Virus record (IMG/VR): IMGVR_UViG_3300046321_000141
Span: 1 to 64,000 of that record
Source: a virus
Strand: one strand, 5' to 3'
Length of the DNA: 64,000 nucleotides
The translations under genes were made by a program, and so were the position numbers. Below the pieces are notes generated by a model that had not been told where the DNA came from, made no database searches, and saw only the letters and a list, made by a program, of their open reading frames with translations. This document shows, piece by piece, positions 1 to 64,000 of this stretch (positions are counted from its first letter, which is position 1; every line of letters starts with the position of its first letter).

Positions 1-105
1 GCTATGCATAGCTTCCTGTCTGATCCGAGGATGAGCTATTCATATAAAAGACTTTCCGAGGACGCTTACGAAATGGCCGATGCTATGCTGGAGGCGAGGA
101 AATGA
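1..105 (+). CDS. C-terminal end of an unknown phage gene (partial)
   Basis: An open frame runs from base 1 to a TGA at 103-105 and encodes about 34 residues ending in ADAMLEARK. The start lies before the window. The stop overlaps an ATG (ATGA) that opens the frame of the following nuclease gene, so the two look translationally coupled. The DNA is GC-rich, unlike everything after about 600. The function is not recognised. Confidence 0.5.
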   Translation, partial: AMHSFLSDPRMSYSYKRLSEDAYEMADAMLEARK

Positions 106-128
106 ACGCACGGAATCAAGGAGCAACC

Positions 129-425
129 ATGACCCCCGAAGGCAAAGTGAAAGCCATTGTGCGCAAGCACCTAGACTACTGCGGCTGCTGGTATTTCATG
201 CCACCGGCAAACGGTTTCGGCCGGGCCGGGATACCAGACTTCATCGCCTCTGTCGGCGGTATGCTGGTGGCCATAGAGACCAAAGCAGTCGGCGGCAAGA
301 CCACCGCGCTGCAGCGGCGGGAGATCGACAAGATCAACGCATCCGGCGCGGTAGCGCTGGTGATAACGGGCGAGGACGAAGCCCATGACTTACTTAACCA
401 ACTGAAAGAACGAGGACTGATATGA
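129..425 (+). CDS. VRR-NUC family nuclease
   Basis: A 98-residue protein matching the stand-alone VRR-NUC fold (PD-(D/E)XK superfamily), which cleaves DNA junctions or flaps. The active-site pattern is visible as GIPDF (Asp37), then AIETK (Glu50, Lys52) and a conserved Gln62 in TALQ. I chose the ATG at 129 because an AAGGAG ribosome binding site sits just upstream. An in-frame ATG at 102 overlaps the previous stop and is the alternative. The gene is GC-rich and codon use differs sharply from the phage core, so it was probably acquired recently from another phage or the host. It overlaps the next frame by 4 bp (ATGA). Confidence 0.8.
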   Translation: MTPEGKVKAIVRKHLDYCGCWYFMPPANGFGRAGIPDFIASVGGMLVAIETKAVGGKTTALQRREIDKINASGAVALVITGEDEAHDLLNQLKERGLI

Positions 426-604
426 ACACCATCCGAACAACCTTGGCAGCCACTATGCTGGCAGCCGCGTGCACCCCGGCCCCGGCCCAGGGGCTGCAAG
501 ACACGCCCATGATGACGCGCTGTGCCGAGCCGCGCCTCTGCACAGCGCGTCATCCAGGAAAGCCGTATCAACCGCATGCTGGAAGTAGCCGGGCAAATGA
601 TTGA
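422..604 (+). CDS. Small exported-looking protein, possibly truncated
   Basis: A 60-residue frame overlapping the VRR-NUC stop by ATGA. The N-terminus (MNTIRTTLAATMLAAACTPA) resembles a short signal or lipoprotein-type sequence. The C-terminal half is read through a 15-bp inverted repeat and into the point where base composition changes, so the natural 3' end may have been replaced. The function is unknown. Its position after a GC-rich gene pair, rather than homology, is the main reason to list it. Confidence 0.35.
   Translation: MNTIRTTLAATMLAAACTPAPAQGLQDTPMMTRCAEPRLCTARHPGKPYQPHAGSSRAND
511..554. repeat. 15-bp perfect inverted repeat at the GC-content junction
   Basis: GATGACGCGCTGTGC at 511-525 is exactly complementary to GCACAGCGCGTCATC at 540-554, with a 14-base GC-rich spacer. 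It lies at the right edge of the GC-rich patch. It could be a recombination site, a strong transcript hairpin or an assembly/chimera scar. There is no T-tract, so it is not a standard terminator. Confidence 0.8.
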
Positions 605-881
605 GCCTATAAAAGCAGGCGATAAAGCTATTGTTATCAATGGTTTAGGTAGAAACAAAAGCCCTAATATCGGTAAGCAAGTAACTGTTCTTAAAGCAAT
701 AGGTGAGCACTCTCAGTATGGGAGAGTATGGCGTTGTGAAGGTGCAGGTATTGCACAACTTACCGACTCCGGTACATATGACATCACAGGTTGGGCAGAT
801 ATTCCAGCAGCTTGGTTGCAGAAGATTAAACCAACTGATGTTATTAAAACTAAAACCAAAGAAACAGAGACAGAAAAGTAG
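597..881 (+). CDS. Small unknown phage protein, SH3-like barrel possible
   Basis: About 94 residues beginning MIEPIKAGDKAIVI. The alternation of short hydrophobic strands with glycines (GDKAIVINGLG, then VTVLKAIGE, then GRVWRCEG) resembles a small KOW/SH3-like beta barrel, but I do not recognise a named family. The frame is open further upstream into the GC-rich patch. An alternative ATG lies at 576, and neither start has a clear Shine-Dalgarno sequence. Codon use is of the AT-rich phage type, so this is the first gene of the native phage operon. Confidence 0.6.
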   Translation: MIEPIKAGDKAIVINGLGRNKSPNIGKQVTVLKAIGEHSQYGRVWRCEGAGIAQLTDSGTYDITGWADIPAAWLQKIKPTDVIKTKTKETETEK

Positions 882-882
882 C

Positions 883-1068
883 ATGACTAAGCAAACAACC
901 AACCCAGTTGCTAACGATGTAGAAGTTAATAAGTATGTATATCTAAGCCTAGCTCATAGGCATTGTTCTGTATATAAACATTCAGAAGTACCTGAATATA
1001 TTTTTCATGCAGATACTTTAGATATTTTTATCAAGCAAGTACTTAAAGAAATTAACAAACCAAAATGA
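883..1068 (+). CDS. Small hypothetical protein
   Basis: A 61-residue protein starting MTKQTTNPVANDVEV, rich in aromatic and His residues in the middle. Start at the ATG two bases after the previous stop. The end overlaps the next gene by 4 bp, fitting a tightly packed operon. No family recognised. Confidence 0.55.
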   Translation: MTKQTTNPVANDVEVNKYVYLSLAHRHCSVYKHSEVPEYIFHADTLDIFIKQVLKEINKPK

Positions 1069-1478
1069 AATTAGACACTCAAACTATTGTTACTGCTGGA
1101 AGAGACTTGCAGTATTTTTGTCATGGTCAGTCTGTACTCAACGGCTGGTGGCATAACTTAGTTACTGGAGAGAGTCAAACGAGTAGAGGTTATCCAAGGA
1201 TTCTGCCAAATAAGAATGTAGGAGAGTTGCTCTGTTTGGTGCACACAGAGATTAGTGGAGCTATGGAAGGGTATCGCAAAGGTGAGATGGATGTAGTTCT
1301 AACAAGTCGTACACGATTAGAGGTAGAACTAGCTGATGCAGTGATACGAATCATGGATATTTCTGGTGGTTTGGGTTTGGATGTTCCTGGAGCTATTGCA
1401 GCAAAGCTTGCATATAACGCAATTCGTGAAGACCATAAACCAGAGAATCGACAAGCAGTTGGCGGTAAAAAATTTTAA
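1065..1478 (+). CDS. MazG-like nucleoside triphosphate pyrophosphohydrolase
   Basis: A 137-residue protein with the all-alpha NTP pyrophosphohydrolase pattern. Residues around HTEISGAMEGYRKG give the first acidic helix, and LEVELADAVIRIMD gives the second, with Glu and Asp side chains positioned to bind Mg2+. Members hydrolyse NTPs or dNTPs to monophosphate and pyrophosphate, and phages may use them to tune nucleotide pools or host alarmone levels. The long N-terminal region (about 45 residues, with NGWWHN) is not part of the core fold. It lies in an operon of short early/middle genes that holds a second, distinct MazG-like gene at 2611. Confidence 0.75.
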   Translation: MKLDTQTIVTAGRDLQYFCHGQSVLNGWWHNLVTGESQTSRGYPRILPNKNVGELLCLVHTEISGAMEGYRKGEMDVVLTSRTRLEVELADAVIRIMDISGGLGLDVPGAIAAKLAYNAIREDHKPENRQAVGGKKF

Positions 1479-1488
1479 AGGAGTGAAT

Positions 1489-1755
1489 ATGACAGAATTT
1501 ACAGAAAAAGAGTTGGCACTTATTAAAAAGATTCTTATTGCAGAATTGCAGGACGTTGTTGCAAATCAGGTTAGCACTAAGAAATTTACAGCAAAGCTTT
1601 TCAATATGTGTGACAAAGAAAACAAAAAGACTTTTAATAGCTTCAAAATGTTTAATGCCGTAAAAGATATGTTGCGACTACAGAAAGACAAGAAAAAAAC
1701 TATTTCTGACGTACTGTACAAAATCAAACAACTTAAATGGAATAACTATGGATAA
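1489..1755 (+). CDS. Small basic helical protein
   Basis: An 88-residue, Lys-rich, predominantly helical protein (MTEFTEKELALIKKILIAEL at the start). The ATG follows an AAAGGAG ribosome binding site, which decides this start over longer in-frame options. The stop overlaps the next gene's start by 8 bp. No family recognised. The charge would fit nucleic-acid or host-protein binding, but that is a guess. Confidence 0.65.
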   Translation: MTEFTEKELALIKKILIAELQDVVANQVSTKKFTAKLFNMCDKENKKTFNSFKMFNAVKDMLRLQKDKKKTISDVLYKIKQLKWNNYG

Positions 1756-1999
1756 ACCAAACAACCTAGGTATTAACCGCATTGGGGTAGCAATAATGAT
1801 TGAAGCACTAAAAGAAAAACCACGAACTAAAAAAGAGTTGGTAGACCTTACAGGTTTTCAATATATCACTGTAGATCGTTGGCTTAATACTTTTATGCAG
1901 TTTAATCATGCACGAAGGATTGTTGTAGAAGAACCTTTGTTTGTAAAGTTGGTGAACAAAGTCTGTACTATTAAATCTCCTAAGTACACTTGGGTTTAG
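1748..1999 (+). CDS. Winged-helix or HTH-like small protein
   Basis: 83 residues. The segment TKKELVDLTGFQYITVDRWL (about 27-46) has the spacing of a helix-turn-helix: helix, a turn at TGF, then a recognition helix ending in RWL. The beta-rich tail (RRIVVEEPLFVKLV) would fit a wing. A transcriptional regulator or DNA-binding role is inferred from the motif only. Confidence 0.6.
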   Translation: MDKPNNLGINRIGVAIMIEALKEKPRTKKELVDLTGFQYITVDRWLNTFMQFNHARRIVVEEPLFVKLVNKVCTIKSPKYTWV

Positions 2000-2005
2000 T
2001 GGTGC

Positions 2006-2419
2006 ATGGTTAAACCTGTAAGACTTTCTCCAGTAGAGAAAGCTGTAGCAAAACAACAATGGCAAAGGTTTTTAACTGTTGCACACATTCATACCTTGAT
2101 TGGTGGTGATTTAGTTTTGCTTATAGAAAAAGCAGGAGTACTGCTTTTTATTATTGGTTTAGCTGCTCACCAAAGTAACCTACACACCAGCAGTGTAAAA
2201 GTAATACATGGAGCTTGTAGAGCACTCTATGATGTTGTTGGTTTAAGCAGCATCACAGAGCTGCAAAGAGCTTCTATCGAGGCAGGTTTGCTTGCAATAG
2301 AAGAAACCAAACAATACCTAGATATTAATAGTGTGGTGAATGCTTCGGTAATAGCACAAACACTTATTAAATCTAAAGGAATTGACTGGTCAGATTTTCA
2401 AGTGTTTATAAAGGATTGA
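2006..2419 (+). CDS. Hypothetical protein, alpha-helical
   Basis: A 137-residue protein with an amphipathic helical N-terminus and a hydrophobic stretch (GGDLVLLIEKAGVLLFIIGLAA, about 33-54) that could be a core helix rather than a membrane span, since it contains charged residues. It follows the HTH-like gene by 6 bp and abuts the next gene. Function unknown. Confidence 0.55.
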   Translation: MVKPVRLSPVEKAVAKQQWQRFLTVAHIHTLIGGDLVLLIEKAGVLLFIIGLAAHQSNLHTSSVKVIHGACRALYDVVGLSSITELQRASIEAGLLAIEETKQYLDINSVVNASVIAQTLIKSKGIDWSDFQVFIKD

Positions 2420-2614
2420 ATGAAAGAACTTATTCTTGCTAATATTGTTGACCACTCTTTAAGTATTCCGCATATAGGAATTACTTTGCGAGTATTGCTC
2501 AGTGCAGCAAATGATGCTGACCCTACACACCGCCAATGGCGTATCTTATATAAAGATGTGTGTATTGGCAGTATAAAGATTAAAACCAACCAAGAAACCA
2601 AGGAAATTAAATGA
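2420..2614 (+). CDS. Small hypothetical protein
   Basis: 64 residues beginning MKELILANIVDHSLS. Its ATG directly follows the previous stop and its end overlaps the next gene by 4 bp (ATGA). No family recognised. Confidence 0.5.
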   Translation: MKELILANIVDHSLSIPHIGITLRVLLSAANDADPTHRQWRILYKDVCIGSIKIKTNQETKEIK

Positions 2615-2919
2615 GTACTTATGCAGATGCAGAGCTAAAGATCATTCGTTGGGCAGAAGCACGGAAGATCATTCCTAATGCAAAGCCATACACCCAGTTG
2701 ATGAAAGCAGTTTCTGAGTTGGGTGAGTTGTGCGATGCAGAGCTTAAAAATGATGCTGCCGGTATTGCAGATGGTATTGGAGATGTTACCGTTTGCCTGA
2801 TTAACTACTGCGCTCTTAAAGATATTAATCTTGTAGACTGTTTGAATGCTGCCTACTTAGAGATCAAAGATCGTAAAGGTTACATGACGGAAGAAGGTAC
2901 TTTTGTAAAACAAGTATGA
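2611..2919 (+). CDS. Second MazG-like pyrophosphohydrolase
   Basis: A 102-residue MazG-fold protein. KAVSELGELCDAEL supplies the first Glu pair and DGIGDVTVCLINYC supplies the Asp of the second helix, as in compact phage MazG proteins. It probably hydrolyses (d)NTPs. It is only distantly similar to the MazG-like gene at 1065, so the operon carries two enzymes of this fold, possibly with different substrates. It overlaps both neighbours by 4 bp. Confidence 0.8.
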   Translation: MSTYADAELKIIRWAEARKIIPNAKPYTQLMKAVSELGELCDAELKNDAAGIADGIGDVTVCLINYCALKDINLVDCLNAAYLEIKDRKGYMTEEGTFVKQV

Positions 2920-3176
2920 CAGACGATCTTGTAACTATACTGTTTATCGCAGTCATTGGTTTGGCTATATGTGTGCACCTTCTTTGGTTTCTTATTAGTA
3001 AGCAACAGGAAAGCTTAGAAGCTATGTACCAACTATTCAACAAAGAGTTGTACAGCGCTAACAGCACACTATATACGCTGTCAGAAAGTGTAGTGCAGAT
3101 AGAGGTGGATTTTTACAATCTAAAAGAAAATGTTTACTTGCTAAAGAAACGAGTAGATGATTTTATTGAGGATTAA
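2916..3176 (+). CDS. Single-pass membrane protein with coiled coil
   Basis: 86 residues. A transmembrane helix spans about residues 7-28 (ILFIAVIGLAICVHLLWFLI), followed by a heptad-rich charged segment ending KKRVDDFIED. This layout resembles spanin-like or small accessory membrane proteins. It is the last gene of the rightward operon and converges on the endolysin gene, whose 3' end it overlaps by 14 bp. It could assist lysis, though it is on the opposite strand from holin and endolysin. Confidence 0.6.
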   Translation: MTDDLVTILFIAVIGLAICVHLLWFLISKQQESLEAMYQLFNKELYSANSTLYTLSESVVQIEVDFYNLKENVYLLKKRVDDFIED

Positions 3177-3639
3177 TACCTGTACAGAATAAAGCAGCTT
3201 CGGCTGCTCTTCTTTTTTGTAACCCTTTATAAACCACGCCACCTGCTGTATCAGGTTTAAGTACTAATTGAGCAGCATCCTCCCAGCGTTGCTCATTAAT
3301 AGCTCTACGAAGCCTAGACACTTTAAACGAACCTGTACCACAGTTCCATGCCCAACTTGTAATAGCAGCTAAACAAGGAGGTTTCTCTAGCAATACTGGT
3401 GCTAGAGAAGCACACTTTAAACCATAAGCAAGAATACCTTTTTCAAAGTCATTCATTGCTTGTTCTTTTGTTATTGGTTTACTGTTTTCGGTTATACCGT
3501 AACAAATACCATAACCCTGTGTCCATACAGCAGGTTTAGCCAACTTGTCTAAATAAGGATAGACCAGCCCATCCTTACGAAGATCATGACAACCTTCGTA
3601 AGGAGCTATCAGCTTTACTGCTAGTTTAGGCCAGTCCAT
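3163..3639 (-). CDS. Endolysin, GH24-type lysozyme
   Basis: A 158-residue muramidase that cuts the peptidoglycan glycan chain at lysis. The fold signature is EGCHDLR...YPYLDK...WTQGYG: Glu15, Asp31 and Thr40 are the likely catalytic residues (E-D-T arrangement of T4/P22-type lysozymes). No signal peptide or SAR helix is visible, so export would need the holin encoded directly upstream, whose stop it abuts. Length is normal for the family. Confidence 0.85.
   Translation of the reverse strand: MDWPKLAVKLIAPYEGCHDLRKDGLVYPYLDKLAKPAVWTQGYGICYGITENSKPITKEQAMNDFEKGILAYGLKCASLAPVLLEKPPCLAAITSWAWNCGTGSFKVSRLRRAINEQRWEDAAQLVLKPDTAGGVVYKGLQKRRAAEAALFCTGINPQ
3193..3218 (+). terminator. Rho-independent terminator closing the 597-3176 operon
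   Basis: Stem AGCAGC/GCTGCT with a TTCG tetraloop followed by a T-rich tract at 211-218 of this kilobase. It is embedded in the last codons of the convergent endolysin gene, where the hairpin is encoded as Ala-Ala-Glu-Ala-Ala. It can also form in the leftward transcript but has a weaker U-tract there. Confidence 0.75.
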
Positions 3640-4124
3640 TACTTTTTAGCCCAGTTCTTCAGACTTCTATCTGCAAAATAGAACGACACCATAGAGCCAA
3701 GCAAAGCTTTATCAAACTCACTGTACACCTGTAATACTGCAACACTCCAAGGAATTCCACCAGTATATGCAACCATGAATAGAGCTACTTTCACTGCGGT
3801 ATACACCACAATGGCATGGTAAAAAGTAAGTAGTGGGCGCATAACAGCACTGAACTTAGCTACCCATCCACCAGCATTACTAGCTTCTTTAGCTTGAGAT
3901 TCAATAGCAGTGTTAAGTGCAGCCCATTCTGCTTGGCTTTCTGCTGTGTCTGCTTCTAGTTTACGCATAGAAGAGTCATGTACAAATCGCTTATCAGCAA
4001 GCTCAATTTGCTTTTCATACATGATTGCTTCATGCGTGCGCTCTGCTTGCTTGTCTTTCAAGTCAAGCCAATGCTGGGTAAGCCTACTTACCCCACCAAA
4101 GATTAAGCCAAGTAGTTCAATCAT
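3639..4124 (-). CDS. Holin, 3-TM gene-transfer-agent type
   Basis: 161 residues. The N-terminal half is a charged helical or coiled-coil segment, and the C-terminal half has two to three hydrophobic helices (around 98-150, including PLLTFYHAIVVYT and VALFMVAYTGG) ending in FADRSLKNW. This matches the GTA-type 3TM holin family, in which the tail motif with an aromatic and basic residues is conserved. It sits directly upstream of the endolysin in one leftward transcript, the expected holin-endolysin order. Confidence 0.7.
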   Translation of the reverse strand: MIELLGLIFGGVSRLTQHWLDLKDKQAERTHEAIMYEKQIELADKRFVHDSSMRKLEADTAESQAEWAALNTAIESQAKEASNAGGWVAKFSAVMRPLLTFYHAIVVYTAVKVALFMVAYTGGIPWSVAVLQVYSEFDKALLGSMVSFYFADRSLKNWAKK

Positions 4125-4188
4125 ATTTACCTAATAGAAGATATAGATATAGTGTTGGCTGGCATGAGTGGGGTGCGGATTATTCTGG

Positions 4189-6084
4189 TCATAGGTTTCC
4201 TTCCGAAACCCATGTACCGGGAGTTCCTGCAACAGTACATACCCAACCACGAGCAGCACCAACAGACGGTGCGCTGTGCTTCACAACATCACCACGAGCC
4301 CAAGTGCCGGCAGTAGGCGCAGCACTTAAATACAGGAAACTTCGCCCTTTTGATTTATCTGGATTAATATATGTGCCGCCACCCTCCCACCAATTCCCAG
4401 ACGTGGCGCTAAAAGTCATATTATTATTGGACACATAGTGCGGCTCTGATGGTAGCCGACCTGACGTAAGGGAATAATTGCCCATTACCGTATAGCCAGT
4501 TAATCCTGGCGATACCAGTGAGCACGCTTCGTTGGCAGCAGATACAAAAGTGTTGCCAATCACTTTGGATGAATTGGCGTTACAAACAAGCCCCCATTCA
4601 AGCGGATTAGATATAATATTGCCTTGTATTGTCATATTTGAGCAAGCATTAGCCAATTGTAGGCCATACCCGCTTGTTCTATTAACAAGAAATTGATTGT
4701 CTGAAATAACACAATTAGTTGAAGCTGAAATGTACCCACCATTTGGCGGATAGGTTGGCCCATCTATTGATTTAATTACATTACCTATAATGTTTACGTA
4801 TAAGCACGACACCAACGAAACAGCTTGGGCCGATGCATGTCCATTAATATTATTGCCGGAAATGATGCCGCCGACAACGTTTTCAAAAGCTATGCCGTAA
4901 GTATAGACACCTGTTTTCTGTCCGCCTGATAAATCATACCCACTGAGATTATTTCCTGATACAACAACGTTTTTAAAGCCGTTTGCGCCGCTGAAATTTA
5001 TTACAGTGCGCCCAACGGCAGTATTATCGCTAATGGTTACATTATTGAGTTGCGCGACTGAGCTAATTTCAATGTCGTACACACCCAAAGCAGGGGCCAA
5101 CGAATCAAACTCCGAAATGTTATTTGCGATGCGCAGGTTCCCAGCAGAGCTAACACATGCAACAGACCAACGTCCATCATTAAAAAATCTATTGTTTGTA
5201 ATACTGATATTTTTGCTAAGGCCATTGATGTAAACGCCGTCGCCAAATTTATCCGTAGATGTTCTGTTTGCTCCAGAATCATGCAGGTAGCACCCATGTA
5301 TTTTTACTCGGTCACACCCTTGTATGTAGATGTTGTGATTATTGACTGTCGTTGTTAGCGCCTGAGTTATCCAATATGGGTATCGTCCATCAATATCCAG
5401 CCCGAAAATCTCTATATCCGCGCAATTCCGAAAGCTGAAAGGAGCCTGAGCACCCGAGCCCGGCAGCAATGCCATTACCTTTGTCAATTGCCCGACAAAT
5501 GCAACACCGGTAAGGTTGTCAAAATATGTCGGGTTCATAGCGTATGCAACTGTCGGCGGAGGTAGATTAACTACACCGCCACCAAGACCGCTTATATACG
5601 TTGCCGCCGCCAAAATTGCAGGGCCATCATCAGTAACTCCGTCGCCAACGGCACCAAAATCCTTAACGCTCACCGACTCCCGAGCCTTATCCTGCACTGT
5701 CCGCGCAACAGCGCCAGTACCAGCCTGCAAGAAGCCAACCAATGCAGCACCACCGCTTGCAGCTAGAGTAGTTGCAGATGTTTTCTCGGTGTCTAGCTCC
5801 GCAATAGCTGCTTGAGTATTGGTTGCAGCAATTGCCCCTGTAGGATTAAAACCTACCAAAGCTGCTCCCCCACTAGCAGCAAGAGTAGTATTACTGGCTT
5901 TTTCAGTATCCAACTCAGTAATTGCCCCTTCAATAGTGGTAGCAGAGATTCCACCGCTAGGAGTAAAAGCACTGCTAACTTTATCTGTATCCAACTCTAC
6001 TAGAGCACTTTGTAGGTCAGTAGAGGTAATACCACCTGAAGGGGTAAATCGAATCTGTGAACTTGTTGGTTTGGTGATAGCCAT
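4189..6084 (-). CDS. Tailspike with right-handed beta-helix (pectate-lyase-like)
   Basis: A 631-residue receptor-binding protein. The N-terminus contains three to four imperfect repeats of about 35 residues (ALVELDTDK, AITELDTEK, AIAELDTEK), probably a virion-attachment or stalk segment. The motif VKDFGAVGDGVTDD near residue 140 starts a right-handed parallel beta-helix with many N-rich turns, the architecture of capsule- or LPS-degrading tailspikes. The C-terminus (AGTWARGDVVKH...PGTWVSEG) is a small beta domain common on phage spikes. Substrate cannot be told from sequence. It likely gives host-strain specificity. Confidence 0.8.
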   Translation of the reverse strand: MAITKPTSSQIRFTPSGGITSTDLQSALVELDTDKVSSAFTPSGGISATTIEGAITELDTEKASNTTLAASGGAALVGFNPTGAIAATNTQAAIAELDTEKTSATTLAASGGAALVGFLQAGTGAVARTVQDKARESVSVKDFGAVGDGVTDDGPAILAAATYISGLGGGVVNLPPPTVAYAMNPTYFDNLTGVAFVGQLTKVMALLPGSGAQAPFSFRNCADIEIFGLDIDGRYPYWITQALTTTVNNHNIYIQGCDRVKIHGCYLHDSGANRTSTDKFGDGVYINGLSKNISITNNRFFNDGRWSVACVSSAGNLRIANNISEFDSLAPALGVYDIEISSVAQLNNVTISDNTAVGRTVINFSGANGFKNVVVSGNNLSGYDLSGGQKTGVYTYGIAFENVVGGIISGNNINGHASAQAVSLVSCLYVNIIGNVIKSIDGPTYPPNGGYISASTNCVISDNQFLVNRTSGYGLQLANACSNMTIQGNIISNPLEWGLVCNANSSKVIGNTFVSAANEACSLVSPGLTGYTVMGNYSLTSGRLPSEPHYVSNNNMTFSATSGNWWEGGGTYINPDKSKGRSFLYLSAAPTAGTWARGDVVKHSAPSVGAARGWVCTVAGTPGTWVSEGNL

Positions 6085-6109
6085 AATATTTCCTTACTGA
6101 TTTCACTAA

Positions 6110-6655
6110 TTAAGAGAGTTTAGTCCAAGTGAGAGTGCTACTTCGGAGAGTATTCCCGTACAAACTCAGAAACCCTTGAGTATCTCCGTTGCTAATACGC
6201 ATCTTGTAGGTGGTGGGTGTAGCCACTACTACATTAACTACACAGGACAATGTAAACGCACTTGTATTAGTTCCCGGACGTGAAGTTTGTGAGCCGGCTA
6301 CGATAGCATTAGCACTATTGGTTATGACCGCGTGTGCTACGCTTGGGGAAGCTAGGCTACTGCTACAGTCTGTAGATACCGTATAAGCAATCTGCCAAGT
6401 TCCAGCAGTTAGCGCCATACTGGAGTTAACCACATCCACATAAGCCGTACTGCCCGCAGTAAGAGTTTGGTTAGCAAGATTAACAAAACCAAACTCAGGA
6501 GCTACCCAAGTTCCTGCACCAGTTAGAACGCTATTTTGACTACCAGCAGCAGGAATAGGTACAGGACCAGAAGTACCAGCAGCTACTGCTGTAGCTCCAA
6601 CCATGATTCCAGAAGAACCACTGCCACCACCATTTGAACTAAAGTTAGCTGCCAT
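6110..6655 (-). CDS. Virion/tail-associated beta-rich protein
   Basis: A 181-residue Gly/Ser/Thr-rich, strand-rich protein. The segment LTGAGTWVAPEFGFV resembles the short linker before receptor-binding heads on phage fibres, and the C-terminal 110 residues look like a jelly-roll or C1q-like domain. It lies between the tailspike and a putative zinc peptidase in the adhesion block, so a fibre tip or decoration role is inferred. Confidence 0.55.
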   Translation of the reverse strand: MAANFSSNGGGSGSSGIMVGATAVAAGTSGPVPIPAAGSQNSVLTGAGTWVAPEFGFVNLANQTLTAGSTAYVDVVNSSMALTAGTWQIAYTVSTDCSSSLASPSVAHAVITNSANAIVAGSQTSRPGTNTSAFTLSCVVNVVVATPTTYKMRISNGDTQGFLSLYGNTLRSSTLTWTKLS

Positions 6656-6669
6656 GATATTTCCTTGGT

Positions 6670-7062
6670 TTATTTCTCATTTTTAATAACGTCATACCAA
6701 ACACGAATAGCTTGCGCAGCTTGTTCTTCAGTTGGCCCCATCCAATGCCAGATGTTGTAGTGCAGCAGATTTGAAGCCTGATTATAAATAGTCAGTGTCA
6801 AATCTTCTTCTGAACCCACAATTGTTAGCTTTTCTTTAACAGATACAGCATAAGCTTCTGCTTCATATTCAAATCTACAAGCAGGACTAAATACATAGCG
6901 CAAAGACCATAACAACCAACCATCTCGGTGTTGTTGTTCTTTGTGCCGAAGTTCATGCTTAATTGTGGTGCTTGATGCATCTACACCAAGTAAAACAACT
7001 CCAGGGATAAAACAGAAACCAGAGTTATCTGGGAGTAGTTTAGTTCTAATTAGTTTAGTCAT
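6670..7062 (-). CDS. Small zincin-like metallopeptidase
   Basis: A 130-residue protein with a HELRH zinc-binding motif (His36, Glu37, His40, counted from the ATG at 7062) followed 27-29 residues later by FEYEAEAYA, whose Glu67 or Glu69 is the likely third zinc ligand. That arrangement is typical of small gluzincin-type peptidases. A GTG start at 7071 overlapping the upstream gene is the alternative. It sits in the tail-fibre block, so it may be a virion or maturation protease or act on an envelope protein. The target is unknown. Confidence 0.6.
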   Translation of the reverse strand: MTKLIRTKLLPDNSGFCFIPGVVLLGVDASSTTIKHELRHKEQQHRDGWLLWSLRYVFSPACRFEYEAEAYAVSVKEKLTIVGSEEDLTLTIYNQASNLLHYNIWHWMGPTEEQAAQAIRVWYDVIKNEK

Positions 7063-7063
7063 A

Positions 7064-10000
7064 TTAAACACTTACTGCAAAAGCATTGCTTGCTGCATTT
7101 TTGGTTAGTAAAAGATCGGTTTCTGCTGTATTACCAGAAGTCATGATGGTATCCCACACATCAGCAGGAATAGTAATAACACTGGCTTCTTTAGCTAGTA
7201 CTGTACTAGCTTCTATCTGAGCTAGTGTAGGTGAAAGATACGCTGTAGTAGCAAGCCTTGTAGAAGTTGCTACATCTATTCTTGCCATCTCTACAGCCAA
7301 CTCTTCACGAAGCCAGGTTTTAATCTGAGCCTCACTTGGTGCAATCCCGCCAGAAGAAGTGAGTAATACTTTGCCACCTGAATACAGCGTAATGCCTCCA
7401 CCACCAGTAGTAGGGTTCAATACTGGTAGCGTACTGCTAGAGTTATAGACGTTAATAACATCCATTTGGTAAGCTGTATTAGCTCTGCTGTTATCCAAAA
7501 CAACAGAACCAATGTTTATGTTTGCAGCATCTACAGTCGTAACTTCAGTAAAGAATCTACGTTCACCCACATTCCAGACTGTGTACACATACCAAGCATA
7601 CATTCTGTGCGCATACCACTGATCGTTTGTATCATTGAAGTCTATCTGCAAGTTTACAGGATCATGCGAGAACTCAGTAATAGTAGACGGTACAACAGCA
7701 TACGAACTTACAAAAGTAGAGTACACATCGTCGTTTACTTCAGTAACCAGAACACTCCAACCAGTTGATGTTACTGCTGTACTGGTTTTACTTCTTAGAG
7801 TTGTATCATTTGCAACTGTATCAAAGTAAGTGTGATAAACCTCTACTACATCACCATTTGTAAATGGCGAACCATCAACATAAGCTAATGTCCAAGATGT
7901 TCCTGCTGGTTTGCCGTTATAAACTTCTGTGTTTGTCGTAACGTTATAAACAATAACTCTACTGTTTGCACTAAAACCAGTGACGTAAGCATTAGCGTAC
8001 ACAGTAGGACGTTGAAATACTACTGTAGCACCTGCTGTAATATATGTTGGTTGAACCTGAGTAAGTGACAGATGAATCGTCACTGTTGCGGTAGTGGCTG
8101 ATACATTTATTGCTGTCGTATAGCCAGTAAAAGTAGTGTCAGTAAGATAAAAATCACCATCCGTAGGAATGTTGATAGCGTAACTTTCTGCTCCTTTAGT
8201 AAAGCGACAGTTTGTTACTTGCCCACCATTGCCCATCAACAGAGCATGTGTAGTTGACCTGCTGTCTGTAATAGAGCAATTGTTAAACGTTGCAGCATTG
8301 GCAGTAATAACACCACAGTCACTAAAGTTAGCACTGTCACATACCACTGTATTTTTCCATGTCACATCCCACCCAACAATAGCGGCACCTGAAAAACTGT
8401 AGGTAGCTGCTGCATTGGAAGCTGCGGAAATAGTGAAGGGTTGCGGATCATTGCTTCTAACAATAGCAGCACTAAAGTCAATAACGTCTGAAGCACCTGC
8501 TTCAATGGTCAAACCAGCTCTGTTAGGCAGCCTCCATTCATATCTTCCAGCAGACTCGTTGTACGGCAGTGGTAGCTCATAACTTGTTGCGGTGGCTTTA
8601 AAGTTAGTTAGGTTAATTCCGCCAGTACCAATTTGTACAGGCTGCTTAAGCTGCACTTGTCCAATGCCTTGGGTAGTACCTCTATAAGCATTCCTGAGCA
8701 TGGTTGTAGCTTCAGGTGTTGCTGCTAAGTCAATAGGACTATTTGTCCCGCCCCCTGTTACATACAGTGTGTCAATCGCAGCAAAGTTACGTATATAAAT
8801 ACTGTTACTGGTTGCTGAACTACCGTTACGGTGATGCAGGATAGCTACTCTGTTGATTTGTGTAAGGTTCACTGCTGTTGAACTGCTCAACACCACTGGA
8901 TGAGTTGTTGGATCAAAGTCAAATGGGTAGAGCCTTCCTGCTGACATACCTGACTTTAGCCGCATACGGTAAACAGAATAATTACCGGAAGTGTCTACCA
9001 AGGCAAAAAGAAAACCACGCGAACCAAACCTAGACGTAGAGCTTATGCCATACATCACTGACAGTATTTTGCTGGATACGTTTATAGTAGCTGTTAGAGG
9101 AATTACTCCACCAGTCCAACTACCTGCCGTACTGTTGGTAACCAACATATAGCCGGTAGATTCTTGTGGCGCATCATTAAGCAAAGTTGCATTTGCCCAT
9201 GTAGGTAATGCACTTGAGAATGGGATGCCTTCAAACGGTACAGAAGCACTGAACAATGCATTCGGTACAGTTATTGTTCCTTGATCGTTCTGTTGAAACG
9301 TTTTGTAAATGGTTAAACCGCCAGTGGGATTCTGCCCCATAGTGCCGCCAGCCACATTACGAATAGCAATAGCAGATACATGTCCACCATTGCTAAGACC
9401 CATATTACCTGTCAAAAATACAGAAGCACCTGCTACAGGTTGATTACGATAAACACAAAGAAAACCACAAGATTCTGTACCATCATTCACACCTCGGCCA
9501 ATAGGCACTGCATCGCTTTCTTTAACTCGTACTCTTGAACTAATTGAGCTATCCAAGTGCCAACTATGTACCAGCGTACAGTCTGCTACTGTAGTAGTTA
9601 GTGCAGGAGTTATGTGAGTAGCTCCTGATGCACTAGCAACAATGCTAGAAGCATTGATAGGGAGTGTTTGATGTACGTCTTTCCAAGCTGATATATTTAC
9701 AGCCCATTGACCGAGTGCTCCAGTAAGTACAACAGATTCATTTGCAGTAGTTGCTAGCTTATAAGCCAAGAAACCACGAACAGTGTCACTAACTCCTGTT
9801 GGGTTAAGGACTGTCCATGCTGTATTAGAAGTTGGTACAGTAATACCACAACTAATATCATCAATGTAACCATCAAGATTAGTACCATCTACCCGTACAT
9901 AACGTTGTTTAATTCGTACAGTCCTGGTACCTACAGGAATGGTGTTAGTGGTTTCTATTTGTGTCCATACAGTAGCACCGTTGGTTTGTACTCCCGTCAC

Positions 10001-10462
10001 TGTACCTGTCACAGTAGACGCTGCATTAAGCCAAGACACATCCATACCTGATGTATCACCATCACCTGCTAGACCTGATTGCCAGAAACTCAAATAGAAA
10101 CTTGCTGTACCAGCGTCAATAGCGGCAGCATAACTAGATACATCGATGTTTTGATATGCAACAGTAGAAGCAGATGCGCCACCTGTAAAGTAAAGAGCGC
10201 CACTTACAGGACCATTAGATGAGCCCGTTCCAAGAGCACCTGTTTCATTAATCCAAGAAGCAGTACCAGATTCTGCTCCTGGATTAACAATTGTTAGAGT
10301 AGTCAACGATGTGCCATTAGCAGCAGTAATTACGCTAGTGCCTACATCGTTTACACCTGATATCAAAAGCAAGTCCCCAATAGCATGAGCAGGTACATCT
10401 GGCTCAAATGTAGTTGCCGCTGTATCAGTAACACTTGTTATTTTTGACGATATATAAGCCAT
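7064..10462 (-). CDS. Large tail fibre/appendage protein
   Basis: A 1132-residue, Thr/Ser/Gly-rich protein. The N-terminal 200 residues contain a galactose-binding-like jelly roll (sections with SFYLSFWQSG and DGYIDDISCGI). The middle region (about 690-800) has short asparagine-turn repeats typical of a beta-helix (NNCSITDSRS, TNCRFTKGAE). The C-terminal end (IEASTVLAKEASV...IPADVWDTIM) is a motif often seen in phage tail proteins. It is transcribed leftward from the cytochrome/binding-protein cassette and is probably the main N4-type tail appendage adhesin. Confidence 0.65.
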   Translation of the reverse strand: MAYISSKITSVTDTAATTFEPDVPAHAIGDLLLISGVNDVGTSVITAANGTSLTTLTIVNPGAESGTASWINETGALGTGSSNGPVSGALYFTGGASASTVAYQNIDVSSYAAAIDAGTASFYLSFWQSGLAGDGDTSGMDVSWLNAASTVTGTVTGVQTNGATVWTQIETTNTIPVGTRTVRIKQRYVRVDGTNLDGYIDDISCGITVPTSNTAWTVLNPTGVSDTVRGFLAYKLATTANESVVLTGALGQWAVNISAWKDVHQTLPINASSIVASASGATHITPALTTTVADCTLVHSWHLDSSISSRVRVKESDAVPIGRGVNDGTESCGFLCVYRNQPVAGASVFLTGNMGLSNGGHVSAIAIRNVAGGTMGQNPTGGLTIYKTFQQNDQGTITVPNALFSASVPFEGIPFSSALPTWANATLLNDAPQESTGYMLVTNSTAGSWTGGVIPLTATINVSSKILSVMYGISSTSRFGSRGFLFALVDTSGNYSVYRMRLKSGMSAGRLYPFDFDPTTHPVVLSSSTAVNLTQINRVAILHHRNGSSATSNSIYIRNFAAIDTLYVTGGGTNSPIDLAATPEATTMLRNAYRGTTQGIGQVQLKQPVQIGTGGINLTNFKATATSYELPLPYNESAGRYEWRLPNRAGLTIEAGASDVIDFSAAIVRSNDPQPFTISAASNAAATYSFSGAAIVGWDVTWKNTVVCDSANFSDCGVITANAATFNNCSITDSRSTTHALLMGNGGQVTNCRFTKGAESYAINIPTDGDFYLTDTTFTGYTTAINVSATTATVTIHLSLTQVQPTYITAGATVVFQRPTVYANAYVTGFSANSRVIVYNVTTNTEVYNGKPAGTSWTLAYVDGSPFTNGDVVEVYHTYFDTVANDTTLRSKTSTAVTSTGWSVLVTEVNDDVYSTFVSSYAVVPSTITEFSHDPVNLQIDFNDTNDQWYAHRMYAWYVYTVWNVGERRFFTEVTTVDAANINIGSVVLDNSRANTAYQMDVINVYNSSSTLPVLNPTTGGGGITLYSGGKVLLTSSGGIAPSEAQIKTWLREELAVEMARIDVATSTRLATTAYLSPTLAQIEASTVLAKEASVITIPADVWDTIMTSGNTAETDLLLTKNAASNAFAVSV

Positions 10463-10475
10463 CTGAATCCTAAAG

Positions 10476-11378
10476 TTATTTCATTCCAATGGTCTTGAGT
10501 TTAATAGCTTCTGTAAATTTAACGTCAGCGGTATAAAACTTCATGCCTGTAATTCGCATTGTTTCTACAGCTTTAACATCTGCAATGTCCCAGTTTGATC
10601 CGAATAGCTTTGCAACGTATTCTCCGGATAGTGCATCAACAGCCTTACGGTTTGGTTCTGACAACTTGTTGTAAGCCCATGAGTTCATGACCACGGCAAA
10701 AGCACTGCGATATAAACCGCCTGGGAATGATGTCGCATGACGAACTGCGGTATGTAAGCCAAAAGTAACTACTGATTCTGCGGGGAACAACCCACCGTCA
10801 ACAGAGCCACTAGACAACAATCCATATGCCTCATTCATTGGTGTGTCTGTTATTACAACACCCAAGTTTTTAACAATGGCATCAGCAGAGCCTCCAGAAC
10901 GCAACTTTAAACCTATTAGATCACTTGCTTTAGTTACTGGCTTGCTTGCTGTAAATAACATACCTGGGCCATGAGTAAAGTAGCCAAGTACTTTTGTACC
11001 TTCTGCTTCTTTCTCAAAAGCAGCATTCTTCCAAGCTATTTTATTAAAAGCCAGTGAAGTAACTTCTGCTGTATCTCCCATCCCTGGAAACTCAGCAAAC
11101 CGATGTGATTTAAATCGCTGCGGTGTGTAGACCTGCACGATAACTGCAATGTCAGCTTGACCATTCCGGACTGACTCAAACGCATCAGCGGGTGATGATA
11201 TTGCCCTGGGTGAGATGCTGCATTTGAGACTGCTGGTTTTCTCCAGGCTATCGCACCATGCCTTTGTACTTACTGCAAGGTTATGACTAGGCGGAACCCA
11301 TTGATTGACCGTCAAGGTTTGAGCATGTGAATAGCCCGCAGCAAATGCAACTAGTAGAGCCAGTAGTGTGTGTTTCAT
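10476..11378 (-). CDS. TRAP-type periplasmic solute-binding protein (DctP-like)
   Basis: A 300-residue secreted protein. The N-terminus is a Sec signal peptide (MKHTLLALLVAFAAGYSHAQ, cleavage expected before Gln20). The mature part follows the TRAP transporter substrate-binding fold: a VRNGQADIAV segment, and DLIGLKLRSG carrying Arg160, the position of the arginine that binds the substrate carboxylate in this family, then MNEAYGLLSSGSVDG and AVVMNSWAYNKL. Two cysteines (42 and 53) could form a disulfide. No TRAP membrane subunits are encoded nearby, so it would work with a host transporter, sequester a ligand, or have been co-opted. It overlaps the cytochrome-like gene by 4 bp (ATGA). I know of no such gene in the N4 core set. 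Confidence 0.85.
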   Translation of the reverse strand: MKHTLLALLVAFAAGYSHAQTLTVNQWVPPSHNLAVSTKAWCDSLEKTSSLKCSISPRAISSPADAFESVRNGQADIAVIVQVYTPQRFKSHRFAEFPGMGDTAEVTSLAFNKIAWKNAAFEKEAEGTKVLGYFTHGPGMLFTASKPVTKASDLIGLKLRSGGSADAIVKNLGVVITDTPMNEAYGLLSSGSVDGGLFPAESVVTFGLHTAVRHATSFPGGLYRSAFAVVMNSWAYNKLSEPNRKAVDALSGEYVAKLFGSNWDIADVKAVETMRITGMKFYTADVKFTEAIKLKTIGMK

Positions 11379-11716
11379 TGCTTGTTACCGTAGAGGATTT
11401 TATAAATCCGGTTTATTTCTGCTTCGCTAACCTGCTCCACCCCAAATGCTGGGCATGTTGAGTAACCATGAAAAGGAGCTTGCCCTCTAACATGTCTTAC
11501 AAAACTGGCTTTATCTAAAGACTTTCTAATAGGAAGCATGTTCCCACTTTCAGGACTATGACATGCAATACAAGCACTACCAGTTAGAGCTGCTCTAGTA
11601 GCTTCAATCCTATCTTGTCCTTGCTGAATCCAAGAAGTTTGTACTTTTACTTGGTTTAGCGTTATTGCAGCCCAAGCAGCTAACGCTAAAAGGGCAAACA
11701 CTATTAGTTTAGGCAT
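11375..11716 (-). CDS. Membrane-anchored cytochrome c-like protein (CXXCH)
   Basis: 113 residues. An N-terminal hydrophobic helix (about 3-20) acts as signal anchor and puts the rest in the periplasm. The haem-attachment motif CIACH is at residues 49-53 and Met60 is close by; His75 and His83 are other possible axial ligands. The C-terminal helix (SEAEINRIYKILYG) resembles the terminal helix of class I cytochromes c. Haem attachment would depend on host cytochrome c maturation machinery. It is translationally coupled to the TRAP-type binding protein downstream and begins 3 bp after a membrane coiled-coil gene. A single CXXCH can occur by chance, but signal anchor, motif position and CHSPESGN context support a true cytochrome-like fold. 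Confidence 0.75.
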   Translation of the reverse strand: MPKLIVFALLALAAWAAITLNQVKVQTSWIQQGQDRIEATRAALTGSACIACHSPESGNMLPIRKSLDKASFVRHVRGQAPFHGYSTCPAFGVEQVSEAEINRIYKILYGNKQ

Positions 11717-11718
11717 AT

Positions 11719-12003
11719 TTACTCCCTAGTTATGGAGCGCACACCTGTATGCACAATGGCTGTTTTCAGTAGTTCTACGTCTGCTTTAACTATGCGAACA
11801 TCATCTGCCAAACTTTGTGTCTTGTCTGCGGACTTTTGTAACGCCTCAACTGCACGGGTCAGTGCCTCTATAGCAAGCTTTAGAGACTGCAAACCATCAG
11901 TTTCACGTTTGACCAGTGTGTAGGCCAATCCTGCTGCGACGAGCAAGCTCAAACCTACCATGCCCAACCCTTCGAGCTGCTTAACTATTGCGATCAAGTC
12001 CAT
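11719..12003 (-). CDS. Single-pass membrane protein with long coiled coil
   Basis: 94 residues: a transmembrane helix at about 13-31 (GMVGLSLLVAAGLAYTLV), then a charged heptad-repeat segment (about 36-85). It is the first gene of a three-gene cassette with the cytochrome-like and TRAP-type proteins, separated from the latter by only a few bases. Topology suggests an inner-membrane anchor with a coiled-coil domain. It could also be a small holin-like or structural protein. No family recognised. Confidence 0.6.
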   Translation of the reverse strand: MDLIAIVKQLEGLGMVGLSLLVAAGLAYTLVKRETDGLQSLKLAIEALTRAVEALQKSADKTQSLADDVRIVKADVELLKTAIVHTGVRSITRE

Positions 12004-12022
12004 ACTATTTCCTTAAGCTGAT

Positions 12023-12048
12023 AACCCCTAGAGGGTTAGTTCTAGGGG
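12023..12048 (-). promoter_or_regulatory. Alternative hairpins between a virion gene and the cytochrome cassette
   Basis: On the top strand CCCCTAGA (12025-12032) pairs with TCTAGGGG (12041-12048), while AACCC (12023-12027) can instead pair with GGGTT (12033-12037). The two hairpins share bases and are mutually exclusive. They lie in the only gap between the 12058 gene and the membrane coiled-coil gene. A terminator or attenuator is possible, but no strong U-tract follows in the leftward transcript. Confidence 0.4.
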
Positions 12049-12057
12049 CTATTGCTA

Positions 12058-12684
12058 TTACACCAGTGCTGCTGTTTTGGCGCTATTAAAAGCACCAGTG
12101 AAGCCCGCAATGGTTACAGCAGCCAAACCAGCATGAGACAAGTAGACCTGAGTACGCAGCTTGCCAATAGCGTTACCATGATTGGTATGCCGATCATCTT
12201 CGCGCTCAGACAGCACAGTAATAGCCACTTGAGCAGCATTGGCAGTAACTTGTGCTGCAATAGCAGTAGCAGTAGCAGAAGCTACTTCCGCACCCATATC
12301 AGCCAGTTCTTGAGCGGTTGCACCACTGAGGGTACTCAGCCGGTCATCTAGATCAGCGACTGCATCATTAAGATTGGCAATAGCAGTATCAGTAACAGCT
12401 TGGGCAGTTTCAAGAGCAGCAACACGATCCAGCAAAGCCATCAAGGCTTGCAAATTTTGCATCCCTGGGGTATTGCCATCGCCATCAAGCAAGTTATACA
12501 ACGACTGAACACGGGTCTGCAACAGCGTAAATGCTGCTGCATCCAAACCCATAAGGTTGTTCAATTGTTTCTGAAGCAAACCAATTTCAGTACCAACAAC
12601 ACCACCAACATGATTGATGATTTGGCTTACTTCTGCACGGACAATTTCTTGAATATCAAGGTCTTGGGGATTAGCTTGTGACAT
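12058..12684 (-). CDS. Coiled-coil virion protein
   Basis: A 208-residue, Ala/Leu-rich protein made mostly of heptad repeats (LLDRVAALETAQAVTDTAIA... LADMGAEVASATATAIAA), with a glycine-rich C-terminus (LAAVTIAGFTGAFNSAK). Long coiled coils like this form trimeric stalks in tail fibres. It lies in the tail block. Structural role inferred from composition and location. Confidence 0.55.
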   Translation of the reverse strand: MSQANPQDLDIQEIVRAEVSQIINHVGGVVGTEIGLLQKQLNNLMGLDAAAFTLLQTRVQSLYNLLDGDGNTPGMQNLQALMALLDRVAALETAQAVTDTAIANLNDAVADLDDRLSTLSGATAQELADMGAEVASATATAIAAQVTANAAQVAITVLSEREDDRHTNHGNAIGKLRTQVYLSHAGLAAVTIAGFTGAFNSAKTAALV

Positions 12685-12746
12685 ATTATTTCCTTGGTTT
12701 TAACTAAGAGACATTCTTAGTTTGGGCATTTTAACTAATAAACCAA

Positions 12747-13058
12747 TCAATAACGGACATATAAAGAAGCTACACCAGCAGAAGCATTCAAACGTATAGC
12801 TGTAGCCCCTGTGACCATAGAGCCTGTAGACGTTGTGACTGTTCCTGCTGACCAAGGAAGCCACGTAGCAGTACCTGCAAGAATTTCACTAGGCAGTCCT
12901 GATGTTTGTTGCATGGTTGCACTGCCTGAAGTAATAACAAGGTCTACACCTACATTACTAGCAGGTACAAAGATAGGTGGGCTAATCTCGTTAGTACACG
13001 ACATTTTTACTGCCATACCTGTAGGGCTGGCAATAGCTTCTTCAGTTTTCAAGCTCAT
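12747..13058 (-). CDS. Small beta-rich virion-associated protein
   Basis: A 103-residue, Ser/Thr/Gly-rich, strand-rich protein ending in ASLYVRY, which resembles head or tail decoration and fibre-assembly proteins. No enzymatic motif. Its own Shine-Dalgarno (AGAGGTG) precedes the ATG. Role inferred from context only. Confidence 0.5.
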   Translation of the reverse strand: MSLKTEEAIASPTGMAVKMSCTNEISPPIFVPASNVGVDLVITSGSATMQQTSGLPSEILAGTATWLPWSAGTVTTSTGSMVTGATAIRLNASAGVASLYVRY

Positions 13059-13079
13059 ATAACACCTCTGTATAAATAA

Positions 13080-13241
13080 CTACCATTTGTTCTTTGGACA
13101 TGTACCTATTGCACATTTTCTTTTAATTGGGCACTTACATTCACCACATATAGGTATTTTTAAACCAAGCACTCTTAACTCTTTCAAATATTCACATTTA
13201 GTGCATATTTGTATCTTTGCTTCATATTCGTCAACAAACAT
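13080..13241 (-). CDS. Small zinc-ribbon-like protein
   Basis: A 53-residue gene filling the gap between two virion genes. It encodes CTKC, then CGECKC, then a C-x5-C pair (CAIGTC) near the C-terminus, which ends in CPKNKW. The Cys spacing suggests one or two structural zinc sites. The pattern (CxxC, CxxCxC, then K..C..(G)xCPxxKW) resembles short zinc-ribbon proteins common in T4-like marine phages. Codon use matches the phage. Function unknown. Confidence 0.65.
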   Translation of the reverse strand: MFVDEYEAKIQICTKCEYLKELRVLGLKIPICGECKCPIKRKCAIGTCPKNKW

Positions 13242-13246
13242 AGAGT

Positions 13247-13603
13247 TTACACAGTACTTTCTATAACATTAACTAAAACTCCACCAGAGTATGTAAAGTC
13301 TTTGCGTGTAGTAACACTATTACGTATGAGATCAACTCTAGTTAAGTTATCTCCTACATAAGATAAAACTTTTGTAGCTCCATCAGAATAACTAATACCT
13401 GTTAACTTTCCTGATGTATATGTAAATGTAGGCGACTTAAGTGGATCATCACTGTTGTTTAGTTTATGAGCAATTAAACCAGATGAGTCTGTTATGTGTA
13501 GATCAAAGCCAGTACTACGTCTTACAGCATAGATAGTATTGGCTATCAAAGTTACAGGTAATGCTGCAACTTCTTTTCTAGCGTAGAGAGCAGTAGTACT
13601 CAT
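13247..13603 (-). CDS. Virion-associated protein, paralogue of the next gene's N-terminus
   Basis: 118 residues. The first 45 residues (MSTTALYARKEVAALPVTLI, then TIYAVR) match the start of the 13610 gene product (MSTTVLQQFKVTALPGTL, then VYYVS), so the two share an attachment-type domain. The rest (YTSGKLTGISYSDGATKVL) resembles strands of YD/RHS-like repeats. Tail-fibre accessory function is inferred. Confidence 0.55.
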   Translation of the reverse strand: MSTTALYARKEVAALPVTLIANTIYAVRRSTGFDLHITDSSGLIAHKLNNSDDPLKSPTFTYTSGKLTGISYSDGATKVLSYVGDNLTRVDLIRNSVTTRKDFTYSGGVLVNVIESTV

Positions 13604-13609
13604 GGTTTA

Positions 13610-14176
13610 TTACCAAGCAGCAGATTCCCACCGACCAACAGGAAGTGCTCCGTTATACAAAAGCTTACCACCAGAGTCTGTAACAAGGTCAAGAACTGCT
13701 TTATTAGCATGAGTATGACTTGCGGCCACAGCAGCATCAATAGCTGCTACAGAAGATGTTGGCTTACCTTGTAGAGTTGCCCAGTTAAGGACAATATCTA
13801 ACGACTCTGCTTCAGACGACTTAATCCAAGTAGTAGTACCAGGGTTATACAGATACGTAGCACCGCCAGCAACCACAGACACATCTGCTGTAGCATCAAC
13901 TACATAAGACCAAGTAGCTGTAGTAGGTGCCAAAGCGTTACGGGCAGCAATGTCAGCAACAATTTGTAGTTGACTGGCAGACGACATAGCAGAAGCAATC
14001 ATAGTTGCTACATCTGCTGAATTAATAACGTGACGTGCAGCTACCCCAGTGTTGTCCACTACATAGATTTCCATGAGAGTTGGGTTACCAACTACAGAAA
14101 CATAATAGACAGCATTACTGACCAATGTGCCAGGAAGCGCAGTTACTTTAAATTGTTGAAGAACGGTTGTTGACAT
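13610..14176 (-). CDS. Tail fibre-like protein
   Basis: A 188-residue protein with the same N-terminal domain as the 13247 product. Central motifs (DIAARNALAPTTATWSYVVD, ATYLYNPGTTTWIKSSEAES) are characteristic of phage and prophage fibre connector segments, and HTHANKAVLDLVTD is the HTH(A/S)NKxxLD motif found before fibre tips. It is probably a short tail fibre or fibre adaptor. Confidence 0.65.
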   Translation of the reverse strand: MSTTVLQQFKVTALPGTLVSNAVYYVSVVGNPTLMEIYVVDNTGVAARHVINSADVATMIASAMSSASQLQIVADIAARNALAPTTATWSYVVDATADVSVVAGGATYLYNPGTTTWIKSSEAESLDIVLNWATLQGKPTSSVAAIDAAVAASHTHANKAVLDLVTDSGGKLLYNGALPVGRWESAAW

Positions 14177-14192
14177 GATTTACCTCGTTAAA

Positions 14193-14411
14193 TTACCAAT
14201 CAGGGGTACTGCCCCAAGTTTGTTGCATTACATACAGACCACCATCCAAGCCATATGTAATCATATTTCCAGTGTCATTGCTGACATTGGCACTAGGGCC
14301 GGTTAAGTAAGTACTCATTTCTATAGACACGCTACCACTGAGCGCATCTATGGTCAGAGTACCTACATCACCTGATAACTCAGCAGATGCAGATAGTGTT
14401 GCTTCAAGCAT
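14193..14411 (-). CDS. Small virion-associated protein
   Basis: 72 residues, strand-rich (LSGSVSIEMSTYLTGPSAN), overlapping the upstream gene by 8 bp. It has no recognisable domain. Location in the fibre block suggests a structural role. Confidence 0.45.
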   Translation of the reverse strand: MLEATLSASAELSGDVGTLTIDALSGSVSIEMSTYLTGPSANVSNDTGNMITYGLDGGLYVMQQTWGSTPDW

Positions 14412-14733
14412 TGGTAATTTCCTTCACTACTTCAATCGTAGCTGTAGAGGTGTTAACAATGTCACCGTTAGGAGCAACAAACCGTATATCCATGTATAGA
14501 GAACCAACAGGCCAAAGAGCAGTGTTGGTTGCAGTTTCACGTACTTTGACTAACCGAGTAGTTGCATCAAGCCAGGAAAATGTGGGTTTAGATATTAGTT
14601 TTGCATTCGCATCCCTAATATAAACACTACCTTCCCAACCAGTTAAGTCAAGAACAGCAACACTGTCTTGGACTACTGCAACCACTCCTGATAGTTCAAA
14701 CGTATTTCCTCGTTTAAATGTGTATGTGGTCAT
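14404..14733 (-). CDS. Baseplate/tail beta-sandwich protein (BppU-N-like)
   Basis: A 109-residue protein beginning MTTYTFKRGNTFELSG with a central LDLTGWEGSVYIRD and a late WPVGSLYMDIRFVAPNGDI. This succession is typical of the small Ig-like N-terminal domain of BppU and similar phage tail proteins. It probably joins fibres to the tail. It sits 15 bp after the stop of the 669-residue fibre gene. Confidence 0.55.
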   Translation of the reverse strand: MTTYTFKRGNTFELSGVVAVVQDSVAVLDLTGWEGSVYIRDANAKLISKPTFSWLDATTRLVKVRETATNTALWPVGSLYMDIRFVAPNGDIVNTSTATIEVVKEITNA

Positions 14734-14747
14734 ATTAATATTAGTAG

Positions 14748-16757
14748 TTACATATTGTAGTAAGGTATCTTGTAGGTAGTTCCCCCAATACTGACTACAA
14801 CATACCCAACAGGATTAGCTGGTAATGCACTAGCAGCGCCAGCAGCCCCTACAGTAGCAGCAGTAGTATCACCAATAGACATACTTGCCCAAGCACTAAG
14901 AGCAGTTCTTACGTACATCTTATTAATCGTACTATCAAAGTACATAGCGCCAGTAATAAGAGCACTGCCATCATTGTCCACAGTAGGCGCTACAGTTTTA
15001 GCACCTAGGTAACGATCATCAAAACTATCAAAACTAAGCGCAGCAGCATTAGCACTGGCTTGAGCAGCAGCAGTTGCAGCATCCAAAGTAGCTTGGTCAG
15101 CAACACTTAAACCAACAAATTGACTAGGCACTTCGTACTGGATTTCTACAGTATCAGAAATAATTGCACTGCTGAAAGTCAAAACAGTACCACTTAAGCT
15201 ATAGGTGTTACTGTTTTGATAAACCCCATCCATGAACACTTTTACAGTGTTTATCTTAGCAGGCGTGTAGCCAAGATTAATGACAGTACCTACGTTTTGC
15301 ACATAGTGAGAGCCAGCAAGGAACAGTTCCTTAATACCATCTACTGCTTGTGTAGCAGTAGCAAGGGCGTTAGAAGCGTACAAAGCAGCATCAATACTCC
15401 ATTGCAAAGCATTAGCTGCTGAGTTAGTAGCAGAAGCTTCAGCAGCAGTAATGACAGCAGTATCTGCTGGACTCAAACCAACATAACTACTAGGAACTTC
15501 ATAAGTAATCTCTACACTGCTTGAGCTAATGGCAGAGTTAAATACAATGGTTTTACCTACTCGACTCCAGGTATTGCTGTTCTGATAAACACCACCAAAG
15601 AATACTTTTACGGAGTTTGACTTAGCAGGAAAGTAGGTAAGTGTGAGACTTGTACTGGTATTCTGTGTGTAGTCCGTACCTGCGGTATAGAGGTCTTTCT
15701 GAGCATCTACTGCTTGAGTAACAGCAGCAGCAGCATTGGTTAAATTAGAAATGTTTGCAGCAAGAACAACAATCTCTTCTTCGAGGTCTTGAACATCATT
15801 AATGTTGTCAATATTGTTACCTACAGCAACAATTGGCGTAATATTTGTAGCCACAGTCGATATGTTTGCTACATAAGGAATGATGGCGGCAATATCAGTA
15901 ACAATACCAACAGCTGCTTGAACATCTGCCATATTGGTAGCAACAGTGTTAACTGAAGCAATATTTGTACTAACAGTAGCTACCACAGCAGTATTAGCAG
16001 CTACCGTGTTGATGTTGGTTGTATTGCCTGCAACAGAACTCACACTTGTAGAAATACCAGCCACAGTAGAAACATCAGCAGCTATTGGCGCAACAGTTGC
16101 AATATTTGCTACATAAGGCGCCACTGCACTAACTGCTGCAATAGATCCAGCAACAGCAGCAACATCTGTGACTACACCTGCGACAGTAGCAATATTGGCT
16201 GCATAAGGGCTGATAGTAGAGATGCTAGAAGCCACTCCAGCAACAGTAGCAATATTGGTTACTGCGCCAGCAGCAGTATTGACACTTGCAATGTTTGTAC
16301 CTACAGCAATGATGTTAGCAAGATTAGTACTAAGGGTACTGACACTTCCCAATACACTGACAGCTAGCAGAGCTTGATTAGCAGCATTCAAAGCTACTAT
16401 CTTGGCTTCAATCAAAGCAGCTACGCTCTTATCATTCCACTGCAACGAGCGGCGACTCAAGTCAACATACAGCAACTCTGCCGACAAACTTGTGCTGGAG
16501 GTTGTAGGAACAAAAAACTTATACGAAATGATTTGATCGGTGGAGCCATCCAACTTACTCAAGTAGTAAGGAGCCTCTGTTACGGTAAGTGTGACAGATG
16601 CTTGACCAGCAGAGTCTGTAGTAAAAGTAACTGTAGCAGGCATAACATCTGGAATCTCTCCAGTGTTAAGACGGCCTGATGCAATTTGAAAGGACGTTAA
16701 CGGTACAACCGCACCATCTAAATCTTTAATCGTAAAATCAATAGTGGTAGTAGTCAT
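14748..16757 (-). CDS. Long tail fibre with periodic stalk repeats
   Basis: A 669-residue protein. About 110 N-terminal residues form a beta domain; then about 190 residues consist of short repeats of the type NIATVAG/TNIASVN with roughly seven-residue periodicity, as in fibrous trimeric stalks. Two copies of a roughly 115-residue unit follow, each containing a YxQN strand, a VKVF...GVYQNSNT strand and an ITYEVPS or IQYEVPS strand. First gene of the leftward late tail block, divergent from thyX. Confidence 0.7.
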   Translation of the reverse strand: MTTTTIDFTIKDLDGAVVPLTSFQIASGRLNTGEIPDVMPATVTFTTDSAGQASVTLTVTEAPYYLSKLDGSTDQIISYKFFVPTTSSTSLSAELLYVDLSRRSLQWNDKSVAALIEAKIVALNAANQALLAVSVLGSVSTLSTNLANIIAVGTNIASVNTAAGAVTNIATVAGVASSISTISPYAANIATVAGVVTDVAAVAGSIAAVSAVAPYVANIATVAPIAADVSTVAGISTSVSSVAGNTTNINTVAANTAVVATVSTNIASVNTVATNMADVQAAVGIVTDIAAIIPYVANISTVATNITPIVAVGNNIDNINDVQDLEEEIVVLAANISNLTNAAAAVTQAVDAQKDLYTAGTDYTQNTSTSLTLTYFPAKSNSVKVFFGGVYQNSNTWSRVGKTIVFNSAISSSSVEITYEVPSSYVGLSPADTAVITAAEASATNSAANALQWSIDAALYASNALATATQAVDGIKELFLAGSHYVQNVGTVINLGYTPAKINTVKVFMDGVYQNSNTYSLSGTVLTFSSAIISDTVEIQYEVPSQFVGLSVADQATLDAATAAAQASANAAALSFDSFDDRYLGAKTVAPTVDNDGSALITGAMYFDSTINKMYVRTALSAWASMSIGDTTAATVGAAGAASALPANPVGYVVVSIGGTTYKIPYYNM

Positions 16758-16842
16758 CTTCTATCCTAACGGGTGAACCAACATGGTTTGCATTTACTGG
16801 GGGTGTATGTTACAGCATAGCCTGTTTTACACATATACCACT

Positions 16843-16870
16843 ATTTTACAAACAAAACTTAAACTAACAA
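16843..16870 (-). promoter_or_regulatory. Possible sigma-70-like promoter for the leftward tail block
   Basis: On the minus strand TTGTTA and TAAAAT are separated by 16 bases, a good -10 and a fair -35. N4 late genes use the host sigma-70 polymerase, so this fits upstream of the tail block. The region is AT-rich, so chance matches are likely. Confidence 0.3.
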
Positions 16871-16876
16871 ACACAT

Positions 16877-17515
16877 ATGATTTCTGTAGAGCTAATTGAC
16901 CACATGGGTAATGATGCCACTGTTGTTAACGCAGCACGAGTTTCTTTTGAAAAAGACGCAGCAAACTTCTCTGATGAACAAAATGCAAAACTAATTGCAT
17001 ATCTTGCGAAGCATGACCACTTCACACCATTCACCCATCCACAAATCACTTTACGTGAAACTGTGCCAATCTTTGTAGCACGTCAACGCACTAAGCATAC
17101 TATTGGATTTTCTTACAATGAAATTTCAAAAAGGTATGTTTCTGATACACCAGAGTTCTTTATTCCTAAAACTTGGAGAAGCAAACCAGAAGGCAGTATA
17201 AAACAAGGAAGTGGAGGAACACATGAAAATGATAAGTACTGGGACATTCAGTACACATTGATGCTTGCTCAATGCAAGAAGATGTATGAGTCCATGATTA
17301 AAGATGGTATTGCACCAGAGCAAGCAAGGATGGTGCTTCCTCAGTCCATGCTTACTAGCTATTATGTTACTGGGTCATTGGCAGCATTTGCTAGAGCCTA
17401 TAAACTGCGTATTGATAGCCATGCACAGGAAGAGATACAAGACTTGGCTGTATTGTGGGATAAAACAATTGCACCACTTTTCCCTGTAAGTTGGAAAGTA
17501 CTTACTAACCAATAA
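16877..17515 (+). CDS. thyX: Flavin-dependent thymidylate synthase
   Basis: A 212-residue ThyX, converting dUMP to dTMP with FAD, NADPH and methylene-tetrahydrofolate. The signature is KHTIGFSYNEISKRY, the phage-type variant of the RHRx7S flavin/dUMP motif; the C-terminal RIDSHAQEEIQ supplies the conserved Arg that holds dUMP. Length is normal. It opens the rightward nucleotide/replication operon. No clear Shine-Dalgarno is seen before the ATG; the leader is A/C-rich. A GCAC hairpin and a terminator follow the stop. Confidence 0.9.
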   Translation: MISVELIDHMGNDATVVNAARVSFEKDAANFSDEQNAKLIAYLAKHDHFTPFTHPQITLRETVPIFVARQRTKHTIGFSYNEISKRYVSDTPEFFIPKTWRSKPEGSIKQGSGGTHENDKYWDIQYTLMLAQCKKMYESMIKDGIAPEQARMVLPQSMLTSYYVTGSLAAFARAYKLRIDSHAQEEIQDLAVLWDKTIAPLFPVSWKVLTNQ

Positions 17516-17522
17516 ATCTAGT

Positions 17523-17538
17523 GAGCACTGCCGTGCTC
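17523..17538 (+). promoter_or_regulatory. GCAC-type stem-loop element, copy 1
   Basis: GAGCAC/GTGCTC stem with a TGCC loop, eight bases after the thyX stop and followed by TGTGTGA. It belongs to a family of stem-loops seen after stops at 20940, 54312 and 55490, though this copy has a four-base loop. Confidence 0.55.
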
Positions 17539-17551
17539 TGTGTGATTTGAT

Positions 17552-17576
17552 AAGCCAGTATTCACTGGCTTTTTTA
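17552..17576 (+). terminator. Rho-independent terminator after thyX
   Basis: Stem AAGCCAGT/ACTGGCTT with an ATTC loop and six T residues. It lies between thyX and the DUF3310 gene, so expression downstream may rely on read-through or on its own promoter. Confidence 0.8.
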
Positions 17577-17588
17577 TTTGGAGAAACA

Positions 17589-17825
17589 ATGTCAGAAGCC
17601 AAAAAGACAGGAAGCAGTCACTACAAAGCCATGAAATTAGAGCCTTGGGATGTGATTGATGAGTGGCCTATTGAGCAACAAATAGGATACCACCGAGGTA
17701 ATATTTTAAAGTACACGATGCGTATGGGTACTAAAGATGAAGCCATTAAAGAAATCACCAAGGCACGCCATTATGCGGATAAGTTGTTAGAAGTTCTTCA
17801 TAAACAAAACCAAACGGATTATTAA
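17589..17825 (+). CDS. DUF3310 family protein
   Basis: A 78-residue protein with the DUF3310 core: SHYKAMKLEPWDVIDEW, then YHRGNILKYTMR and EITKARHYADKLLEVL. These proteins are common beside nucleotide-metabolism genes in phages and are sometimes annotated as nucleotide kinase-like, although the activity is unproven. Start at the ATG with a GGAGAAA ribosome site. It overlaps the next gene by one base. Confidence 0.85.
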   Translation: MSEAKKTGSSHYKAMKLEPWDVIDEWPIEQQIGYHRGNILKYTMRMGTKDEAIKEITKARHYADKLLEVLHKQNQTDY

Positions 17826-18802
17826 TGCCCACTTACTCAAACATTCAAGCAGTGCCTTTGGCACTACAGGTTTTCCTGGCTACTGATTCTTACGACCACA
17901 ATCCCGATCCATTCACTATCTCAGCCACCTCAGTAATCAAACCACTCAGGCAACTTATTCTTGGTAGTCGGATCAACCAAGAAGACTCTGCTGTAGACCT
18001 TTCACAAATGGTAGCAGCCAGAATGGGTACAGCTATTCATGATGGTATTGAGCGTGCTTGGATTAATAACTATAAACAAGCACTTACTACTCTAAATTAC
18101 CCAGCTAATGTAATTAATAGAATTGTTATAAATAAACCAATTGATGAAGTTACTGAAGAAGATATTCCTATCTATCTTGAACAACGAATTGAACGAGAAA
18201 TTGCTGGGTATAAAGTGAGCGGTAAATTTGATTTTGTATCGGAAGGAATGGTGCAAGATTTCAAATCTACTGGAGTGTATTCAGCAATGACAGGTAATAA
18301 CAATGATAAATACATCCTACAAGGATCGATATATCGTTGGCTTAATCCAAAGCTTATTACTAAAGATGAAATGGCAATTCATTTTATATTTACAGACTGG
18401 TCTGCTATGAGGGCAAAGACTGAAAATAATTACCCACAGTCACGAATTTTGCAAAAGATATTTCCACTTAAATCATTGGAGGAGACAGAGCGATACATTG
18501 TTAATAAACTAAACCAAATTAAACAATATCAAGATGCCGATGAATCTACTATTCCTCTATGTGGTGACAGTGATCTTTGGCGCAGTGAGCCAGTTTTTAA
18601 GTATTACAAAGACCCTAATAAGTTAGTGCGTAGTACTAAAAACTTTGATAACAAACAAGACGCCTATTTGAAGCTTTCTCAAGAAGGTATTGGTATTGTT
18701 ATTGAAAAACCTGGAGTTGTTACTGCTTGTCGGTACTGCTCAGGATTTTCTTTGTGTACGCAAAAAGATGCCTTTGTAGCATCAGGAGAATTAATTCTAT
18801 GA
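17825..18802 (+). CDS. Cas4/RecB-like PD-(D/E)XK exonuclease with Fe-S cysteines
   Basis: A 325-residue nuclease. HDGIERAW near the N-terminus, GKFDFVSEG and VQDFKST give the His-Asp-(Asp)-x-Lys active-site series of RecB-family nucleases. Four cysteines, one in PLCGD near residue 240 and three in CRYCSGFSLC near the C-terminus, match the 4Fe-4S clamp of AddB/Cas4. N4-like phages carry an equivalent gene next to the primase-like gene. It probably processes DNA ends in replication and recombination. The stop overlaps the next gene by ATGA. Confidence 0.8.
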   Translation: MPTYSNIQAVPLALQVFLATDSYDHNPDPFTISATSVIKPLRQLILGSRINQEDSAVDLSQMVAARMGTAIHDGIERAWINNYKQALTTLNYPANVINRIVINKPIDEVTEEDIPIYLEQRIEREIAGYKVSGKFDFVSEGMVQDFKSTGVYSAMTGNNNDKYILQGSIYRWLNPKLITKDEMAIHFIFTDWSAMRAKTENNYPQSRILQKIFPLKSLEETERYIVNKLNQIKQYQDADESTIPLCGDSDLWRSEPVFKYYKDPNKLVRSTKNFDNKQDAYLKLSQEGIGIVIEKPGVVTACRYCSGFSLCTQKDAFVASGELIL

Positions 18803-20940
18803 AAGATTTTGCAGCAATGGAGTACAACCCTACAGCGGAAAAGCTTGTAGAAGTGTTGTGCAAAAAAACACAAAATGACAATCCACTGTTCTTTCGTGTA
18901 CTGGTTGGTTACTACTTTAGCTTAGTAGCATCCATGATGCGCTGTAGTGTCATTACACATGATCGTGGTGATATACCTGTTAGCTTTTACGCAATAAATC
19001 TCAGCCCCTCTGGAAGTGGAAAAGGCTTCTCTACAAATATTGTAGAAGGCAGTGTTATTAACTTGTTTAGGCAGCGTTTTCAAGAAGAAACCTATCCATT
19101 GCTTGCAGAATTGAATCTTCCAAAGATTGCCAATAAAAGAGCAGCTAGAAAAGGTGTAGACCCTGATGAAGAATTGGAAAGAGTAAAGAAAGAGTTTGAC
19201 AGTGCGGGAACACTGTTCTTTACCTTCTCTGAAGCCACGGCACCAGCTATTAAGCAAATGCGGCATACTTTATTGATGGCAGGAGCAGGCTCACTTAACC
19301 TTGCCATTGATGAAGTGGGGAGTAATTTGAGCGGTAGTATTGATGCTTTGAATACGTACTTAGAGCTTTATGATGTAGGTGCAATCAAGCCAAAACTAAC
19401 AAAAAACACTGCTGACAGTAAGCGTAATGAAGAGATCGCCGGACGAACACCCGCTAACTTGATTGCATTTGGTACGCCTACAAAGCTACTAGATGGGTCT
19501 AAGACTGAAGAAGAGTTTTACTCTTTACTGGAGACTGGGTATGCACGGAGAAGCTTTTTTGGTTATATACGCACAGCTTCTCAAACCAAGTATCAAACAC
19601 CCGAAGATGTTTACGCAGCATTAACGGATACCTCTAGTGATGTTTTTCTGGACTCTCTGGCTCAAAAACTAGAGCACCTCGCTGACATGGTTAATACCAA
19701 TAAGCGACTTGTAATGAGTAGGGACACTAGCCTCCTTCTTATCGAGTACAGAATGAAATGTGAAGCAGAGGCTGCAACATACTCCGATCACGAAGAGGTA
19801 AAGAAAGCTGAGATATGCCACAGGTACTTTAAAGCTTTGAAGCTAGCAGGTGCGTATGCATTTATAGATGGTTCTGCCACAGTTACAACAGATCACCTAT
19901 ACAACGCTATAAAGCTGGCAGAAGAGTGTGGAGAGGCTTTTAATCAGCTACTCACACGAGATAGGGCATATGTAAAGTTAGCTAAGTACATCTCGTCTGT
20001 AAAGCGTGACGTTACTCAAGCAGACTTGGTAGAAGACCTGCCTTTCTACAGAGGAGGTGCTGCACAGAAAAACGAAATGATGACCTTGGCTATAGCTTAC
20101 GGCTACAAGAACAACATCATTATTAAAAAATCTGTATCTGACGGTATTGAGTTCTTTAAAGGTGAAACCCTTAAAGAAACTGATAGCACAAAACTCATTG
20201 TGTCCTATGGTACGGAGTTAGCAGAGAACTATCGTAATGAGTATGCACCGTGGGATAACTTGCATAAGCTCACCCAAGCTCGAGGACTGCACTGGACTAA
20301 TCATCACCTAGCCAATGGGTATAGGAATGAGGAGTCTTGCCTTTCTGGTTTTAATTTGATAGTGGTGGATGTGGACGGAGGTACGGATGTATCTACAGCC
20401 CAGTTACTGCTGAAAGGTTATAAGTACTTGCTATACACAACCAAACGACACACAGAAAGCGAGAATAGGTTTAGGCTCATTTTCCCAACTAACTATCAAC
20501 TCAACCTTGACCCCAAGGACTACAAAGAGTTTATGAATAGTGTGTATGACTGGCTACCTTTCGAGGTAGATAAAGCCACTAACCAACGAAGTAGAAAATG
20601 GTTATCTCACCAAGGACAGCACTTCTATAACGAAGGTGAAGTATTGGACGTACTGCCATTTATTCCTAAAACCAGCAAGAGTGAGGAACGTAAAGCACTG
20701 CTTAAAGACCAACAAGCACTGGACAACTTGGAACGTTGGCTACTTAACCAATGTGCTCAGGACGGAAGAAACAACACATTGTTGCGTTATGCAATGGTAC
20801 TTGTTGATGCTGGTTTCACTTTTGAAGACATACGGAAAAAGGTACTTTCTCTTAATGAGAAACTTCCAGACAAGTTGGATGAAGTAGAAATTATGGGCAC
20901 AGTGTTAGTGACCGTTGCTAAAACACTAGCTAAAAAGTAA
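18799..20940 (+). CDS. P-loop ATPase/primase-like replication protein (N4 gp43-like)
   Basis: A 713-residue two-part protein. The N-terminal half has a P-loop (SPSGSGKG, residues 69-76) and a Walker B-like LNLAIDEVGS, resembling DUF3987-type ATPases. The C-terminal part has IVVDVDGG (Asp524, Asp526) followed by TESENRFRLIF, the DxD and downstream basic residue pattern of archaeo-eukaryotic-type primases. It is therefore likely a primase-helicase. The ATG overlaps the nuclease stop by 4 bp, which decides this start. A GCAC hairpin with T5 follows the stop directly. Confidence 0.75.
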   Translation: MKDFAAMEYNPTAEKLVEVLCKKTQNDNPLFFRVLVGYYFSLVASMMRCSVITHDRGDIPVSFYAINLSPSGSGKGFSTNIVEGSVINLFRQRFQEETYPLLAELNLPKIANKRAARKGVDPDEELERVKKEFDSAGTLFFTFSEATAPAIKQMRHTLLMAGAGSLNLAIDEVGSNLSGSIDALNTYLELYDVGAIKPKLTKNTADSKRNEEIAGRTPANLIAFGTPTKLLDGSKTEEEFYSLLETGYARRSFFGYIRTASQTKYQTPEDVYAALTDTSSDVFLDSLAQKLEHLADMVNTNKRLVMSRDTSLLLIEYRMKCEAEAATYSDHEEVKKAEICHRYFKALKLAGAYAFIDGSATVTTDHLYNAIKLAEECGEAFNQLLTRDRAYVKLAKYISSVKRDVTQADLVEDLPFYRGGAAQKNEMMTLAIAYGYKNNIIIKKSVSDGIEFFKGETLKETDSTKLIVSYGTELAENYRNEYAPWDNLHKLTQARGLHWTNHHLANGYRNEESCLSGFNLIVVDVDGGTDVSTAQLLLKGYKYLLYTTKRHTESENRFRLIFPTNYQLNLDPKDYKEFMNSVYDWLPFEVDKATNQRSRKWLSHQGQHFYNEGEVLDVLPFIPKTSKSEERKALLKDQQALDNLERWLLNQCAQDGRNNTLLRYAMVLVDAGFTFEDIRKKVLSLNEKLPDKLDEVEIMGTVLVTVAKTLAKK

Positions 20941-20962
20941 CGCACTCCGTGCGTTTTTGTGA
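20939..20962 (+). promoter_or_regulatory. GCACTCCGTGC stem-loop, copy 2 (terminator-like)
   Basis: AACGCAC/GTGCGTT stem with a three-base TCC loop, then TTT and GTGA. The left arm starts inside the TAA of the primase-like gene. The T-tract makes it able to terminate. The trailing GTGA is shared with the other copies. Confidence 0.7.
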
Positions 20963-20993
20963 AAAATAAAGGAGCAAGTAACAGGCTACTTTA

Positions 20994-21007
20994 AATACGC
21001 GCGTATT
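20994..21007. repeat. 14-bp perfect palindrome
   Basis: AATACGCGCGTATT in the 126-base gap before the Sak4-like gene. It may be an operator for a dimeric regulator or a promoter element for the ATPase-SSB operon. No second copy was found by eye. Confidence 0.5.
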
Positions 21008-21066
21008 CAGTAGAGGGTGGGACATAGAGAAAGCCCTCACCACACTACCAAACCACAGGAATTAAG

Positions 21067-21789
21067 ATGAAACAAACAAACAAGAATATTGTTTTGATTA
21101 TGGGAAAACCAAATACAGGTAAGTCCACATCTTTACGTAATTTACGTAATCAAGACAAAATGGTTTACTTAAACACAGATTTAAAAGATTTACCATTCAA
21201 AAATAAATTCATGCGCTCTGTAGAAATAGGGGATGCTTTAGATGTGCTGGCATACATCAAAGAGATTGAAAGTAATGAAAAAGTAGAAGGGGCTGTGCTT
21301 GATACAGTCACTTTTCTTATGTCTTTATATGAGCGTCAGTATGTCAGTAATGCTGCCAATGGTCAAAAGGCTTGGGGAGAGTATGGAAACTTCTATAAAG
21401 AATTTATCCATACCATTAAAGCAGGTACTAAGGATTACGCAATATTGGCACATGAAGACACAATATTGAATGAACAGTCTATGCAAATGGAAACGCGCAT
21501 CCCGATAAAAGGTAGTGTCGGCAAAATCGGAGTCGAGGCAGACTTCACCACCATCTTGTCTACTAAGCAGTTGCCTATCCGGAAACTAGAAGGTTTTGAA
21601 AATGAGCTTCTACATATTACTGATGAGGAGCGTGAAGATGGCTTTAAATACGTTTTTGCTACCCGAGTCGTAAAAGAGTCAATTGGGGAGAAAATGCGAT
21701 CCGCAATTGGATTGTGGAAACGTAATGAACTCTATATTGATAATGATTTAGACCAGGTATTCACACGCTTGCGGCAGTATTACTCGTAA
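21067..21789 (+). CDS. Sak4-like RecA-fold ATPase (N4 gp44-like)
   Basis: A 240-residue protein with an N-terminal P-loop GKPNTGKS (13-20), a Walker B-like GAVLDTVTFLM and a compact RecA-like core, the pattern of AAA_24/Sak4 annealing or recombination ATPases. In phages these often lie next to a single-stranded DNA-binding protein, as here. It probably supports recombination-coupled replication. The ribosome site is AGGAATTAAG. Confidence 0.75.
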   Translation: MKQTNKNIVLIMGKPNTGKSTSLRNLRNQDKMVYLNTDLKDLPFKNKFMRSVEIGDALDVLAYIKEIESNEKVEGAVLDTVTFLMSLYERQYVSNAANGQKAWGEYGNFYKEFIHTIKAGTKDYAILAHEDTILNEQSMQMETRIPIKGSVGKIGVEADFTTILSTKQLPIRKLEGFENELLHITDEEREDGFKYVFATRVVKESIGEKMRSAIGLWKRNELYIDNDLDQVFTRLRQYYS

Positions 21790-21813
21790 CAATTTCTCAG
21801 TCTGCAACGCTTA

Positions 21814-21856
21814 GTTAATAAATACAGCAGACTTTTCCAGAAAAGTATTTATTAAC
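21814..21856 (+). promoter_or_regulatory. 12-bp perfect inverted repeat upstream of SSB
   Basis: GTTAATAAATAC at 21814-21825 is exactly complementary to GTATTTATTAAC at 21845-21856, with a 19-base spacer. The right arm ends 27 bases before the SSB start codon. It could be an autoregulatory operator, a cruciform, or a transcript hairpin controlling SSB level. There is no T-tract. Confidence 0.7.
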
Positions 21857-21883
21857 AAAAACAACTTAAACCAAATTAAAAAT

Positions 21884-22612
21884 ATGTCACTTCTCGCAGC
21901 ACTCTCAACCGACAGCAGTATTCAAGATGAAACAGACTCAGTAGGAGCTACTGTACTGGACTCTGGACTGTATAACGCCACTATTAAATCTGCTTACATT
22001 GGTAAATCAGATGGTGGAGCAATTAGCCTTGTTTGTGGCTTTACAACAGATACTGGTAAAGACTTTAAACAAACCTTTTGGATGACTTCAGGAACAGCTA
22101 AAGGATGTAAAAACTACTACGAGAAAGATGGGGAAAAGAAATATTTGCCTGGATTCTTGATGGCAAATAGCTTGGCTTTGTTGACAGTAGGTAAAGAGAT
22201 TTCTGCTCTGGACACGGAAACCAAAGTAGTTAAAGCCTACAACAAAGACGCAAAAGCAGAGATGCCTACCAAGGTAGAGATGCTTATGGACTTGCTAAAC
22301 CAAGATATTAAAGTAGGGCTGCTTAAACAGACCGTCGATAAAACAGTCAAAGCAGATGATGGTACGTATGTACCTACTGGTGAGACGCGTGATGAAAATG
22401 AGGTAGATAAGTTTTTCCGGGCTAAAGATGGAATGACTACAGCAGAGATTCGTGCTCAAGCTGATACAGCAACATTCATGAATACTTGGTCTACCAAATG
22501 GACGGGAAAGGTCAAGGATCGTTCTAAAGGTGCTGCTGCATCAGGCACTGCTGGAGCTCCAAAAGCTGCCTCTACTGCCGCTAAAAAGCCTACTACTAGC
22601 TTGTTTGGTTAA
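21884..22612 (+). CDS. N4-type single-stranded DNA-binding protein
   Basis: A 242-residue SSB of the N4 gp45 type, with an OB-fold-like core (LYNATIKSAYIGKSDGGAIS, then FKQTFWMTSG). In N4 this protein is needed for replication and recombination and also activates the host sigma-70 polymerase at late promoters, using basic residues close to its C-terminus. Here the tail is AAKKPTTSLFG, with Lys234-Lys235 near the end rather than the acidic tip of bacterial SSBs. The leader lacks a good Shine-Dalgarno and carries a long inverted repeat. The TSLFG end recurs on the 23435 product. Confidence 0.85.
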   Translation: MSLLAALSTDSSIQDETDSVGATVLDSGLYNATIKSAYIGKSDGGAISLVCGFTTDTGKDFKQTFWMTSGTAKGCKNYYEKDGEKKYLPGFLMANSLALLTVGKEISALDTETKVVKAYNKDAKAEMPTKVEMLMDLLNQDIKVGLLKQTVDKTVKADDGTYVPTGETRDENEVDKFFRAKDGMTTAEIRAQADTATFMNTWSTKWTGKVKDRSKGAAASGTAGAPKAASTAAKKPTTSLFG

Positions 22613-22622
22613 GGACTAAATC

Positions 22623-22868
22623 ATGATTCAACAAGATGCATTTGAACTCACAAACTTGGTAGACATGGCTGCTTCAGCAGAAGCTTGGCGCATTGCCAAA
22701 AGCAAAACCTTTCTACACATGGCAGAGATTCCCACAGGCACCATCATGGATGTAGATGGTGTGCAACACTGTCTGGAAGGCGATCTACTCACTGGATTTA
22801 TTGGCGGAATGCGCTTTGCTGCTGACATGCTAGCGTCTGAGCAAGTGTTTGTAACCCTAGATGATTAA
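22623..22868 (+). CDS. Small hypothetical protein
   Basis: An 81-residue acidic protein (FELTNLVDMAASAEAWRIAK, then ending VFVTLDD). It begins 11 bases after SSB and overlaps the resolvase gene by 8 bp, so it belongs to the replication operon. No family recognised. Confidence 0.6.
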   Translation: MIQQDAFELTNLVDMAASAEAWRIAKSKTFLHMAEIPTGTIMDVDGVQHCLEGDLLTGFIGGMRFAADMLASEQVFVTLDD

Positions 22869-23445
22869 GATAAGTATCTGCGGCAATGACCCTAGTTTCA
22901 GACACTGGGGAATAGCAGTTGGTGAGTACTGTCTTGTTACTAACAGAGTGGTGATTAATCATTTAGATGTAATTGAGCCTGTACTTACCAAGTCTAAGCA
23001 GGTTAGACAAAATAGCTTAGATGTAGAAGCCAGTAAACAAATATTTGAGAGTGTTTACAGATACACCAAAGACGCTCAAGTAGTGTTTGCTGAAGTACCT
23101 GTCGGCAGTCAGAACTCCAGAGCAGCAACTGCTTTTGGAGTGTGCGTAGGAGTGTTAGGTTGTCTGAATGGTTTAGGTATATCAATTAACGAAGTTACAC
23201 CTACACAAGTCAAGGTAGCAGCAGTCAATAATAAGACAGCTACCAAGCAGCAGATGATTACCTGGGCTTCTATGCTACACCCTGAAGCCAATTGGCCTAC
23301 ATATAACCACAAAGGTAAAACCTTAATTACCGAGTCTAAAGCAGAGCACATGGCTGATGCCATAGGGTCTATATATGCAGGTATAGCTTCCCCGCATTTT
23401 CAACAACTGCTTAATACACTAAAGAAAGCAAACTATGCAAATTAA
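22861..23445 (+). CDS. RuvC-like Holliday junction resolvase
   Basis: A 194-residue protein of the RNase H/RuvC fold. GNDPSFRHWG holds the first catalytic Asp (Asp10), VVFAEVPVGS the catalytic Glu, and AEHMADAIGSIYAG the C-terminal Asp. It should cut branched DNA before packaging. It overlaps both neighbours (8 and 11 bp). Confidence 0.8.
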   Translation: MIKISICGNDPSFRHWGIAVGEYCLVTNRVVINHLDVIEPVLTKSKQVRQNSLDVEASKQIFESVYRYTKDAQVVFAEVPVGSQNSRAATAFGVCVGVLGCLNGLGISINEVTPTQVKVAAVNNKTATKQQMITWASMLHPEANWPTYNHKGKTLITESKAEHMADAIGSIYAGIASPHFQQLLNTLKKANYAN

Positions 23446-23761
23446 ACTTACACCATTAGAAATTACAGAAGCGCTCACTACACACCTACGTAACAAAGGT
23501 TTGGACGTAGACACTAAGCCAGTAAGCTTTGTCTTTTATAACCGCCGTACAAAAGGAGGTGTGTATGCTGAAGCTACTATCGGTGAAGAAGCCCCTTCTG
23601 AATCAGTAGTTAAAGTGGTTACTTTTACTGCACCAATGCAAGACATTCCTACAGCAACTACGCATATAGAAGTTGCTTACGCTGAACCAGTTACTGTAGA
23701 AGTTGCGCCGGAGAACATTCAACTTACCCAACCAACCTCTGTAACGTCATTGTTCGGTTAA
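23435..23761 (+). CDS. Small protein sharing the SSB C-terminal peptide
   Basis: A 108-residue protein with an N-terminal alpha/beta segment (TEALTTHLRNKGL, then VSFVFYNRRT) and a long flexible Pro/Thr/Glu-rich tail that ends in TSLFG, identical to the last five residues of the phage SSB. This suggests both proteins dock on the same partner. It overlaps the resolvase gene by 11 bp. The core fold is unrecognised. Confidence 0.7.
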   Translation: MQIKLTPLEITEALTTHLRNKGLDVDTKPVSFVFYNRRTKGGVYAEATIGEEAPSESVVKVVTFTAPMQDIPTATTHIEVAYAEPVTVEVAPENIQLTQPTSVTSLFG

Positions 23762-23763
23762 GA

Positions 23764-23949
23764 ATGCTTACGACAGTCCTTAGATGGGTTGTCGCATTCA
23801 TTTTAGGAATAGCCGCAATAGTAGTAGTAACGCTGGCCAGTGTCCTATTTGCACTGATAGGGACAGTTCTTGGTGTTATTTCAACAGGAACTGTAATACT
23901 AATTGTTGTGGCTGCCGTTATAAATGAATGGTGGCAATACAGAAAATAA
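23764..23949 (+). CDS. Small two-helix membrane protein
   Basis: A 61-residue hydrophobic protein, probably two transmembrane helices (about 6-28 and 30-52: VVAFILGIAAIVVVTLASVL, then GVISTGTVILIVVAAVI), ending in WWQYRK. It is the last gene of the rightward replication operon and converges on the virion polymerase gene. Role unknown. Confidence 0.6.
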   Translation: MLTTVLRWVVAFILGIAAIVVVTLASVLFALIGTVLGVISTGTVILIVVAAVINEWWQYRK

Positions 23950-23980
23950 GCCCTTGAATAGCTACTCAAGGGCTTTCTGT
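23948..23980. terminator. Bidirectional terminator between convergent operons
   Basis: AAGCCCTTGA (23948-23957) pairs perfectly with TCAAGGGCTT (23966-23975). It sits between the stop of the 61-residue membrane protein and the stop of the virion RNA polymerase gene, with TTTCTG after it on the top strand and an A/T-rich flank on the other side, so it can end both transcripts. Confidence 0.8.
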
Positions 23981-26900
23981 TATTTGCCTGGTACCAGAGC
24001 GCTAACAGATGATCCAATTGCCTTTGCGGTGATTGTTTCATCTACAACATCCAAGAACTTAAATGGCCCATCCTGGAATGGTGACCAAGACCTTGCTGTA
24101 AAAGAACTTCCAGTAACAATGTCTATACCTGATGTGTATGCATCAAATAACCACAACTGCATAGCACGTAAGGGATGCTCCCGCATTGCTTTAAACAACG
24201 GTGCCTGAATACGTAGAAAATACTTAGTAAAGTACAACAAACCAATACTATTAGCTGCTTCAATCATACGGTGCGACGGAACATCGTAGTTAACAAAGCT
24301 ATCTGTTATCTCTTTTAGTATTTCATACTCACTTAACTTATTTTGTTTGGTCAAGTGCTGATAAAGAGCATACCTAGCAGTAAAGTCACTTACTTGTGTG
24401 CTGTAACGCAGAAATTGATACAGGCCTGTATTTTCTGTCATGTAAAGCGTACTTGTGATGTTTCTTGCTAAATTGCCAAGTGATTTTGCTTTATCTGCTT
24501 TTTTGTTTAACTTTTCAAACAATTTACCTTTGTACGAATAATCTTGAGAGATTGTTTCTACATCTTCAACAATTGTAGGCATAAAGCCAGCATCAATAAG
24601 ATTCTTTACAGGGTTCTTATTAATGCTTTCTTGCAGTAAGCCAATACGATTAATGAACTCAGGATGCTTATTAACTTGTGTACCAGTAGCTATGTACATC
24701 TGTAATTCGTTCAACTCCTGTGACTGTTCCCTGTAAATATTCAGTGCAGACAGTGCTCTACTTTTCTCTTGTAGTGCTTCCTTTATACCCATACCGTTTA
24801 GATACAACAAAGACAAGTTGCTTAACTCGTTACCCACTAACACTGAGCCAGTCTTGATAACAATAAAGTCTTTAACTTCAGATACCACTTCTTCTGTTGC
24901 TCTTTGAAGTTGTTTCATCCACACAGATGCACGAACTCTCGCATCATATTTCTGTTCTACTGTTCCCCTTCTGGCATATAAAAACTCAACTACTTTGGTT
25001 ACACCCTGTGTAAATAGAATTTGATCTTGCTTGGATTGCAGTATGGAATCTCCCAAGGTAAGTTTCTTATATCCAAAAGCCATGTCCAACATGTCTTTAC
25101 GTACATACATACCTTTGTCTCCCCAAACAGATTCAATCTCTTGCCGGGTTTCATAAGGAAGTTCGTTGTACCTACCACTGTATTCAGCATCTTTGCTCTT
25201 TGCGCCCACTAAGAAAAAGTCTCGCTCATTGCCTTTATATGTAGCGTCATAAAGTTCTTTTAGTGCTTTAACTATGGTTTTGTTGTGTTCTTTAGAGCTT
25301 AACTTTTCTCCTGTTGTTCCGCTTAACTTACCAAGCAAATATGAAAAGTCATTGTTACGCTGGAGCACGTTGTTTTTAAACTGCTCACTAGCTACATGAC
25401 GGTAGTTGACTGTATTGCCTTGCTCATCTACCAAAGGAACCATACTAGAAGAGCCTGTACTATCAAACTTAAAACCTTTGACTTTAATAGCTTGATATCC
25501 TGCTGCTCTGTTCGCATCTGCTTGTTGATTCAAGCCTTGGTTGTACGGCCCAAATAAACCAGTCACATCACCATCATGCAGCATTGCTCCTTTGGCTTTG
25601 TTATCCAATACAGAGAATAATCCTGTGGCTCTACGTGTTTCTGGCAGGTTCTTATGCACAAGCATTGTTACTGGTTTTTGCTGTGCCGGGTCTTTAGGCA
25701 GAACACCATAACTTACATAACCAGCTTTTAAGTACCTGCCCGTTTGCTGCGCTGTTGTTGCTGTCGCCGTGTCCTGTATGTAGATTACATGCACGTTAGG
25801 ATTGTGCACTTCTGGCAAGTATCCATGCACCATTGCATGTGGGCTACCCTTGAATAGAGAGTCTTTGGCTTCTTGAACCAGTGCTTTATGCATTGCCATA
25901 GTAAAAGACATGCCATTGTCTTTGCCACGAGCATTTTCCTCTTTAAGAATACTTTGTGCAGCAACTTTGCTTGCATTGCTCATATGACGTAACGCATACA
26001 AAGAAACCAGGTCATAAACCAATGGTTCAAGATATGCTTGTTTAGCTGCCAGCTTTCCAGCCACAGGTGTAGCATTCATAGCGATGACTTGTGCAGCATT
26101 TAAGGCTGTACCTGTCGAGTCTTTGCTATTACCCGTCATCAAATAGTGTGCAGTAGCTTCTGCCCTATAAGCCAAGAAGTCAGTTAAGCCTTTAGATTCT
26201 GTTTGCATCTTGGTTTTGATAGAAGCAATTTCTTTATCCAGATGTTTTGCATCAGTTAAAAGTAACTCTGTTCTGGCAGCGTCGTAAGAACTGCTAGCTA
26301 TACCTGTACGAAGTAATGTAGATATACCTGCCTTCACTTCTTTAGTGAGTCGTTTTTCATTAGCAAAGTTTTTCTTTAGCACGTTAACTGTTTGTTCTAT
26401 GTCCTGCTCTCGCGTTGCTTCGATTTGTTTAGTCAACTGCAACAAACGAACAAATGCACCCTTTACGTTAGAGGATGTAAGCACCTCATTAAACAAACCA
26501 GCAGCAACACCTAAGCGACCATGTATGTATTGATTACGCAGGCTCATAAAGCCCTGCATACGGGCCTGTACTGTTCCTGTAAGAACAGCTTCTCCAGCTT
26601 CTGCAAGCACGTTTACAGCAGGTGAAAGAGTTTGCCCAATAAAAGGTACTTTCTTTAATCCTGTTCCTGTAGCTAACTTAGAGCGTACAACTTTCAAACC
26701 AACTTGCTTAACTTTATTGGAGGCATTCTCCATAGCAGTATTAAGTGTGTTTATTTTTTGCACTTTCTTAAGTGCAACTTGTCTCTGTGCTTCTGCTGCT
26801 ACTAAGTTATTAACTAACTTACTAATACTTGTGTCCATAGTTTGACGATTACGAACACCAGTAGAAAAAGATACAAAGGTATTAAGTACTTTACTAAACA

Positions 26901-29900
26901 AGTCCTTAAGTTTATTAAACAAGTTGTTTTTAATCTTTACATTAGGCAACTTCGTAGTAACGTTGTTCAATGCAGCAATTACTTGCTCAGATGCCAAACC
27001 GAATGCAGCAAAGCGTACTAGCTTCTGTTTATCCAAAGAATTAAACAAATAGTTGTGCAGAGCAGTTGTTTCTGCTTTTTCTGTCACGGTTGCACTATTC
27101 CAATCACCGTTGTACAAGTTTTCTACTTTTACTGAATCTCTGGCTTGTACAAATAACTTTTCCAGTGTTCTCCAGTATTTAAAGAACTCTGGGCGATTCA
27201 TTGCAACATCTAAAGTGATTGCAACCTGATCTACAACAAATGCTTCTTGTGCTGATAAGTTAAGTCCTGCATTTTGTATACCTGTTGCAATAGGCACCTC
27301 ATTATTATTCAAAGCATCTGCGTAGGTAGCTACCTCATCAATAGCAGTGTCCTGCATACGAGCAGAACTGAGGCTTCCAAACGGGCCATGTAGCTTCTCA
27401 ACTATGTTACTGAGCAGATTACTCAAGTGTGCTTGTGTGTCTGTCCTGAGTGGATTCTGAGCATCTGTAAGTGCGTTAAAAACATCTACAGTTGCGTGCG
27501 TGTACAAACCACTTGCTGTACGCATGGCTCTTGCTTCAGTAGCAACGTAAGCATTGTACTTAGCATCATTAATAAGGTTGGCACCTTCAACAAGCAAACC
27601 AAGCAAGGCATTGTTAAGTACACCTGTTTTACGCTTATCTACAGAACCATCTAGATTAAAACCAATAGCAAAAGAAAATGCTTTAACTACCGACTTAAGA
27701 AAGTCAATCAAAGGGTTGTTGTAGAAACTCTTAACTACTTTAGCATCTTTACTTATTTTTTTGGTTTTAAGAATGTCTTGAAATGTTTTACTGGTCAAAC
27801 CATAAGCAACAAACTCATCAACATTTTCAAACTGAGCATAAGTATTGTCGATAGCAACAAGTTTAGTAATATCTTCTTCTGTAAGTTGTTCTTGTACAGA
27901 CGCCATCAAATTCACGAGGTTATCGTAAGTTTGTTGCTGGTCTGCTGATACTTGCTTACCATTGCGGATAGCTTCCAAGTACCCCACAGTAACTGCATGG
28001 ATAGCTTCATGCAGTATTACTTCTGATGCTTTATTTTTACTGTTGAATACATAAATAGTATTACCAACTGTAAGAGCGTTTGCATTACTAAAGTCTTGTT
28101 TGCTGATAGCTTCTAAGTGTTCAGGACGCACATCTTGAATACTATCTACAGCATACACAGTTGTGTCTGTGCCTTTAAGCACACCTGCAAGCAACTTCTT
28201 GTACTCTGTAGGAATGTTTGTTTGGATGCGTTCTAGCAAGATATTCAAAGATATACCTGTCGCTGTCTTAGCTTCAGCCAAAAAGCTTTCAGGTGTATAG
28301 GTAGCAGGATACTCAGAGTCCTTGCTTTCTTCTACAGTAGTTATGACAGTGGCTTGTACTTCTTTTGGCTCAGCACCGATGCTAGCTTGTTTAGTCAACA
28401 GTTGACTAAGTGTTTTATTGTCTTCTCTTTGTTGTTTCTTAACTCGATCAATAACTGAATCAATGACTTTTAGGTCAGCGGTAGTAACTTCGTATGCACC
28501 ACCTTCAAAAGCATATTGGTTTATGTACTTGACACTTTTGAGAAATTCAAGTTTATGGTATGTACCCAAATAAGCTGTATTAGTAACTTCAATCAGTTTA
28601 GCTACATTCAATGATGGTTTGTACTCTGCATCTTGTGCAGCAAGTTCTAACTGAGCTTCAAAGTTTTTAATAGCCATTGAAGTAACAGCATTAACAGGAG
28701 AGTACTCAACCATGAGTTCAAGCGTTGCTTTGTTAAACTCAATAGCCATAGCCTTAGCATGTGCAAAGCCTGTACCGCCAGAGTCATGCATGTTGATAGA
28801 AGCAATACCCTGTTTAAAGAGTTCGTTCATGCGCTGGAACGATATAAAGGAATCTCCTGAGTGAGTACCAACCGAAGTACTCAAAACGCCTGGAGAGCCT
28901 TCTACACGCTTCTGTGAACTAGCAATACGGTGCTTATTGAAACCAGTAAGAAAAGGGTATGAACCAGTAACCATTGTCTTGTAGCTGGGATCATCGGTAG
29001 TAGCTTTGTCGCTAGATAGCAGTAACAGCCCTGCATCTGGTTCTTTACCCTTTTGGGAGTAGTAAGAATCCATTACAGGAGTAAAACCTTTAGTAAGTAA
29101 CTCAGACTCAATGTCTGCTAACTCTTCTTTAGTTAACCCCACATTTACTTCGCCTTTTACAAACTTTATACCTTTTTCTTTTAATTTCTTATCGGTAAAA
29201 AACTTTTTAGCTTTTATGTAGCCTTCAGCAGTTTGATTAGTTATGTTTGTAACATCATTGCGCTTTTCTATAAAGCTAGAGAAGTATTCTTTTAAAGCAG
29301 CTTCTATCAAGTTAGATAAACCACCCCCATCTTTACTATAAAAAGTATCTGTAATGGTTTTTCGTTCAGCAGTAGAGATGTACCAATTATTCTGAAGAGT
29401 TTCTAATGTTTGTTGCGAAACATCTAAACCAAGCTGCGTAAGGGCTTCTTTTATTTGGGTTTCTGCTTCTGGCTCACCATTCTTGTAACTTTCTGCAATC
29501 TTGTCGTAAATGTTTTCTTCCAAAGCACTAATGAAGTTAGTGCTAGCTTTGTACAAGCCACTACCAAACGATATTGGGTTGAATAAATCTTTTACTGACT
29601 GACGGTTTAGAAACTTGTCATCCCCATAGAAATACTTAAGCCCTTCGTATGCTTGGACACTTTTACCAACATGCTCACCTTTACTGATAGCGTCAGCTAA
29701 GTGATTTTTAATAAAGTTAGCACCGTGTGTATAAAAGTCCGTATTACCTACTTGTTCTAACCAAACATTAATGTCTTTGTCAGTATCAGTAGTAAAAAAA
29801 CCACCACGAGCAAACAACTCTTTAAATGATTGCTGTCCTGATGCGAGTCCCCATAGCAACTGAGTAAGGATAGGGCCATTACCAACTCCGTCTACTTCAG

Positions 29901-31767
29901 CCATTATGTCGGTTGAGTATATAGAGTCACCTGCTTCTACTGCCTGTAGGAAACCTACATATGCAAGCAAAGCATCAAGAGTCTTAGCCCGCTCACCTTT
30001 TTTAAGCCCAGCAGCCGTAACTAGTTCAAGAAGTGCATTACTCTCTTCTGTGGTGTAGTCAGCCTCCTCAGAATAGGCAATTGCTTGTATTGCTTTTTGT
30101 ACAAAATCTTGCTGTACAAAAGCTTCAAAACTACTCATTGAAGTACTGTTACTCTTTTTATCCGTGGCTATGCCGAAACCTTCTGCTACTCGCAGAAGAA
30201 ATGTTTCTTCAGATTTCACATCTCCAATTACTACATCACTATTCCATGATGGGGTAGTCATGTTGTAACGGTGTATTTTTACACTGGTTGGGTCAACACT
30301 GCTAGTGACACCCACACGAAGCATCTTCCACACGTCTGTAGATAGGTAGAAACCATTATAAGAATCACTGTCCCCAGCAACTTCATCAAAAGAGGCCAAA
30401 TCAGCTTGAATACCTTTATTAGCTGCTTCAGCACCTTTACGCTGACTCACTTGAAGTTCTGCAATCTCTTCTGGCGACTTAACACCCATCACAACTTCAC
30501 GTAACGACATCCCACCATATTCAGTGTTACGCAACTTCTCAAATACCTCAGCATTTTTTACTTTAAATGTGAAAGGAGTTGATTGAAATTGTTTAAGTAC
30601 TTCTTGCAGCATTTTTGGTACTGCTTGTCCTGTTTTTGTCTTTGTAGGTACTTTGCTTACTGGTTTATACGAAACATAGTTTTGTTTCTCTTCGTTACCA
30701 AAAAACCTTGCAAGTACATCTCTACTACCTTTGCTGGAATCAATAAGACTTTTTACACTTTTCTCTACAGCATCAGTTTGGCTTAGAGAGTAAAAAAACA
30801 TTTGTCGGTTATTTGCTTTGTCTTGCTCTTCTTTTGTCAAGGTTTCATAGCGACCGCTATCTTTAAGAAACTGTGCTTCATCAACACTATGAACCACTAC
30901 ATATCCAGGTTTATTTATGTTTCTAGGTTTATCTATGTTTTGCGCTCTAAGCAACTGATACACCTGAGCACCTAAAGATGTTTTCAGATTGGCTATGACG
31001 TTAGGTGATGCGCCTGCTTGATTCTTTAAACCAAGCAAGTTATATGCAGTACTGCCCCAACTAGCATAAGCATTGTTGGTTGTTATGCTGAATCCTTGAT
31101 ATGTATCGAATACATCTTTAGACACTGGGGCATCACGATTAAAGCCAAGCAAGCTATTAACCTGCTTAGTGTCGTTAACTGTAGTACCTAGGTCTTTGAC
31201 AGCCTCATAAGCAGCATATATGAGGGCTATCTGTATTGATTCAGGAGTAGCACCATTGACTACTAATTGACGAAACAAATCACTGTCAAAAAGTTTTTGG
31301 CTATCAAGATTGAGGGTAAGACCTCTATCAGCTTCATTTAGTGCAGCTGGAAAGAATGCTTGCTTAAAGTGACTCTTTTTAAGCTTTGCAGACATTTCTG
31401 TAGCAAATGTAGAAAAAGAATTAATAGCACCTTGCTCTGCATCAACAAGTGTTTCAATACCTAAACGCTCTTTAACTGCACTAGCCAACGTACCTTTTGT
31501 AGCCATTGAAACCAATTGATTAAACTGACTAACCGCAGAACCGAATACAGGTTGTACATGGTCACCAAGTTTGCCTTTTACTTCTGTACCTTTAGCAAAC
31601 AAACCAGAAGGTAATGCTGATACGAGCATTCCTTGTTTTAGCTCTGATATGGCGGAGTTAACTGCCGACTGTGCTCGTTTATCTGCATTACCTTTACTGG
31701 TTATATGCTCTGCTTTATCAGTCAAAGCATGGATTTCAGCATCGGAAAAGTTATCAAAACAGCTCAT
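23980..31767 (-). CDS. Virion-encapsulated RNA polymerase (N4 vRNAP-like)
   Basis: A 2595-residue protein. T7-family polymerase motifs are recognisable: motif A in EVDGVGNGP (Asp626), motif B in RQSVKDLFNPISFGSG (Arg722, Lys726, Phe734, Gly735) and motif C in MHDSGG (Asp995). The A-B and B-C distances (100 and 269) fit N4 vRNAP (111 and 281 as I recall) better than T7. A clean T/DxxGR motif is not seen; the region around Arg500 is the best candidate. The family tyrosine of motif B is Phe here. A HEAIH motif (1253-1257) with NVDEF (Glu1318) forms a zincin-like domain after the polymerase. The C-terminal 1200 residues are helical and probably serve packaging and ejection. N4 injects this enzyme to transcribe early genes. 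The N-terminal part before the polymerase is much shorter than the roughly 1000 residues of N4. Confidence 0.92.
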   Translation of the reverse strand: MSCFDNFSDAEIHALTDKAEHITSKGNADKRAQSAVNSAISELKQGMLVSALPSGLFAKGTEVKGKLGDHVQPVFGSAVSQFNQLVSMATKGTLASAVKERLGIETLVDAEQGAINSFSTFATEMSAKLKKSHFKQAFFPAALNEADRGLTLNLDSQKLFDSDLFRQLVVNGATPESIQIALIYAAYEAVKDLGTTVNDTKQVNSLLGFNRDAPVSKDVFDTYQGFSITTNNAYASWGSTAYNLLGLKNQAGASPNVIANLKTSLGAQVYQLLRAQNIDKPRNINKPGYVVVHSVDEAQFLKDSGRYETLTKEEQDKANNRQMFFYSLSQTDAVEKSVKSLIDSSKGSRDVLARFFGNEEKQNYVSYKPVSKVPTKTKTGQAVPKMLQEVLKQFQSTPFTFKVKNAEVFEKLRNTEYGGMSLREVVMGVKSPEEIAELQVSQRKGAEAANKGIQADLASFDEVAGDSDSYNGFYLSTDVWKMLRVGVTSSVDPTSVKIHRYNMTTPSWNSDVVIGDVKSEETFLLRVAEGFGIATDKKSNSTSMSSFEAFVQQDFVQKAIQAIAYSEEADYTTEESNALLELVTAAGLKKGERAKTLDALLAYVGFLQAVEAGDSIYSTDIMAEVDGVGNGPILTQLLWGLASGQQSFKELFARGGFFTTDTDKDINVWLEQVGNTDFYTHGANFIKNHLADAISKGEHVGKSVQAYEGLKYFYGDDKFLNRQSVKDLFNPISFGSGLYKASTNFISALEENIYDKIAESYKNGEPEAETQIKEALTQLGLDVSQQTLETLQNNWYISTAERKTITDTFYSKDGGGLSNLIEAALKEYFSSFIEKRNDVTNITNQTAEGYIKAKKFFTDKKLKEKGIKFVKGEVNVGLTKEELADIESELLTKGFTPVMDSYYSQKGKEPDAGLLLLSSDKATTDDPSYKTMVTGSYPFLTGFNKHRIASSQKRVEGSPGVLSTSVGTHSGDSFISFQRMNELFKQGIASINMHDSGGTGFAHAKAMAIEFNKATLELMVEYSPVNAVTSMAIKNFEAQLELAAQDAEYKPSLNVAKLIEVTNTAYLGTYHKLEFLKSVKYINQYAFEGGAYEVTTADLKVIDSVIDRVKKQQREDNKTLSQLLTKQASIGAEPKEVQATVITTVEESKDSEYPATYTPESFLAEAKTATGISLNILLERIQTNIPTEYKKLLAGVLKGTDTTVYAVDSIQDVRPEHLEAISKQDFSNANALTVGNTIYVFNSKNKASEVILHEAIHAVTVGYLEAIRNGKQVSADQQQTYDNLVNLMASVQEQLTEEDITKLVAIDNTYAQFENVDEFVAYGLTSKTFQDILKTKKISKDAKVVKSFYNNPLIDFLKSVVKAFSFAIGFNLDGSVDKRKTGVLNNALLGLLVEGANLINDAKYNAYVATEARAMRTASGLYTHATVDVFNALTDAQNPLRTDTQAHLSNLLSNIVEKLHGPFGSLSSARMQDTAIDEVATYADALNNNEVPIATGIQNAGLNLSAQEAFVVDQVAITLDVAMNRPEFFKYWRTLEKLFVQARDSVKVENLYNGDWNSATVTEKAETTALHNYLFNSLDKQKLVRFAAFGLASEQVIAALNNVTTKLPNVKIKNNLFNKLKDLFSKVLNTFVSFSTGVRNRQTMDTSISKLVNNLVAAEAQRQVALKKVQKINTLNTAMENASNKVKQVGLKVVRSKLATGTGLKKVPFIGQTLSPAVNVLAEAGEAVLTGTVQARMQGFMSLRNQYIHGRLGVAAGLFNEVLTSSNVKGAFVRLLQLTKQIEATREQDIEQTVNVLKKNFANEKRLTKEVKAGISTLLRTGIASSSYDAARTELLLTDAKHLDKEIASIKTKMQTESKGLTDFLAYRAEATAHYLMTGNSKDSTGTALNAAQVIAMNATPVAGKLAAKQAYLEPLVYDLVSLYALRHMSNASKVAAQSILKEENARGKDNGMSFTMAMHKALVQEAKDSLFKGSPHAMVHGYLPEVHNPNVHVIYIQDTATATTAQQTGRYLKAGYVSYGVLPKDPAQQKPVTMLVHKNLPETRRATGLFSVLDNKAKGAMLHDGDVTGLFGPYNQGLNQQADANRAAGYQAIKVKGFKFDSTGSSSMVPLVDEQGNTVNYRHVASEQFKNNVLQRNNDFSYLLGKLSGTTGEKLSSKEHNKTIVKALKELYDATYKGNERDFFLVGAKSKDAEYSGRYNELPYETRQEIESVWGDKGMYVRKDMLDMAFGYKKLTLGDSILQSKQDQILFTQGVTKVVEFLYARRGTVEQKYDARVRASVWMKQLQRATEEVVSEVKDFIVIKTGSVLVGNELSNLSLLYLNGMGIKEALQEKSRALSALNIYREQSQELNELQMYIATGTQVNKHPEFINRIGLLQESINKNPVKNLIDAGFMPTIVEDVETISQDYSYKGKLFEKLNKKADKAKSLGNLARNITSTLYMTENTGLYQFLRYSTQVSDFTARYALYQHLTKQNKLSEYEILKEITDSFVNYDVPSHRMIEAANSIGLLYFTKYFLRIQAPLFKAMREHPLRAMQLWLFDAYTSGIDIVTGSSFTARSWSPFQDGPFKFLDVVDETITAKAIGSSVSALVPGK

Positions 31768-34745
31768 TATGTTGCCTTAAGACATTCAAGTAATTCTTGG
31801 TATCTCTTCAAATCTTGCTTGATTTTTGAGAATGATTTATTGACTAAGTGTTGTGCAGGTAATGCACTTACTTTTGTACTGGTAGCTTGTTCAGAGCCTG
31901 TGTCATTAACAACTGCGCTGCTTGCCTCACTGTCTCTTGGGAGGCTGTCAGTTTTTTGCTTTGTAACAGCCTCTTGACTTTTTGTATCGACGCTTGATTC
32001 AGCTTTTCCAGTTGTATTTGTGTCAAGCCGTGTTTCAGTACTTTTAAGAATTGTGTTGTCATTTAGAAGTTCCGTAGCTAGTGTAACTAGCTCAGATTCT
32101 ATTTGTTTACCAGCAGCACTGTTAACAATATTATTTACAGCAGCAGTACTTACCTGTGTCTCAACTTGTCCAGATTCTGTTGGTTCTGTTCTGACACCTT
32201 CTTTTGTTGTTCCAACAACTTCTGGTCTTTTTTCTTCTGTTTGCTTGGTTTCAATGGTTTGTTTGCCATTATTTATCTCAATAGGTAAGTTTAATCTTGT
32301 AGCCATACCATTTAGTAATGGTGTAGCAACTTCTAGAGCTTTATTAATATTCTCTACTACTTTCTTAGCTCCGACCAATCCTTTTGTAATATCGAATGCA
32401 GTTTTTAAACCAGCTTGAGGTTTATCAGTAATTACGTAACTATTATCCACAGTTTTATAAATATACTGACCAACTTTTATTTTACTCAGCGCATCTGCTT
32501 TACTTTGTTGATTTTCATAAAAAGACTTAAATTTATCAAAAGAAGTTTGTTTAGCTCCTTGTGTGTCTGATTTATTAAAGTCTGCATAGTACTGTACAAA
32601 ACCTTTGAAGTTTTTACCTGGTGTAGTGCCTTGTTGCTTTGAGCCATACAAAACGGTGTTCTGTACATCTGAAGATGTCTTAATACCTAAAGCTGCTTTG
32701 TATTCAGCAGATACATTACGAAGCGTAGTAAGTTGCTCAGGGGTAGCTAAACCAGAGGCTATAACATTATCTATGGCAGCTACTACTTCAGGTGTAGGAG
32801 CAGCTTTAGAGCGCATAGCACGCACAACAAACCCAGCTACTGCCTGAGTATCTACAGATACATCAGAACCTGTCTTAGGGGCTGTAATAGCGTCTGCTAA
32901 AGCTACTAACTTATCTGGCGCAACCTCAGCAGTAGCCGCCGCTTCTAAACCAACAAATAAATTATTTACTTCTGTAAGCTGAGGATTCAGGATTGCAAGT
33001 TTTTTGTTTGCAATCTTTTCTTCTTTAGGGTCTACAGGCAAGTTGTAGAAAACATTTGCTGCTCCTATAAGCTTCTCTATCCGTGCTTTGTCTTTCGGGT
33101 CAGTAGCTTCAGAGAGTTGTTGTTGGTAGCCCTGCACAACCTCAGCAAGTAATTCCTGCTTACCCTCTGTAGTCATTTTTTTAAGGTTGTTAACTTCCTC
33201 TTCCAAAGGAATTAATACCTCTTCCTCAGCGCGCCTAATGTTCTCTTGTTTATCAGTGTCAGACTTACCATCTAAACTACTGTTTTTAACAAACACATCA
33301 ATAGCGTCAACCCACTGTTTCTTAGTTGCTTCTGCTGGTTTAAGGTACTCAGCAGGATCATTATTAGTAACAGCAGCTTCCTTATCTACTTTTAAAGGAG
33401 CAAACTTATCTTTAATAGCTCCAGCTACATCAGTGGCTGTATTAATAACAGCATCAGCAATAGCTACATCAGGTGCAGGAATACGCTTAACTACTTCATT
33501 AGCCAAACCAACAGCAACAGATGTTGGTTTAAGACCTGCACCAACTAAAGCACCTACGTTAAAGCTCTCTAAATCACTCGCAAAGTTGTTATCTTTATAG
33601 GTAGCAGCATTTTCTAATCTGCCTTGTACAGCCTCAGTGATGCCCTCTCCAGCAGCACTTACAGCAGCTTTACCTGTTGCCTTAGAAGCAGCTTTCGCTA
33701 GAGCCAGTGCAATATTAGTTGTATCAGCCGTAGCAATAGCAGCAGCCTTCACACCCGGTGCAATACCAAGTGCAAGATCGCCTACTGTCTCACTGGCTGT
33801 GGCTACTCCTGCAAGTCTGAGAGCATCGGAGCGTTCTTTGGATGTAGGTAGTCCTGAATTAGTTGTTGTTGCTTCTACTGACTGGTTATAAATATCAGAC
33901 CCATAAGCAGCATTAGTAAGTGCAGCAGCTACTTTACCTGAACCCAGGGAAAGTATGTTACCTGTCTGAGAAGCCAACAATTCAAGAGCACCAACAGGAT
34001 TATCTACAGCAGCAGGCACAAACGCTGCAATAGCTCCAGGAGCATTACTAAGGTACTCTCCAAATGCTTTAGCATATTGCCCTTTATCCAGTAGCTCTGA
34101 ACCTCTATCAAAACCAGCAATAGCGCCAGCATTACGCTTACGCAAATCAGTTATTAACTCATTGGTTTTAGTAGGATCAACCGTGTTGCTATTATCAAAG
34201 AACTCTCTTAAGTCCTTTGTATCACGTATCTTTGATTTCCAGTTTTCTAGCCGTTGTTGATTAGTCTGTGCCCCATTCAATCTTTCATAGTCTGCTATGG
34301 TCATTTGCTTACGCTTACTGGTTTCCCCAGCAGGTAAGCTAAGTAACTCTAAATCAGCAGGAGTGGCGGTTCCATTAACTCTCCTAGCATCAGCAGCAAT
34401 AACAGAGTCAGGAATGTTTGCTGATATGGCCAAACTCTGCAAAGCATTAAAAGCTGCCCCCATATTGCCAGAAACATTGCCAATAGAGTTACCCCCTATT
34501 ACAGCTAGGTTAGTACCTGTACGTAGTGCCCCACTATCTAAGCTAAGCCTACCAACAAAACTATCATTAGCTTGTTGGCGTAATTGCATGGCTTTGTTGA
34601 ACACACCATCTTGGTGTTTCTGTGCTGCTTCTTGAAGTTTTTGCAGCTTAAGCTGGTCGGCAGAAACTGAAGGAGAGTCAACAACACCTAAGTCATTGGA
34701 CGCTACTCTAGAATTTAAATAGTTAGTTAAATCAAACTCTGCCAT
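31767..34745 (-). CDS. Large internal virion/ejection protein
   Basis: A 992-residue protein starting MAEFDLTNYLNSRVASNDLG. The first 350 residues are helical and Ala/Gly-rich (GAIAAFVPAAVDNPVGALEL, AAVSAAGEGITEAVQGRLEN), typical of phage ejection proteins that cross membranes. The C-terminal 250 residues are low-complexity and Thr/Ser/Lys-rich. It lies directly upstream of the virion polymerase with a one-base overlap, the position of the N4 gp51/gp52 virion proteins, so it is probably co-injected. Confidence 0.65.
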   Translation of the reverse strand: MAEFDLTNYLNSRVASNDLGVVDSPSVSADQLKLQKLQEAAQKHQDGVFNKAMQLRQQANDSFVGRLSLDSGALRTGTNLAVIGGNSIGNVSGNMGAAFNALQSLAISANIPDSVIAADARRVNGTATPADLELLSLPAGETSKRKQMTIADYERLNGAQTNQQRLENWKSKIRDTKDLREFFDNSNTVDPTKTNELITDLRKRNAGAIAGFDRGSELLDKGQYAKAFGEYLSNAPGAIAAFVPAAVDNPVGALELLASQTGNILSLGSGKVAAALTNAAYGSDIYNQSVEATTTNSGLPTSKERSDALRLAGVATASETVGDLALGIAPGVKAAAIATADTTNIALALAKAASKATGKAAVSAAGEGITEAVQGRLENAATYKDNNFASDLESFNVGALVGAGLKPTSVAVGLANEVVKRIPAPDVAIADAVINTATDVAGAIKDKFAPLKVDKEAAVTNNDPAEYLKPAEATKKQWVDAIDVFVKNSSLDGKSDTDKQENIRRAEEEVLIPLEEEVNNLKKMTTEGKQELLAEVVQGYQQQLSEATDPKDKARIEKLIGAANVFYNLPVDPKEEKIANKKLAILNPQLTEVNNLFVGLEAAATAEVAPDKLVALADAITAPKTGSDVSVDTQAVAGFVVRAMRSKAAPTPEVVAAIDNVIASGLATPEQLTTLRNVSAEYKAALGIKTSSDVQNTVLYGSKQQGTTPGKNFKGFVQYYADFNKSDTQGAKQTSFDKFKSFYENQQSKADALSKIKVGQYIYKTVDNSYVITDKPQAGLKTAFDITKGLVGAKKVVENINKALEVATPLLNGMATRLNLPIEINNGKQTIETKQTEEKRPEVVGTTKEGVRTEPTESGQVETQVSTAAVNNIVNSAAGKQIESELVTLATELLNDNTILKSTETRLDTNTTGKAESSVDTKSQEAVTKQKTDSLPRDSEASSAVVNDTGSEQATSTKVSALPAQHLVNKSFSKIKQDLKRYQELLECLKAT

Positions 34746-34760
34746 ACCAACTTTCTTTGT

Positions 34761-36083
34761 TTACTTCTTAGGCTCAATAGCAAATTTAGTTGCTTCACGA
34801 GAGTTATATAGAGTGTCTCTATATTTGTCACTGTTTTTACGAATAGTGGATATGGCTGCAATATCTGATAAATGCTTTGGAGAATTTACGTAAGCATCTA
34901 GCTTTTTCTTAATATTGTTTCCTAAGCCCCAATCACCCAACAGTTGCCCAACAGTACTACTGTTTTCTAAACTAGCTTCTTTAATAATACTGACCACTAC
35001 ATTTGCGGGTATCTTTTTATCACCGTACTCACCAATAACACTTTGAGCATATGCTTTTGCATCTTGTAAGTTTTTATCCTTAGTACTGTCAGGAATACGG
35101 GCATTTACCGCAGCAGTTACAGCATCAGTACCTTCTGTATCATTACCATAGAAACCACCAGTCAAACCGGCCCTACCAAGAGCTTCTGCCTCATACTGTG
35201 CGGAAGCTTTCTTAGCATTATCAGCAGCAGTTATCTGTTTAGTAAGTTTGTCTGCTACAGCAGCATCATTACCAACAGTATCTGTAGGACTACCAAGGTT
35301 AAGTGCAGTTTTGAGAGCTTTAGAACCAGCATCCAGTGCGGCAGTAGGCAGACCCCGTTCAACCAGTTGCTTCATAGCAGTGTCATACATTGCTGTATCT
35401 GACAAACCAGCCTGTCTCTTAGTTAAAAGTCCTTGTACATCCTTCTCTACACCTTGAACAATACGCTTTTCTTCTTCTGCTTTTCTATAAGCATCTTTTT
35501 GATTTACTTGCTGTTCCAGATTAAAAGTTCTGTTATTTCGTACATCCTCAATACCTTGTAAAGATTTAAACAAAGGTACAGCTAAAGCATCGGGAAGTGT
35601 GCCTTGACGGTGATATTGCAAAGCAGCTTGTTTAGCAGACTCTTGAGCAGCAGGATCGCTACTAAGGGCCATAGCTTCTAAACGATTAACGATGCCCTTA
35701 CCACCTTCCAGAGTAGAGGCTTCTGTCCTTAATTTGGCAGCTTCATCGTTAGCACGTGAAGTAGCCAACACCCCTTGGAACAATTTAGTTGCTTCATCAG
35801 CACCAAGATCCATATCTTGAGCCATCTGCAGAAACTGTCCACTATCAACACCTGCTTGTAGACCTTCAGTACCAGTTTGCAGAAGACCGTATTTAAGAGC
35901 ATCAAGTTGTTTGGCTTTTATTGCTGCATCAGCATTAGCAACCCTTTGCTGCTCATCCCCAATCATTTTCTGAAAGCCACCAATACCAGTATTTAGTGAT
36001 CGTTGGCCTGCCATAAGCAAGTCAAGTGATGCAGTAGCCGGGTCACCGCCTCTGCTTAGATTATTCCAGGTTATTTGTGCCAT
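34761..36083 (-). CDS. Helical internal virion protein
   Basis: A 440-residue, mainly alpha-helical protein beginning MAQITWNNLSRGGDPATASL, with long Ala/Gln/Lys-rich helices (LAGDMDL-type segments and QQVNQKDAYRKAEEEKRIV). It is part of the ejection-protein cluster between the virion polymerase and the capsid genes. No enzymatic motif found. Role inferred from position. Confidence 0.6.
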   Translation of the reverse strand: MAQITWNNLSRGGDPATASLDLLMAGQRSLNTGIGGFQKMIGDEQQRVANADAAIKAKQLDALKYGLLQTGTEGLQAGVDSGQFLQMAQDMDLGADEATKLFQGVLATSRANDEAAKLRTEASTLEGGKGIVNRLEAMALSSDPAAQESAKQAALQYHRQGTLPDALAVPLFKSLQGIEDVRNNRTFNLEQQVNQKDAYRKAEEEKRIVQGVEKDVQGLLTKRQAGLSDTAMYDTAMKQLVERGLPTAALDAGSKALKTALNLGSPTDTVGNDAAVADKLTKQITAADNAKKASAQYEAEALGRAGLTGGFYGNDTEGTDAVTAAVNARIPDSTKDKNLQDAKAYAQSVIGEYGDKKIPANVVVSIIKEASLENSSTVGQLLGDWGLGNNIKKKLDAYVNSPKHLSDIAAISTIRKNSDKYRDTLYNSREATKFAIEPKK

Positions 36084-36084
36084 A

Positions 36085-36603
36085 TTATTTCACCCCATAT
36101 TTGGCAAGGTGGTCTGCTACCATGCGCTGACTGTCAGCACTATTATTACTAAAGCCGCGAGCAGATGCGCTACCTGTTGCACGAGTATGTAGACGTTCAT
36201 TAACCAGTCCTTTTTGTACAGCAAAATCTTGGTTATACCTACGCTGCGATTCATCAAAACCTTTTTTAGCTAGTCCGTACTGTTGCATACCTAGCCACGT
36301 ATTAAGCAAATTTTGTCCTATGCCCAAACCAGTAGGAAGAATGCCCGGGTCTTTTTGTGTACCAATCCAATTCATACCTTTAAAGTCACTGAGTGCAGAA
36401 TTGAAGTTGTCACCCAGACTAAATCCACCCATTGAACCAACAGAAGGATCATTACCGTACCCACCAAAACCAGAATACTGGGGAGAAGTTTGTGATGGTA
36501 CGCCATACGCAGGTACATCAGGAGCTACTGGCAAGTAACCATTTACAGCAGGATCATTGCCAGTACCTCCAAAACCTGACAATGTTTTATAGTATTCACG
36601 CAT
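36085..36603 (-). CDS. Gly/Asn/Pro-rich virion protein
   Basis: 172 residues. The N-terminal half contains repeated FGG(T/Y)GNDP units (GFGGTGNDPAVNG, GFGGYGNDPSVGS), an unusual low-complexity pattern, and the C-terminal half is helical and basic with RATGSASARGFSNNS. Such proteins occur in phage internal cores. It overlaps the upstream gene by 8 bp. Confidence 0.55.
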   Translation of the reverse strand: MREYYKTLSGFGGTGNDPAVNGYLPVAPDVPAYGVPSQTSPQYSGFGGYGNDPSVGSMGGFSLGDNFNSALSDFKGMNWIGTQKDPGILPTGLGIGQNLLNTWLGMQQYGLAKKGFDESQRRYNQDFAVQKGLVNERLHTRATGSASARGFSNNSADSQRMVADHLAKYGVK

Positions 36604-38821
36604 AGTTCACCTCATATTGTGGTTCTGGTAATTGTAAAGCGGCCTCAACATAGTTAGATTGCAACTCATACAACCTGGTACCTACGTTTCCTAACCGTAT
36701 AGTTCTATTATAGAAATCTTCAGCAGACTCACCTATCAGAATGTTTCCTAAAGTGTGTGGCTTATCGAGTTCTTTTAATATTTTGTCTATTTCATTAAAC
36801 TTTTCAGTAGCTTCTTTACTGAAAGCATTCATCTCTGCTTGTAAATCTTGAAACTTTTCAGCAGTTTCTGCGCTTATTTGTTTAATAAGTACGCCACTAA
36901 GAGTAAGCAACTCTTTTGGACTAAGTGTGAAATACTGAGTTTCAACTCCTGTTTTAGTAAACCCCATGATTGCAGCTATTGCTGCGAGTATTAAAGTAGC
37001 TTCCTCACCAATTATCTTTACAAATATCTTTATGGCTATGTATCGATAAAGTAAGTTAATGAGGTACGTCAAAGCTAGCTCTATAGCCCATGCCACAGAT
37101 ACAGAAGCAACAGCAAGCAATGCTTCAAAGAATTGAAATCCTTGGTAGAAACCATTAAGAATAGCAATGATGGCAAGTATCTTCATCAAAGTACTGAACC
37201 AAGACTTCTGGTACCACTTAACTTTTACCCTTACTAAAGAGTTATTAACTATCTGAGTAGATAAGTAGCAAAGCTGTTCTGCATCATAAGCAGTCAAGTC
37301 ATCTACCAACTCTTTATCTAAAGGTATTAACAAAATATCTTTAGGATCAGTAACATCCTCAGTCCACCCAGAAGTTGCGTAGTAGTCCTCTGATACGTTG
37401 TACTTAGCAGTCAAGTCTATTACTTGATACTCTTCATACTCAGTTGTTGTGGTTTGTTTCCTAAACACATGGTATGCATACGTGTACTGATGTATGTAAC
37501 CCTCTCCGAAGTCTTCAGACACAACAATGTGGCCTTTATCACTCCCAAAAGTATTTATGGCCCCAATAGCACCAGTAACAGTGCGCTTAAATATTCCTCG
37601 GTTACTCAATACAATTTTGAATCGGGCATCACGGATAACAATAGCAGAGTCATTCAGCAATCCAAGACTAAAGCTTGCATTGAAATCGTTCAGTGATAGT
37701 GCTGTTGTTGTGCCACCAGAAGATATAAAGTGTTTAGCAAAATACCTAAATAGGTACTGCTTCTCCACCTGTTCTGTACCATCAGCAGTAACAGCCAAGT
37801 ACATAAAAGAGCTTATAACTTGATCTAAATCTGCCTGCGACCGCTGCTCATCTAAAGGCAAAGAAGGATCGGTGTCAACTTTATGGATACGCTCCACAAT
37901 GCTTGCATACTTCATACCCATCTTCTTACAGAGCCGTACACTGTCTGTGTACTCTTGAGTACCTACAACTGGCTCAGTGAAGTTGTATCTAAAGTAAAGC
38001 CAAGGGTAATAAGTACCGGGGGCATCATATTCAAAACCAAGGGGAGAATCTAAAGATGAGACTCCACTGCCAACTACGTACTCAAAAAACTTGTCCACAC
38101 CTGTACTAGGTAGACTGTATTGTGCTTGGTAATAGTCACCATTAACAACCCCAATATCGAGATTTTCTGTAACTAATACAGTTTCTGTATATGTAGTGCC
38201 TACGACAGCAGGAAATATAGGAGGAACTGTCCACTCGTACTCAATTTCTAAACCAACAGTAGTACGCCCAGAAACATTTTTAACTGTTCCTGCAAAACCT
38301 AGACTGTAAAAACAATCAGAGGATACTGCGTCAATAAGGGCAGTCTCAGCCAGTAAACTAACTGCTGTAAGAGTAACTGTGTACCCTTTTACTGTAGACA
38401 GGTTAACCAATTCATCTGTCGATGGTTCATAGGCATAAGTGGCATAAATCTCTTTCCAACCAAAATGAAAGTAGTTAGAAGGCCCATAAAACACATACTC
38501 TGGAGTAATTGTTTCACCCTCTAGAGTACTCAAGTGTGCAGAAACATTTACAGTGATAACACTATTTAAACCTGTCTTGGTAGTTGTAGTGTCTTTTGGT
38601 ATGCCATGTACATAGCTCCTGCTAGCAGAGTTAAAGTATCTTTTGGCTTTGAATGCAGTGTTGTTTACCAACTCGTCCATGATGTGCTCAGAAACACTCT
38701 CGTTTCTGGCTATGGACTTGATAACAGCTATGTTGTGTGATGGCTCGTATTTAGTAGAGTCATTTAAACGGGATACAGAAGTACCCACATAAGTTCTAAT
38801 TTTGCTGCTAAATAAGCCCAT
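36596..38821 (-). CDS. Virion protein with C-terminal membrane-active segment
   Basis: A 741-residue protein. About 500 N-terminal residues are beta-rich. Residues roughly 540-640 contain several strongly hydrophobic helices (TLMKILAIIAILNGFY, LLAVASVSVAWAIELALTYL, TLILAAIAAIMGF) and the C-terminus is a coiled coil (KFQDLQAEMNAFSKEATEKF). That layout suggests a protein that inserts into the host membrane during DNA ejection. It lies in the ejection cluster. Confidence 0.6.
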   Translation of the reverse strand: MGLFSSKIRTYVGTSVSRLNDSTKYEPSHNIAVIKSIARNESVSEHIMDELVNNTAFKAKRYFNSASRSYVHGIPKDTTTTKTGLNSVITVNVSAHLSTLEGETITPEYVFYGPSNYFHFGWKEIYATYAYEPSTDELVNLSTVKGYTVTLTAVSLLAETALIDAVSSDCFYSLGFAGTVKNVSGRTTVGLEIEYEWTVPPIFPAVVGTTYTETVLVTENLDIGVVNGDYYQAQYSLPSTGVDKFFEYVVGSGVSSLDSPLGFEYDAPGTYYPWLYFRYNFTEPVVGTQEYTDSVRLCKKMGMKYASIVERIHKVDTDPSLPLDEQRSQADLDQVISSFMYLAVTADGTEQVEKQYLFRYFAKHFISSGGTTTALSLNDFNASFSLGLLNDSAIVIRDARFKIVLSNRGIFKRTVTGAIGAINTFGSDKGHIVVSEDFGEGYIHQYTYAYHVFRKQTTTTEYEEYQVIDLTAKYNVSEDYYATSGWTEDVTDPKDILLIPLDKELVDDLTAYDAEQLCYLSTQIVNNSLVRVKVKWYQKSWFSTLMKILAIIAILNGFYQGFQFFEALLAVASVSVAWAIELALTYLINLLYRYIAIKIFVKIIGEEATLILAAIAAIMGFTKTGVETQYFTLSPKELLTLSGVLIKQISAETAEKFQDLQAEMNAFSKEATEKFNEIDKILKELDKPHTLGNILIGESAEDFYNRTIRLGNVGTRLYELQSNYVEAALQLPEPQYEVNYA

Positions 38822-38833
38822 GACATATAACTC

Positions 38834-39439
38834 TTACGCACCAATACCTGATTTAAGCTTAGTAATAACAGAACCAATATCAGCATCTGTAAAGTGAGAT
38901 ACTGTGTAGTCACCGCCATCATCCAGAGCAGTAGTACGCACATTCAGTACTTCTGCCATGATCTTTGCTGCCTTCTGCTCTGCATCACGAATAAAGCCAC
39001 TAGCTTGATTCAAGTACACAGTGTTCTGCCTATCCAATGGAGAACCTGCACCAATAACAGTAGCGTCAACCTGAGCTTTCTCAGTAATAACCTTTTGAGC
39101 AATAAACAAAGTTTCCTGAGCTACCTTAGCTGCTTGGTTTGTTACCACTAAATTATCTTGAGCAGCATTGAGAGTTTGCTGCTTAATCAGGGCTATTTCA
39201 GCATTTGTTTTTTCTTGAGATAGTAGGAACTGAATGGACGCTTGCAATGTTGCTTGTAGAGCACTCATATACACCGTGCTGTACTCAGTTCCTTTAATAC
39301 GGTTAGCTGCCCATTCCTGCTCAATATGTGCTTTTACAGAGCGCATAAGTACATCAAACACACCACTGCCATCAATGGTGCTATTGGTGAGATCAGACAG
39401 CTTTACTGCTGTGTCTTGAGAACCAGAAATGGACAACAT
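38834..39439 (-). CDS. Virion structural/tail protein, helical
   Basis: A 201-residue protein with a central helical repeat-like region (EKTNAEIALIKQQTLNAAQD, VTNQAAKVAQETLFIAQKVI). It is flanked by other virion genes, 12 bp from one neighbour and 2 bp from the other. N4-like phages have a similar short structural gene here. Exact location in the particle is unknown. Confidence 0.6.
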   Translation of the reverse strand: MLSISGSQDTAVKLSDLTNSTIDGSGVFDVLMRSVKAHIEQEWAANRIKGTEYSTVYMSALQATLQASIQFLLSQEKTNAEIALIKQQTLNAAQDNLVVTNQAAKVAQETLFIAQKVITEKAQVDATVIGAGSPLDRQNTVYLNQASGFIRDAEQKAAKIMAEVLNVRTTALDDGGDYTVSHFTDADIGSVITKLKSGIGA

Positions 39440-39441
39440 AA

Positions 39442-39990
39442 TTAACCTTGCTCAATGTTACGGCCAAGGGCTTGACGACGAGCCAACTCAGCCAACTCTT
39501 CTGTAGTAAGCGCAGGCAATACGACAATATTAAACTCTTTAATGAGTTTGCCCTTACGTACCATGTTTCCACGAGAATCTTTGCCAGAGTAGAAAACTTG
39601 ACACTGTTTCTCTACCAAGTAATCAAAAATAATTTTAGGTACATGCCAACCTTCATCAGCATTAAAAGGCACAAACTTTTTAAAAGTACCTACAGCACTA
39701 TTACCTACAGCAAAGATTTCACCGTCCCACTCTTTCTTAGCCGGATTCATACAAGTAAGATGAATGCGAATCAAACGACCGGCTTCCTTCTTAGGATCAG
39801 TACTTGAAGCAACAACCTGTTCTACAACAGCGACAGGCTCTTCTGCCTGTACTTCTTTAATCTTACTCAGCAAAGCATCTGCTTTGATATTTGGGTGAAA
39901 CTTGACACCTAGCTTAGTAGCTCGCTCTTTCAAACCTTCAAGCATTGCTTGCTCAAGTTCTTCAGATTGTTGGCTATCAATATCGCTCAT
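39442..39990 (-). CDS. Virion-associated protein with HeH-like N-terminus
   Basis: A 182-residue protein. Residues about 18-48 (LKERATKLGVKFHPNIKADA) resemble a HeH/SAP-type helix-extension-helix nucleic-acid-binding segment. The remainder is a beta-rich domain (RLIRIHLTCMNPAKKEWDGE). It is first downstream of the capsid gene after a 180-base non-coding gap with hairpins. Structural or DNA-associated role inferred. Confidence 0.6.
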   Translation of the reverse strand: MSDIDSQQSEELEQAMLEGLKERATKLGVKFHPNIKADALLSKIKEVQAEEPVAVVEQVVASSTDPKKEAGRLIRIHLTCMNPAKKEWDGEIFAVGNSAVGTFKKFVPFNADEGWHVPKIIFDYLVEKQCQVFYSGKDSRGNMVRKGKLIKEFNIVVLPALTTEELAELARRQALGRNIEQG

Positions 39991-40066
39991 TATTTTTCCT
40001 TAAGTTTAAAAATTTACACCACTCATTCAAGCGGGGCACTGGAAGTTATTAGTAAGTTCCATTTGG

Positions 40067-40148
40067 GTATTTTCCGCATGTACAGAAAATACGCAAATAG
40101 ACTCTACCACAGATAGACTGCCCCCTAGCAATCTCTTACTAAGGGGCA
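40067..40148 (-). terminator. Hairpin cluster downstream of the capsid gene
   Basis: In the 181-base gap after the capsid stop, TGCCCCCTAG (40119-40128) pairs with CTAAGGGGCA (40139-40148), and GTATTTTC (40067-40074) pairs perfectly with GAAAATAC (40085-40092). The first is a partial terminator or 3'-end stabiliser for capsid mRNA. No strong U-tract follows, so read-through to downstream genes is expected. Confidence 0.6.
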
Positions 40149-40171
40149 ATTACCTGTGTTATATCAACAAC

Positions 40172-41593
40172 TTACAGCTTGGCAGCAGTCTTGACTAGGC
40201 CAATACGTTCACTGCGAAGTACCATAAAACTGTAATACCACTTGATGGACATAAATCCAACTTCACCGAACGGGTCTGTACGGTCAGCAGTTTCCATACC
40301 AGGCTTCTTGTGCGTGATAACAAACTTGACACCTTTACCATCCGTTTGGAAACCAATAGTGGTAAATGAACCATCGCCAACACACAGCATTGGGAACACG
40401 TCATAACGCCCATTAGTCTCATAGCAGGTAGCAGTACTAGAGGCATCGGCACCAGCACCAGACCACTTAAGCATCTCAGGCACAACAACGATACGGAACT
40501 GGTCAATAGCACCCACTTCACCAGTCAAAGTCGTAGTACCAGCAGCATACTTCTCCACACTGATAAATGCAGGTTCGTTATGCAGGTCTTTCATTGCTTT
40601 AATAGTAGGCAGCAACTCAGAACCGCAGTACAACACCCGACCAGCAGGAATAGTCTTCGTATCAATCATACGAGTACCAGTAATCACTGTGGTTTGCTTA
40701 GGAGTGCGGTTATTGTCCAAATCAATAGACAAACGCATCAGATCACCATAGGTAACTACAGTGTCATTCAGCGTAACGTTACTCGTAGCCGTACCAGCAT
40801 AACGAATAACACCAGCAGACGTAAGCAGGTCAATCTGCAAAGCATCCTCGGTCAACTCATTAGCACCATTAACCATCTCACGGTTGATATGCTGCATCAA
40901 CTCCGCATCGGTATCGAAGTCAAGTGACTCTTGCGTGTACTCATCAAAGAAACCAAACTTCTCAAGAGAAGCTTCCAGCTCTTTACGCTTGAAACCAACA
41001 CGGTTAACCCGGCCACCAGTTTCAGACAAAGCAGGCAACTTACCAGAGATAGTGCCAATGTCTTTAGACGAGCCATACAGATTACCGTAGCCTGCTTGAA
41101 CGCTAACACCCAAGTTATAAGCAGACACAACAGCAGCCTTAGCAGCGTTGAGGTACTTAACAACTTGGTTCGTCAGTGTAACAGTAGCAAAACCAGTACC
41201 AGCAGAATCGTTAGCACCGGCAGTAGCAACCGTAAGAGCAACACCATTGTTAGCAATGTTGTCGTTAATAGCAGTAGCCAAAGCAGCCTTACTCGCGTTA
41301 GCAATAGACAGTGATGTAGACGGATAAGTCACATACTGTTGCGTGCTAGTAATAGTCACACCGGCAGCATCAATACCCTGATCATTGACGTTTTCTTCGT
41401 CAAGCATAGGAATATAGTGATACAGCTTGATCTTTTTGCCCATGTTTTTGGGCATATTCTTTGTATCAGCAAGCTGACTAAAGTACTGCTCTTTACGAGC
41501 TTCCATCAGAGCTTGTTTCTGATAGTACTCGTTAACGATTTGGGAACCAACAGTTGAGGCTGTTGCAGGAGGAGCGTTGAATTGTTGCGCCAT
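40172..41593 (-). CDS. Major capsid protein
   Basis: A 473-residue HK97-fold capsid protein of the N4 gp56 type, by length and order: portal, scaffold-like acidic protein, capsid. Features include the N-terminal [20 protein letters not shown] helix, a [20 protein letters not shown] loop and the C-terminal [16 protein letters not shown] beta segment. It carries an extra Ala/Thr-rich beta insertion near residues 80-160. Hairpins after the stop fit high expression. Confidence 0.85.
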
Positions 41594-41601
41594 GATTTAT
41601 C

Positions 41602-42669
41602 TCACAAATATGAAGGTTTTGAAAGTTTGCTGAATTCTTCATCAGACAAAGCCAATGGATTAAATTCCTTGGTTACCTGACCAGAAACAGCAGATTTACT
41701 GGGTGCCGCAGCACGCTTTTTATCCTTTAGCCTGTCATCCTGTGCTTGCATGGGTTTAGGCGCAATAACTTTACTAACTGCGGGTGATCGTTGTCCCTTG
41801 GCCAAGTGATCGAATCCACCACGAGCTTGTAAAGCATCTCCTACTTTCCTATAAGCCTCAATATCCGACAAACCTTGCAGACGGCCAAATAGCTTCTCGT
41901 TCTCCACTTCCTTATGAATAAGATCATAAATTCCAGTCTCCATGTGACTGTTTATGACTTTCAAAAGTTGCGGTGTATTAGCTACTACCTGTTTACTAGC
42001 CTCGTCCCATTCACTAGACACTGCGTTAATAGTACGTCCGTAGGTTGGAGAGTCTTTAATCTCGTCCAGTACCTCATCAAGTGCTACTTCACGATCATCT
42101 ATTGCATAGGATTTTGGCTTGTATTCGTCTGCTTTCGTGGTGTCCATCTCTAATGGATCAATACCACTATCTTTCACAAGCTTTGCAATTGCCTCTGGAT
42201 TTCGTCCATTAAGGTCAATCAGGTAGCTGATTTTAGATTCTTCCATCAAACCAGCTTTCTCCAACATCTTCAACATCTTGAAGTGTGGTTTCAAGCCAGC
42301 CATCTTTTTACTGTAATTAGCCCCCATTTGCATGAGCGCAATAGCGTCATCTACGCTACGTACATTAATGTCTTTACCATTTGCTTTAAATGGTGCTGTA
42401 AGCCGGTCATACTCAGCTTTGTAATCTACTTCAGCAGCGGACTTCTCTTCTTCTGCTTTGTCCTCGCTGTCTCCAGTAGCTTCAACTACTTCACTGGTTT
42501 CTTCTACTTCATCAGTAGTATCCGCAGATTCCTCTGCATCAACTTGCGTAGCTTCCTCTGGTGCAACCTCTTGTGCTGGTTCCCCAATAACCTCAGCGAC
42601 CTCTACAGGAGGCTCACCTAGTTGGTCATCTGGCAAATCCAAGTAAGACGTTTGCTGTGCTTCAGCCAT
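41602..42669 (-). CDS. Capsid assembly scaffold-like protein
   Basis: A 355-residue, very acidic protein (first 100 residues almost all Glu/Asp/Val/Ala/Thr), then a helical core and a basic C-terminus (KDKKRAAAPSKSAVSGQ). Acidic start, coiled middle and basic tail match scaffolding proteins of podoviruses, and the gene precedes the capsid gene in the transcript by 8 bp. Confidence 0.75.
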   Translation of the reverse strand: MAEAQQTSYLDLPDDQLGEPPVEVAEVIGEPAQEVAPEEATQVDAEESADTTDEVEETSEVVEATGDSEDKAEEEKSAAEVDYKAEYDRLTAPFKANGKDINVRSVDDAIALMQMGANYSKKMAGLKPHFKMLKMLEKAGLMEESKISYLIDLNGRNPEAIAKLVKDSGIDPLEMDTTKADEYKPKSYAIDDREVALDEVLDEIKDSPTYGRTINAVSSEWDEASKQVVANTPQLLKVINSHMETGIYDLIHKEVENEKLFGRLQGLSDIEAYRKVGDALQARGGFDHLAKGQRSPAVSKVIAPKPMQAQDDRLKDKKRAAAPSKSAVSGQVTKEFNPLALSDEEFSKLSKPSYL

Positions 42670-43009
42670 TATTCAATCCTTCAAAAAGTATATCGTTGCG
42701 GGTTTGTTCATCTGCACTAGCAGTTTTACCTGCCAAACCAGACATTAATGTAATGTCTTTAAGATAATTACTAAAGGTACCAATAGCATCTATCTTATCA
42801 ACAATACTCTTTTGTACTGCTAAATCAATTGACTCAGCAGCAGCCTTCAGATGAACCAAACGAACGGCTTCTTTTTCAAAGTACCCAGTTAAAACAATCT
42901 TTTTAAAGTCTCGGTTACTATAAAGACGTTCTAGAGCACTACCCAGCTCAATAGCTTCTTTAGCGCTCTTAATGTTTGCTTCTAGTTCCTGAAGTGTTAT
43001 CTCATTCAT
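42662..43009 (-). CDS. Small helical head-assembly protein
   Basis: A 115-residue, all-helical protein (MNEITLQELEANIKSAKEAI at the start) between portal and scaffold, overlapping the scaffold gene by 8 bp. Its position corresponds to N4 gp58. No known domain. Confidence 0.6.
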   Translation of the reverse strand: MNEITLQELEANIKSAKEAIELGSALERLYSNRDFKKIVLTGYFEKEAVRLVHLKAAAESIDLAVQKSIVDKIDAIGTFSNYLKDITLMSGLAGKTASADEQTRNDILFEGLNNG

Positions 43010-43017
43010 GGCTTATT

Positions 43018-45183
43018 CTATACTTGTTTATTAATAATAAACTCTTTTATTAAATCTTGCTTTTTATCTTCTTGTTGGAACTGTCTGTCCAACATTTTTA
43101 ACTGTGCTTGGCTTCTTGCTTGTTCACCATGCAACTCCAATGCTCTGGCTTGTTTTGTTCCTGTTTCCTGCTCAACAAAATCCAGATTCTTCATATCCGT
43201 ATCTGAAGCCAGATTACCTGCTTTAGCACCTTCGGTATTAATCTTAGCACTAGACAACTGAGCATTAGCCATTTCTGAAGCAGTCTTAGCTTGAATAAGT
43301 TTAATTTCTTCCTGCAACTTCATCATTTCCAATTGCTGCAATTGTTGTTGCATTGGGTCAGGCTGTGGCTCATAAGCCTCAATCTTTTTAGCCAAATCAG
43401 GCATCTTTCTAAGTCGTGCAATATCTCCAAGAATCATCTTAGACATATCTGGGGGCATTGAATTACCCATTGTTTGCAACATAAAAGCCAATTCCTGCGC
43501 TTTATTGTTATCCTCTTCAGCAGTAGATATGGACAACCGCAAATCAAAAGCACCACATAAATCTTTACGATCTATTTTTACAAACTCTTCATTTGTAACC
43601 CTAACAACTTCAGTATCGCTAAGAAACTCAGCATTCATACTGACCAGTTTCCTACCAATCTTAAGCATGGCATTACTCAGCCTACGTAAGATACCCAATT
43701 CGCGCTTAGAAGCCGCATCCAAAGCACCTCTCACACCGGCTGCCACTTGACCCAACGATTGACCAGATACCCCCTGACTAAAACTCTTAACTCCGGTCAA
43801 CGACTCAGCTTCCATATTCTGTAGCTGAAGCATGAACTGCGCAGAGTTAGGAATCTCTGGATAAGTATGCATATGTATCCCTTGTCTGGGGTCTACATTG
43901 GTATTGAACTCATAGTCCATACCTTTCTCAAACTTACGCCTATTGGTTGCATCCAACATGTCTTTACGGACACCTGTTTGGCCATTGGCAGACTTACCCA
44001 TGATATCAATCATACCTCTGGTAACAGCTCCAATAATCTTCTGATTATCTTCTAGCAAAGCACCATCAGGCTCACCATAGACACTCTGACGCACAGGCAG
44101 ATAAGAACACACTACAAAAGGAATCTTCTTATCAGGAAAAGGATTGTCCTCCATACGAATAAGTGTTTCACCTACCCATGCAGCAACGATAGGCTCAACA
44201 ACACCAGAGCCATCCTTATCCCAGTAACCCCAATACTCATAAACCACAAACTTCTTGCGAGGTTTATCACTAAAGTTGAAATTCTTGCTGCCATCCGTAG
44301 TTGCGTGGTCAGGTTGACCAAGAATAGAAGAGTTATCAACATTAATACGATCTAAGTTCTTGTACCTGCCGTCTTTTTCCAACTGCGATAAAGAACTCTC
44401 AAAAGAATAAATAACAAAACTAGCTTTCTCTACATCACCAAAACAAGTTGGATCAATGATTACATTTCTAAAATCACACACATTAATAGTAGGACGGTTG
44501 TACACCGTACGAACCTTCTTTTCCATACGACTACCAACCTCTATAGGTTCCATAGGCATACCTGTATGCATCGACACTTTAAGAGCCTGTTTAAGAGCCT
44601 CTGGTACATCAATATCAAACCTTGTAGGGTTCTCTGCTTGCAAAGCTTGTACCTGTTGGAGCGTCTCTGCTATCTCAGGGTTAGGTTTAAAGTCGTAAAC
44701 AGCAACTTCTTCCTCATACTGCTCTTCTGCAAACTCCCAACCAGTACGAACAATTACCGTACCCTCATCAACAGCAGTCCTTACAAACTCGTCAATGAAA
44801 GTAGTCTTGTCAATATCAACATTGAACTGATGATTAAGAATCAACTCATTTTGTTTAGCAGCATCACGATCTTCCCAAGTAACAGGAGCCACATTAAACA
44901 AGTCCTGTGTACTTAGAAACGGCTCACTCAATGCAGAGTACCTCCACTCTGCTTGCTTACGAATGAGCTTAGGAACAATCTTAGAGTTACCTACAGGGGT
45001 AACTACCTTAGCAGCTCCAGTTACCTTAAGGTTATCCAACCAACCTTCAATCTTAGTTACCTGAGCATCATGGGTGCTTTTGGCATCCATCAAATCCTGC
45101 TTTAACGCTCGTAGCGTAGGCGGATTGCTCCAGTTAACCAGTGGTTTAGCTTCCCCAGTATGCGTAAATGTTTCGGCCATCAT
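43018..45183 (-). CDS. Portal protein
   Basis: A 721-residue portal of the N4 gp59 type, forming the dodecameric ring through which DNA is packaged and ejected. KTVYNRPTINVCDFRNVIIDP, then GQTGVRKDMLDATNRR and GVSGQSLGQVAAGVRG are segments expected in this family, followed by a long C-terminal coiled-coil barrel (QQLQQLEMMKLQEEIKLIQA). Two consecutive ATG codons are available at the start. Confidence 0.85.
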   Translation of the reverse strand: MMAETFTHTGEAKPLVNWSNPPTLRALKQDLMDAKSTHDAQVTKIEGWLDNLKVTGAAKVVTPVGNSKIVPKLIRKQAEWRYSALSEPFLSTQDLFNVAPVTWEDRDAAKQNELILNHQFNVDIDKTTFIDEFVRTAVDEGTVIVRTGWEFAEEQYEEEVAVYDFKPNPEIAETLQQVQALQAENPTRFDIDVPEALKQALKVSMHTGMPMEPIEVGSRMEKKVRTVYNRPTINVCDFRNVIIDPTCFGDVEKASFVIYSFESSLSQLEKDGRYKNLDRINVDNSSILGQPDHATTDGSKNFNFSDKPRKKFVVYEYWGYWDKDGSGVVEPIVAAWVGETLIRMEDNPFPDKKIPFVVCSYLPVRQSVYGEPDGALLEDNQKIIGAVTRGMIDIMGKSANGQTGVRKDMLDATNRRKFEKGMDYEFNTNVDPRQGIHMHTYPEIPNSAQFMLQLQNMEAESLTGVKSFSQGVSGQSLGQVAAGVRGALDAASKRELGILRRLSNAMLKIGRKLVSMNAEFLSDTEVVRVTNEEFVKIDRKDLCGAFDLRLSISTAEEDNNKAQELAFMLQTMGNSMPPDMSKMILGDIARLRKMPDLAKKIEAYEPQPDPMQQQLQQLEMMKLQEEIKLIQAKTASEMANAQLSSAKINTEGAKAGNLASDTDMKNLDFVEQETGTKQARALELHGEQARSQAQLKMLDRQFQQEDKKQDLIKEFIINKQV

Positions 45184-45196
45184 CGTGTTTCCTTAA

Positions 45197-45934
45197 TCAA
45201 ACCCAACCATTACGCACCAACTTAATATTTTGGCTATCTTGGTCAACTCGAATGTTGTGTTTCTCTATTTCTTGACAAGCACGCTCATACTTTGCTGCAT
45301 AGTTATTGCCAGCATTAAAGTCATTGACCAATCCCATAGGATTATGCAATCTACTGCCCACAAAATACAGCAAAGCTTCTAGATACGTATAGGGCAAGTC
45401 TATCTCAACTTGATCTGCGTCATAACCATTAAAACCAATACCTAAAATCTTATGGTTTGCACGATAAGTAACACTTAGATGGGTAGTTTTATATTCTTCA
45501 GGAATACTGCTCACTTGATCTACCAAATCACTCTTAAGTACCAAAGTACTTAAGTTTGGAGTAAATGCTGAGTAGTATTCAGCATAGTTATTAAGAGGAA
45601 TCTCTAAACCATCAGGAATAGACACACTCTCAATCTTAAGCAGCGTATTCCTGTAAGGCAGTGCAACTGAATCAATGATGTAAGGCAGCACAGCATTCTT
45701 ACTAACGGCATTGGCATTAGTAATGTTGTACGTGTACACACCGGGAATCAACAACAATGACAAAGTTTCCCGCTTAAGACAAAACCGTGTATGCAGCGTC
45801 GTTAAACCAAGACTTACAGCACTCAACACCTTGTCATAACTCTTCTCTGCAATCAAACCAGTAGAAGAATCAATACCATTCAACTGGGCCAGTTCACTAA
45901 ATGCCAGTTGGTCAAATATTTCCCGTAATTTCAT
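45197..45934 (-). CDS. Head-tail adaptor/structural protein (N4 gp67-like by position)
   Basis: A 245-residue protein between terminase and portal. The ATG at 45934 follows GAGG at good spacing; a GTG two codons earlier is the alternative. The C-terminus (PYTYLEALLYFVGSRLHNPM, then YAAKYERACQEIEKH) resembles the helical bundle of adaptor or gatekeeper proteins that bind under the portal. Confidence 0.7.
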   Translation of the reverse strand: MKLREIFDQLAFSELAQLNGIDSSTGLIAEKSYDKVLSAVSLGLTTLHTRFCLKRETLSLLLIPGVYTYNITNANAVSKNAVLPYIIDSVALPYRNTLLKIESVSIPDGLEIPLNNYAEYYSAFTPNLSTLVLKSDLVDQVSSIPEEYKTTHLSVTYRANHKILGIGFNGYDADQVEIDLPYTYLEALLYFVGSRLHNPMGLVNDFNAGNNYAAKYERACQEIEKHNIRVDQDSQNIKLVRNGWV

Positions 45935-45941
45935 ACACACC

Positions 45942-48365
45942 TCAAATAATATATGACGCCATACGATCTACTTCAGTATTCGGAGTATCAATCTCCCACA
46001 TACCATCATCTGTACTTTTCATAATGGCTTCCTCTGACGGTTTCCAGGGCTTCAAGGAAGACAGCATAGCCACCGAATCAATGAAATCGTCGTGCTTGCT
46101 CTTAAATCCACCAACAGATATAAGAGAAAGTTCATTCATTCCCTCTGCAAGTATAGGTTCATTCTTCTTTTCTACAGGAAAGTAAACTTTCTTGCTCTTA
46201 AACCAAGGAAGAACAGTATTAAACCTTACTAACTTGTTATTTACAGGACGAATGCCAGGAGCATTGTTATTTTGATCTGAAGCCAGTGGGAAATATATGT
46301 TTCTTTCCATCATTTGTGACTGAATCCAGCTAACAAACCCACCTTGTTGACCTGTTACCTCAATACCAACACTCTGAGGCTTATATACCTGAGCCAACCT
46401 AAACAAATCATCAATGTTTTTATCCATCAACTGACGTTTACACACACCATCCACCCACAACCAATCACCAACATTGTTGTAAGCCCATACAGAGATAACA
46501 CTAAAGTCACTCTTTTCATTAACTGACGTAGCAAAGTCAGTAGTTATATAAAAGTTAAACCTACTTTTATTTTTAACCACTGAATCCAACTTATACCAGC
46601 CAATATCACTATCCAGAATCATTCTGTCATCATCACTCATAATTCTTAACATCAATTCTTGGTTAAAGGTATCTACTTTTCCTGACAAAAGCGCCTTCTC
46701 ATATTGCCGCTTAACATACTGAAAATCAAACCTATCTTCCCAACTGCCTCTAAAGTCTACCTCCTCACAAGGAAACTGCTCACAAACAGGGAACACATTA
46801 ACTTCCCATGCACCACTCTCTACAGCCTTATACAGAGGATCTTTGGCATTGAATGGTGTACCACTCCAGATAACCTTTCTTCTACTGGGATGCAAAGCAT
46901 AGTCAATGGCTTTGTAAACAGTGTCTTCCACGTCAGCAATAACAGTAGCACTCCTAGCGTCACTATCACTTATCAAGTCATCCAATAAAGCAAGCACAGG
47001 TCTTGTCCCAAGCTCACGTGTGTTATGCGTAGCTAGGTAGTTATCTGTAATGAACTCGTGCTCAGCATCCTCAACACGAATACATTGGCTTGGTTCATTT
47101 GGTATGGCTTCAATAGCTACCAAGGCCACTCTATTAGAGCGCCTATTAGGTACCTTAAACAAAGCCGCTTTACGGGAAAGTTTAAACGGGTTAACGCTTC
47201 CACGTATAAATGCGCGGTAGATCGGTTGCCTGTTTTCCCTATGCATCACACCAATTCGCACAAGATAGCCCAAACTCCTAGCCAAGTCTGCTACATCAAC
47301 CACTAACTGCTTGCTAATAGTGCAGTATGAAACTTGCCCTTGATTACCGCACGTGCCATCAGTATCCAACAAACCAGCAAGTAACTCCCTGCGTTGCTTC
47401 ACTGACCCTCTTTGATATTCAAAAGGGATGTACTTAGTGGCATCAATACATCCAGCAATCAGCAAACCAAGTAAGTAAGGCTGTACCGGCAGCTGTTTCT
47501 CTGTGTACTGAACTGGTTCTACTGCTGCTGTGTAATATTCCCTCAATGTTCCTTTTATCAAAGGAGCACCATCAAGCAACTCTTTGGTAGTAAAGAGCTT
47601 CTTCACATACGCCGTTTTTTTATTCGGATAAGTTTTAACGTACAAAGGATGTAGGTGAGTACTGTCACACTTTAACTCCCTACCATCATCAAACACCAGC
47701 TTATACATATCCCCATGAAACACCTCTGACTTACCCAGCACAGTAGTCAGTGTTCCTTTAGGCGTATATATCTGGTCACCTACAACCACATCTGCAATTG
47801 TCTTGGTTCCTCTATCGGTGTAAACCTTGGAGTCCAGAGATAGCGGCCCCCTAACGCCGGTTCTAGCACCATAACCAGATACCACAAAAGGAGTCTTGCT
47901 ACTATTTATAAACTCCCACCTAATATCCGTAAACTTAATTTCTGGAATGTACTGCTGTAAAAAAGGACTGTTCTGCCACCTGTATTCCAAACTTTTACGC
48001 ATCTTCTTTACTCCGTTATCAATGGAGTCTGATACATACAAAGCATAAGGAACTTTGCCAAAGTTAGGAAGCTCACCGAACACAGCTAGGTAAAGAATCA
48101 AATACTCTTTAATACTTGATTTCGCAATACCCCTATGACACATGTTAATTACATCTTTTTTACTATCAGATACAAAACTATCTAACATTTTGTAATGAAC
48201 TACAGGAGTTTTATTTTCTGTAGCATTTCCGTTAACTAATTTAATAAAGTTAACAAACTCCAAAGCAAAGTCGCTAGGTACATACTTTTTATCAACTTTA
48301 TACGAGTTATTATTTAAATACTCCTCTACTTTCCAGTAAGTACCGTCTTTGTGTTGCTGAATCAC
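45942..48365 (-). CDS. terL: Terminase large subunit, interrupted by an intein
   Basis: An 807-residue precursor. Removing the intein (residues 174-448) leaves a 532-residue terminase, normal for the N4 type. HRGIAKSS near residue 80 is the Walker A-like ATPase motif; PVLALLDDLI just after the intein is Walker B. The C-terminal nuclease domain shows YITTDFATSV, GIEVTGQQGG and KHDDFIDSVAML, with the acidic residues of the RNase H-like headful nuclease. The intein sits at VRG/TRELG, immediately before Walker B, so the enzyme should be inactive until splicing. It overlaps the lytic transglycosylase gene by 4 bp. Confidence 0.9.
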   Translation of the reverse strand: MIQQHKDGTYWKVEEYLNNNSYKVDKKYVPSDFALEFVNFIKLVNGNATENKTPVVHYKMLDSFVSDSKKDVINMCHRGIAKSSIKEYLILYLAVFGELPNFGKVPYALYVSDSIDNGVKKMRKSLEYRWQNSPFLQQYIPEIKFTDIRWEFINSSKTPFVVSGYGARTGVRGPLSLDSKVYTDRGTKTIADVVVGDQIYTPKGTLTTVLGKSEVFHGDMYKLVFDDGRELKCDSTHLHPLYVKTYPNKKTAYVKKLFTTKELLDGAPLIKGTLREYYTAAVEPVQYTEKQLPVQPYLLGLLIAGCIDATKYIPFEYQRGSVKQRRELLAGLLDTDGTCGNQGQVSYCTISKQLVVDVADLARSLGYLVRIGVMHRENRQPIYRAFIRGSVNPFKLSRKAALFKVPNRRSNRVALVAIEAIPNEPSQCIRVEDAEHEFITDNYLATHNTRELGTRPVLALLDDLISDSDARSATVIADVEDTVYKAIDYALHPSRRKVIWSGTPFNAKDPLYKAVESGAWEVNVFPVCEQFPCEEVDFRGSWEDRFDFQYVKRQYEKALLSGKVDTFNQELMLRIMSDDDRMILDSDIGWYKLDSVVKNKSRFNFYITTDFATSVNEKSDFSVISVWAYNNVGDWLWVDGVCKRQLMDKNIDDLFRLAQVYKPQSVGIEVTGQQGGFVSWIQSQMMERNIYFPLASDQNNNAPGIRPVNNKLVRFNTVLPWFKSKKVYFPVEKKNEPILAEGMNELSLISVGGFKSKHDDFIDSVAMLSSLKPWKPSEEAIMKSTDDGMWEIDTPNTEVDRMASYII
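47022..47846 (-). other. 275-residue intein with degenerate LAGLIDADG endonuclease
   Basis: In-frame insertion in terL. Block A is PLSLDSKVYTDRG, which aligns with the usual CLxxxTxVxT start, making residue 1 Pro. Block B is CDSTHLHPLYV. A degenerate first endonuclease motif (LLGLLIAGC, about 125-133) is followed after only about 20 residues by an intact second motif, LLAGLLDTDG (155-164), so much of the endonuclease between them seems deleted. Block F is CIRVEDAEHEF with Cys255, and block G is LATHN followed by Thr as +1 residue. The Cys in block F and Thr before HN recall class 3 inteins, but the class 3 Trp of block B is absent. Confidence 0.85.
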
Positions 48366-49063
48366 TTTTGTGCCCCACTAGGTAACAATTTCATAATTCC
48401 TTCAGGAATAATGCTGGCAAGATAATTTATATCTTCTGGCTTAACAGGCTGTTGTGCAGTCATTTCTTTACTGACACTGCCATCTTTAATTTGTCCGCCA
48501 AGGATAGCCCTCAACTCTGCCAACCTTGAATTGATAACATCACCATACAAAGGCGTATTCGCCACCTCTCTTAGAGGTTGTGTAGTAGGGGCATTTGAAG
48601 TATTGCGTATGGTTTTTTCTGTAGGTGTCGGCACTGCCTCACTTGTTGCACCATTGGATTGCCACCCAAGTCTATTCAATACTTTATCTGCATACGCTTT
48701 ACCTTCCCCATATCCTGCTAAACCAGTAGCAATATCCCCTGCTTTATTAATCCTAGCTGCTACGTAATCAGTAGCAAATCTAACCTGTTCGCCAAGAGAT
48801 TTATCTTTCAAAGGCTCAACACCATACCCAGGTTTACTCGCCGTACTTTCGACAATACCAAACGGCCCAAACGCAGTACTGACTTTGCCAGTATGTCCAG
48901 CAACTCTCCTACCGGACTTATCTAAGCCATAGTGATAAGCACTTGGATCATCTATATATTTACTATTACCGCCTGTCTCTTGAGCCAGTATTGATGCCAT
49001 CAAACCAGGGGGCAAACCTTTACGAGCCTCTGCTGCATCAAGTAATCTAGCTAAATTTGACAT
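48362..49063 (-). CDS. Lytic transglycosylase-like protein
   Basis: A 233-residue protein with an N-terminal SLT/transglycosylase-like domain: GLPPGLMASILAQETGGNSK carries the likely catalytic Glu, followed by TAFGPFGIVESTA and GLAGYGEGKAYADKVL. The C-terminal 90 residues are Pro/Thr-rich linker plus a short helix. It is probably virion-associated and opens peptidoglycan during DNA entry. It is coupled to terL by a 4-bp overlap. Confidence 0.7.
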   Translation of the reverse strand: MSNLARLLDAAEARKGLPPGLMASILAQETGGNSKYIDDPSAYHYGLDKSGRRVAGHTGKVSTAFGPFGIVESTASKPGYGVEPLKDKSLGEQVRFATDYVAARINKAGDIATGLAGYGEGKAYADKVLNRLGWQSNGATSEAVPTPTEKTIRNTSNAPTTQPLREVANTPLYGDVINSRLAELRAILGGQIKDGSVSKEMTAQQPVKPEDINYLASIIPEGIMKLLPSGAQK

Positions 49064-49100
49064 ACATAGTCCTCATTAAAGAATTACTGATTATCCAACA

Positions 49101-49790
49101 CTACACCTCTTCAGCCACAACATCAATAATCAACTTAGTGTGCGCTACCTGTTGAGCACTCATTGCCCCAGCCTCAACCATCAACCTCTGCTGCTTGGCC
49201 AACTCTAAAGTTGTAGCCCGCAGTGCAGCAATAGAGCCATCCTCTTTAACACCCACACTCAACTCAACCTTCTGAGTTTCAGGCATCTTCAACTGGTTTA
49301 ACAAACTATTAGCAGCATCACTCCTAACTTTCTCACTTCTTGCACTAATCATTAACTCAGCCTGCACATTAAGCGCCTTTTGATACAAATCTTGATTCAA
49401 TACATAACTAGGTATAAGAGTTTGCTCCATTATTAAGTTGACCAACTTACTCTTGTTATACGCCGTAACATAACTAGCAATATCTTTACTATCTACACCT
49501 CTACTAACAAAATCATTGTACTTATCAGGAAATGTTTTTATATATGCAGAAATATTACTAGCCCCCATTAACTTGTGGCTTACATACTTCACAGCATAAA
49601 TATAGTTCTCCATCTTGAACCTACCATCAGCCATCACTGAGGTGTAGCTCATCAGATTGTCCCGATATGACTCATACATATCAGGATCACCAAGCGTAGT
49701 ATTAATCTGATCAATCAACTCTTGATTAACACTCTTCTTGATTTTCTCAGGCAATGCTGCCTTAAAAGCTTCTAGTGATAACACTGACAT
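49101..49790 (-). CDS. Packaging/virion protein, possible small terminase (N4 gp69 position)
   Basis: A 229-residue, mostly helical protein, first gene of the leftward late operon, with an AAGGAG ribosome site. Residues 1-60 (LPEKIKKSVNQELIDQI) could form a DNA-binding or oligomerisation domain and the rest is coiled. Position beside lytic transglycosylase and terL suggests a small terminase or accessory packaging protein; the sequence alone does not prove it. Confidence 0.5.
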   Translation of the reverse strand: MSVLSLEAFKAALPEKIKKSVNQELIDQINTTLGDPDMYESYRDNLMSYTSVMADGRFKMENYIYAVKYVSHKLMGASNISAYIKTFPDKYNDFVSRGVDSKDIASYVTAYNKSKLVNLIMEQTLIPSYVLNQDLYQKALNVQAELMISARSEKVRSDAANSLLNQLKMPETQKVELSVGVKEDGSIAALRATTLELAKQQRLMVEAGAMSAQQVAHTKLIIDVVAEEV

Positions 49791-49820
49791 AACACTCCTT
49801 AGTTACTATATCGGGAGGTT

Positions 49821-49848
49821 ATCATATTTTCACTAAAAATCCACCCAA
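49821..49848 (-). promoter_or_regulatory. Possible late sigma-70 promoter for the structural operon
   Basis: Minus-strand TATGAT (49821-49826) with TTGGGT (49843-49848) 16 bases upstream. A good -10 with a poor -35 would fit activator-dependent N4-type late promoters. It lies 30 bases before the first late gene. Confidence 0.35.
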
Positions 49849-50162
49849 ATTCAAACCAATCAATTTAAACAGCCTACAAGCTATTATTTCCAAACGTACT
49901 ACCCTGCCTATCAACCACCCACTACAAACCTCACCAGCGACCGTCTAGCCCCCTTCTTACCCACACCCCACCACACAACCACACCAACCTTAAACCAATA
50001 AATAAACATAACCCCGGCAACCTAAACCAAGAATCTTGCTGTACACTCCAACCCTTCTTCTTTTACAGCTTCGGCTGGTTTTCTTCTTACCCTCTCCCCC
50101 CAATATATAAAATATAGTATCTATCTATAGGATGACCCCTGGGTATTTATACAGTACTCTAT

Positions 50163-50176
50163 AGGTATATATACCT
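50163..50176. repeat. 14-bp palindrome in the early leader region
   Basis: AGGTATATATACCT, a perfect palindrome in AT-rich DNA upstream of the early genes. Possible operator or melting site. Confidence 0.5.
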
Positions 50177-50245
50177 GTAGGTTTATACAGTAGTTATTTA
50201 TATAAAATACGTATGGTTTAAGTACCTGAAACTTTTTATAAAAAT

Positions 50246-50285
50246 AGTAAATTACGTATGGTTTCAGGTTTTATAGTAATTTACT
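50246..50285. repeat. Inverted repeat with nested ACGT direct repeats
   Basis: AGTAAATTAC (50246-50255) is complementary to GTAATTTACT (50276-50285). TACGTATGGTTT occurs inside this loop and again about 40 bases earlier (near 50207), so the region contains both direct and inverted repeats. Possible replication or terminal element. Confidence 0.55.
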
Positions 50286-50393
50286 AATTACGTGTAGCTT
50301 TAGTACTAGCCTTATACCAAGGCAAAACACAAAGTACCCCCCGGTACTGAGCATGTTTCTGTATTTATAAGGCTATACCCCAGGTGTAATACA

Positions 50394-50407
50394 TAAAGCT
50401 CCGCTGG
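50394..50407 (+). promoter_or_regulatory. N4-type early hairpin promoter, copy 1
   Basis: TAAAGC-TCC-GCT: a three-base-loop hairpin matching the N4 virion polymerase promoter layout (short GC-ended stem, loop whose template strand is GGA). It is upstream of the 50444 gene. The stem is only 3 bp here, the weakest of the five. Confidence 0.65.
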
Positions 50408-50443
50408 TATGGCAATCTTGCCTATCCCTAGCTAGGACTCAAC

Positions 50444-50665
50444 ATGTTCTCCACTCTGTCTAACCTCTTTGGTTTGATCAACGATATCGTCAACTCCCTA
50501 CGTGACTTGTCTCACGCTGGACGTAGTTATACTAAGCAAATTGCAGGTGAATCTCATAAAGATTTCCTTGACTATTGCGAAGACTCAGGACTAGATGCTA
50601 AAGAGTTTGAGAAGATTCTCGAAGACTCTCGTTCCACCAAGAAAGTACGCACTCTCAAAGCGTAA
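50444..50665 (+). CDS. Early protein of unknown function
   Basis: A 73-residue acidic/helical protein (MFSTLSNLFGLINDIVNSLR, ending STKKVRTLKA). First gene of the early arm, between a hairpin promoter and a terminator, so it should be among the first transcripts made by the injected polymerase. Such proteins often target host functions; no motif supports a specific role. Confidence 0.65.
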   Translation: MFSTLSNLFGLINDIVNSLRDLSHAGRSYTKQIAGESHKDFLDYCEDSGLDAKEFEKILEDSRSTKKVRTLKA

Positions 50666-50668
50666 CCG

Positions 50669-50703
50669 ATAAGCTCCCTATATGGGGGCTTATTCTTTTT
50701 TAC
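50669..50703 (+). terminator. Terminator after first early gene
   Basis: ATAAGCTCCC pairs with GGGGGCTTAT (one G.T pair) around a TATAT loop, followed by TCTTTTTT. Confidence 0.85.
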
Positions 50704-50853
50704 ACAAAGAACACTATACACAACGCAGTGCCGAAGACAGTAGTTATAGAAGCAGTACTACTTCTATACTTCTACCTACTTCTTCCAGTGTGTGTGACTA
50801 CTGTATATAAACACAGTAGCATTCTTTAATATCCTTAGTTAACGTTAATACCT

Positions 50854-50868
50854 TAAAGCTGCGCTTAT
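50854..50868 (+). promoter_or_regulatory. N4-type early hairpin promoter, copy 2
   Basis: TAAAGC-TGC-GCTTA with a 4-bp AAGC/GCTT stem, 37 bases before the next early start codon. The 150 bases before it hold further small inverted repeats (CTACTGT/ACAGTAG near 50803-50822). Confidence 0.7.
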
Positions 50869-50903
50869 TTAGGAAATGTTTCCTACCTTTGCTGGAGTTA
50901 TTT

Positions 50904-51221
50904 ATGTACACCGCTATTACTTGGGCTAAACAAGCAACTCAATGTCCTGGCTATATAAGTTATCAAGAAGGCAAGATAACTTTAGAAGAGTTCGTTAAAT
51001 TAAATGCCAATGACTATCTTTTCTGGCTTGAGTATCAGCGAACAAAAGATGCTGCTGCTAAACAACTTAAGCACATCATCAAGTGGTCAGCATTGCTGGT
51101 TACCTTGGTGCTTGGTGCTGGTACCTTGATTTACGGTTTGGCTGCTCTGGACAATGGTTGGATCATGTCTGGTGTTGGAATGCTGCTCGGTGCTTCTATG
51201 TTCGCTGGATGTGTTGATTGA
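50904..51221 (+). CDS. Early membrane protein
   Basis: A 105-residue protein. The N-terminal 55 residues are soluble and helical (ITLEEFVKLNANDYLFWLEY), then two transmembrane helices follow (about 61-79 and 83-103: ALLVTLVLGAGTLIYGLAAL, then GWIMSGVGMLLGASMFAGC). The start is the ATG preceded by TGGAG. Monocistronic between hairpin promoter 2 and a strong terminator. Could modify the host envelope early, for example in superinfection exclusion. Confidence 0.7.
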   Translation: MYTAITWAKQATQCPGYISYQEGKITLEEFVKLNANDYLFWLEYQRTKDAAAKQLKHIIKWSALLVTLVLGAGTLIYGLAALDNGWIMSGVGMLLGASMFAGCVD

Positions 51222-51222
51222 T

Positions 51223-51250
51223 AAAGCAGGCTTCGGCCTGTTTTATTTTT
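51223..51250 (+). terminator. Terminator after early membrane gene
   Basis: AAAGCAGGC pairs with GCCTGTTTT around a TTCG tetraloop, followed by ATTTTT. The hairpin starts right after the stop codon. Confidence 0.9.
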
Positions 51251-51262
51251 ATGGGTAGGTAA

Positions 51263-51276
51263 TAAAGCTTCGCTAG
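51263..51276 (+). promoter_or_regulatory. N4-type early hairpin promoter, copy 3
   Basis: TAAAGC-TTC-GCTA, a three-base-loop hairpin 29 bases before the next early gene. Confidence 0.7.
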
Positions 51277-51304
51277 TAATGAAATCAACTTATTGGAGTT
51301 TTAA

Positions 51305-51463
51305 ATGAATGCTTTGTCTAACCTGTTGGAAGCTTTAGCCGGTCTTGTGATGGTTTGTATTGCAGGAATTATTTGGGTTATCTGCGGTATTGGTGCAGTG
51401 TTCTTAGTAGCTGTTATGGCTACTTTGAAAACTGTAGAGTTCCTAGCTAAACGCTGGCTTTAA
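51305..51463 (+). CDS. Small early membrane protein
   Basis: A 52-residue hydrophobic protein with one long or two short transmembrane helices (LAGLVMVCIAGIIWVICGIG, then AVFLVAVMATL) and a basic C-terminus (FLAKRWL). The ATG follows TTGGAGTTTTAA. It has its own hairpin promoter and terminator. Function unknown. Confidence 0.7.
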   Translation: MNALSNLLEALAGLVMVCIAGIIWVICGIGAVFLVAVMATLKTVEFLAKRWL

Positions 51464-51468
51464 TGAAT

Positions 51469-51495
51469 ACGTCCTTCGGGACGTGTTTGTTTTTC
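51469..51495 (+). terminator. Terminator after small early membrane gene
   Basis: ACGTCC-TTCG-GGACGT followed by GTTTGTTTTT. Confidence 0.9.
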
Positions 51496-51524
51496 TGGGG
51501 TATGTCTTTGGTTGGGCCAAGTCG

Positions 51525-51539
51525 TAAAGCTTCGCTTAT
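51525..51539 (+). promoter_or_regulatory. N4-type early hairpin promoter, copy 4
   Basis: TAAAGC-TTC-GCTTA with a 4-bp AAGC/GCTT stem, followed by TATGGGAAAT. It precedes the 51585 gene. Confidence 0.75.
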
Positions 51540-51584
51540 ATGGGAAATTTCTCCCTACTTGTGTTTGCTTTTAAAGGTTATGTC

Positions 51585-51854
51585 ATGGCTCGTTTTACTG
51601 AAAATACCTCTTCTGCTGCTGCTCAACCTGCTCGTGAACAAGCAGCCAAATGGATCAACCTGTACCTTCCAACAAAGGATGGTGGTAAGGTCAAGATTGG
51701 AGCTGTTCCACTGAACAAGTCCAATGGTACTCATGCTGCTGTAATGGCACTGCTGTCTACGGAAGAAGGTGCTGAGAAATTCATGAATGCGCTGGTAATT
51801 GTGGTTCAGGAAGGCTCTGGGGGTGATCGTGCTCCGATTGAGTTCGACCTGTAA
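51585..51854 (+). CDS. Early protein, possible nucleic-acid-binding
   Basis: An 89-residue protein (MARFTENTSSAAAQPAREQA) with a beta-rich core (KWINLYLPTKDGGKVKIGAV) and an acidic tail (GGDRAPIEFDL). It sits directly before the split polymerase in the early arm; N4 encodes a small DNA-binding helper (gp2) for that polymerase in its early region. Whether this is the equivalent is uncertain. Confidence 0.6.
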   Translation: MARFTENTSSAAAQPAREQAAKWINLYLPTKDGGKVKIGAVPLNKSNGTHAAVMALLSTEEGAEKFMNALVIVVQEGSGGDRAPIEFDL

Positions 51855-51862
51855 AGGTTGAT

Positions 51863-51900
51863 TGAGTACTGGCCGAAAGGCTGGTACTCATGACTTTTTT
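51863..51900 (+). terminator. Terminator upstream of the split RNA polymerase
   Basis: TGAGTACTGGCC pairs with GGCTGGTACTCA around a GAAA tetraloop (12 bp including two G.T pairs), followed by TGACTTTTTT. Confidence 0.9.
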
Positions 51901-51968
51901 ACTTAACCAAGACAGTCTTAATTGCTGTCGCTTGGTTTCCTCGTTGTTTGGTTTGTTGTTCTATGTTG

Positions 51969-51983
51969 TAAAGCTTCGCTTGG
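51969..51983 (+). promoter_or_regulatory. N4-type early hairpin promoter, copy 5
   Basis: TAAAGC-TTC-GCTTG with a 4-bp stem, 26 bases before the first polymerase subunit. It makes the split polymerase an early gene product. Confidence 0.75.
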
Positions 51984-52009
51984 TTGGCTATTTAAACCAA
52001 GGAGTAAAC

Positions 52010-53092
52010 ATGACAATGTTAAAGATAATTCAACAAGAGATTATTGAAAATACTTTTAATAGAAAGCTAATTAATCAAAAGATTAAAGAAGTTATTACTG
52101 ATGAGTATTCTGGGTTTATCAGTAGTGGGGTTAGGTTGCTTAGTGAGTGGTTGGGTTGCTCCTATTATTCTAGCAAGAATGTTAGGCTGGAGTTGGTTAA
52201 AGCTCTTGATCTTAAGGAGCTGGTTACCAAGATGCTTGTAGAGGTTGCTCACTGTCAACATGCTGAGTTGTTTACTTCGGTGAGTGCTAAGTTAGCTGGT
52301 GCATTGGGATGGACTGATAAACCAGATGCAATTAAAACAATGGCAGAGATGCTGGCAATAATTGCTGATACAGATGCATATGACATTAAAAGAAATGAAG
52401 TCAATTCATTTGTTATTAAGTCTAGGATGCAATTTAGTACAGAGTTAACTCAATTCATTGAAAACACTATGTATTTGCCACCAATGTTAGTTGAACCTCA
52501 TGAAGTTAAAACTAATATTGATACAGGTTATTTAACTCTAAAAGATTCACTTGTATTAGGTAAAGGTAACTTTCATACTGGCGATCTATGCCTAGATGCA
52601 ATAAACATTGCTAACAGTGTAAAGCTCAAGTTAGATACAGCTTTTGTGTCTAAAGTTGAGATGCTTTGTACATTTAAAGTCAAAGAGCAAGAGCAGTTAG
52701 ACCAGTTCAACACATTCAAAAAGAATAGCTACAAACTCATGTCATTGCTTGCTACCAATGGTAATGAGTTCTGGCTCACTCACAGGGTGGATAAGAGAGG
52801 TAGGTTGTACTCTCAAGGCTATCACGTACATACTCAATCTAATGCATTTGGTAAATCTTGTATTGAGTTTGCCGATGAAGAGGTGGTTATTGTGCCAGCT
52901 GAGTACAGTATGGATTACTGGCTTAAAGACGGTAAATTACAAGAAACCATGTCACTAGATACACCTTATGGTGTGACATGTTGGAGCAGCTTTCATGAGT
53001 CTTTTGGTGTAAGAGATATGGGCAATTTCCATATTACGTTACCTGAAGAAGTATCAGAAGAATTGAAAACTTTATTAAAAGGAATTGTATGA
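52010..53092 (+). CDS. RNA polymerase II subunit 1 (N-terminal part of a T7-like RNAP; N4 gp15-like)
   Basis: A 360-residue protein corresponding to the N-terminal half of a single-subunit RNA polymerase. The DxxGR motif, which contacts the RNA:DNA hybrid, is VDKRGRLYSQ (Asp261-Arg265) and lies near the end of the recognisable core. The ATG at 52010 follows AAGGAGTAAAC. The stop overlaps the next gene by ATGA, so equal synthesis of both halves is likely. In N4 the homologous gp15/gp16 pair forms the heterodimer that transcribes middle genes. Confidence 0.88.
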   Translation: MTMLKIIQQEIIENTFNRKLINQKIKEVITDEYSGFISSGVRLLSEWLGCSYYSSKNVRLELVKALDLKELVTKMLVEVAHCQHAELFTSVSAKLAGALGWTDKPDAIKTMAEMLAIIADTDAYDIKRNEVNSFVIKSRMQFSTELTQFIENTMYLPPMLVEPHEVKTNIDTGYLTLKDSLVLGKGNFHTGDLCLDAINIANSVKLKLDTAFVSKVEMLCTFKVKEQEQLDQFNTFKKNSYKLMSLLATNGNEFWLTHRVDKRGRLYSQGYHVHTQSNAFGKSCIEFADEEVVIVPAEYSMDYWLKDGKLQETMSLDTPYGVTCWSSFHESFGVRDMGNFHITLPEEVSEELKTLLKGIV

Positions 53093-54312
53093 AACATTAT
53101 TCAGCGTGGGAATGGTTACTGATTGATTGTGCTAACCAATATGGTTTAGATAAACAATTGTTTGAAACCAGGATTAAATGGACATTGGCTAACCTTCACC
53201 AATTGGAAAGTATTTGTGATCATCAGTGGAAAGAGAAGCCTTTGTATTTGAAGGCTGTAGGGGCTATTCGTAAGGCTCAGAAAGGTATTCCTACTGGTCA
53301 TATGGTTGCAGTTGATAGCAGTGCTTCAGGTGCTCAGTTAATGAGTGCAATGACCAATTGCATTGCTGGAGCTATGGCTACTGGTCTGATTGATCCTAAT
53401 AAACGTGCCGATCTTTATACAGAAACCACTGTAGAAATGAACAGTATGTTGCATGAGTCTGGTATCAGTGTTGATGTACCAAGGGCTGATATGAAGCAAG
53501 CAGTAATGACTGTTTTGTATGGGTCGAAGGCTGAACCTAAGAAGCTATTTGGTGAAGATACTACTGAACTTACTACCTTTTATAAGGTGTTGAGTAAGGT
53601 AGTACCTGGTGCAATGTTCTTGTTGCAAGACTTGTTGGAAGCATGGAATAGTTACTCTAAAGTGCATCAGTGGCAAATGCCTGATGGATTTGAGGCAGTT
53701 ATTAAGGTAATGGAGACCAAAGATTGTAGGATTGAGATTGATGAGCTTGCTCACACTCAATTGAGCTATCAATACAAGGTTAATGAAGGAACTAAGAGGG
53801 GCTTGTCCATTGCGGCTAACGCAATACACAGCGTCGATGCTATGGTTGTCAGAGCCATGCACAGGAAGTGTAACTATGACCCTGTAATGGTAAATGCTGC
53901 TTATGAAGCTATCTGTACAGCTTTGGATATGGAGGGTGCAGAAGCCAAGGGTAAAGTAGCCTACTACAGTGAGTTGTATGAGGCTTCTAAGCTAGCTGAT
54001 GTAGTGGCATTGCCTTGGATAGTAGATGATGCTACTGGCTTGTCTAAGCAGCATTTACAGGCTCTTAAGAAGCTTTGCTTAGATATGTTGCAGCACAAAC
54101 CATTCCCTATTGTGAGTATCCATGATGCATTTGCTAGTACTGCTGGTAATGTAAATTGGATACGCTATCACTATAAAGAAACTGTTGCAGATATTGCTGC
54201 TTCAGATATTCTGAGCTTTCTATTTAGTCAGTTATTGCATAAATCCGTTACATATCAAAAGCTTGGGGATATTAGTGAGCAGATTCGTAATAGTGAATAT
54301 GCTGTTTGTTAA
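53089..54312 (+). CDS. RNA polymerase II subunit 2 (catalytic part; N4 gp16-like)
   Basis: A 407-residue protein with the remaining catalytic motifs of T7-like polymerases: motif A VAVDSSASGAQ (Asp76), motif B RADMKQAVMTVLYGSK (Arg132, Lys136, Tyr144) and motif C IHDAFAS (Asp346). Tyr144 is the usual nucleotide-sugar-selecting tyrosine. The length is almost that of N4 gp16. It needs subunit 1 for the DxxGR motif and promoter-side elements. A GCACTCCGTGC stem-loop follows the stop. Confidence 0.92.
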   Translation: MKHYSAWEWLLIDCANQYGLDKQLFETRIKWTLANLHQLESICDHQWKEKPLYLKAVGAIRKAQKGIPTGHMVAVDSSASGAQLMSAMTNCIAGAMATGLIDPNKRADLYTETTVEMNSMLHESGISVDVPRADMKQAVMTVLYGSKAEPKKLFGEDTTELTTFYKVLSKVVPGAMFLLQDLLEAWNSYSKVHQWQMPDGFEAVIKVMETKDCRIEIDELAHTQLSYQYKVNEGTKRGLSIAANAIHSVDAMVVRAMHRKCNYDPVMVNAAYEAICTALDMEGAEAKGKVAYYSELYEASKLADVVALPWIVDDATGLSKQHLQALKKLCLDMLQHKPFPIVSIHDAFASTAGNVNWIRYHYKETVADIAASDILSFLFSQLLHKSVTYQKLGDISEQIRNSEYAVC

Positions 54313-54319
54313 GTAATAA

Positions 54320-54366
54320 CCAGAGGCACTCCGTGCCTTTGGTGATTTACTTTTTTCTTTTTAAAG
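54320..54366 (+). promoter_or_regulatory. GCACTCCGTGC stem-loop, copy 3, with T-tract
   Basis: CCAGAGGCAC pairs with GTGCCTTTGG (one G.T) around a TCC loop; then TGATTTAC and T6CT5. It begins seven bases after the polymerase stop. It probably terminates polymerase transcripts. The loop and GTGA tail match copies 2 and 4. Confidence 0.7.
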
Positions 54367-54373
54367 GCTTTTT

Positions 54374-54736
54374 ATGAAACACAGACATTACGACTTGATT
54401 ATTGAGTGGGCTAACGGTGCTGAGATTCAGTCTTGTTTATCAGACGGCACATGGGTAGATGAAGTAAGCCCTTGCTGGCTGTATGCGACCGAATACCGCA
54501 TAAAACCCAAAATGGTCAAGGTAGGGAGACATGAGTGGCCTGAGCCACTTCAAGAGTATGTACCCGGTACACAGGTATGGTCATTCTCGTTTCGGGACAC
54601 CGACACACAGCAGCTGGCTTTTCCCTCATGGTCTGTCCACAGTGCCGTCTCCGAAGGCGTAGCCCACGCAACCAAAGAAGCAGCAGAACAACATCGCGCT
54701 GCGCTGCGCTGCATCAATATTGGTGATATTGATTAA
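54374..54736 (+). CDS. Hypothetical protein with W-x-DE...YRIKP domain
   Basis: A 120-residue protein. Residues 10-45 (WANGAEIQSCLSDGTWVDEV, then LYATEYRIKPK) match the short repeated unit found in the broken gene at 57830 (W.D...P.W....YR.KP). The second half is GC-rich in DNA and unlike neighbouring codon use, which suggests a recent module swap. Common in phages, but no function is known to me. Confidence 0.6.
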   Translation: MKHRHYDLIIEWANGAEIQSCLSDGTWVDEVSPCWLYATEYRIKPKMVKVGRHEWPEPLQEYVPGTQVWSFSFRDTDTQQLAFPSWSVHSAVSEGVAHATKEAAEQHRAALRCINIGDID

Positions 54737-54747
54737 AGGAGATTACT

Positions 54748-55104
54748 GTGAACAAACTTAAAGGAAACCAAATGACTGTATTTAAGTATTGGATGGCAAC
54801 TGAGCTTGAGGTGATTGATTTTGTCGCGGAGCACCTACTGAAACAAGGTAAGAAGTCGTTGTTATCTGAGTATAAGTGTATGTACCGTGGCGTTGGTGAT
54901 CTTATGTGTGCTGCTGGGTGCTTAATACCCAGACACCTATACAACACTGGTATGGAACATAAAAGCTGGACAGAGCTATGCGAAGACTTTGGGCTACCAA
55001 CTGAGCATAAGACATTGATATTTAAGATGCAGTGTATCCATGACAACGAATATGTCGAAGAGTGGCCTAATTCGCTGGCTAAATTAAGGGAACAATATGT
55101 TTGA
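54748..55104 (+). CDS. Hypothetical early/middle protein
   Basis: A 118-residue protein starting at a GTG with AAAGGAGA just upstream; an ATG at 54772 is the alternative. It contains VFKYWMATELEVIDFVAEHL and several Cys/His residues (KCMYRG, LMCAAGCLIPRH) without a clear zinc pattern. Part of its N-terminal motif recurs in the minigene at 55097. Function unknown. Confidence 0.6.
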   Translation: MNKLKGNQMTVFKYWMATELEVIDFVAEHLLKQGKKSLLSEYKCMYRGVGDLMCAAGCLIPRHLYNTGMEHKSWTELCEDFGLPTEHKTLIFKMQCIHDNEYVEEWPNSLAKLREQYV

Positions 55105-55147
55105 ATATTGGCTGGCAACAGAATATGAAAGAGGCCCAAATGAGTAA
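55097..55147 (+). CDS. Minigene or remnant (16 codons)
   Basis: Encodes MFEYWLATEYERGPNE and overlaps the previous stop. FEYWLATEYE resembles FKYWMATELE in the preceding gene, so it may be a fragment of a duplicated gene or a leader peptide for the next one. Too short to be sure that it is expressed. Confidence 0.25.
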   Translation: MFEYWLATEYERGPNE

Positions 55148-55490
55148 TTTTTATGGTGCTTTTTATGGTGCTGATGAGTTCAGAAACAAACTCAAAGAAC
55201 TTGGGTTTGCTATCGCGTATGATCATTTTGCACACTCCCCAACCATCATTAATTGGACTGCATATAAAAGGCTGCCTAGTACAAATGAATGTGTCTGCAA
55301 TGAGAAACCACCATCATTAGTTATTAAAGTAGATGGCTACAAGAGTACAACATATGAAATAGAAGTATGTGGGGAGACTCCTGGTAGTTGGGTAAAACTA
55401 CTTGCATATAGTTTAGATGTACTTGATTTTGATAAAGACTTCTCTAAACATGAGGCATACCTACTTAAAGCATGGGATAGTGCTTTTTAG
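55140..55490 (+). CDS. Hypothetical protein
   Basis: A 116-residue protein (MSNFYGAFYGADEFRNKLKE at the start) with an alpha/beta look and a central NECVCNEKPPSL segment. I prefer the ATG at 55140, preceded by GAGG, to a TTG at 55101. It is followed by a stem-loop and a terminator, closing a small operon. No family recognised. Confidence 0.55.
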   Translation: MSNFYGAFYGADEFRNKLKELGFAIAYDHFAHSPTIINWTAYKRLPSTNECVCNEKPPSLVIKVDGYKSTTYEIEVCGETPGSWVKLLAYSLDVLDFDKDFSKHEAYLLKAWDSAF

Positions 55491-55501
55491 TAAATTTCAT
55501 T

Positions 55502-55522
55502 AGCACTCCGTGCTTTTCGTGA
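55502..55522 (+). promoter_or_regulatory. GCACTCCGTGC stem-loop, copy 4
   Basis: AGCAC/GTGCT stem with a TCC loop, then TTTCGTGA. It lies 11 bases after the preceding stop and just before a separate terminator, so termination is not its only possible function. Confidence 0.65.
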
Positions 55523-55526
55523 CTTG

Positions 55527-55560
55527 GGGACTATTTAGTCCCTATTTTTTTATCTTTTTT
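55527..55560 (+). terminator. Terminator
   Basis: GGGACT-ATTT-AGTCCC followed by TAT7 and a second T-rich run. Confidence 0.88.
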
Positions 55561-55660
55561 CTGTAGTCAGTCAAACTACTAAAAACTACTCAAACCGATA
55601 TAGTAACTTTTAGATTTTTGAATTTTTGACTATAGGGCACCTATATACAGACTGGAATTT

Positions 55661-55810
55661 ATGCCATGTAAGGCAAACAATATTTACCCAACCTTTGAAA
55701 GCATCGAGCAGTGCTTTGCTCAAGCAGAAATGCGCTTACCTATCCAAAGCCATAACGACTTGGTTTGGTTAGTTAACGTTATTACTAACACCCTTGTTAA
55801 TAAACAATGA
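55661..55810 (+). CDS. Small hypothetical protein
   Basis: A 49-residue gene (MPCKANNIYPTFESIEQCFA at the start), stop overlapping the next ATG (ATGA). Phage-like codon use and coupling to the downstream gene support it. The 100 bases upstream are AT-rich and may carry a middle promoter. Function unknown. Confidence 0.55.
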   Translation: MPCKANNIYPTFESIEQCFAQAEMRLPIQSHNDLVWLVNVITNTLVNKQ

Positions 55811-56259
55811 ACCAAAAATACATAATCAGTGCAATATCGAAGGCAACAACCCACTGGATGAGCCAGAATACGGAAGAAGTTATTGCTAAAAAAGTAGAAG
55901 CATTCTTTGATGAGCAATTTAACCGGCTTATTTGGGTGTCTGTTGGCATTACTGAAAAATGGGGCAATCCTGAGATCACAAATAAAGAAACTTTTAATTC
56001 TGTTTTTGGTGCCATGATTACTAAGCACATTGGGCAACTATTTAGTGAAAGTAATACAAACAATCTCAAGATCAAACCAAAGCTGCTAAAAGTTATTGAA
56101 AATAACATAGAAACCGCTTTAGAACATGCTGTGCATAACCAGACACGGAAACTAACGGATAAGCAACAAGAGGTGTTTGAAAGAGAGTTTGAAAAAGCCT
56201 GTGAAATGCTTTCAGCAAAAAAAGTTGAAGATGCACTTAAACTTATCAAAGGTGGGTAA
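55807..56259 (+). CDS. Helical hypothetical protein upstream of the ATPase
   Basis: A 150-residue, mostly helical protein (YIISAISKATTHWMSQNTEE, and LTDKQQEVFEREFEKACEML near the end). It is adjacent to and immediately precedes the MoxR-like ATPase gene with no gap, so it may be a partner or adaptor. No domain recognised. Confidence 0.6.
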   Translation: MNQKYIISAISKATTHWMSQNTEEVIAKKVEAFFDEQFNRLIWVSVGITEKWGNPEITNKETFNSVFGAMITKHIGQLFSESNTNNLKIKPKLLKVIENNIETALEHAVHNQTRKLTDKQQEVFEREFEKACEMLSAKKVEDALKLIKGG

Positions 56260-57267
56260 ATGGAAGTCAAAATAAGTAAAGCCAGCAATTATGTAGAGAA
56301 GTACATAAAAGCTGGCCTAGTTCCTTATCTATGGGGCTCTCCTGCAATCGGTAAGAGCGACATTGTTAAAGCCATTGCAGAGAAGTACAAGCTAAAGCTT
56401 ATTGACATTCGCCTTAGCCAGTGTGACACAACAGATTTATTGGGCATGGTTAAGGTCAGCGGCAGTAAAGCTGAGTACGTCCCATTCAATACTTTTCCTT
56501 TGGAATCTGACCCAATACCAGAAGGTTATAACGGTTGGTGTCTGTTCATGGACGAAATGAATAGTGCACCTCGTAGCATTCAGGCTGCAAGTTATAAGAT
56601 TATTCTTGATCGAATGGTTGGACAACACAAGCTGCACAAGAACGTAGCTATTGTTTGTGCAGGTAATCAAGCCACAGACAACGCTATTGTTGAAGAGATG
56701 AGTACAGCACTTCAGTCAAGGATGTGTCATATTGAGGTAGTTGCTGATCTGAATGACTGGCTTGAGTGGGCTTACACCAATAACATTGATTACCGCATTA
56801 CAAGTTACTTGCAATTCAAACCAAGTAATCTGTATAGCTTTAGTCCAGATCACTCTGATAAGACTTATGCATCACCCAGAACTTGGTACTTTGCCAATAA
56901 GATTCTTGGCGTAGCAGAAGAAGTGGATTACTTGCCAATGCTTACAGGCGCAATATCTGAAGGTGTAGCAAGAGAGTTTGTTTCTTTTATGAAAGTAGAG
57001 AAAGACTTGCCCACTATTGAGCAGCTTCTTGCCAATCCTGTATTGATTAAAGTACCGGAAGAACCTAGCGCTCTATTTGCTCTTACAGGTGCTATTGCTC
57101 ACTACGCAACTAAAACAAACATAGAGCAATTAATGCTGTTTGTTAATCGGTTGCCTATGGAGTTTCAAGTGGTTTGTTTAAAAGAAGCCATTCGCAGGAA
57201 TGCGGCTATTTTGCAAACACCAGCAGTTAACCAGTGGATATCTACCAATTCAAATGAACTATTCTAA
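56260..57267 (+). CDS. MoxR-like AAA+ ATPase (N4 gp24-like)
   Basis: A 335-residue AAA+ protein. Walker A is GSPAIGKS (26-33), Walker B is GWCLFMDEMN (near 90), and sensor 1 Asn is in VAIVCAGNQ; ALQSRMCHIEV supplies the arginine-finger region. MoxR ATPases work with VWA-domain proteins as a remodelling chaperone, and such a partner is encoded at 58815. N4 carries the same pair. The role in infection is not established. Confidence 0.85.
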   Translation: MEVKISKASNYVEKYIKAGLVPYLWGSPAIGKSDIVKAIAEKYKLKLIDIRLSQCDTTDLLGMVKVSGSKAEYVPFNTFPLESDPIPEGYNGWCLFMDEMNSAPRSIQAASYKIILDRMVGQHKLHKNVAIVCAGNQATDNAIVEEMSTALQSRMCHIEVVADLNDWLEWAYTNNIDYRITSYLQFKPSNLYSFSPDHSDKTYASPRTWYFANKILGVAEEVDYLPMLTGAISEGVAREFVSFMKVEKDLPTIEQLLANPVLIKVPEEPSALFALTGAIAHYATKTNIEQLMLFVNRLPMEFQVVCLKEAIRRNAAILQTPAVNQWISTNSNELF

Positions 57268-57445
57268 ACTTACAGATATGTTTAAACAGAAGTCGGCAGC
57301 TACATTGGTAGAAGAAGACTTGCTTAGTTATGAAAAACTATTGCTAGAGCACGAACATGCTATGGCGTATCACAAACAGATGGTTGATTACTATCGTAAT
57401 GGTTTGAAGCGTCTACAAACATACGCGGAGAATGGCGTAAAGTAA
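57254..57445 (+). CDS. Small helical protein
   Basis: A 63-residue coiled protein (MNYSKLTDMFKQKSAATLVE, then SYEKLLLEHEHAMAYHKQMV) whose ATG overlaps the ATPase 3' end by 14 bp. Located between the ATPase and the tRNA gene. Function unknown. Confidence 0.55.
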   Translation: MNYSKLTDMFKQKSAATLVEEDLLSYEKLLLEHEHAMAYHKQMVDYYRNGLKRLQTYAENGVK

Positions 57446-57456
57446 TTAAACAATCA

Positions 57457-57531
57457 GCCGCTTTCGTATAGTGATTATTACCCTGGTTTTGTAATCCAGA
57501 AAGAAGAGTTTGATTCTCTTAAGCGGCACCA
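57457..57531 (+). tRNA. tRNA-Thr (anticodon TGT), CCA encoded
   Basis: Cloverleaf: acceptor GCCGCTT/AAGCGGC (7 bp), D stem GTA/TAC with a short loop, anticodon stem CTGG/CCAG with a T.T mismatch next to the loop TTTGTAA (anticodon TGT, U33 and A37 present), four-base variable loop, T stem AAGAG/CTCTT and loop TTTGATT, then ACCA. The D loop lacks the usual GG and position 56 is T rather than C, but A19-U56 could replace the G19-C56 contact. It would read ACA and possibly other Thr codons. Confidence 0.85.
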
Positions 57532-57560
57532 GACAACAAAAACAATTTTTAGGATAAAAG

Positions 57561-57770
57561 ATGAGTATCTATACGTACAGTGAAACAGTTCTCAAGAAAT
57601 ATAAACTTTCTTTGGCAATTATTGCAGCCAGTACAATTTTGCATGAAACAACAGGACGAAAGCAAAAACTTAATATTTATGGTGTAAATAGTGAAGCAGT
57701 AGCAACTTTGAAAGAAGTTAATGATGCTACTTCACATATTTTGAATCAAACCAAGATTGTTTGGAATTAA
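57561..57770 (+). CDS. Small hypothetical protein
   Basis: A 69-residue protein (MSIYTYSETVLKKYKLSLAI at the start) of alpha/beta type, preceded by TTTTTAGGATAAAAG, which supplies an AGGA ribosome site. It follows the tRNA gene. Function unknown. Confidence 0.55.
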   Translation: MSIYTYSETVLKKYKLSLAIIAASTILHETTGRKQKLNIYGVNSEAVATLKEVNDATSHILNQTKIVWN

Positions 57771-57829
57771 TTACTGGGTTGTTGAAAACACCTCCACAGA
57801 CGGCCCGCAACAATTGAATATATCGAACT

Positions 57830-58331
57830 ATGTATAAAGTAATTAATGGTGACAATTATTGTGTAATTAATGGGCAGATTGAACTGCACCCACACAATGA
57901 ACACATGAAACTGTACCAACCCGGTGACACCTGGCAGGCTTATACCAATTACCGTTGGGTTGACTGTGTGAACACACCCTTGTGGGCTTATGATGTTGCA
58001 TACCGTAAGCACCCGCATTCCGACACAATGAAACAATATATGTACTGGCTTACCTGCTTGGAACGATGGTGTTTCATACCGTAGGCACCCACACGCTGAC
58101 TCGATGCGTGAATATGTAGCGGGCGAACAATGGCAATGTGCTACTGTAGATCAACCTAAAGAATCTGATTGGGGAGACTGTGGTGGTGAACCTGTATGGA
58201 GCGAAAATAGGAAATACCGTAAAAAGCCAGCACCAAAAATCATTACCTTGTACAGGATTCCAGGAACAGTTGTTTATCAAATAACTCCTAATTTTGAGCT
58301 GATTGCAGAAACATTCCAGCAAATTTCATGA
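57830..58331 (+). pseudogene. Frameshifted gene of repeated W/YR(K)KP domains
   Basis: Two frames (57830-58084, then the frame used by 58104-58331) encode the same kind of roughly 40-residue unit. Unit 1 has LYQPGDTWQ...PLWAYDVAYRKHPHSD; unit 3 has YVAGEQWQ...PVWSENRKYRKKP. Between them the second unit begins (HPHSDTMKQY) and resumes in another frame (GLPAWNDGVSYRRHPHADS), so about 60-80 bases of that unit seem deleted with a frameshift. The domain is also present in the 54374 product. Two separate small proteins or programmed frameshifting are less likely alternatives. Confidence 0.6.
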
Positions 58332-58504
58332 CTGCTTTACGCAAACCAACTAAACCAGGCAGTAACAGCGAACCTTTTATAGAGCACTTTGGTATAGCTA
58401 AAAACTGTATGACGTGTTCTATGTGGAAGAGTACAACTGGTTGGAAGAAGCACCCTAATAGACCTTGGCTAGAGTGCAAGCAATGCGCTGAAAAGCGAAA
58501 GTAA
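58328..58504 (+). CDS. Small putative zinc-finger protein
   Basis: A 58-residue basic protein with CMTC near the middle and ECKQC near the C-terminus, a CxxC...CxxC arrangement that would hold one zinc ion. The ATG overlaps the preceding stop (ATGA). It may bind DNA or RNA. Not assignable to a family by eye. Confidence 0.6.
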   Translation: MTALRKPTKPGSNSEPFIEHFGIAKNCMTCSMWKSTTGWKKHPNRPWLECKQCAEKRK

Positions 58505-58506
58505 AG

Positions 58507-58809
58507 ATGACACTAGAACAATATTTCTGGGCTGAGGCTACCCCAGAAGAAAAGACTGTTGCCTTATTGAGTGGCAAGACTCCCAGAGATATTGAACTAG
58601 GTTTCTTTAAAAATAACTGGTATTTACACACATTGGTGGTTAAAAAACATAATTTGTTAGGGGAGTTTACTTTAAAGCCTACTAAGTTAAAGAGTTTGCT
58701 ACACAGTGCAGAAAACTTAGAAGATTTGCCATTACAGTCAGTATTATTCTCATGTTTTAAAGAACATACAAATAAACGGCGTATTTATTACTACGCTCAA
58801 AGGATTTAA
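58507..58809 (+). CDS. Hypothetical protein
   Basis: A 100-residue protein (MTLEQYFWAEATPEEKTVAL at the start), mixed alpha/beta, with a basic C-terminus (HTNKRRIYYYAQRI). It immediately precedes the VWA gene. Function unknown. Confidence 0.55.
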   Translation: MTLEQYFWAEATPEEKTVALLSGKTPRDIELGFFKNNWYLHTLVVKKHNLLGEFTLKPTKLKSLLHSAENLEDLPLQSVLFSCFKEHTNKRRIYYYAQRI

Positions 58810-58814
58810 CAAAA

Positions 58815-59906
58815 ATGATTGAAGAAGCAAAAAAAGCAATAAGTAAAGCAAAAATTGCATTAATGACTAAGAAAGATGCAGTTTTCTTTACAGTTATTTG
58901 CTTTTCTTTAAAACATGAGATTGATGAAACTATCCCAACTGCGTGTACAAATGGTAAGTACATTAAATATAACCCACAGTTTGTACTTAGCCTTACACAA
59001 GAAGAGCTTGTATTCTTGATGCTGCATGAGACTCTGCATGTAGCTTATGCACACATGTCTAGGCTCAGTAACAGGGATGTCCATAAGTTTAATATTGCAG
59101 CGGATTACGTAATTAATTTGCAGCTAGTAGAGCGTGGTTACAGCATGCCTAAAGATGGACTACTGGATAAGCAGTATGCCAATATGAGTGCTGAACAAGT
59201 CTATAACTTACTGTCTAGCAACTCAATTAAAAACCTTCCTATGGAGGATTTGGTTTCAAACAATTCACCGGAGCTTGCTGAAGAGATTAATGACATTCTT
59301 ATTCGTGCCAGTATCCAAGCCAAACAAGCAGGTGACTCTATTGGTTCGATACCGGGAGAGCTACAAAGGTTCTTAGAGACTTTAGTAAAGCCTAAGCTAC
59401 CGTGGCAAAGGATACTTCAAAAGTACCTCACAACAACGATTAAAGAGGATTACAGCTACCGTAAACCCAATAAAAGGTACTTACCTCAGTACTATTTACC
59501 AACGCTGAGAAGCAAAGGTATGCCTGCTATCACCATAGGTATTGATAGTTCTGGCTCTGTTAGTGATGCTGATTTTCGACAGTTTATTAGCGAAGTAGCA
59601 AAAATACTGACAACACTTAAACCAAAAGAAATTAACCTAGTTTTGTTTGATACAAAGATTATTTCAGTGAACAAAGTTAAAACAGTGTCTGAGTTGTTGA
59701 AGGTTACGTTTACAGGTAAAGGCGGCACACGTATTTTGCCAATGATCGAGTGGGTAAACAATAACAAAACTACGGTTGCAATAGTGATTACAGATGGGCA
59801 TTTTATACACCCTATGGAGCACTCAAAGATTCCTTGGATATGGGCTATTTATGACAACCAAGGCTTTAAACCTAAATTTGGAAAAGTAATTAACTTCAAA
59901 CTATGA
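58815..59906 (+). CDS. Metallopeptidase-like/VWA domain protein (N4 gp25-like)
   Basis: A 363-residue DUF2201-type protein. The N-terminal domain has HETLH (71-75) and NIAADYVIN, the pattern of a putative metallopeptidase. The C-terminal von Willebrand A-like domain has a MIDAS motif, IGIDSSGSVSD, plus GGTRILPM and VITDGHF. It is the expected partner of the MoxR-like ATPase at 56260, as in N4 and in bacterial MoxR-VWA pairs. Substrate unknown. Confidence 0.85.
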   Translation: MIEEAKKAISKAKIALMTKKDAVFFTVICFSLKHEIDETIPTACTNGKYIKYNPQFVLSLTQEELVFLMLHETLHVAYAHMSRLSNRDVHKFNIAADYVINLQLVERGYSMPKDGLLDKQYANMSAEQVYNLLSSNSIKNLPMEDLVSNNSPELAEEINDILIRASIQAKQAGDSIGSIPGELQRFLETLVKPKLPWQRILQKYLTTTIKEDYSYRKPNKRYLPQYYLPTLRSKGMPAITIGIDSSGSVSDADFRQFISEVAKILTTLKPKEINLVLFDTKIISVNKVKTVSELLKVTFTGKGGTRILPMIEWVNNNKTTVAIVITDGHFIHPMEHSKIPWIWAIYDNQGFKPKFGKVINFKL

Positions 59907-60214
59907 CAAAAGACGAAGCACTTAAAAAGATTAAACCAACAGAAAACTATTTAACTTTGGAATGCAATTATTCAAAGTTAGTTTTAACTTATAAGGATGC
60001 TATCGCTGTGCTGGCAGCACTGGCGAATGCTGAAGTAATTGAATCTGACTATTCAGATGACAAAGTAAAAATAGTTCCTGTTGTAAAAACAACTTACACA
60101 GTCACACCACTCAGTGCTGAAAAGTACAAAGATATTAAAGTAGCTCAGTTATTGGGCGTTACATATGAACAACTCAAAAATACAACTGACACCGACGCAA
60201 CAGGAAGCACTTGA
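59903..60214 (+). CDS. Hypothetical protein
   Basis: A 103-residue protein (MTKDEALKKIKPTENYLTLE at the start), coupled to the VWA gene by ATGA and overlapping the helicase start by 50 bp. No domain recognised. Possibly a helicase accessory by position. Confidence 0.55.
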   Translation: MTKDEALKKIKPTENYLTLECNYSKLVLTYKDAIAVLAALANAEVIESDYSDDKVKIVPVVKTTYTVTPLSAEKYKDIKVAQLLGVTYEQLKNTTDTDATGST

Positions 60215-61421
60215 TAAGTTTTACGCCTTTTATATTAATCCGCTAGAAAGCGTATTTATTATTGAAGGCTATAGCGGTACAGGTAAAAGTACCCTTGTTA
60301 AAACTATTCTTGATAACCTACCTAATTACACAAAAACTCTTCAGTTACTACATCCAAAGAGTAAAAGTCTAGCCATTGAGCTTACTGCTACTACTAATAA
60401 AGCAGCAGAGAACTTTTCTGATCTTACAGATATGCCTGTAAGAACAATTCATTCTTTTCTTGGTTTACGTGTTCAGACAGACTTTAGAACCAATGAAACA
60501 ACTCTCAGTATTAAGCACAATGCAGCGCCTATAGAAAACACATTGTTGTTTATCGACGAAGCTAGCTTTATTGATAACACCGTGTTGCGGTGGATATTCG
60601 ACAGGACTCAGAACTGTAAAATTGTATTCATTGGTGATCCTGCTCAATTGGCACCTATCAAAAGTACCAGTATTCCTGTATTTGATTTGTCTTACCCAAA
60701 GGTAATGCTGACAGATGTAATTCGGCAGGCTGAGGGTTCTCAGATTACTGAGCTAGCTACGCAGTTCAGAAATACTGTTAATACAGGTGTGTGGACTAGC
60801 TTTAAACCAAATAATGCAGAAGTATTTAAGCTCAGTCGTGAAGAGTTTGAGCAAGAAGTACATACGGAATTTACTCGTCCAGGGTGGCATTGCAATGATT
60901 CAAAAATTCTTGCATGGACAAACCAAGTAGTTATTAACTACAACAACACGGTTAGTGACTGGGTAGGTCAGACACCTGAGCTTGAAGTAGGTGACTATGC
61001 AGTGGTTAATAGCTTTATTTATGCACTTGGAAAGGAGATGTATAAGACCAATCAAACAGTACTTATTACTGCCAAGAGTGGTGCTATTACAGAGTATGGT
61101 GTGACGGGTAAAGTCTACAATTTGAATAATGGCGCAGCTTACTTTATGCCGGATAGCTTTAAAGAGCGTAATGACTTGGTTAAGAAGCTGCGGGCCAATA
61201 ATGACATCATGGCTGTAGCAAACATTGAAAATTCTTGGATTGACCTACGAGCGGCTTATGCATGTACCGTAGATAAAAGCCAAGGAAGTACGTATGAAAA
61301 AGTATTTATTGACCTTGATAATATCAGTCGCTGCAACAGTGCAAATCGTATTGCGAGAATGCTTTATGTAGCTGTGAGTAGGGCACGCAGTAAAGTGTAT
61401 CTAGTAGGTGATCTAGTGTGA
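60165..61421 (+). CDS. SF1 DNA helicase, Dda/RecD-like (N4 gp37-like)
   Basis: A 418-residue helicase. Q-motif-like LTPTQQEAL (8-16), Walker A GYSGTGKST (35-43), Walker B LLFIDEAS (near 130), GDPAQLAP (motif III), DKSQGSTYEKVF (motif V region) and YVAVSRARSKVYLVGD (motif VI) are all present in order. It should unwind DNA 5' to 3' at the fork with the neighbouring DNA polymerase. The 50-bp overlap with the upstream gene is unusual but no better start exists. Confidence 0.9.
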   Translation: MNNSKIQLTPTQQEALDKFYAFYINPLESVFIIEGYSGTGKSTLVKTILDNLPNYTKTLQLLHPKSKSLAIELTATTNKAAENFSDLTDMPVRTIHSFLGLRVQTDFRTNETTLSIKHNAAPIENTLLFIDEASFIDNTVLRWIFDRTQNCKIVFIGDPAQLAPIKSTSIPVFDLSYPKVMLTDVIRQAEGSQITELATQFRNTVNTGVWTSFKPNNAEVFKLSREEFEQEVHTEFTRPGWHCNDSKILAWTNQVVINYNNTVSDWVGQTPELEVGDYAVVNSFIYALGKEMYKTNQTVLITAKSGAITEYGVTGKVYNLNNGAAYFMPDSFKERNDLVKKLRANNDIMAVANIENSWIDLRAAYACTVDKSQGSTYEKVFIDLDNISRCNSANRIARMLYVAVSRARSKVYLVGDLV

Positions 61422-61888
61422 AAACAAAATCTTATAGGGTATCAGCTGCTTATCTATACACAGAACAATGCATGGAGGTAATAGAAAAAGGTGTAACGCG
61501 TAGTTTAGAAAAAGCTATTGCTGTTATTCAAAGGCAGCATTACGCACTGACTAAAGAGACGTGTTTTCTATACAAAGGGGAGAAATATAACTTAACAAAC
61601 GTTTCCCCACTTAAAGCTAACTCTTTACACATTACTTTACGTCATGAGATGGATTGCATTATAAAAGATAGACAAAACTACTTTAATAGTGAACAACCAT
61701 TAATAAAAGCATTCATAGTTGCTTGTGTTGAACAAAGTTGCACATATCTACCAAGTATTTTACAAACCAAAGAAAATACTACATCTTTTGAAACTGTTGA
61801 TGAGTCAATTAAAGAAAAGATTTATTCAACACATGCAGAAGGGTGTTTGTTAGTAAAAAAGTACTTAACATTAAACTTACTTACATGA
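61418..61888 (+). CDS. Hypothetical protein between helicase and polymerase
   Basis: A 156-residue protein using a GTG start that overlaps the helicase stop (GTGA), and whose stop overlaps the DNA polymerase start (ATGA). Helical C-terminal half with three cysteines. Placement suggests a replication role. Family not recognised. Confidence 0.6.
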   Translation: MKTKSYRVSAAYLYTEQCMEVIEKGVTRSLEKAIAVIQRQHYALTKETCFLYKGEKYNLTNVSPLKANSLHITLRHEMDCIIKDRQNYFNSEQPLIKAFIVACVEQSCTYLPSILQTKENTTSFETVDESIKEKIYSTHAEGCLLVKKYLTLNLLT

Positions 61889-64000
61889 AGCACCACATTT
61901 TTCAAGAATTTAATAACTACGACGCTGCAATACTTATTAAGGCAACAAGTTTTAACAAAGCTGAGATTTATACAAATTATGTACAGATTCTTGAGAAAAG
62001 TGTTTCATGTATTGCCTTTACTCTAAATTATGAAAACAACAAAGCTTCTGCTGCTTTAATTAAAGAATACACAACTAAGTTACTTCCTGTACTGGATTCT
62101 TTAAAAGTACGCTACTTATATGTAGCAGACGCAAGTTATTTTAAATATCTTGTAAAAGTTACAAAGGTTGATCCGTTGTTTGGTTATGTTCTGCCTTGTA
62201 AAGTAAAAGGATATGAACATATGCAGGTTGTACTAGGTATTAACTATCAACAGTTAATATTTAACCCAGCACTTATTACCAAACTACAAGCAGGACTTTC
62301 CGCAATTGCAGAGCATGTAAGCGGTGTGTATAAACCGATTGGCGCTGAGATTATTCACTCTGCAAGCTATCCAGAAACATTCTCAGAAGTCTCTGCTGCG
62401 CTTAAGAACCTGCACCAGTATCCTAAACTTACTTGCGATATTGAAGGCTTCTCACTTCGATTTAATGAAGCTGGGATAGGCTCCATTGCCTTTGCTTGGG
62501 ATAAGCATAATGGTATTGCTTTTGAGGTTGATAACCTTCAAACCAAGAAACCAAAGCAATCAGTGAGGTACGCACTTAGGAAATTCTTTGAATATTACAA
62601 AGGAGAATTGCTATTCCATAATGCACCTTATGACGTTAAAGCGATGGTTTATGCATTGTGGATGCGTAGTCTAAAAGACTATGAAGGTATGCTTAAAGGT
62701 ATTGACGTGCTCTGTAGAAATATTCACGATACCAAGATCATTGCATATCTTGCTACCAATAGCACAGCAGGTAATAAGCTTAGTTTGAAAGAACTGGCGC
62801 AACCTTTTGCTGGTAACTATGCTGTAGAGGTTAATGATATTACTTCCGTAAACAAAGCAGATTTGTTGAAGTACAACTTAACTGATTGTTTATCCACTTG
62901 GTTTGTTTTTGATACATATTACCCAAGGATGGTAGAAGATAAGCAGGAGAGTATCTATAAAGAAATAATGATACCTAGCTTAAAGACGCTTACTCAGACA
63001 GAGCTTGTAGGGATGCCTATGAGCGATGTAAAGATAGCAGAAGCTAAGGCAGTGCTGGTAGCTCAAAAAGAAGCAGCCAAGCTAGTTATAGAGAGTTCTG
63101 TAGCAGTGCTAGAGACTGAAAAACTCATCCAAGAAGTAGCTTTGCAGAAAGCTAATGCAAAACTTAAGACCAAGCAACACAGCATAGAAAAGTTTGCTGA
63201 CTTAAAGTTTAATCCTAACTCGGGACAACAACTTCAGGTATTGTTGTATAAAACTCTTGGCTTACCTGTATTGGAAACTACAGATACAGGCCAGCCTGCC
63301 ACTGGAGCAGGAGTAATTGAGAAACTTTTAAACCATGTAACAGATGAGCATAAACCAGTATTAAAAGCTTTATGTGATTACTCTGATGCAGAAAAGATAC
63401 TCAGTACATTCATTCCTGCTTTTGAGAATGGTTTGCTTAAGTCTGATGGTATTAGGTGGCTACATGGTAGTTTTAATCTTGGTGGAACAGTATCAGGTAG
63501 GTTGAGCAGTAGCGAACCGAATCTACAAAATTTACCTAGTAATAGTTTTTTTGGTAAGACTGTAAAAAGTTGCTTTGTAGGTTCAGATGAATGGTTGATG
63601 GTCGGCGCAGATTTCAACGCTCTTGAAAGCAGAATTAATGCATTACTTACAAAAGACCCAAATAAATTAAAAGTTTATACAGAAGGGTTTGACTCACACT
63701 GTATTAATGCAGCAGCATATTTTGCAAAAGATATGCCAGATATTGATAGTACAAGTGTTTCTTCTGTAAACAGCATTGTTGAAAAATACCCAAAATTACG
63801 TCAAGATAGTAAAAAAATAACTTTTGCTGCTCAATACGGGGGGACATATCATACTTTTATGGCAGCCGGTTTTTCACAGGCTGCGGCTAAAGAGATTGAG
63901 GCCAATTACCATAAATTTTATAAAGTTAGTGATGATTGGGTAAATGAGAAAACTAAAGAAGCAAGTAAAACAGGTTATGCCACATCTGCTTTTGGTTTAC
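61885..64000 (+). CDS. Family A DNA polymerase (N4 gp39-like), cut by window end
   Basis: 705 codons are visible and the frame continues past the window. The 3'-5' exonuclease domain begins with CDIEGFSLRF (Asp185, Glu187) and FHNAPYDVKAM. Polymerase motif A is GADFNALESRI (Asp576). Motif B follows RxxxKxxxFxxxYG: Arg639, Lys643, Phe647 and Tyr651-Gly652. Phe at 647 is the E. coli Pol I-type residue at the position that controls dideoxynucleotide selection. Motif C (HDE) lies outside the window. It overlaps the previous gene by ATGA. Confidence 0.93.
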   Translation, partial: MKHHIFQEFNNYDAAILIKATSFNKAEIYTNYVQILEKSVSCIAFTLNYENNKASAALIKEYTTKLLPVLDSLKVRYLYVADASYFKYLVKVTKVDPLFGYVLPCKVKGYEHMQVVLGINYQQLIFNPALITKLQAGLSAIAEHVSGVYKPIGAEIIHSASYPETFSEVSAALKNLHQYPKLTCDIEGFSLRFNEAGIGSIAFAWDKHNGIAFEVDNLQTKKPKQSVRYALRKFFEYYKGELLFHNAPYDVKAMVYALWMRSLKDYEGMLKGIDVLCRNIHDTKIIAYLATNSTAGNKLSLKELAQPFAGNYAVEVNDITSVNKADLLKYNLTDCLSTWFVFDTYYPRMVEDKQESIYKEIMIPSLKTLTQTELVGMPMSDVKIAEAKAVLVAQKEAAKLVIESSVAVLETEKLIQEVALQKANAKLKTKQHSIEKFADLKFNPNSGQQLQVLLYKTLGLPVLETTDTGQPATGAGVIEKLLNHVTDEHKPVLKALCDYSDAEKILSTFIPAFENGLLKSDGIRWLHGSFNLGGTVSGRLSSSEPNLQNLPSNSFFGKTVKSCFVGSDEWLMVGADFNALESRINALLTKDPNKLKVYTEGFDSHCINAAAYFAKDMPDIDSTSVSSVNSIVEKYPKLRQDSKKITFAAQYGGTYHTFMAAGFSQAAAKEIEANYHKFYKVSDDWVNEKTKEASKTGYATSAFGL

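Follow-up and report, generated by a model that had tools for sequence, protein, structure and literature searches.

Phenylalanine at the sugar-selection site of a Schitoviridae virion RNA polymerase, and its pairing with histidine

RNA polymerases of the single-subunit T7 type usually, although not obligatorily, carry a tyrosine at position 639 of motif B, where the sugar of the incoming nucleotide is discriminated. The virion RNA polymerase (vRNAP) encoded in the window, the 64-kb stretch analysed here out of a 69,315-base IMG/VR virus record, has Phe734 instead, which raises the question of whether this enzyme selects its substrates differently from Tyr-bearing relatives. A first-pass annotation had proposed that the injected enzyme might tolerate dNTPs or make mixed RNA/DNA early transcripts or primers. 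Close relatives of the phage were found neither by megablast among phage records nor by vRNAP or RNAP II peptide patterns in IMG/VR.

By sequence comparison, the gene (ORF B) is that of a Schitoviridae virion RNA polymerase of the N4 gp50 family: residues 75–2575, and with them the polymerase and C-terminal domains, match phrog_2206 (virion RNA polymerase) with E = 0 and 1130 bits, and the N4 vRNAP is matched with E 5e-33. Motifs A, B and C are complete, with D626, R722, K726 and D995 all present. The AlphaFold model of the polymerase domain, residues 80–1190 (pLDDT 82.8, pTM 0.82), has as its nearest solved fold the N4 mini-vRNAP (PDB 2po4; VIA-align Z 29.5 over 898 residues), followed by T7 RNAP (Z up to 21.7), and ORF B is a T7-type single-subunit RNA polymerase by both the fold of this domain and its motifs.

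Motif B, NRQSVKDLFNPISFG, is laid out as R722-QSV-K726-DLFNPIS-F734-G735-SG, the four numbered residues falling in the 2595-residue frame where the first-pass annotation had put them. Against 17 vRNAPs from phage isolates, F734 aligns with the Tyr in N4 RGIAKNPLTITIYGSG; this residue is Tyr678 in mini-vRNAP numbering and corresponds to T7 Tyr639 (PMC3715699, PMC2784036). Sequence identity to N4 is only about 17% here, which could favour a misalignment, with some other Tyr occupying the sugar site, and a one-sequence profile comparison with T7 left motif B unaligned, the position call being based on N4 and on the fold. The spacing of the Arg, Lys and Gly is, however, invariant across all covered rows. 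Phe734 is residue 655 of the model, directly after the helix (643–654) that bears R722 and K726, much as Tyr639 of T7 RNAP is placed on the O-helix, and no other Tyr fits the site. With the fold matching those of N4 and T7, a misalignment is refuted as far as modelling goes and is extremely unlikely. Residue numbering, the TTT codon, alignment and model thus agree on Phe at the place of T7 Tyr639, as had been claimed.

Table 1. Coordinates of the vRNAP and RNAP II features in the window.
Feature	Position	Strand	Evidence
ORF B, virion RNA polymerase, polymerase and C-terminal domains, 2595 aa	23980..31767	(-)	phrog_2206; PDB N4 vRNAP matches
Single-subunit RNA polymerase domain, residues 80–1190, modelled	28198..31530	(-)	AF2
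Asp995, motif C catalytic Asp (MHDS)	28783..28785	(-)	alignment
His969, T7 His784 position (THSGDS)	28861..28863	(-)	alignment
Motif B (R722, K726, F734, G735)	29563..29607	(-)	translation, alignment
Phe734 codon TTT, N4 Tyr678 / T7 Tyr639 position	29566..29568	(-)	alignment
Gly631, counterpart of T7 Gly542 (motif A D626-G-V-G-N-G631)	29875..29877	(-)	alignment
Asp626, motif A catalytic Asp	29890..29892	(-)	alignment
Cys3, sole cysteine of ORF B	31759..31761	(-)	
Junction (TAATG), where the TAA of ORF A overlaps the AAGG-N7-ATG start of ORF B	31765..31778	(-)	
ORF A, 992 aa, vRNAP N-terminal (ejection/membrane) domain encoded separately	31767..34745	(-)	hhalign
Cys988, sole cysteine of ORF A, fifth residue from its end	31782..31784	(-)	
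Tyr144 of RNAP II subunit (RxxxKxxxxxxxYGSK); His247 at T7 His784 position	53518..53520	(+)	

The Phe itself is not peculiar to this phage. In a survey of 217 vRNAP segments (five IMG/VR scans with alignments plus 17 phage records), with residue states read from the alignment, the site is Tyr in 136, Phe in 78, about a third, and unread in 3; 77 vRNAPs besides that of the window therefore have Phe, and the catalytic Asp, Arg, Lys and Asp are intact in each row with the column covered. The isolated phages LUZ7, LIT1, phCDa and Littlefix are among those in the Phe state. Ceyssens et al. described the ‘Y678F substitution’ in the Pseudomonas N4-like phages LUZ7, LIT1 and PEV2 in 2010 (PMC3715699), a full-text literature search returned no other phage paper on Y678F, and Tyr678 is reported for roseophage vRNAPs (PMC2784036). 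Dereplication at 80% identity left 132 vRNAPs, for which a maximum-likelihood tree was built without the Tyr/Phe and His784-position columns. On this tree Tyr and Phe must have interchanged a minimum of 11 times, and strongly supported branches make 5 of these changes necessary, so that Phe is not the mark of one clade; the window forms a long branch inside a strongly supported set of 57 members, mostly Phe/His. The Phe codons are TTT in 33 and TTC in 19 cases, and the use of both, together with the number of changes, indicates that Phe is of long standing among these enzymes. The variant is natural and widespread, known and common rather than a one-off, and the notion that the phage is special for its Phe has to be given up.

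The new element is what accompanies the Phe. Among the 132 dereplicated vRNAPs, the residues at the T7 Tyr639 and His784 positions pair as Phe/His in 52, Tyr/Gly in 41, Tyr/Gln in 25, Tyr/His in 12, Tyr/Thr in 1 and Tyr/Ala in 1, and not one of the 52 Phe enzymes is without His. The aligner had put the neighbouring Ile in the His784 column of N4-type rows, and for these rows the residue was taken by eye from three places ahead of the conserved Asp. Among 429 well-filled columns, many of which follow the tree, none predicts Phe by itself as well as position 969 does (phi 0.83). A model in which the two traits depend on each other is preferred over an independent one (LR 33, 4 df, p about 1e-6, with one rate at its limit). 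Restricted to strongly supported branches, an independent-pair test gave 5 pairs, too few for significance, of which 4 were concordant and 0 opposed (p 0.125).

Contigs of bacterial genomes, scanned later, agree with the survey, with Phe/His in L227 and L228 and Tyr/His in L226 and L229. Two long contigs, from Xenophilus (L225, 914 kb) and Alteromonas (L229, 233 kb), carry N4-type vRNAP genes and are possible proviruses; motif B of the former is window-like, RNLMKDAMNPLAFGSA, and its frame stops shortly downstream. On contigs of Candidatus Gracilibacteria and Falkowbacteria (L231, L232), weak matches of vRNAP type (25%, E about 1e-7) hint at N4-type polymerases in Patescibacteria, far beyond the usual hosts.

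The site is indeed one of sugar discrimination, as the first-pass annotation had held, and Tyr to Phe lowers that discrimination in T7 and Syn5 RNAPs (PMC4551944; PMC4538805). Syn5 RNAP, although it bears Tyr, discriminates only weakly against 2'-F-dNTPs by nature (PMC4538805), so one residue alone is no predictor of selectivity. In T7 RNAP, His784 has been described as hydrogen-bonding the 2'-OH, with Gly542 giving it room (PMC11617373); in another view, Tyr639 bonds the 2'-OH and His784 contacts the minor groove (PMC4551944). Both partners have counterparts in the window, His969 and Gly631, and the last Gly of DGxTNG is invariant in alignments of 18 and 40 rows. The proposal that Phe by itself predicts a dNTP-tolerant enzyme is therefore unsupported, since these counterparts are kept and His is never lost with Phe, and mixed RNA/DNA transcripts or primers are speculation.

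The reading we favour, and consider reasonably probable, is that of an ordinary and probably active N4-type vRNAP whose motif-B aromatic is Phe, the other long-lived state in Schitoviridae vRNAPs being Tyr, and in which the sugar is predicted to be read mainly through His969 together with Gly631. Phe would still stack beneath the incoming sugar and move with the O-helix, His969 would read the 2'-OH by a hydrogen bond of the His784 type, and Gly631, like Gly542, would leave space for that hydroxyl. In Tyr enzymes, the Tyr hydroxyl may allow the His to be dispensed with, Gln or Gly standing there in most. The vRNAPs would thereby retain at least one of two 2'-OH contacts, and Phe enzymes could not lose the His. 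T7 Y639F is relaxed with His784 intact, and by this token selectivity in vitro against dNTPs and 2'-F-dNTPs would be expected to fall somewhat short of that of a Tyr enzyme. Cells hold rNTPs in large excess over dNTPs; given that excess, early transcripts would be expected to be ordinary RNA. Against this reading, the T7 mutant has the same Phe and His and is clearly relaxed, so that in T7 the His alone does not give back full selection, and the minor-groove role assigned to His784 (PMC4551944) is a different one. A selectivity assay on any natural Phe vRNAP was not found in the literature.

The same observations can be read in other ways. If the Phe enzymes were fully as selective as Tyr ones, the pocket having co-evolved around them (His969 and positions 809, 973 and 731), a strict Phe/His pairing would be expected, as would position 969 as the top associated column, with others near the site coming after it; most of the other associated columns, however, may merely track the tree, and the relaxation of T7 Y639F despite its retained His784 argues against such compensation, which we regard as rather doubtful. 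Neutral drift, in which the two aromatics are almost interchangeable and the coupling to His is mostly inherited, fits the number of Tyr/Phe changes, codons one base apart (TAT/TTT) and the fact that just 5 independent pairs are strongly supported, but it sits poorly with His accompanying Phe in 52 of 52 cases and with the strong preference for the dependent model, and is unlikely.

That Phe is instead an adaptation for low sugar selectivity, by which the enzyme would make mixed RNA/DNA early transcripts or primers, draws on the nature of the site, on the relaxing effect of the change in T7 and Syn5 RNAPs and on the retention of Phe over long times. The N4 vRNAP is, moreover, needed for N4 DNA replication according to work cited in PMC2784036, a statement which, as given there, keeps the primer idea alive but says nothing for dNTP use. 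Against such an adaptation stand the kept counterparts of His784 and Gly542, and the Tyr state of phages closely related to Phe ones, such as L026, L028 and L045, from which it seems that no lifestyle requires Phe; this adaptation is highly improbable.

In its general form, the favoured reading becomes an either/or rule, offered tentatively: the vRNAP family would keep either the hydroxyl of a Tyr639-type residue or a His784-type contact, never neither, and the Phe enzymes might make up a sizeable class in nature that recognises the 2'-OH solely by way of His and shows measurably greater tolerance of 2'-deoxy and 2'-F nucleotides. In place of a unique Phe there is now a pattern, in which the swap known from T7 Y639F has been made repeatedly in nature, always with the His784-type residue kept. 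Dozens of natural Phe/His enzymes are thereby available as material for the study of sugar selection, and they may prove to be new tools for 2'-modified RNA.

In its second polymerase, the phage retains Tyr in the YGSK motif, as the first-pass annotation had noted; the residue at this site is also Tyr in T7 and in each of the six relatives checked, which were RNAP II or autographivirus enzymes. This RNAP II subunit, encoded at 53089–54312 (+), has up to 46% identity to known phages, the best being Kc283. The polymerase region of the vRNAP has approximately 25% identity to its nearest relatives, and the virion polymerase has thus diverged much further than the RNAP II subunit.

A further departure from the family lies upstream of the polymerase domain. 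Relatives carry the N-terminal domain (NTD), polymerase and C-terminal domain in one frame, usually, although not obligatorily, as a single chain of about 3,100–3,500 residues; in the window this chain is absent and there are two ORFs of 992 and 2595 residues. Residues 1–756 of ORF A are matched by a profile built from vRNAP N-termini of the LUZ7/LIT1 type (hhalign probability 99.7, E 8.5e-27), and the start of ORF A, MAEFDLTNYLNSR, resembles that of LUZ7, MADFDLDSFLDAR. The cut falls at the counterpart of the linker, approximately 100 residues long, that joins the NTD to the polymerase in N4 (PMC12633501). An AAGG precedes the ATG of ORF B by seven bases, a spacing found in several other genes of the phage, and the presence of this ribosome-binding site makes a read error at the junction less likely, the evidence being one contig. 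Programmed frameshifting was considered and rejected: a stop codon lies in the frame of ORF B 12 bases ahead of the ATG, no slippery heptamer is visible at the junction, and ORF B is provided with its own start.

Split vRNAP annotations in pSb-1 and AD45-P1 have been ascribed to gene calling or read-through (PMC10654107). In the survey, the vRNAP frames of L115, L160, L199, L192, L184, L037 and L197 are broken or shortened in or near the polymerase domain, mostly in a frameshift-like manner. Five of these (L199, L192, L184, L115 and L037) were rejected as true split vRNAPs: their breaks are between overlapping frames, mostly inside the polymerase domain, that of L199 adjoins an unread base, and the splits look like sequencing frameshifts, which the window junction does not. 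Judged by its sequence, the giant polymerase of the window seems to be made naturally in two pieces, a feature perhaps more novel than its Phe.

The two pieces also break with the usual, although not obligatory, absence of cysteine. Of the vRNAP open frames surveyed, 81 of 85 are cysteine-free, as is N4, and this avoidance has been linked to passage through the envelope (PMC3715699; PMC2784036). The window has one cysteine per half, and both lie at the cut. The chance of both being so near it is approximately 6e-6 if one cysteine is placed at random in each half, and approximately 0.035 if both 25-residue tails are merely exempt from the anti-cysteine rule. In the one contig available, the arrangement suggests that a disulfide may re-join the halves after loss of the peptide link; relaxed tails, in which cysteines are tolerated at the cut and have no disulfide role, are the weaker reading. 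If real, the disulfide would bear on how vRNAPs cross the cell envelope, and the split gene and its pair of cysteines merit separate study.

Among known systems, the vRNAPs of LUZ7, LIT1 and PEV2 (Schitoviridae, Migulavirinae) resemble that of the window in having Phe at the N4 Tyr678 place, His at the His784 position and the same fold, and differ in being one uncut protein of approximately 3,400 residues without cysteine, at about 25% identity. N4 gp50, or its mini-vRNAP, shares the domain order, motifs A, B and C and the polymerase fold (PDB 2po4, 3c2p and 9pnq), whereas it has Tyr678, a Gly at the place of T7 His784 and a single cysteine-free chain of 3500 residues. Syn5 RNAP is likewise a single-subunit phage RNAP, one studied for its sugar selectivity, and unlike the window enzyme it combines Tyr with naturally weak discrimination against 2'-F-dNTPs. 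T7 RNAP Y639F has the same Phe, His and Gly at its sugar site; it is engineered, belongs to another family and uses no hairpin promoters, and the effect of the change has been measured in T7 only.
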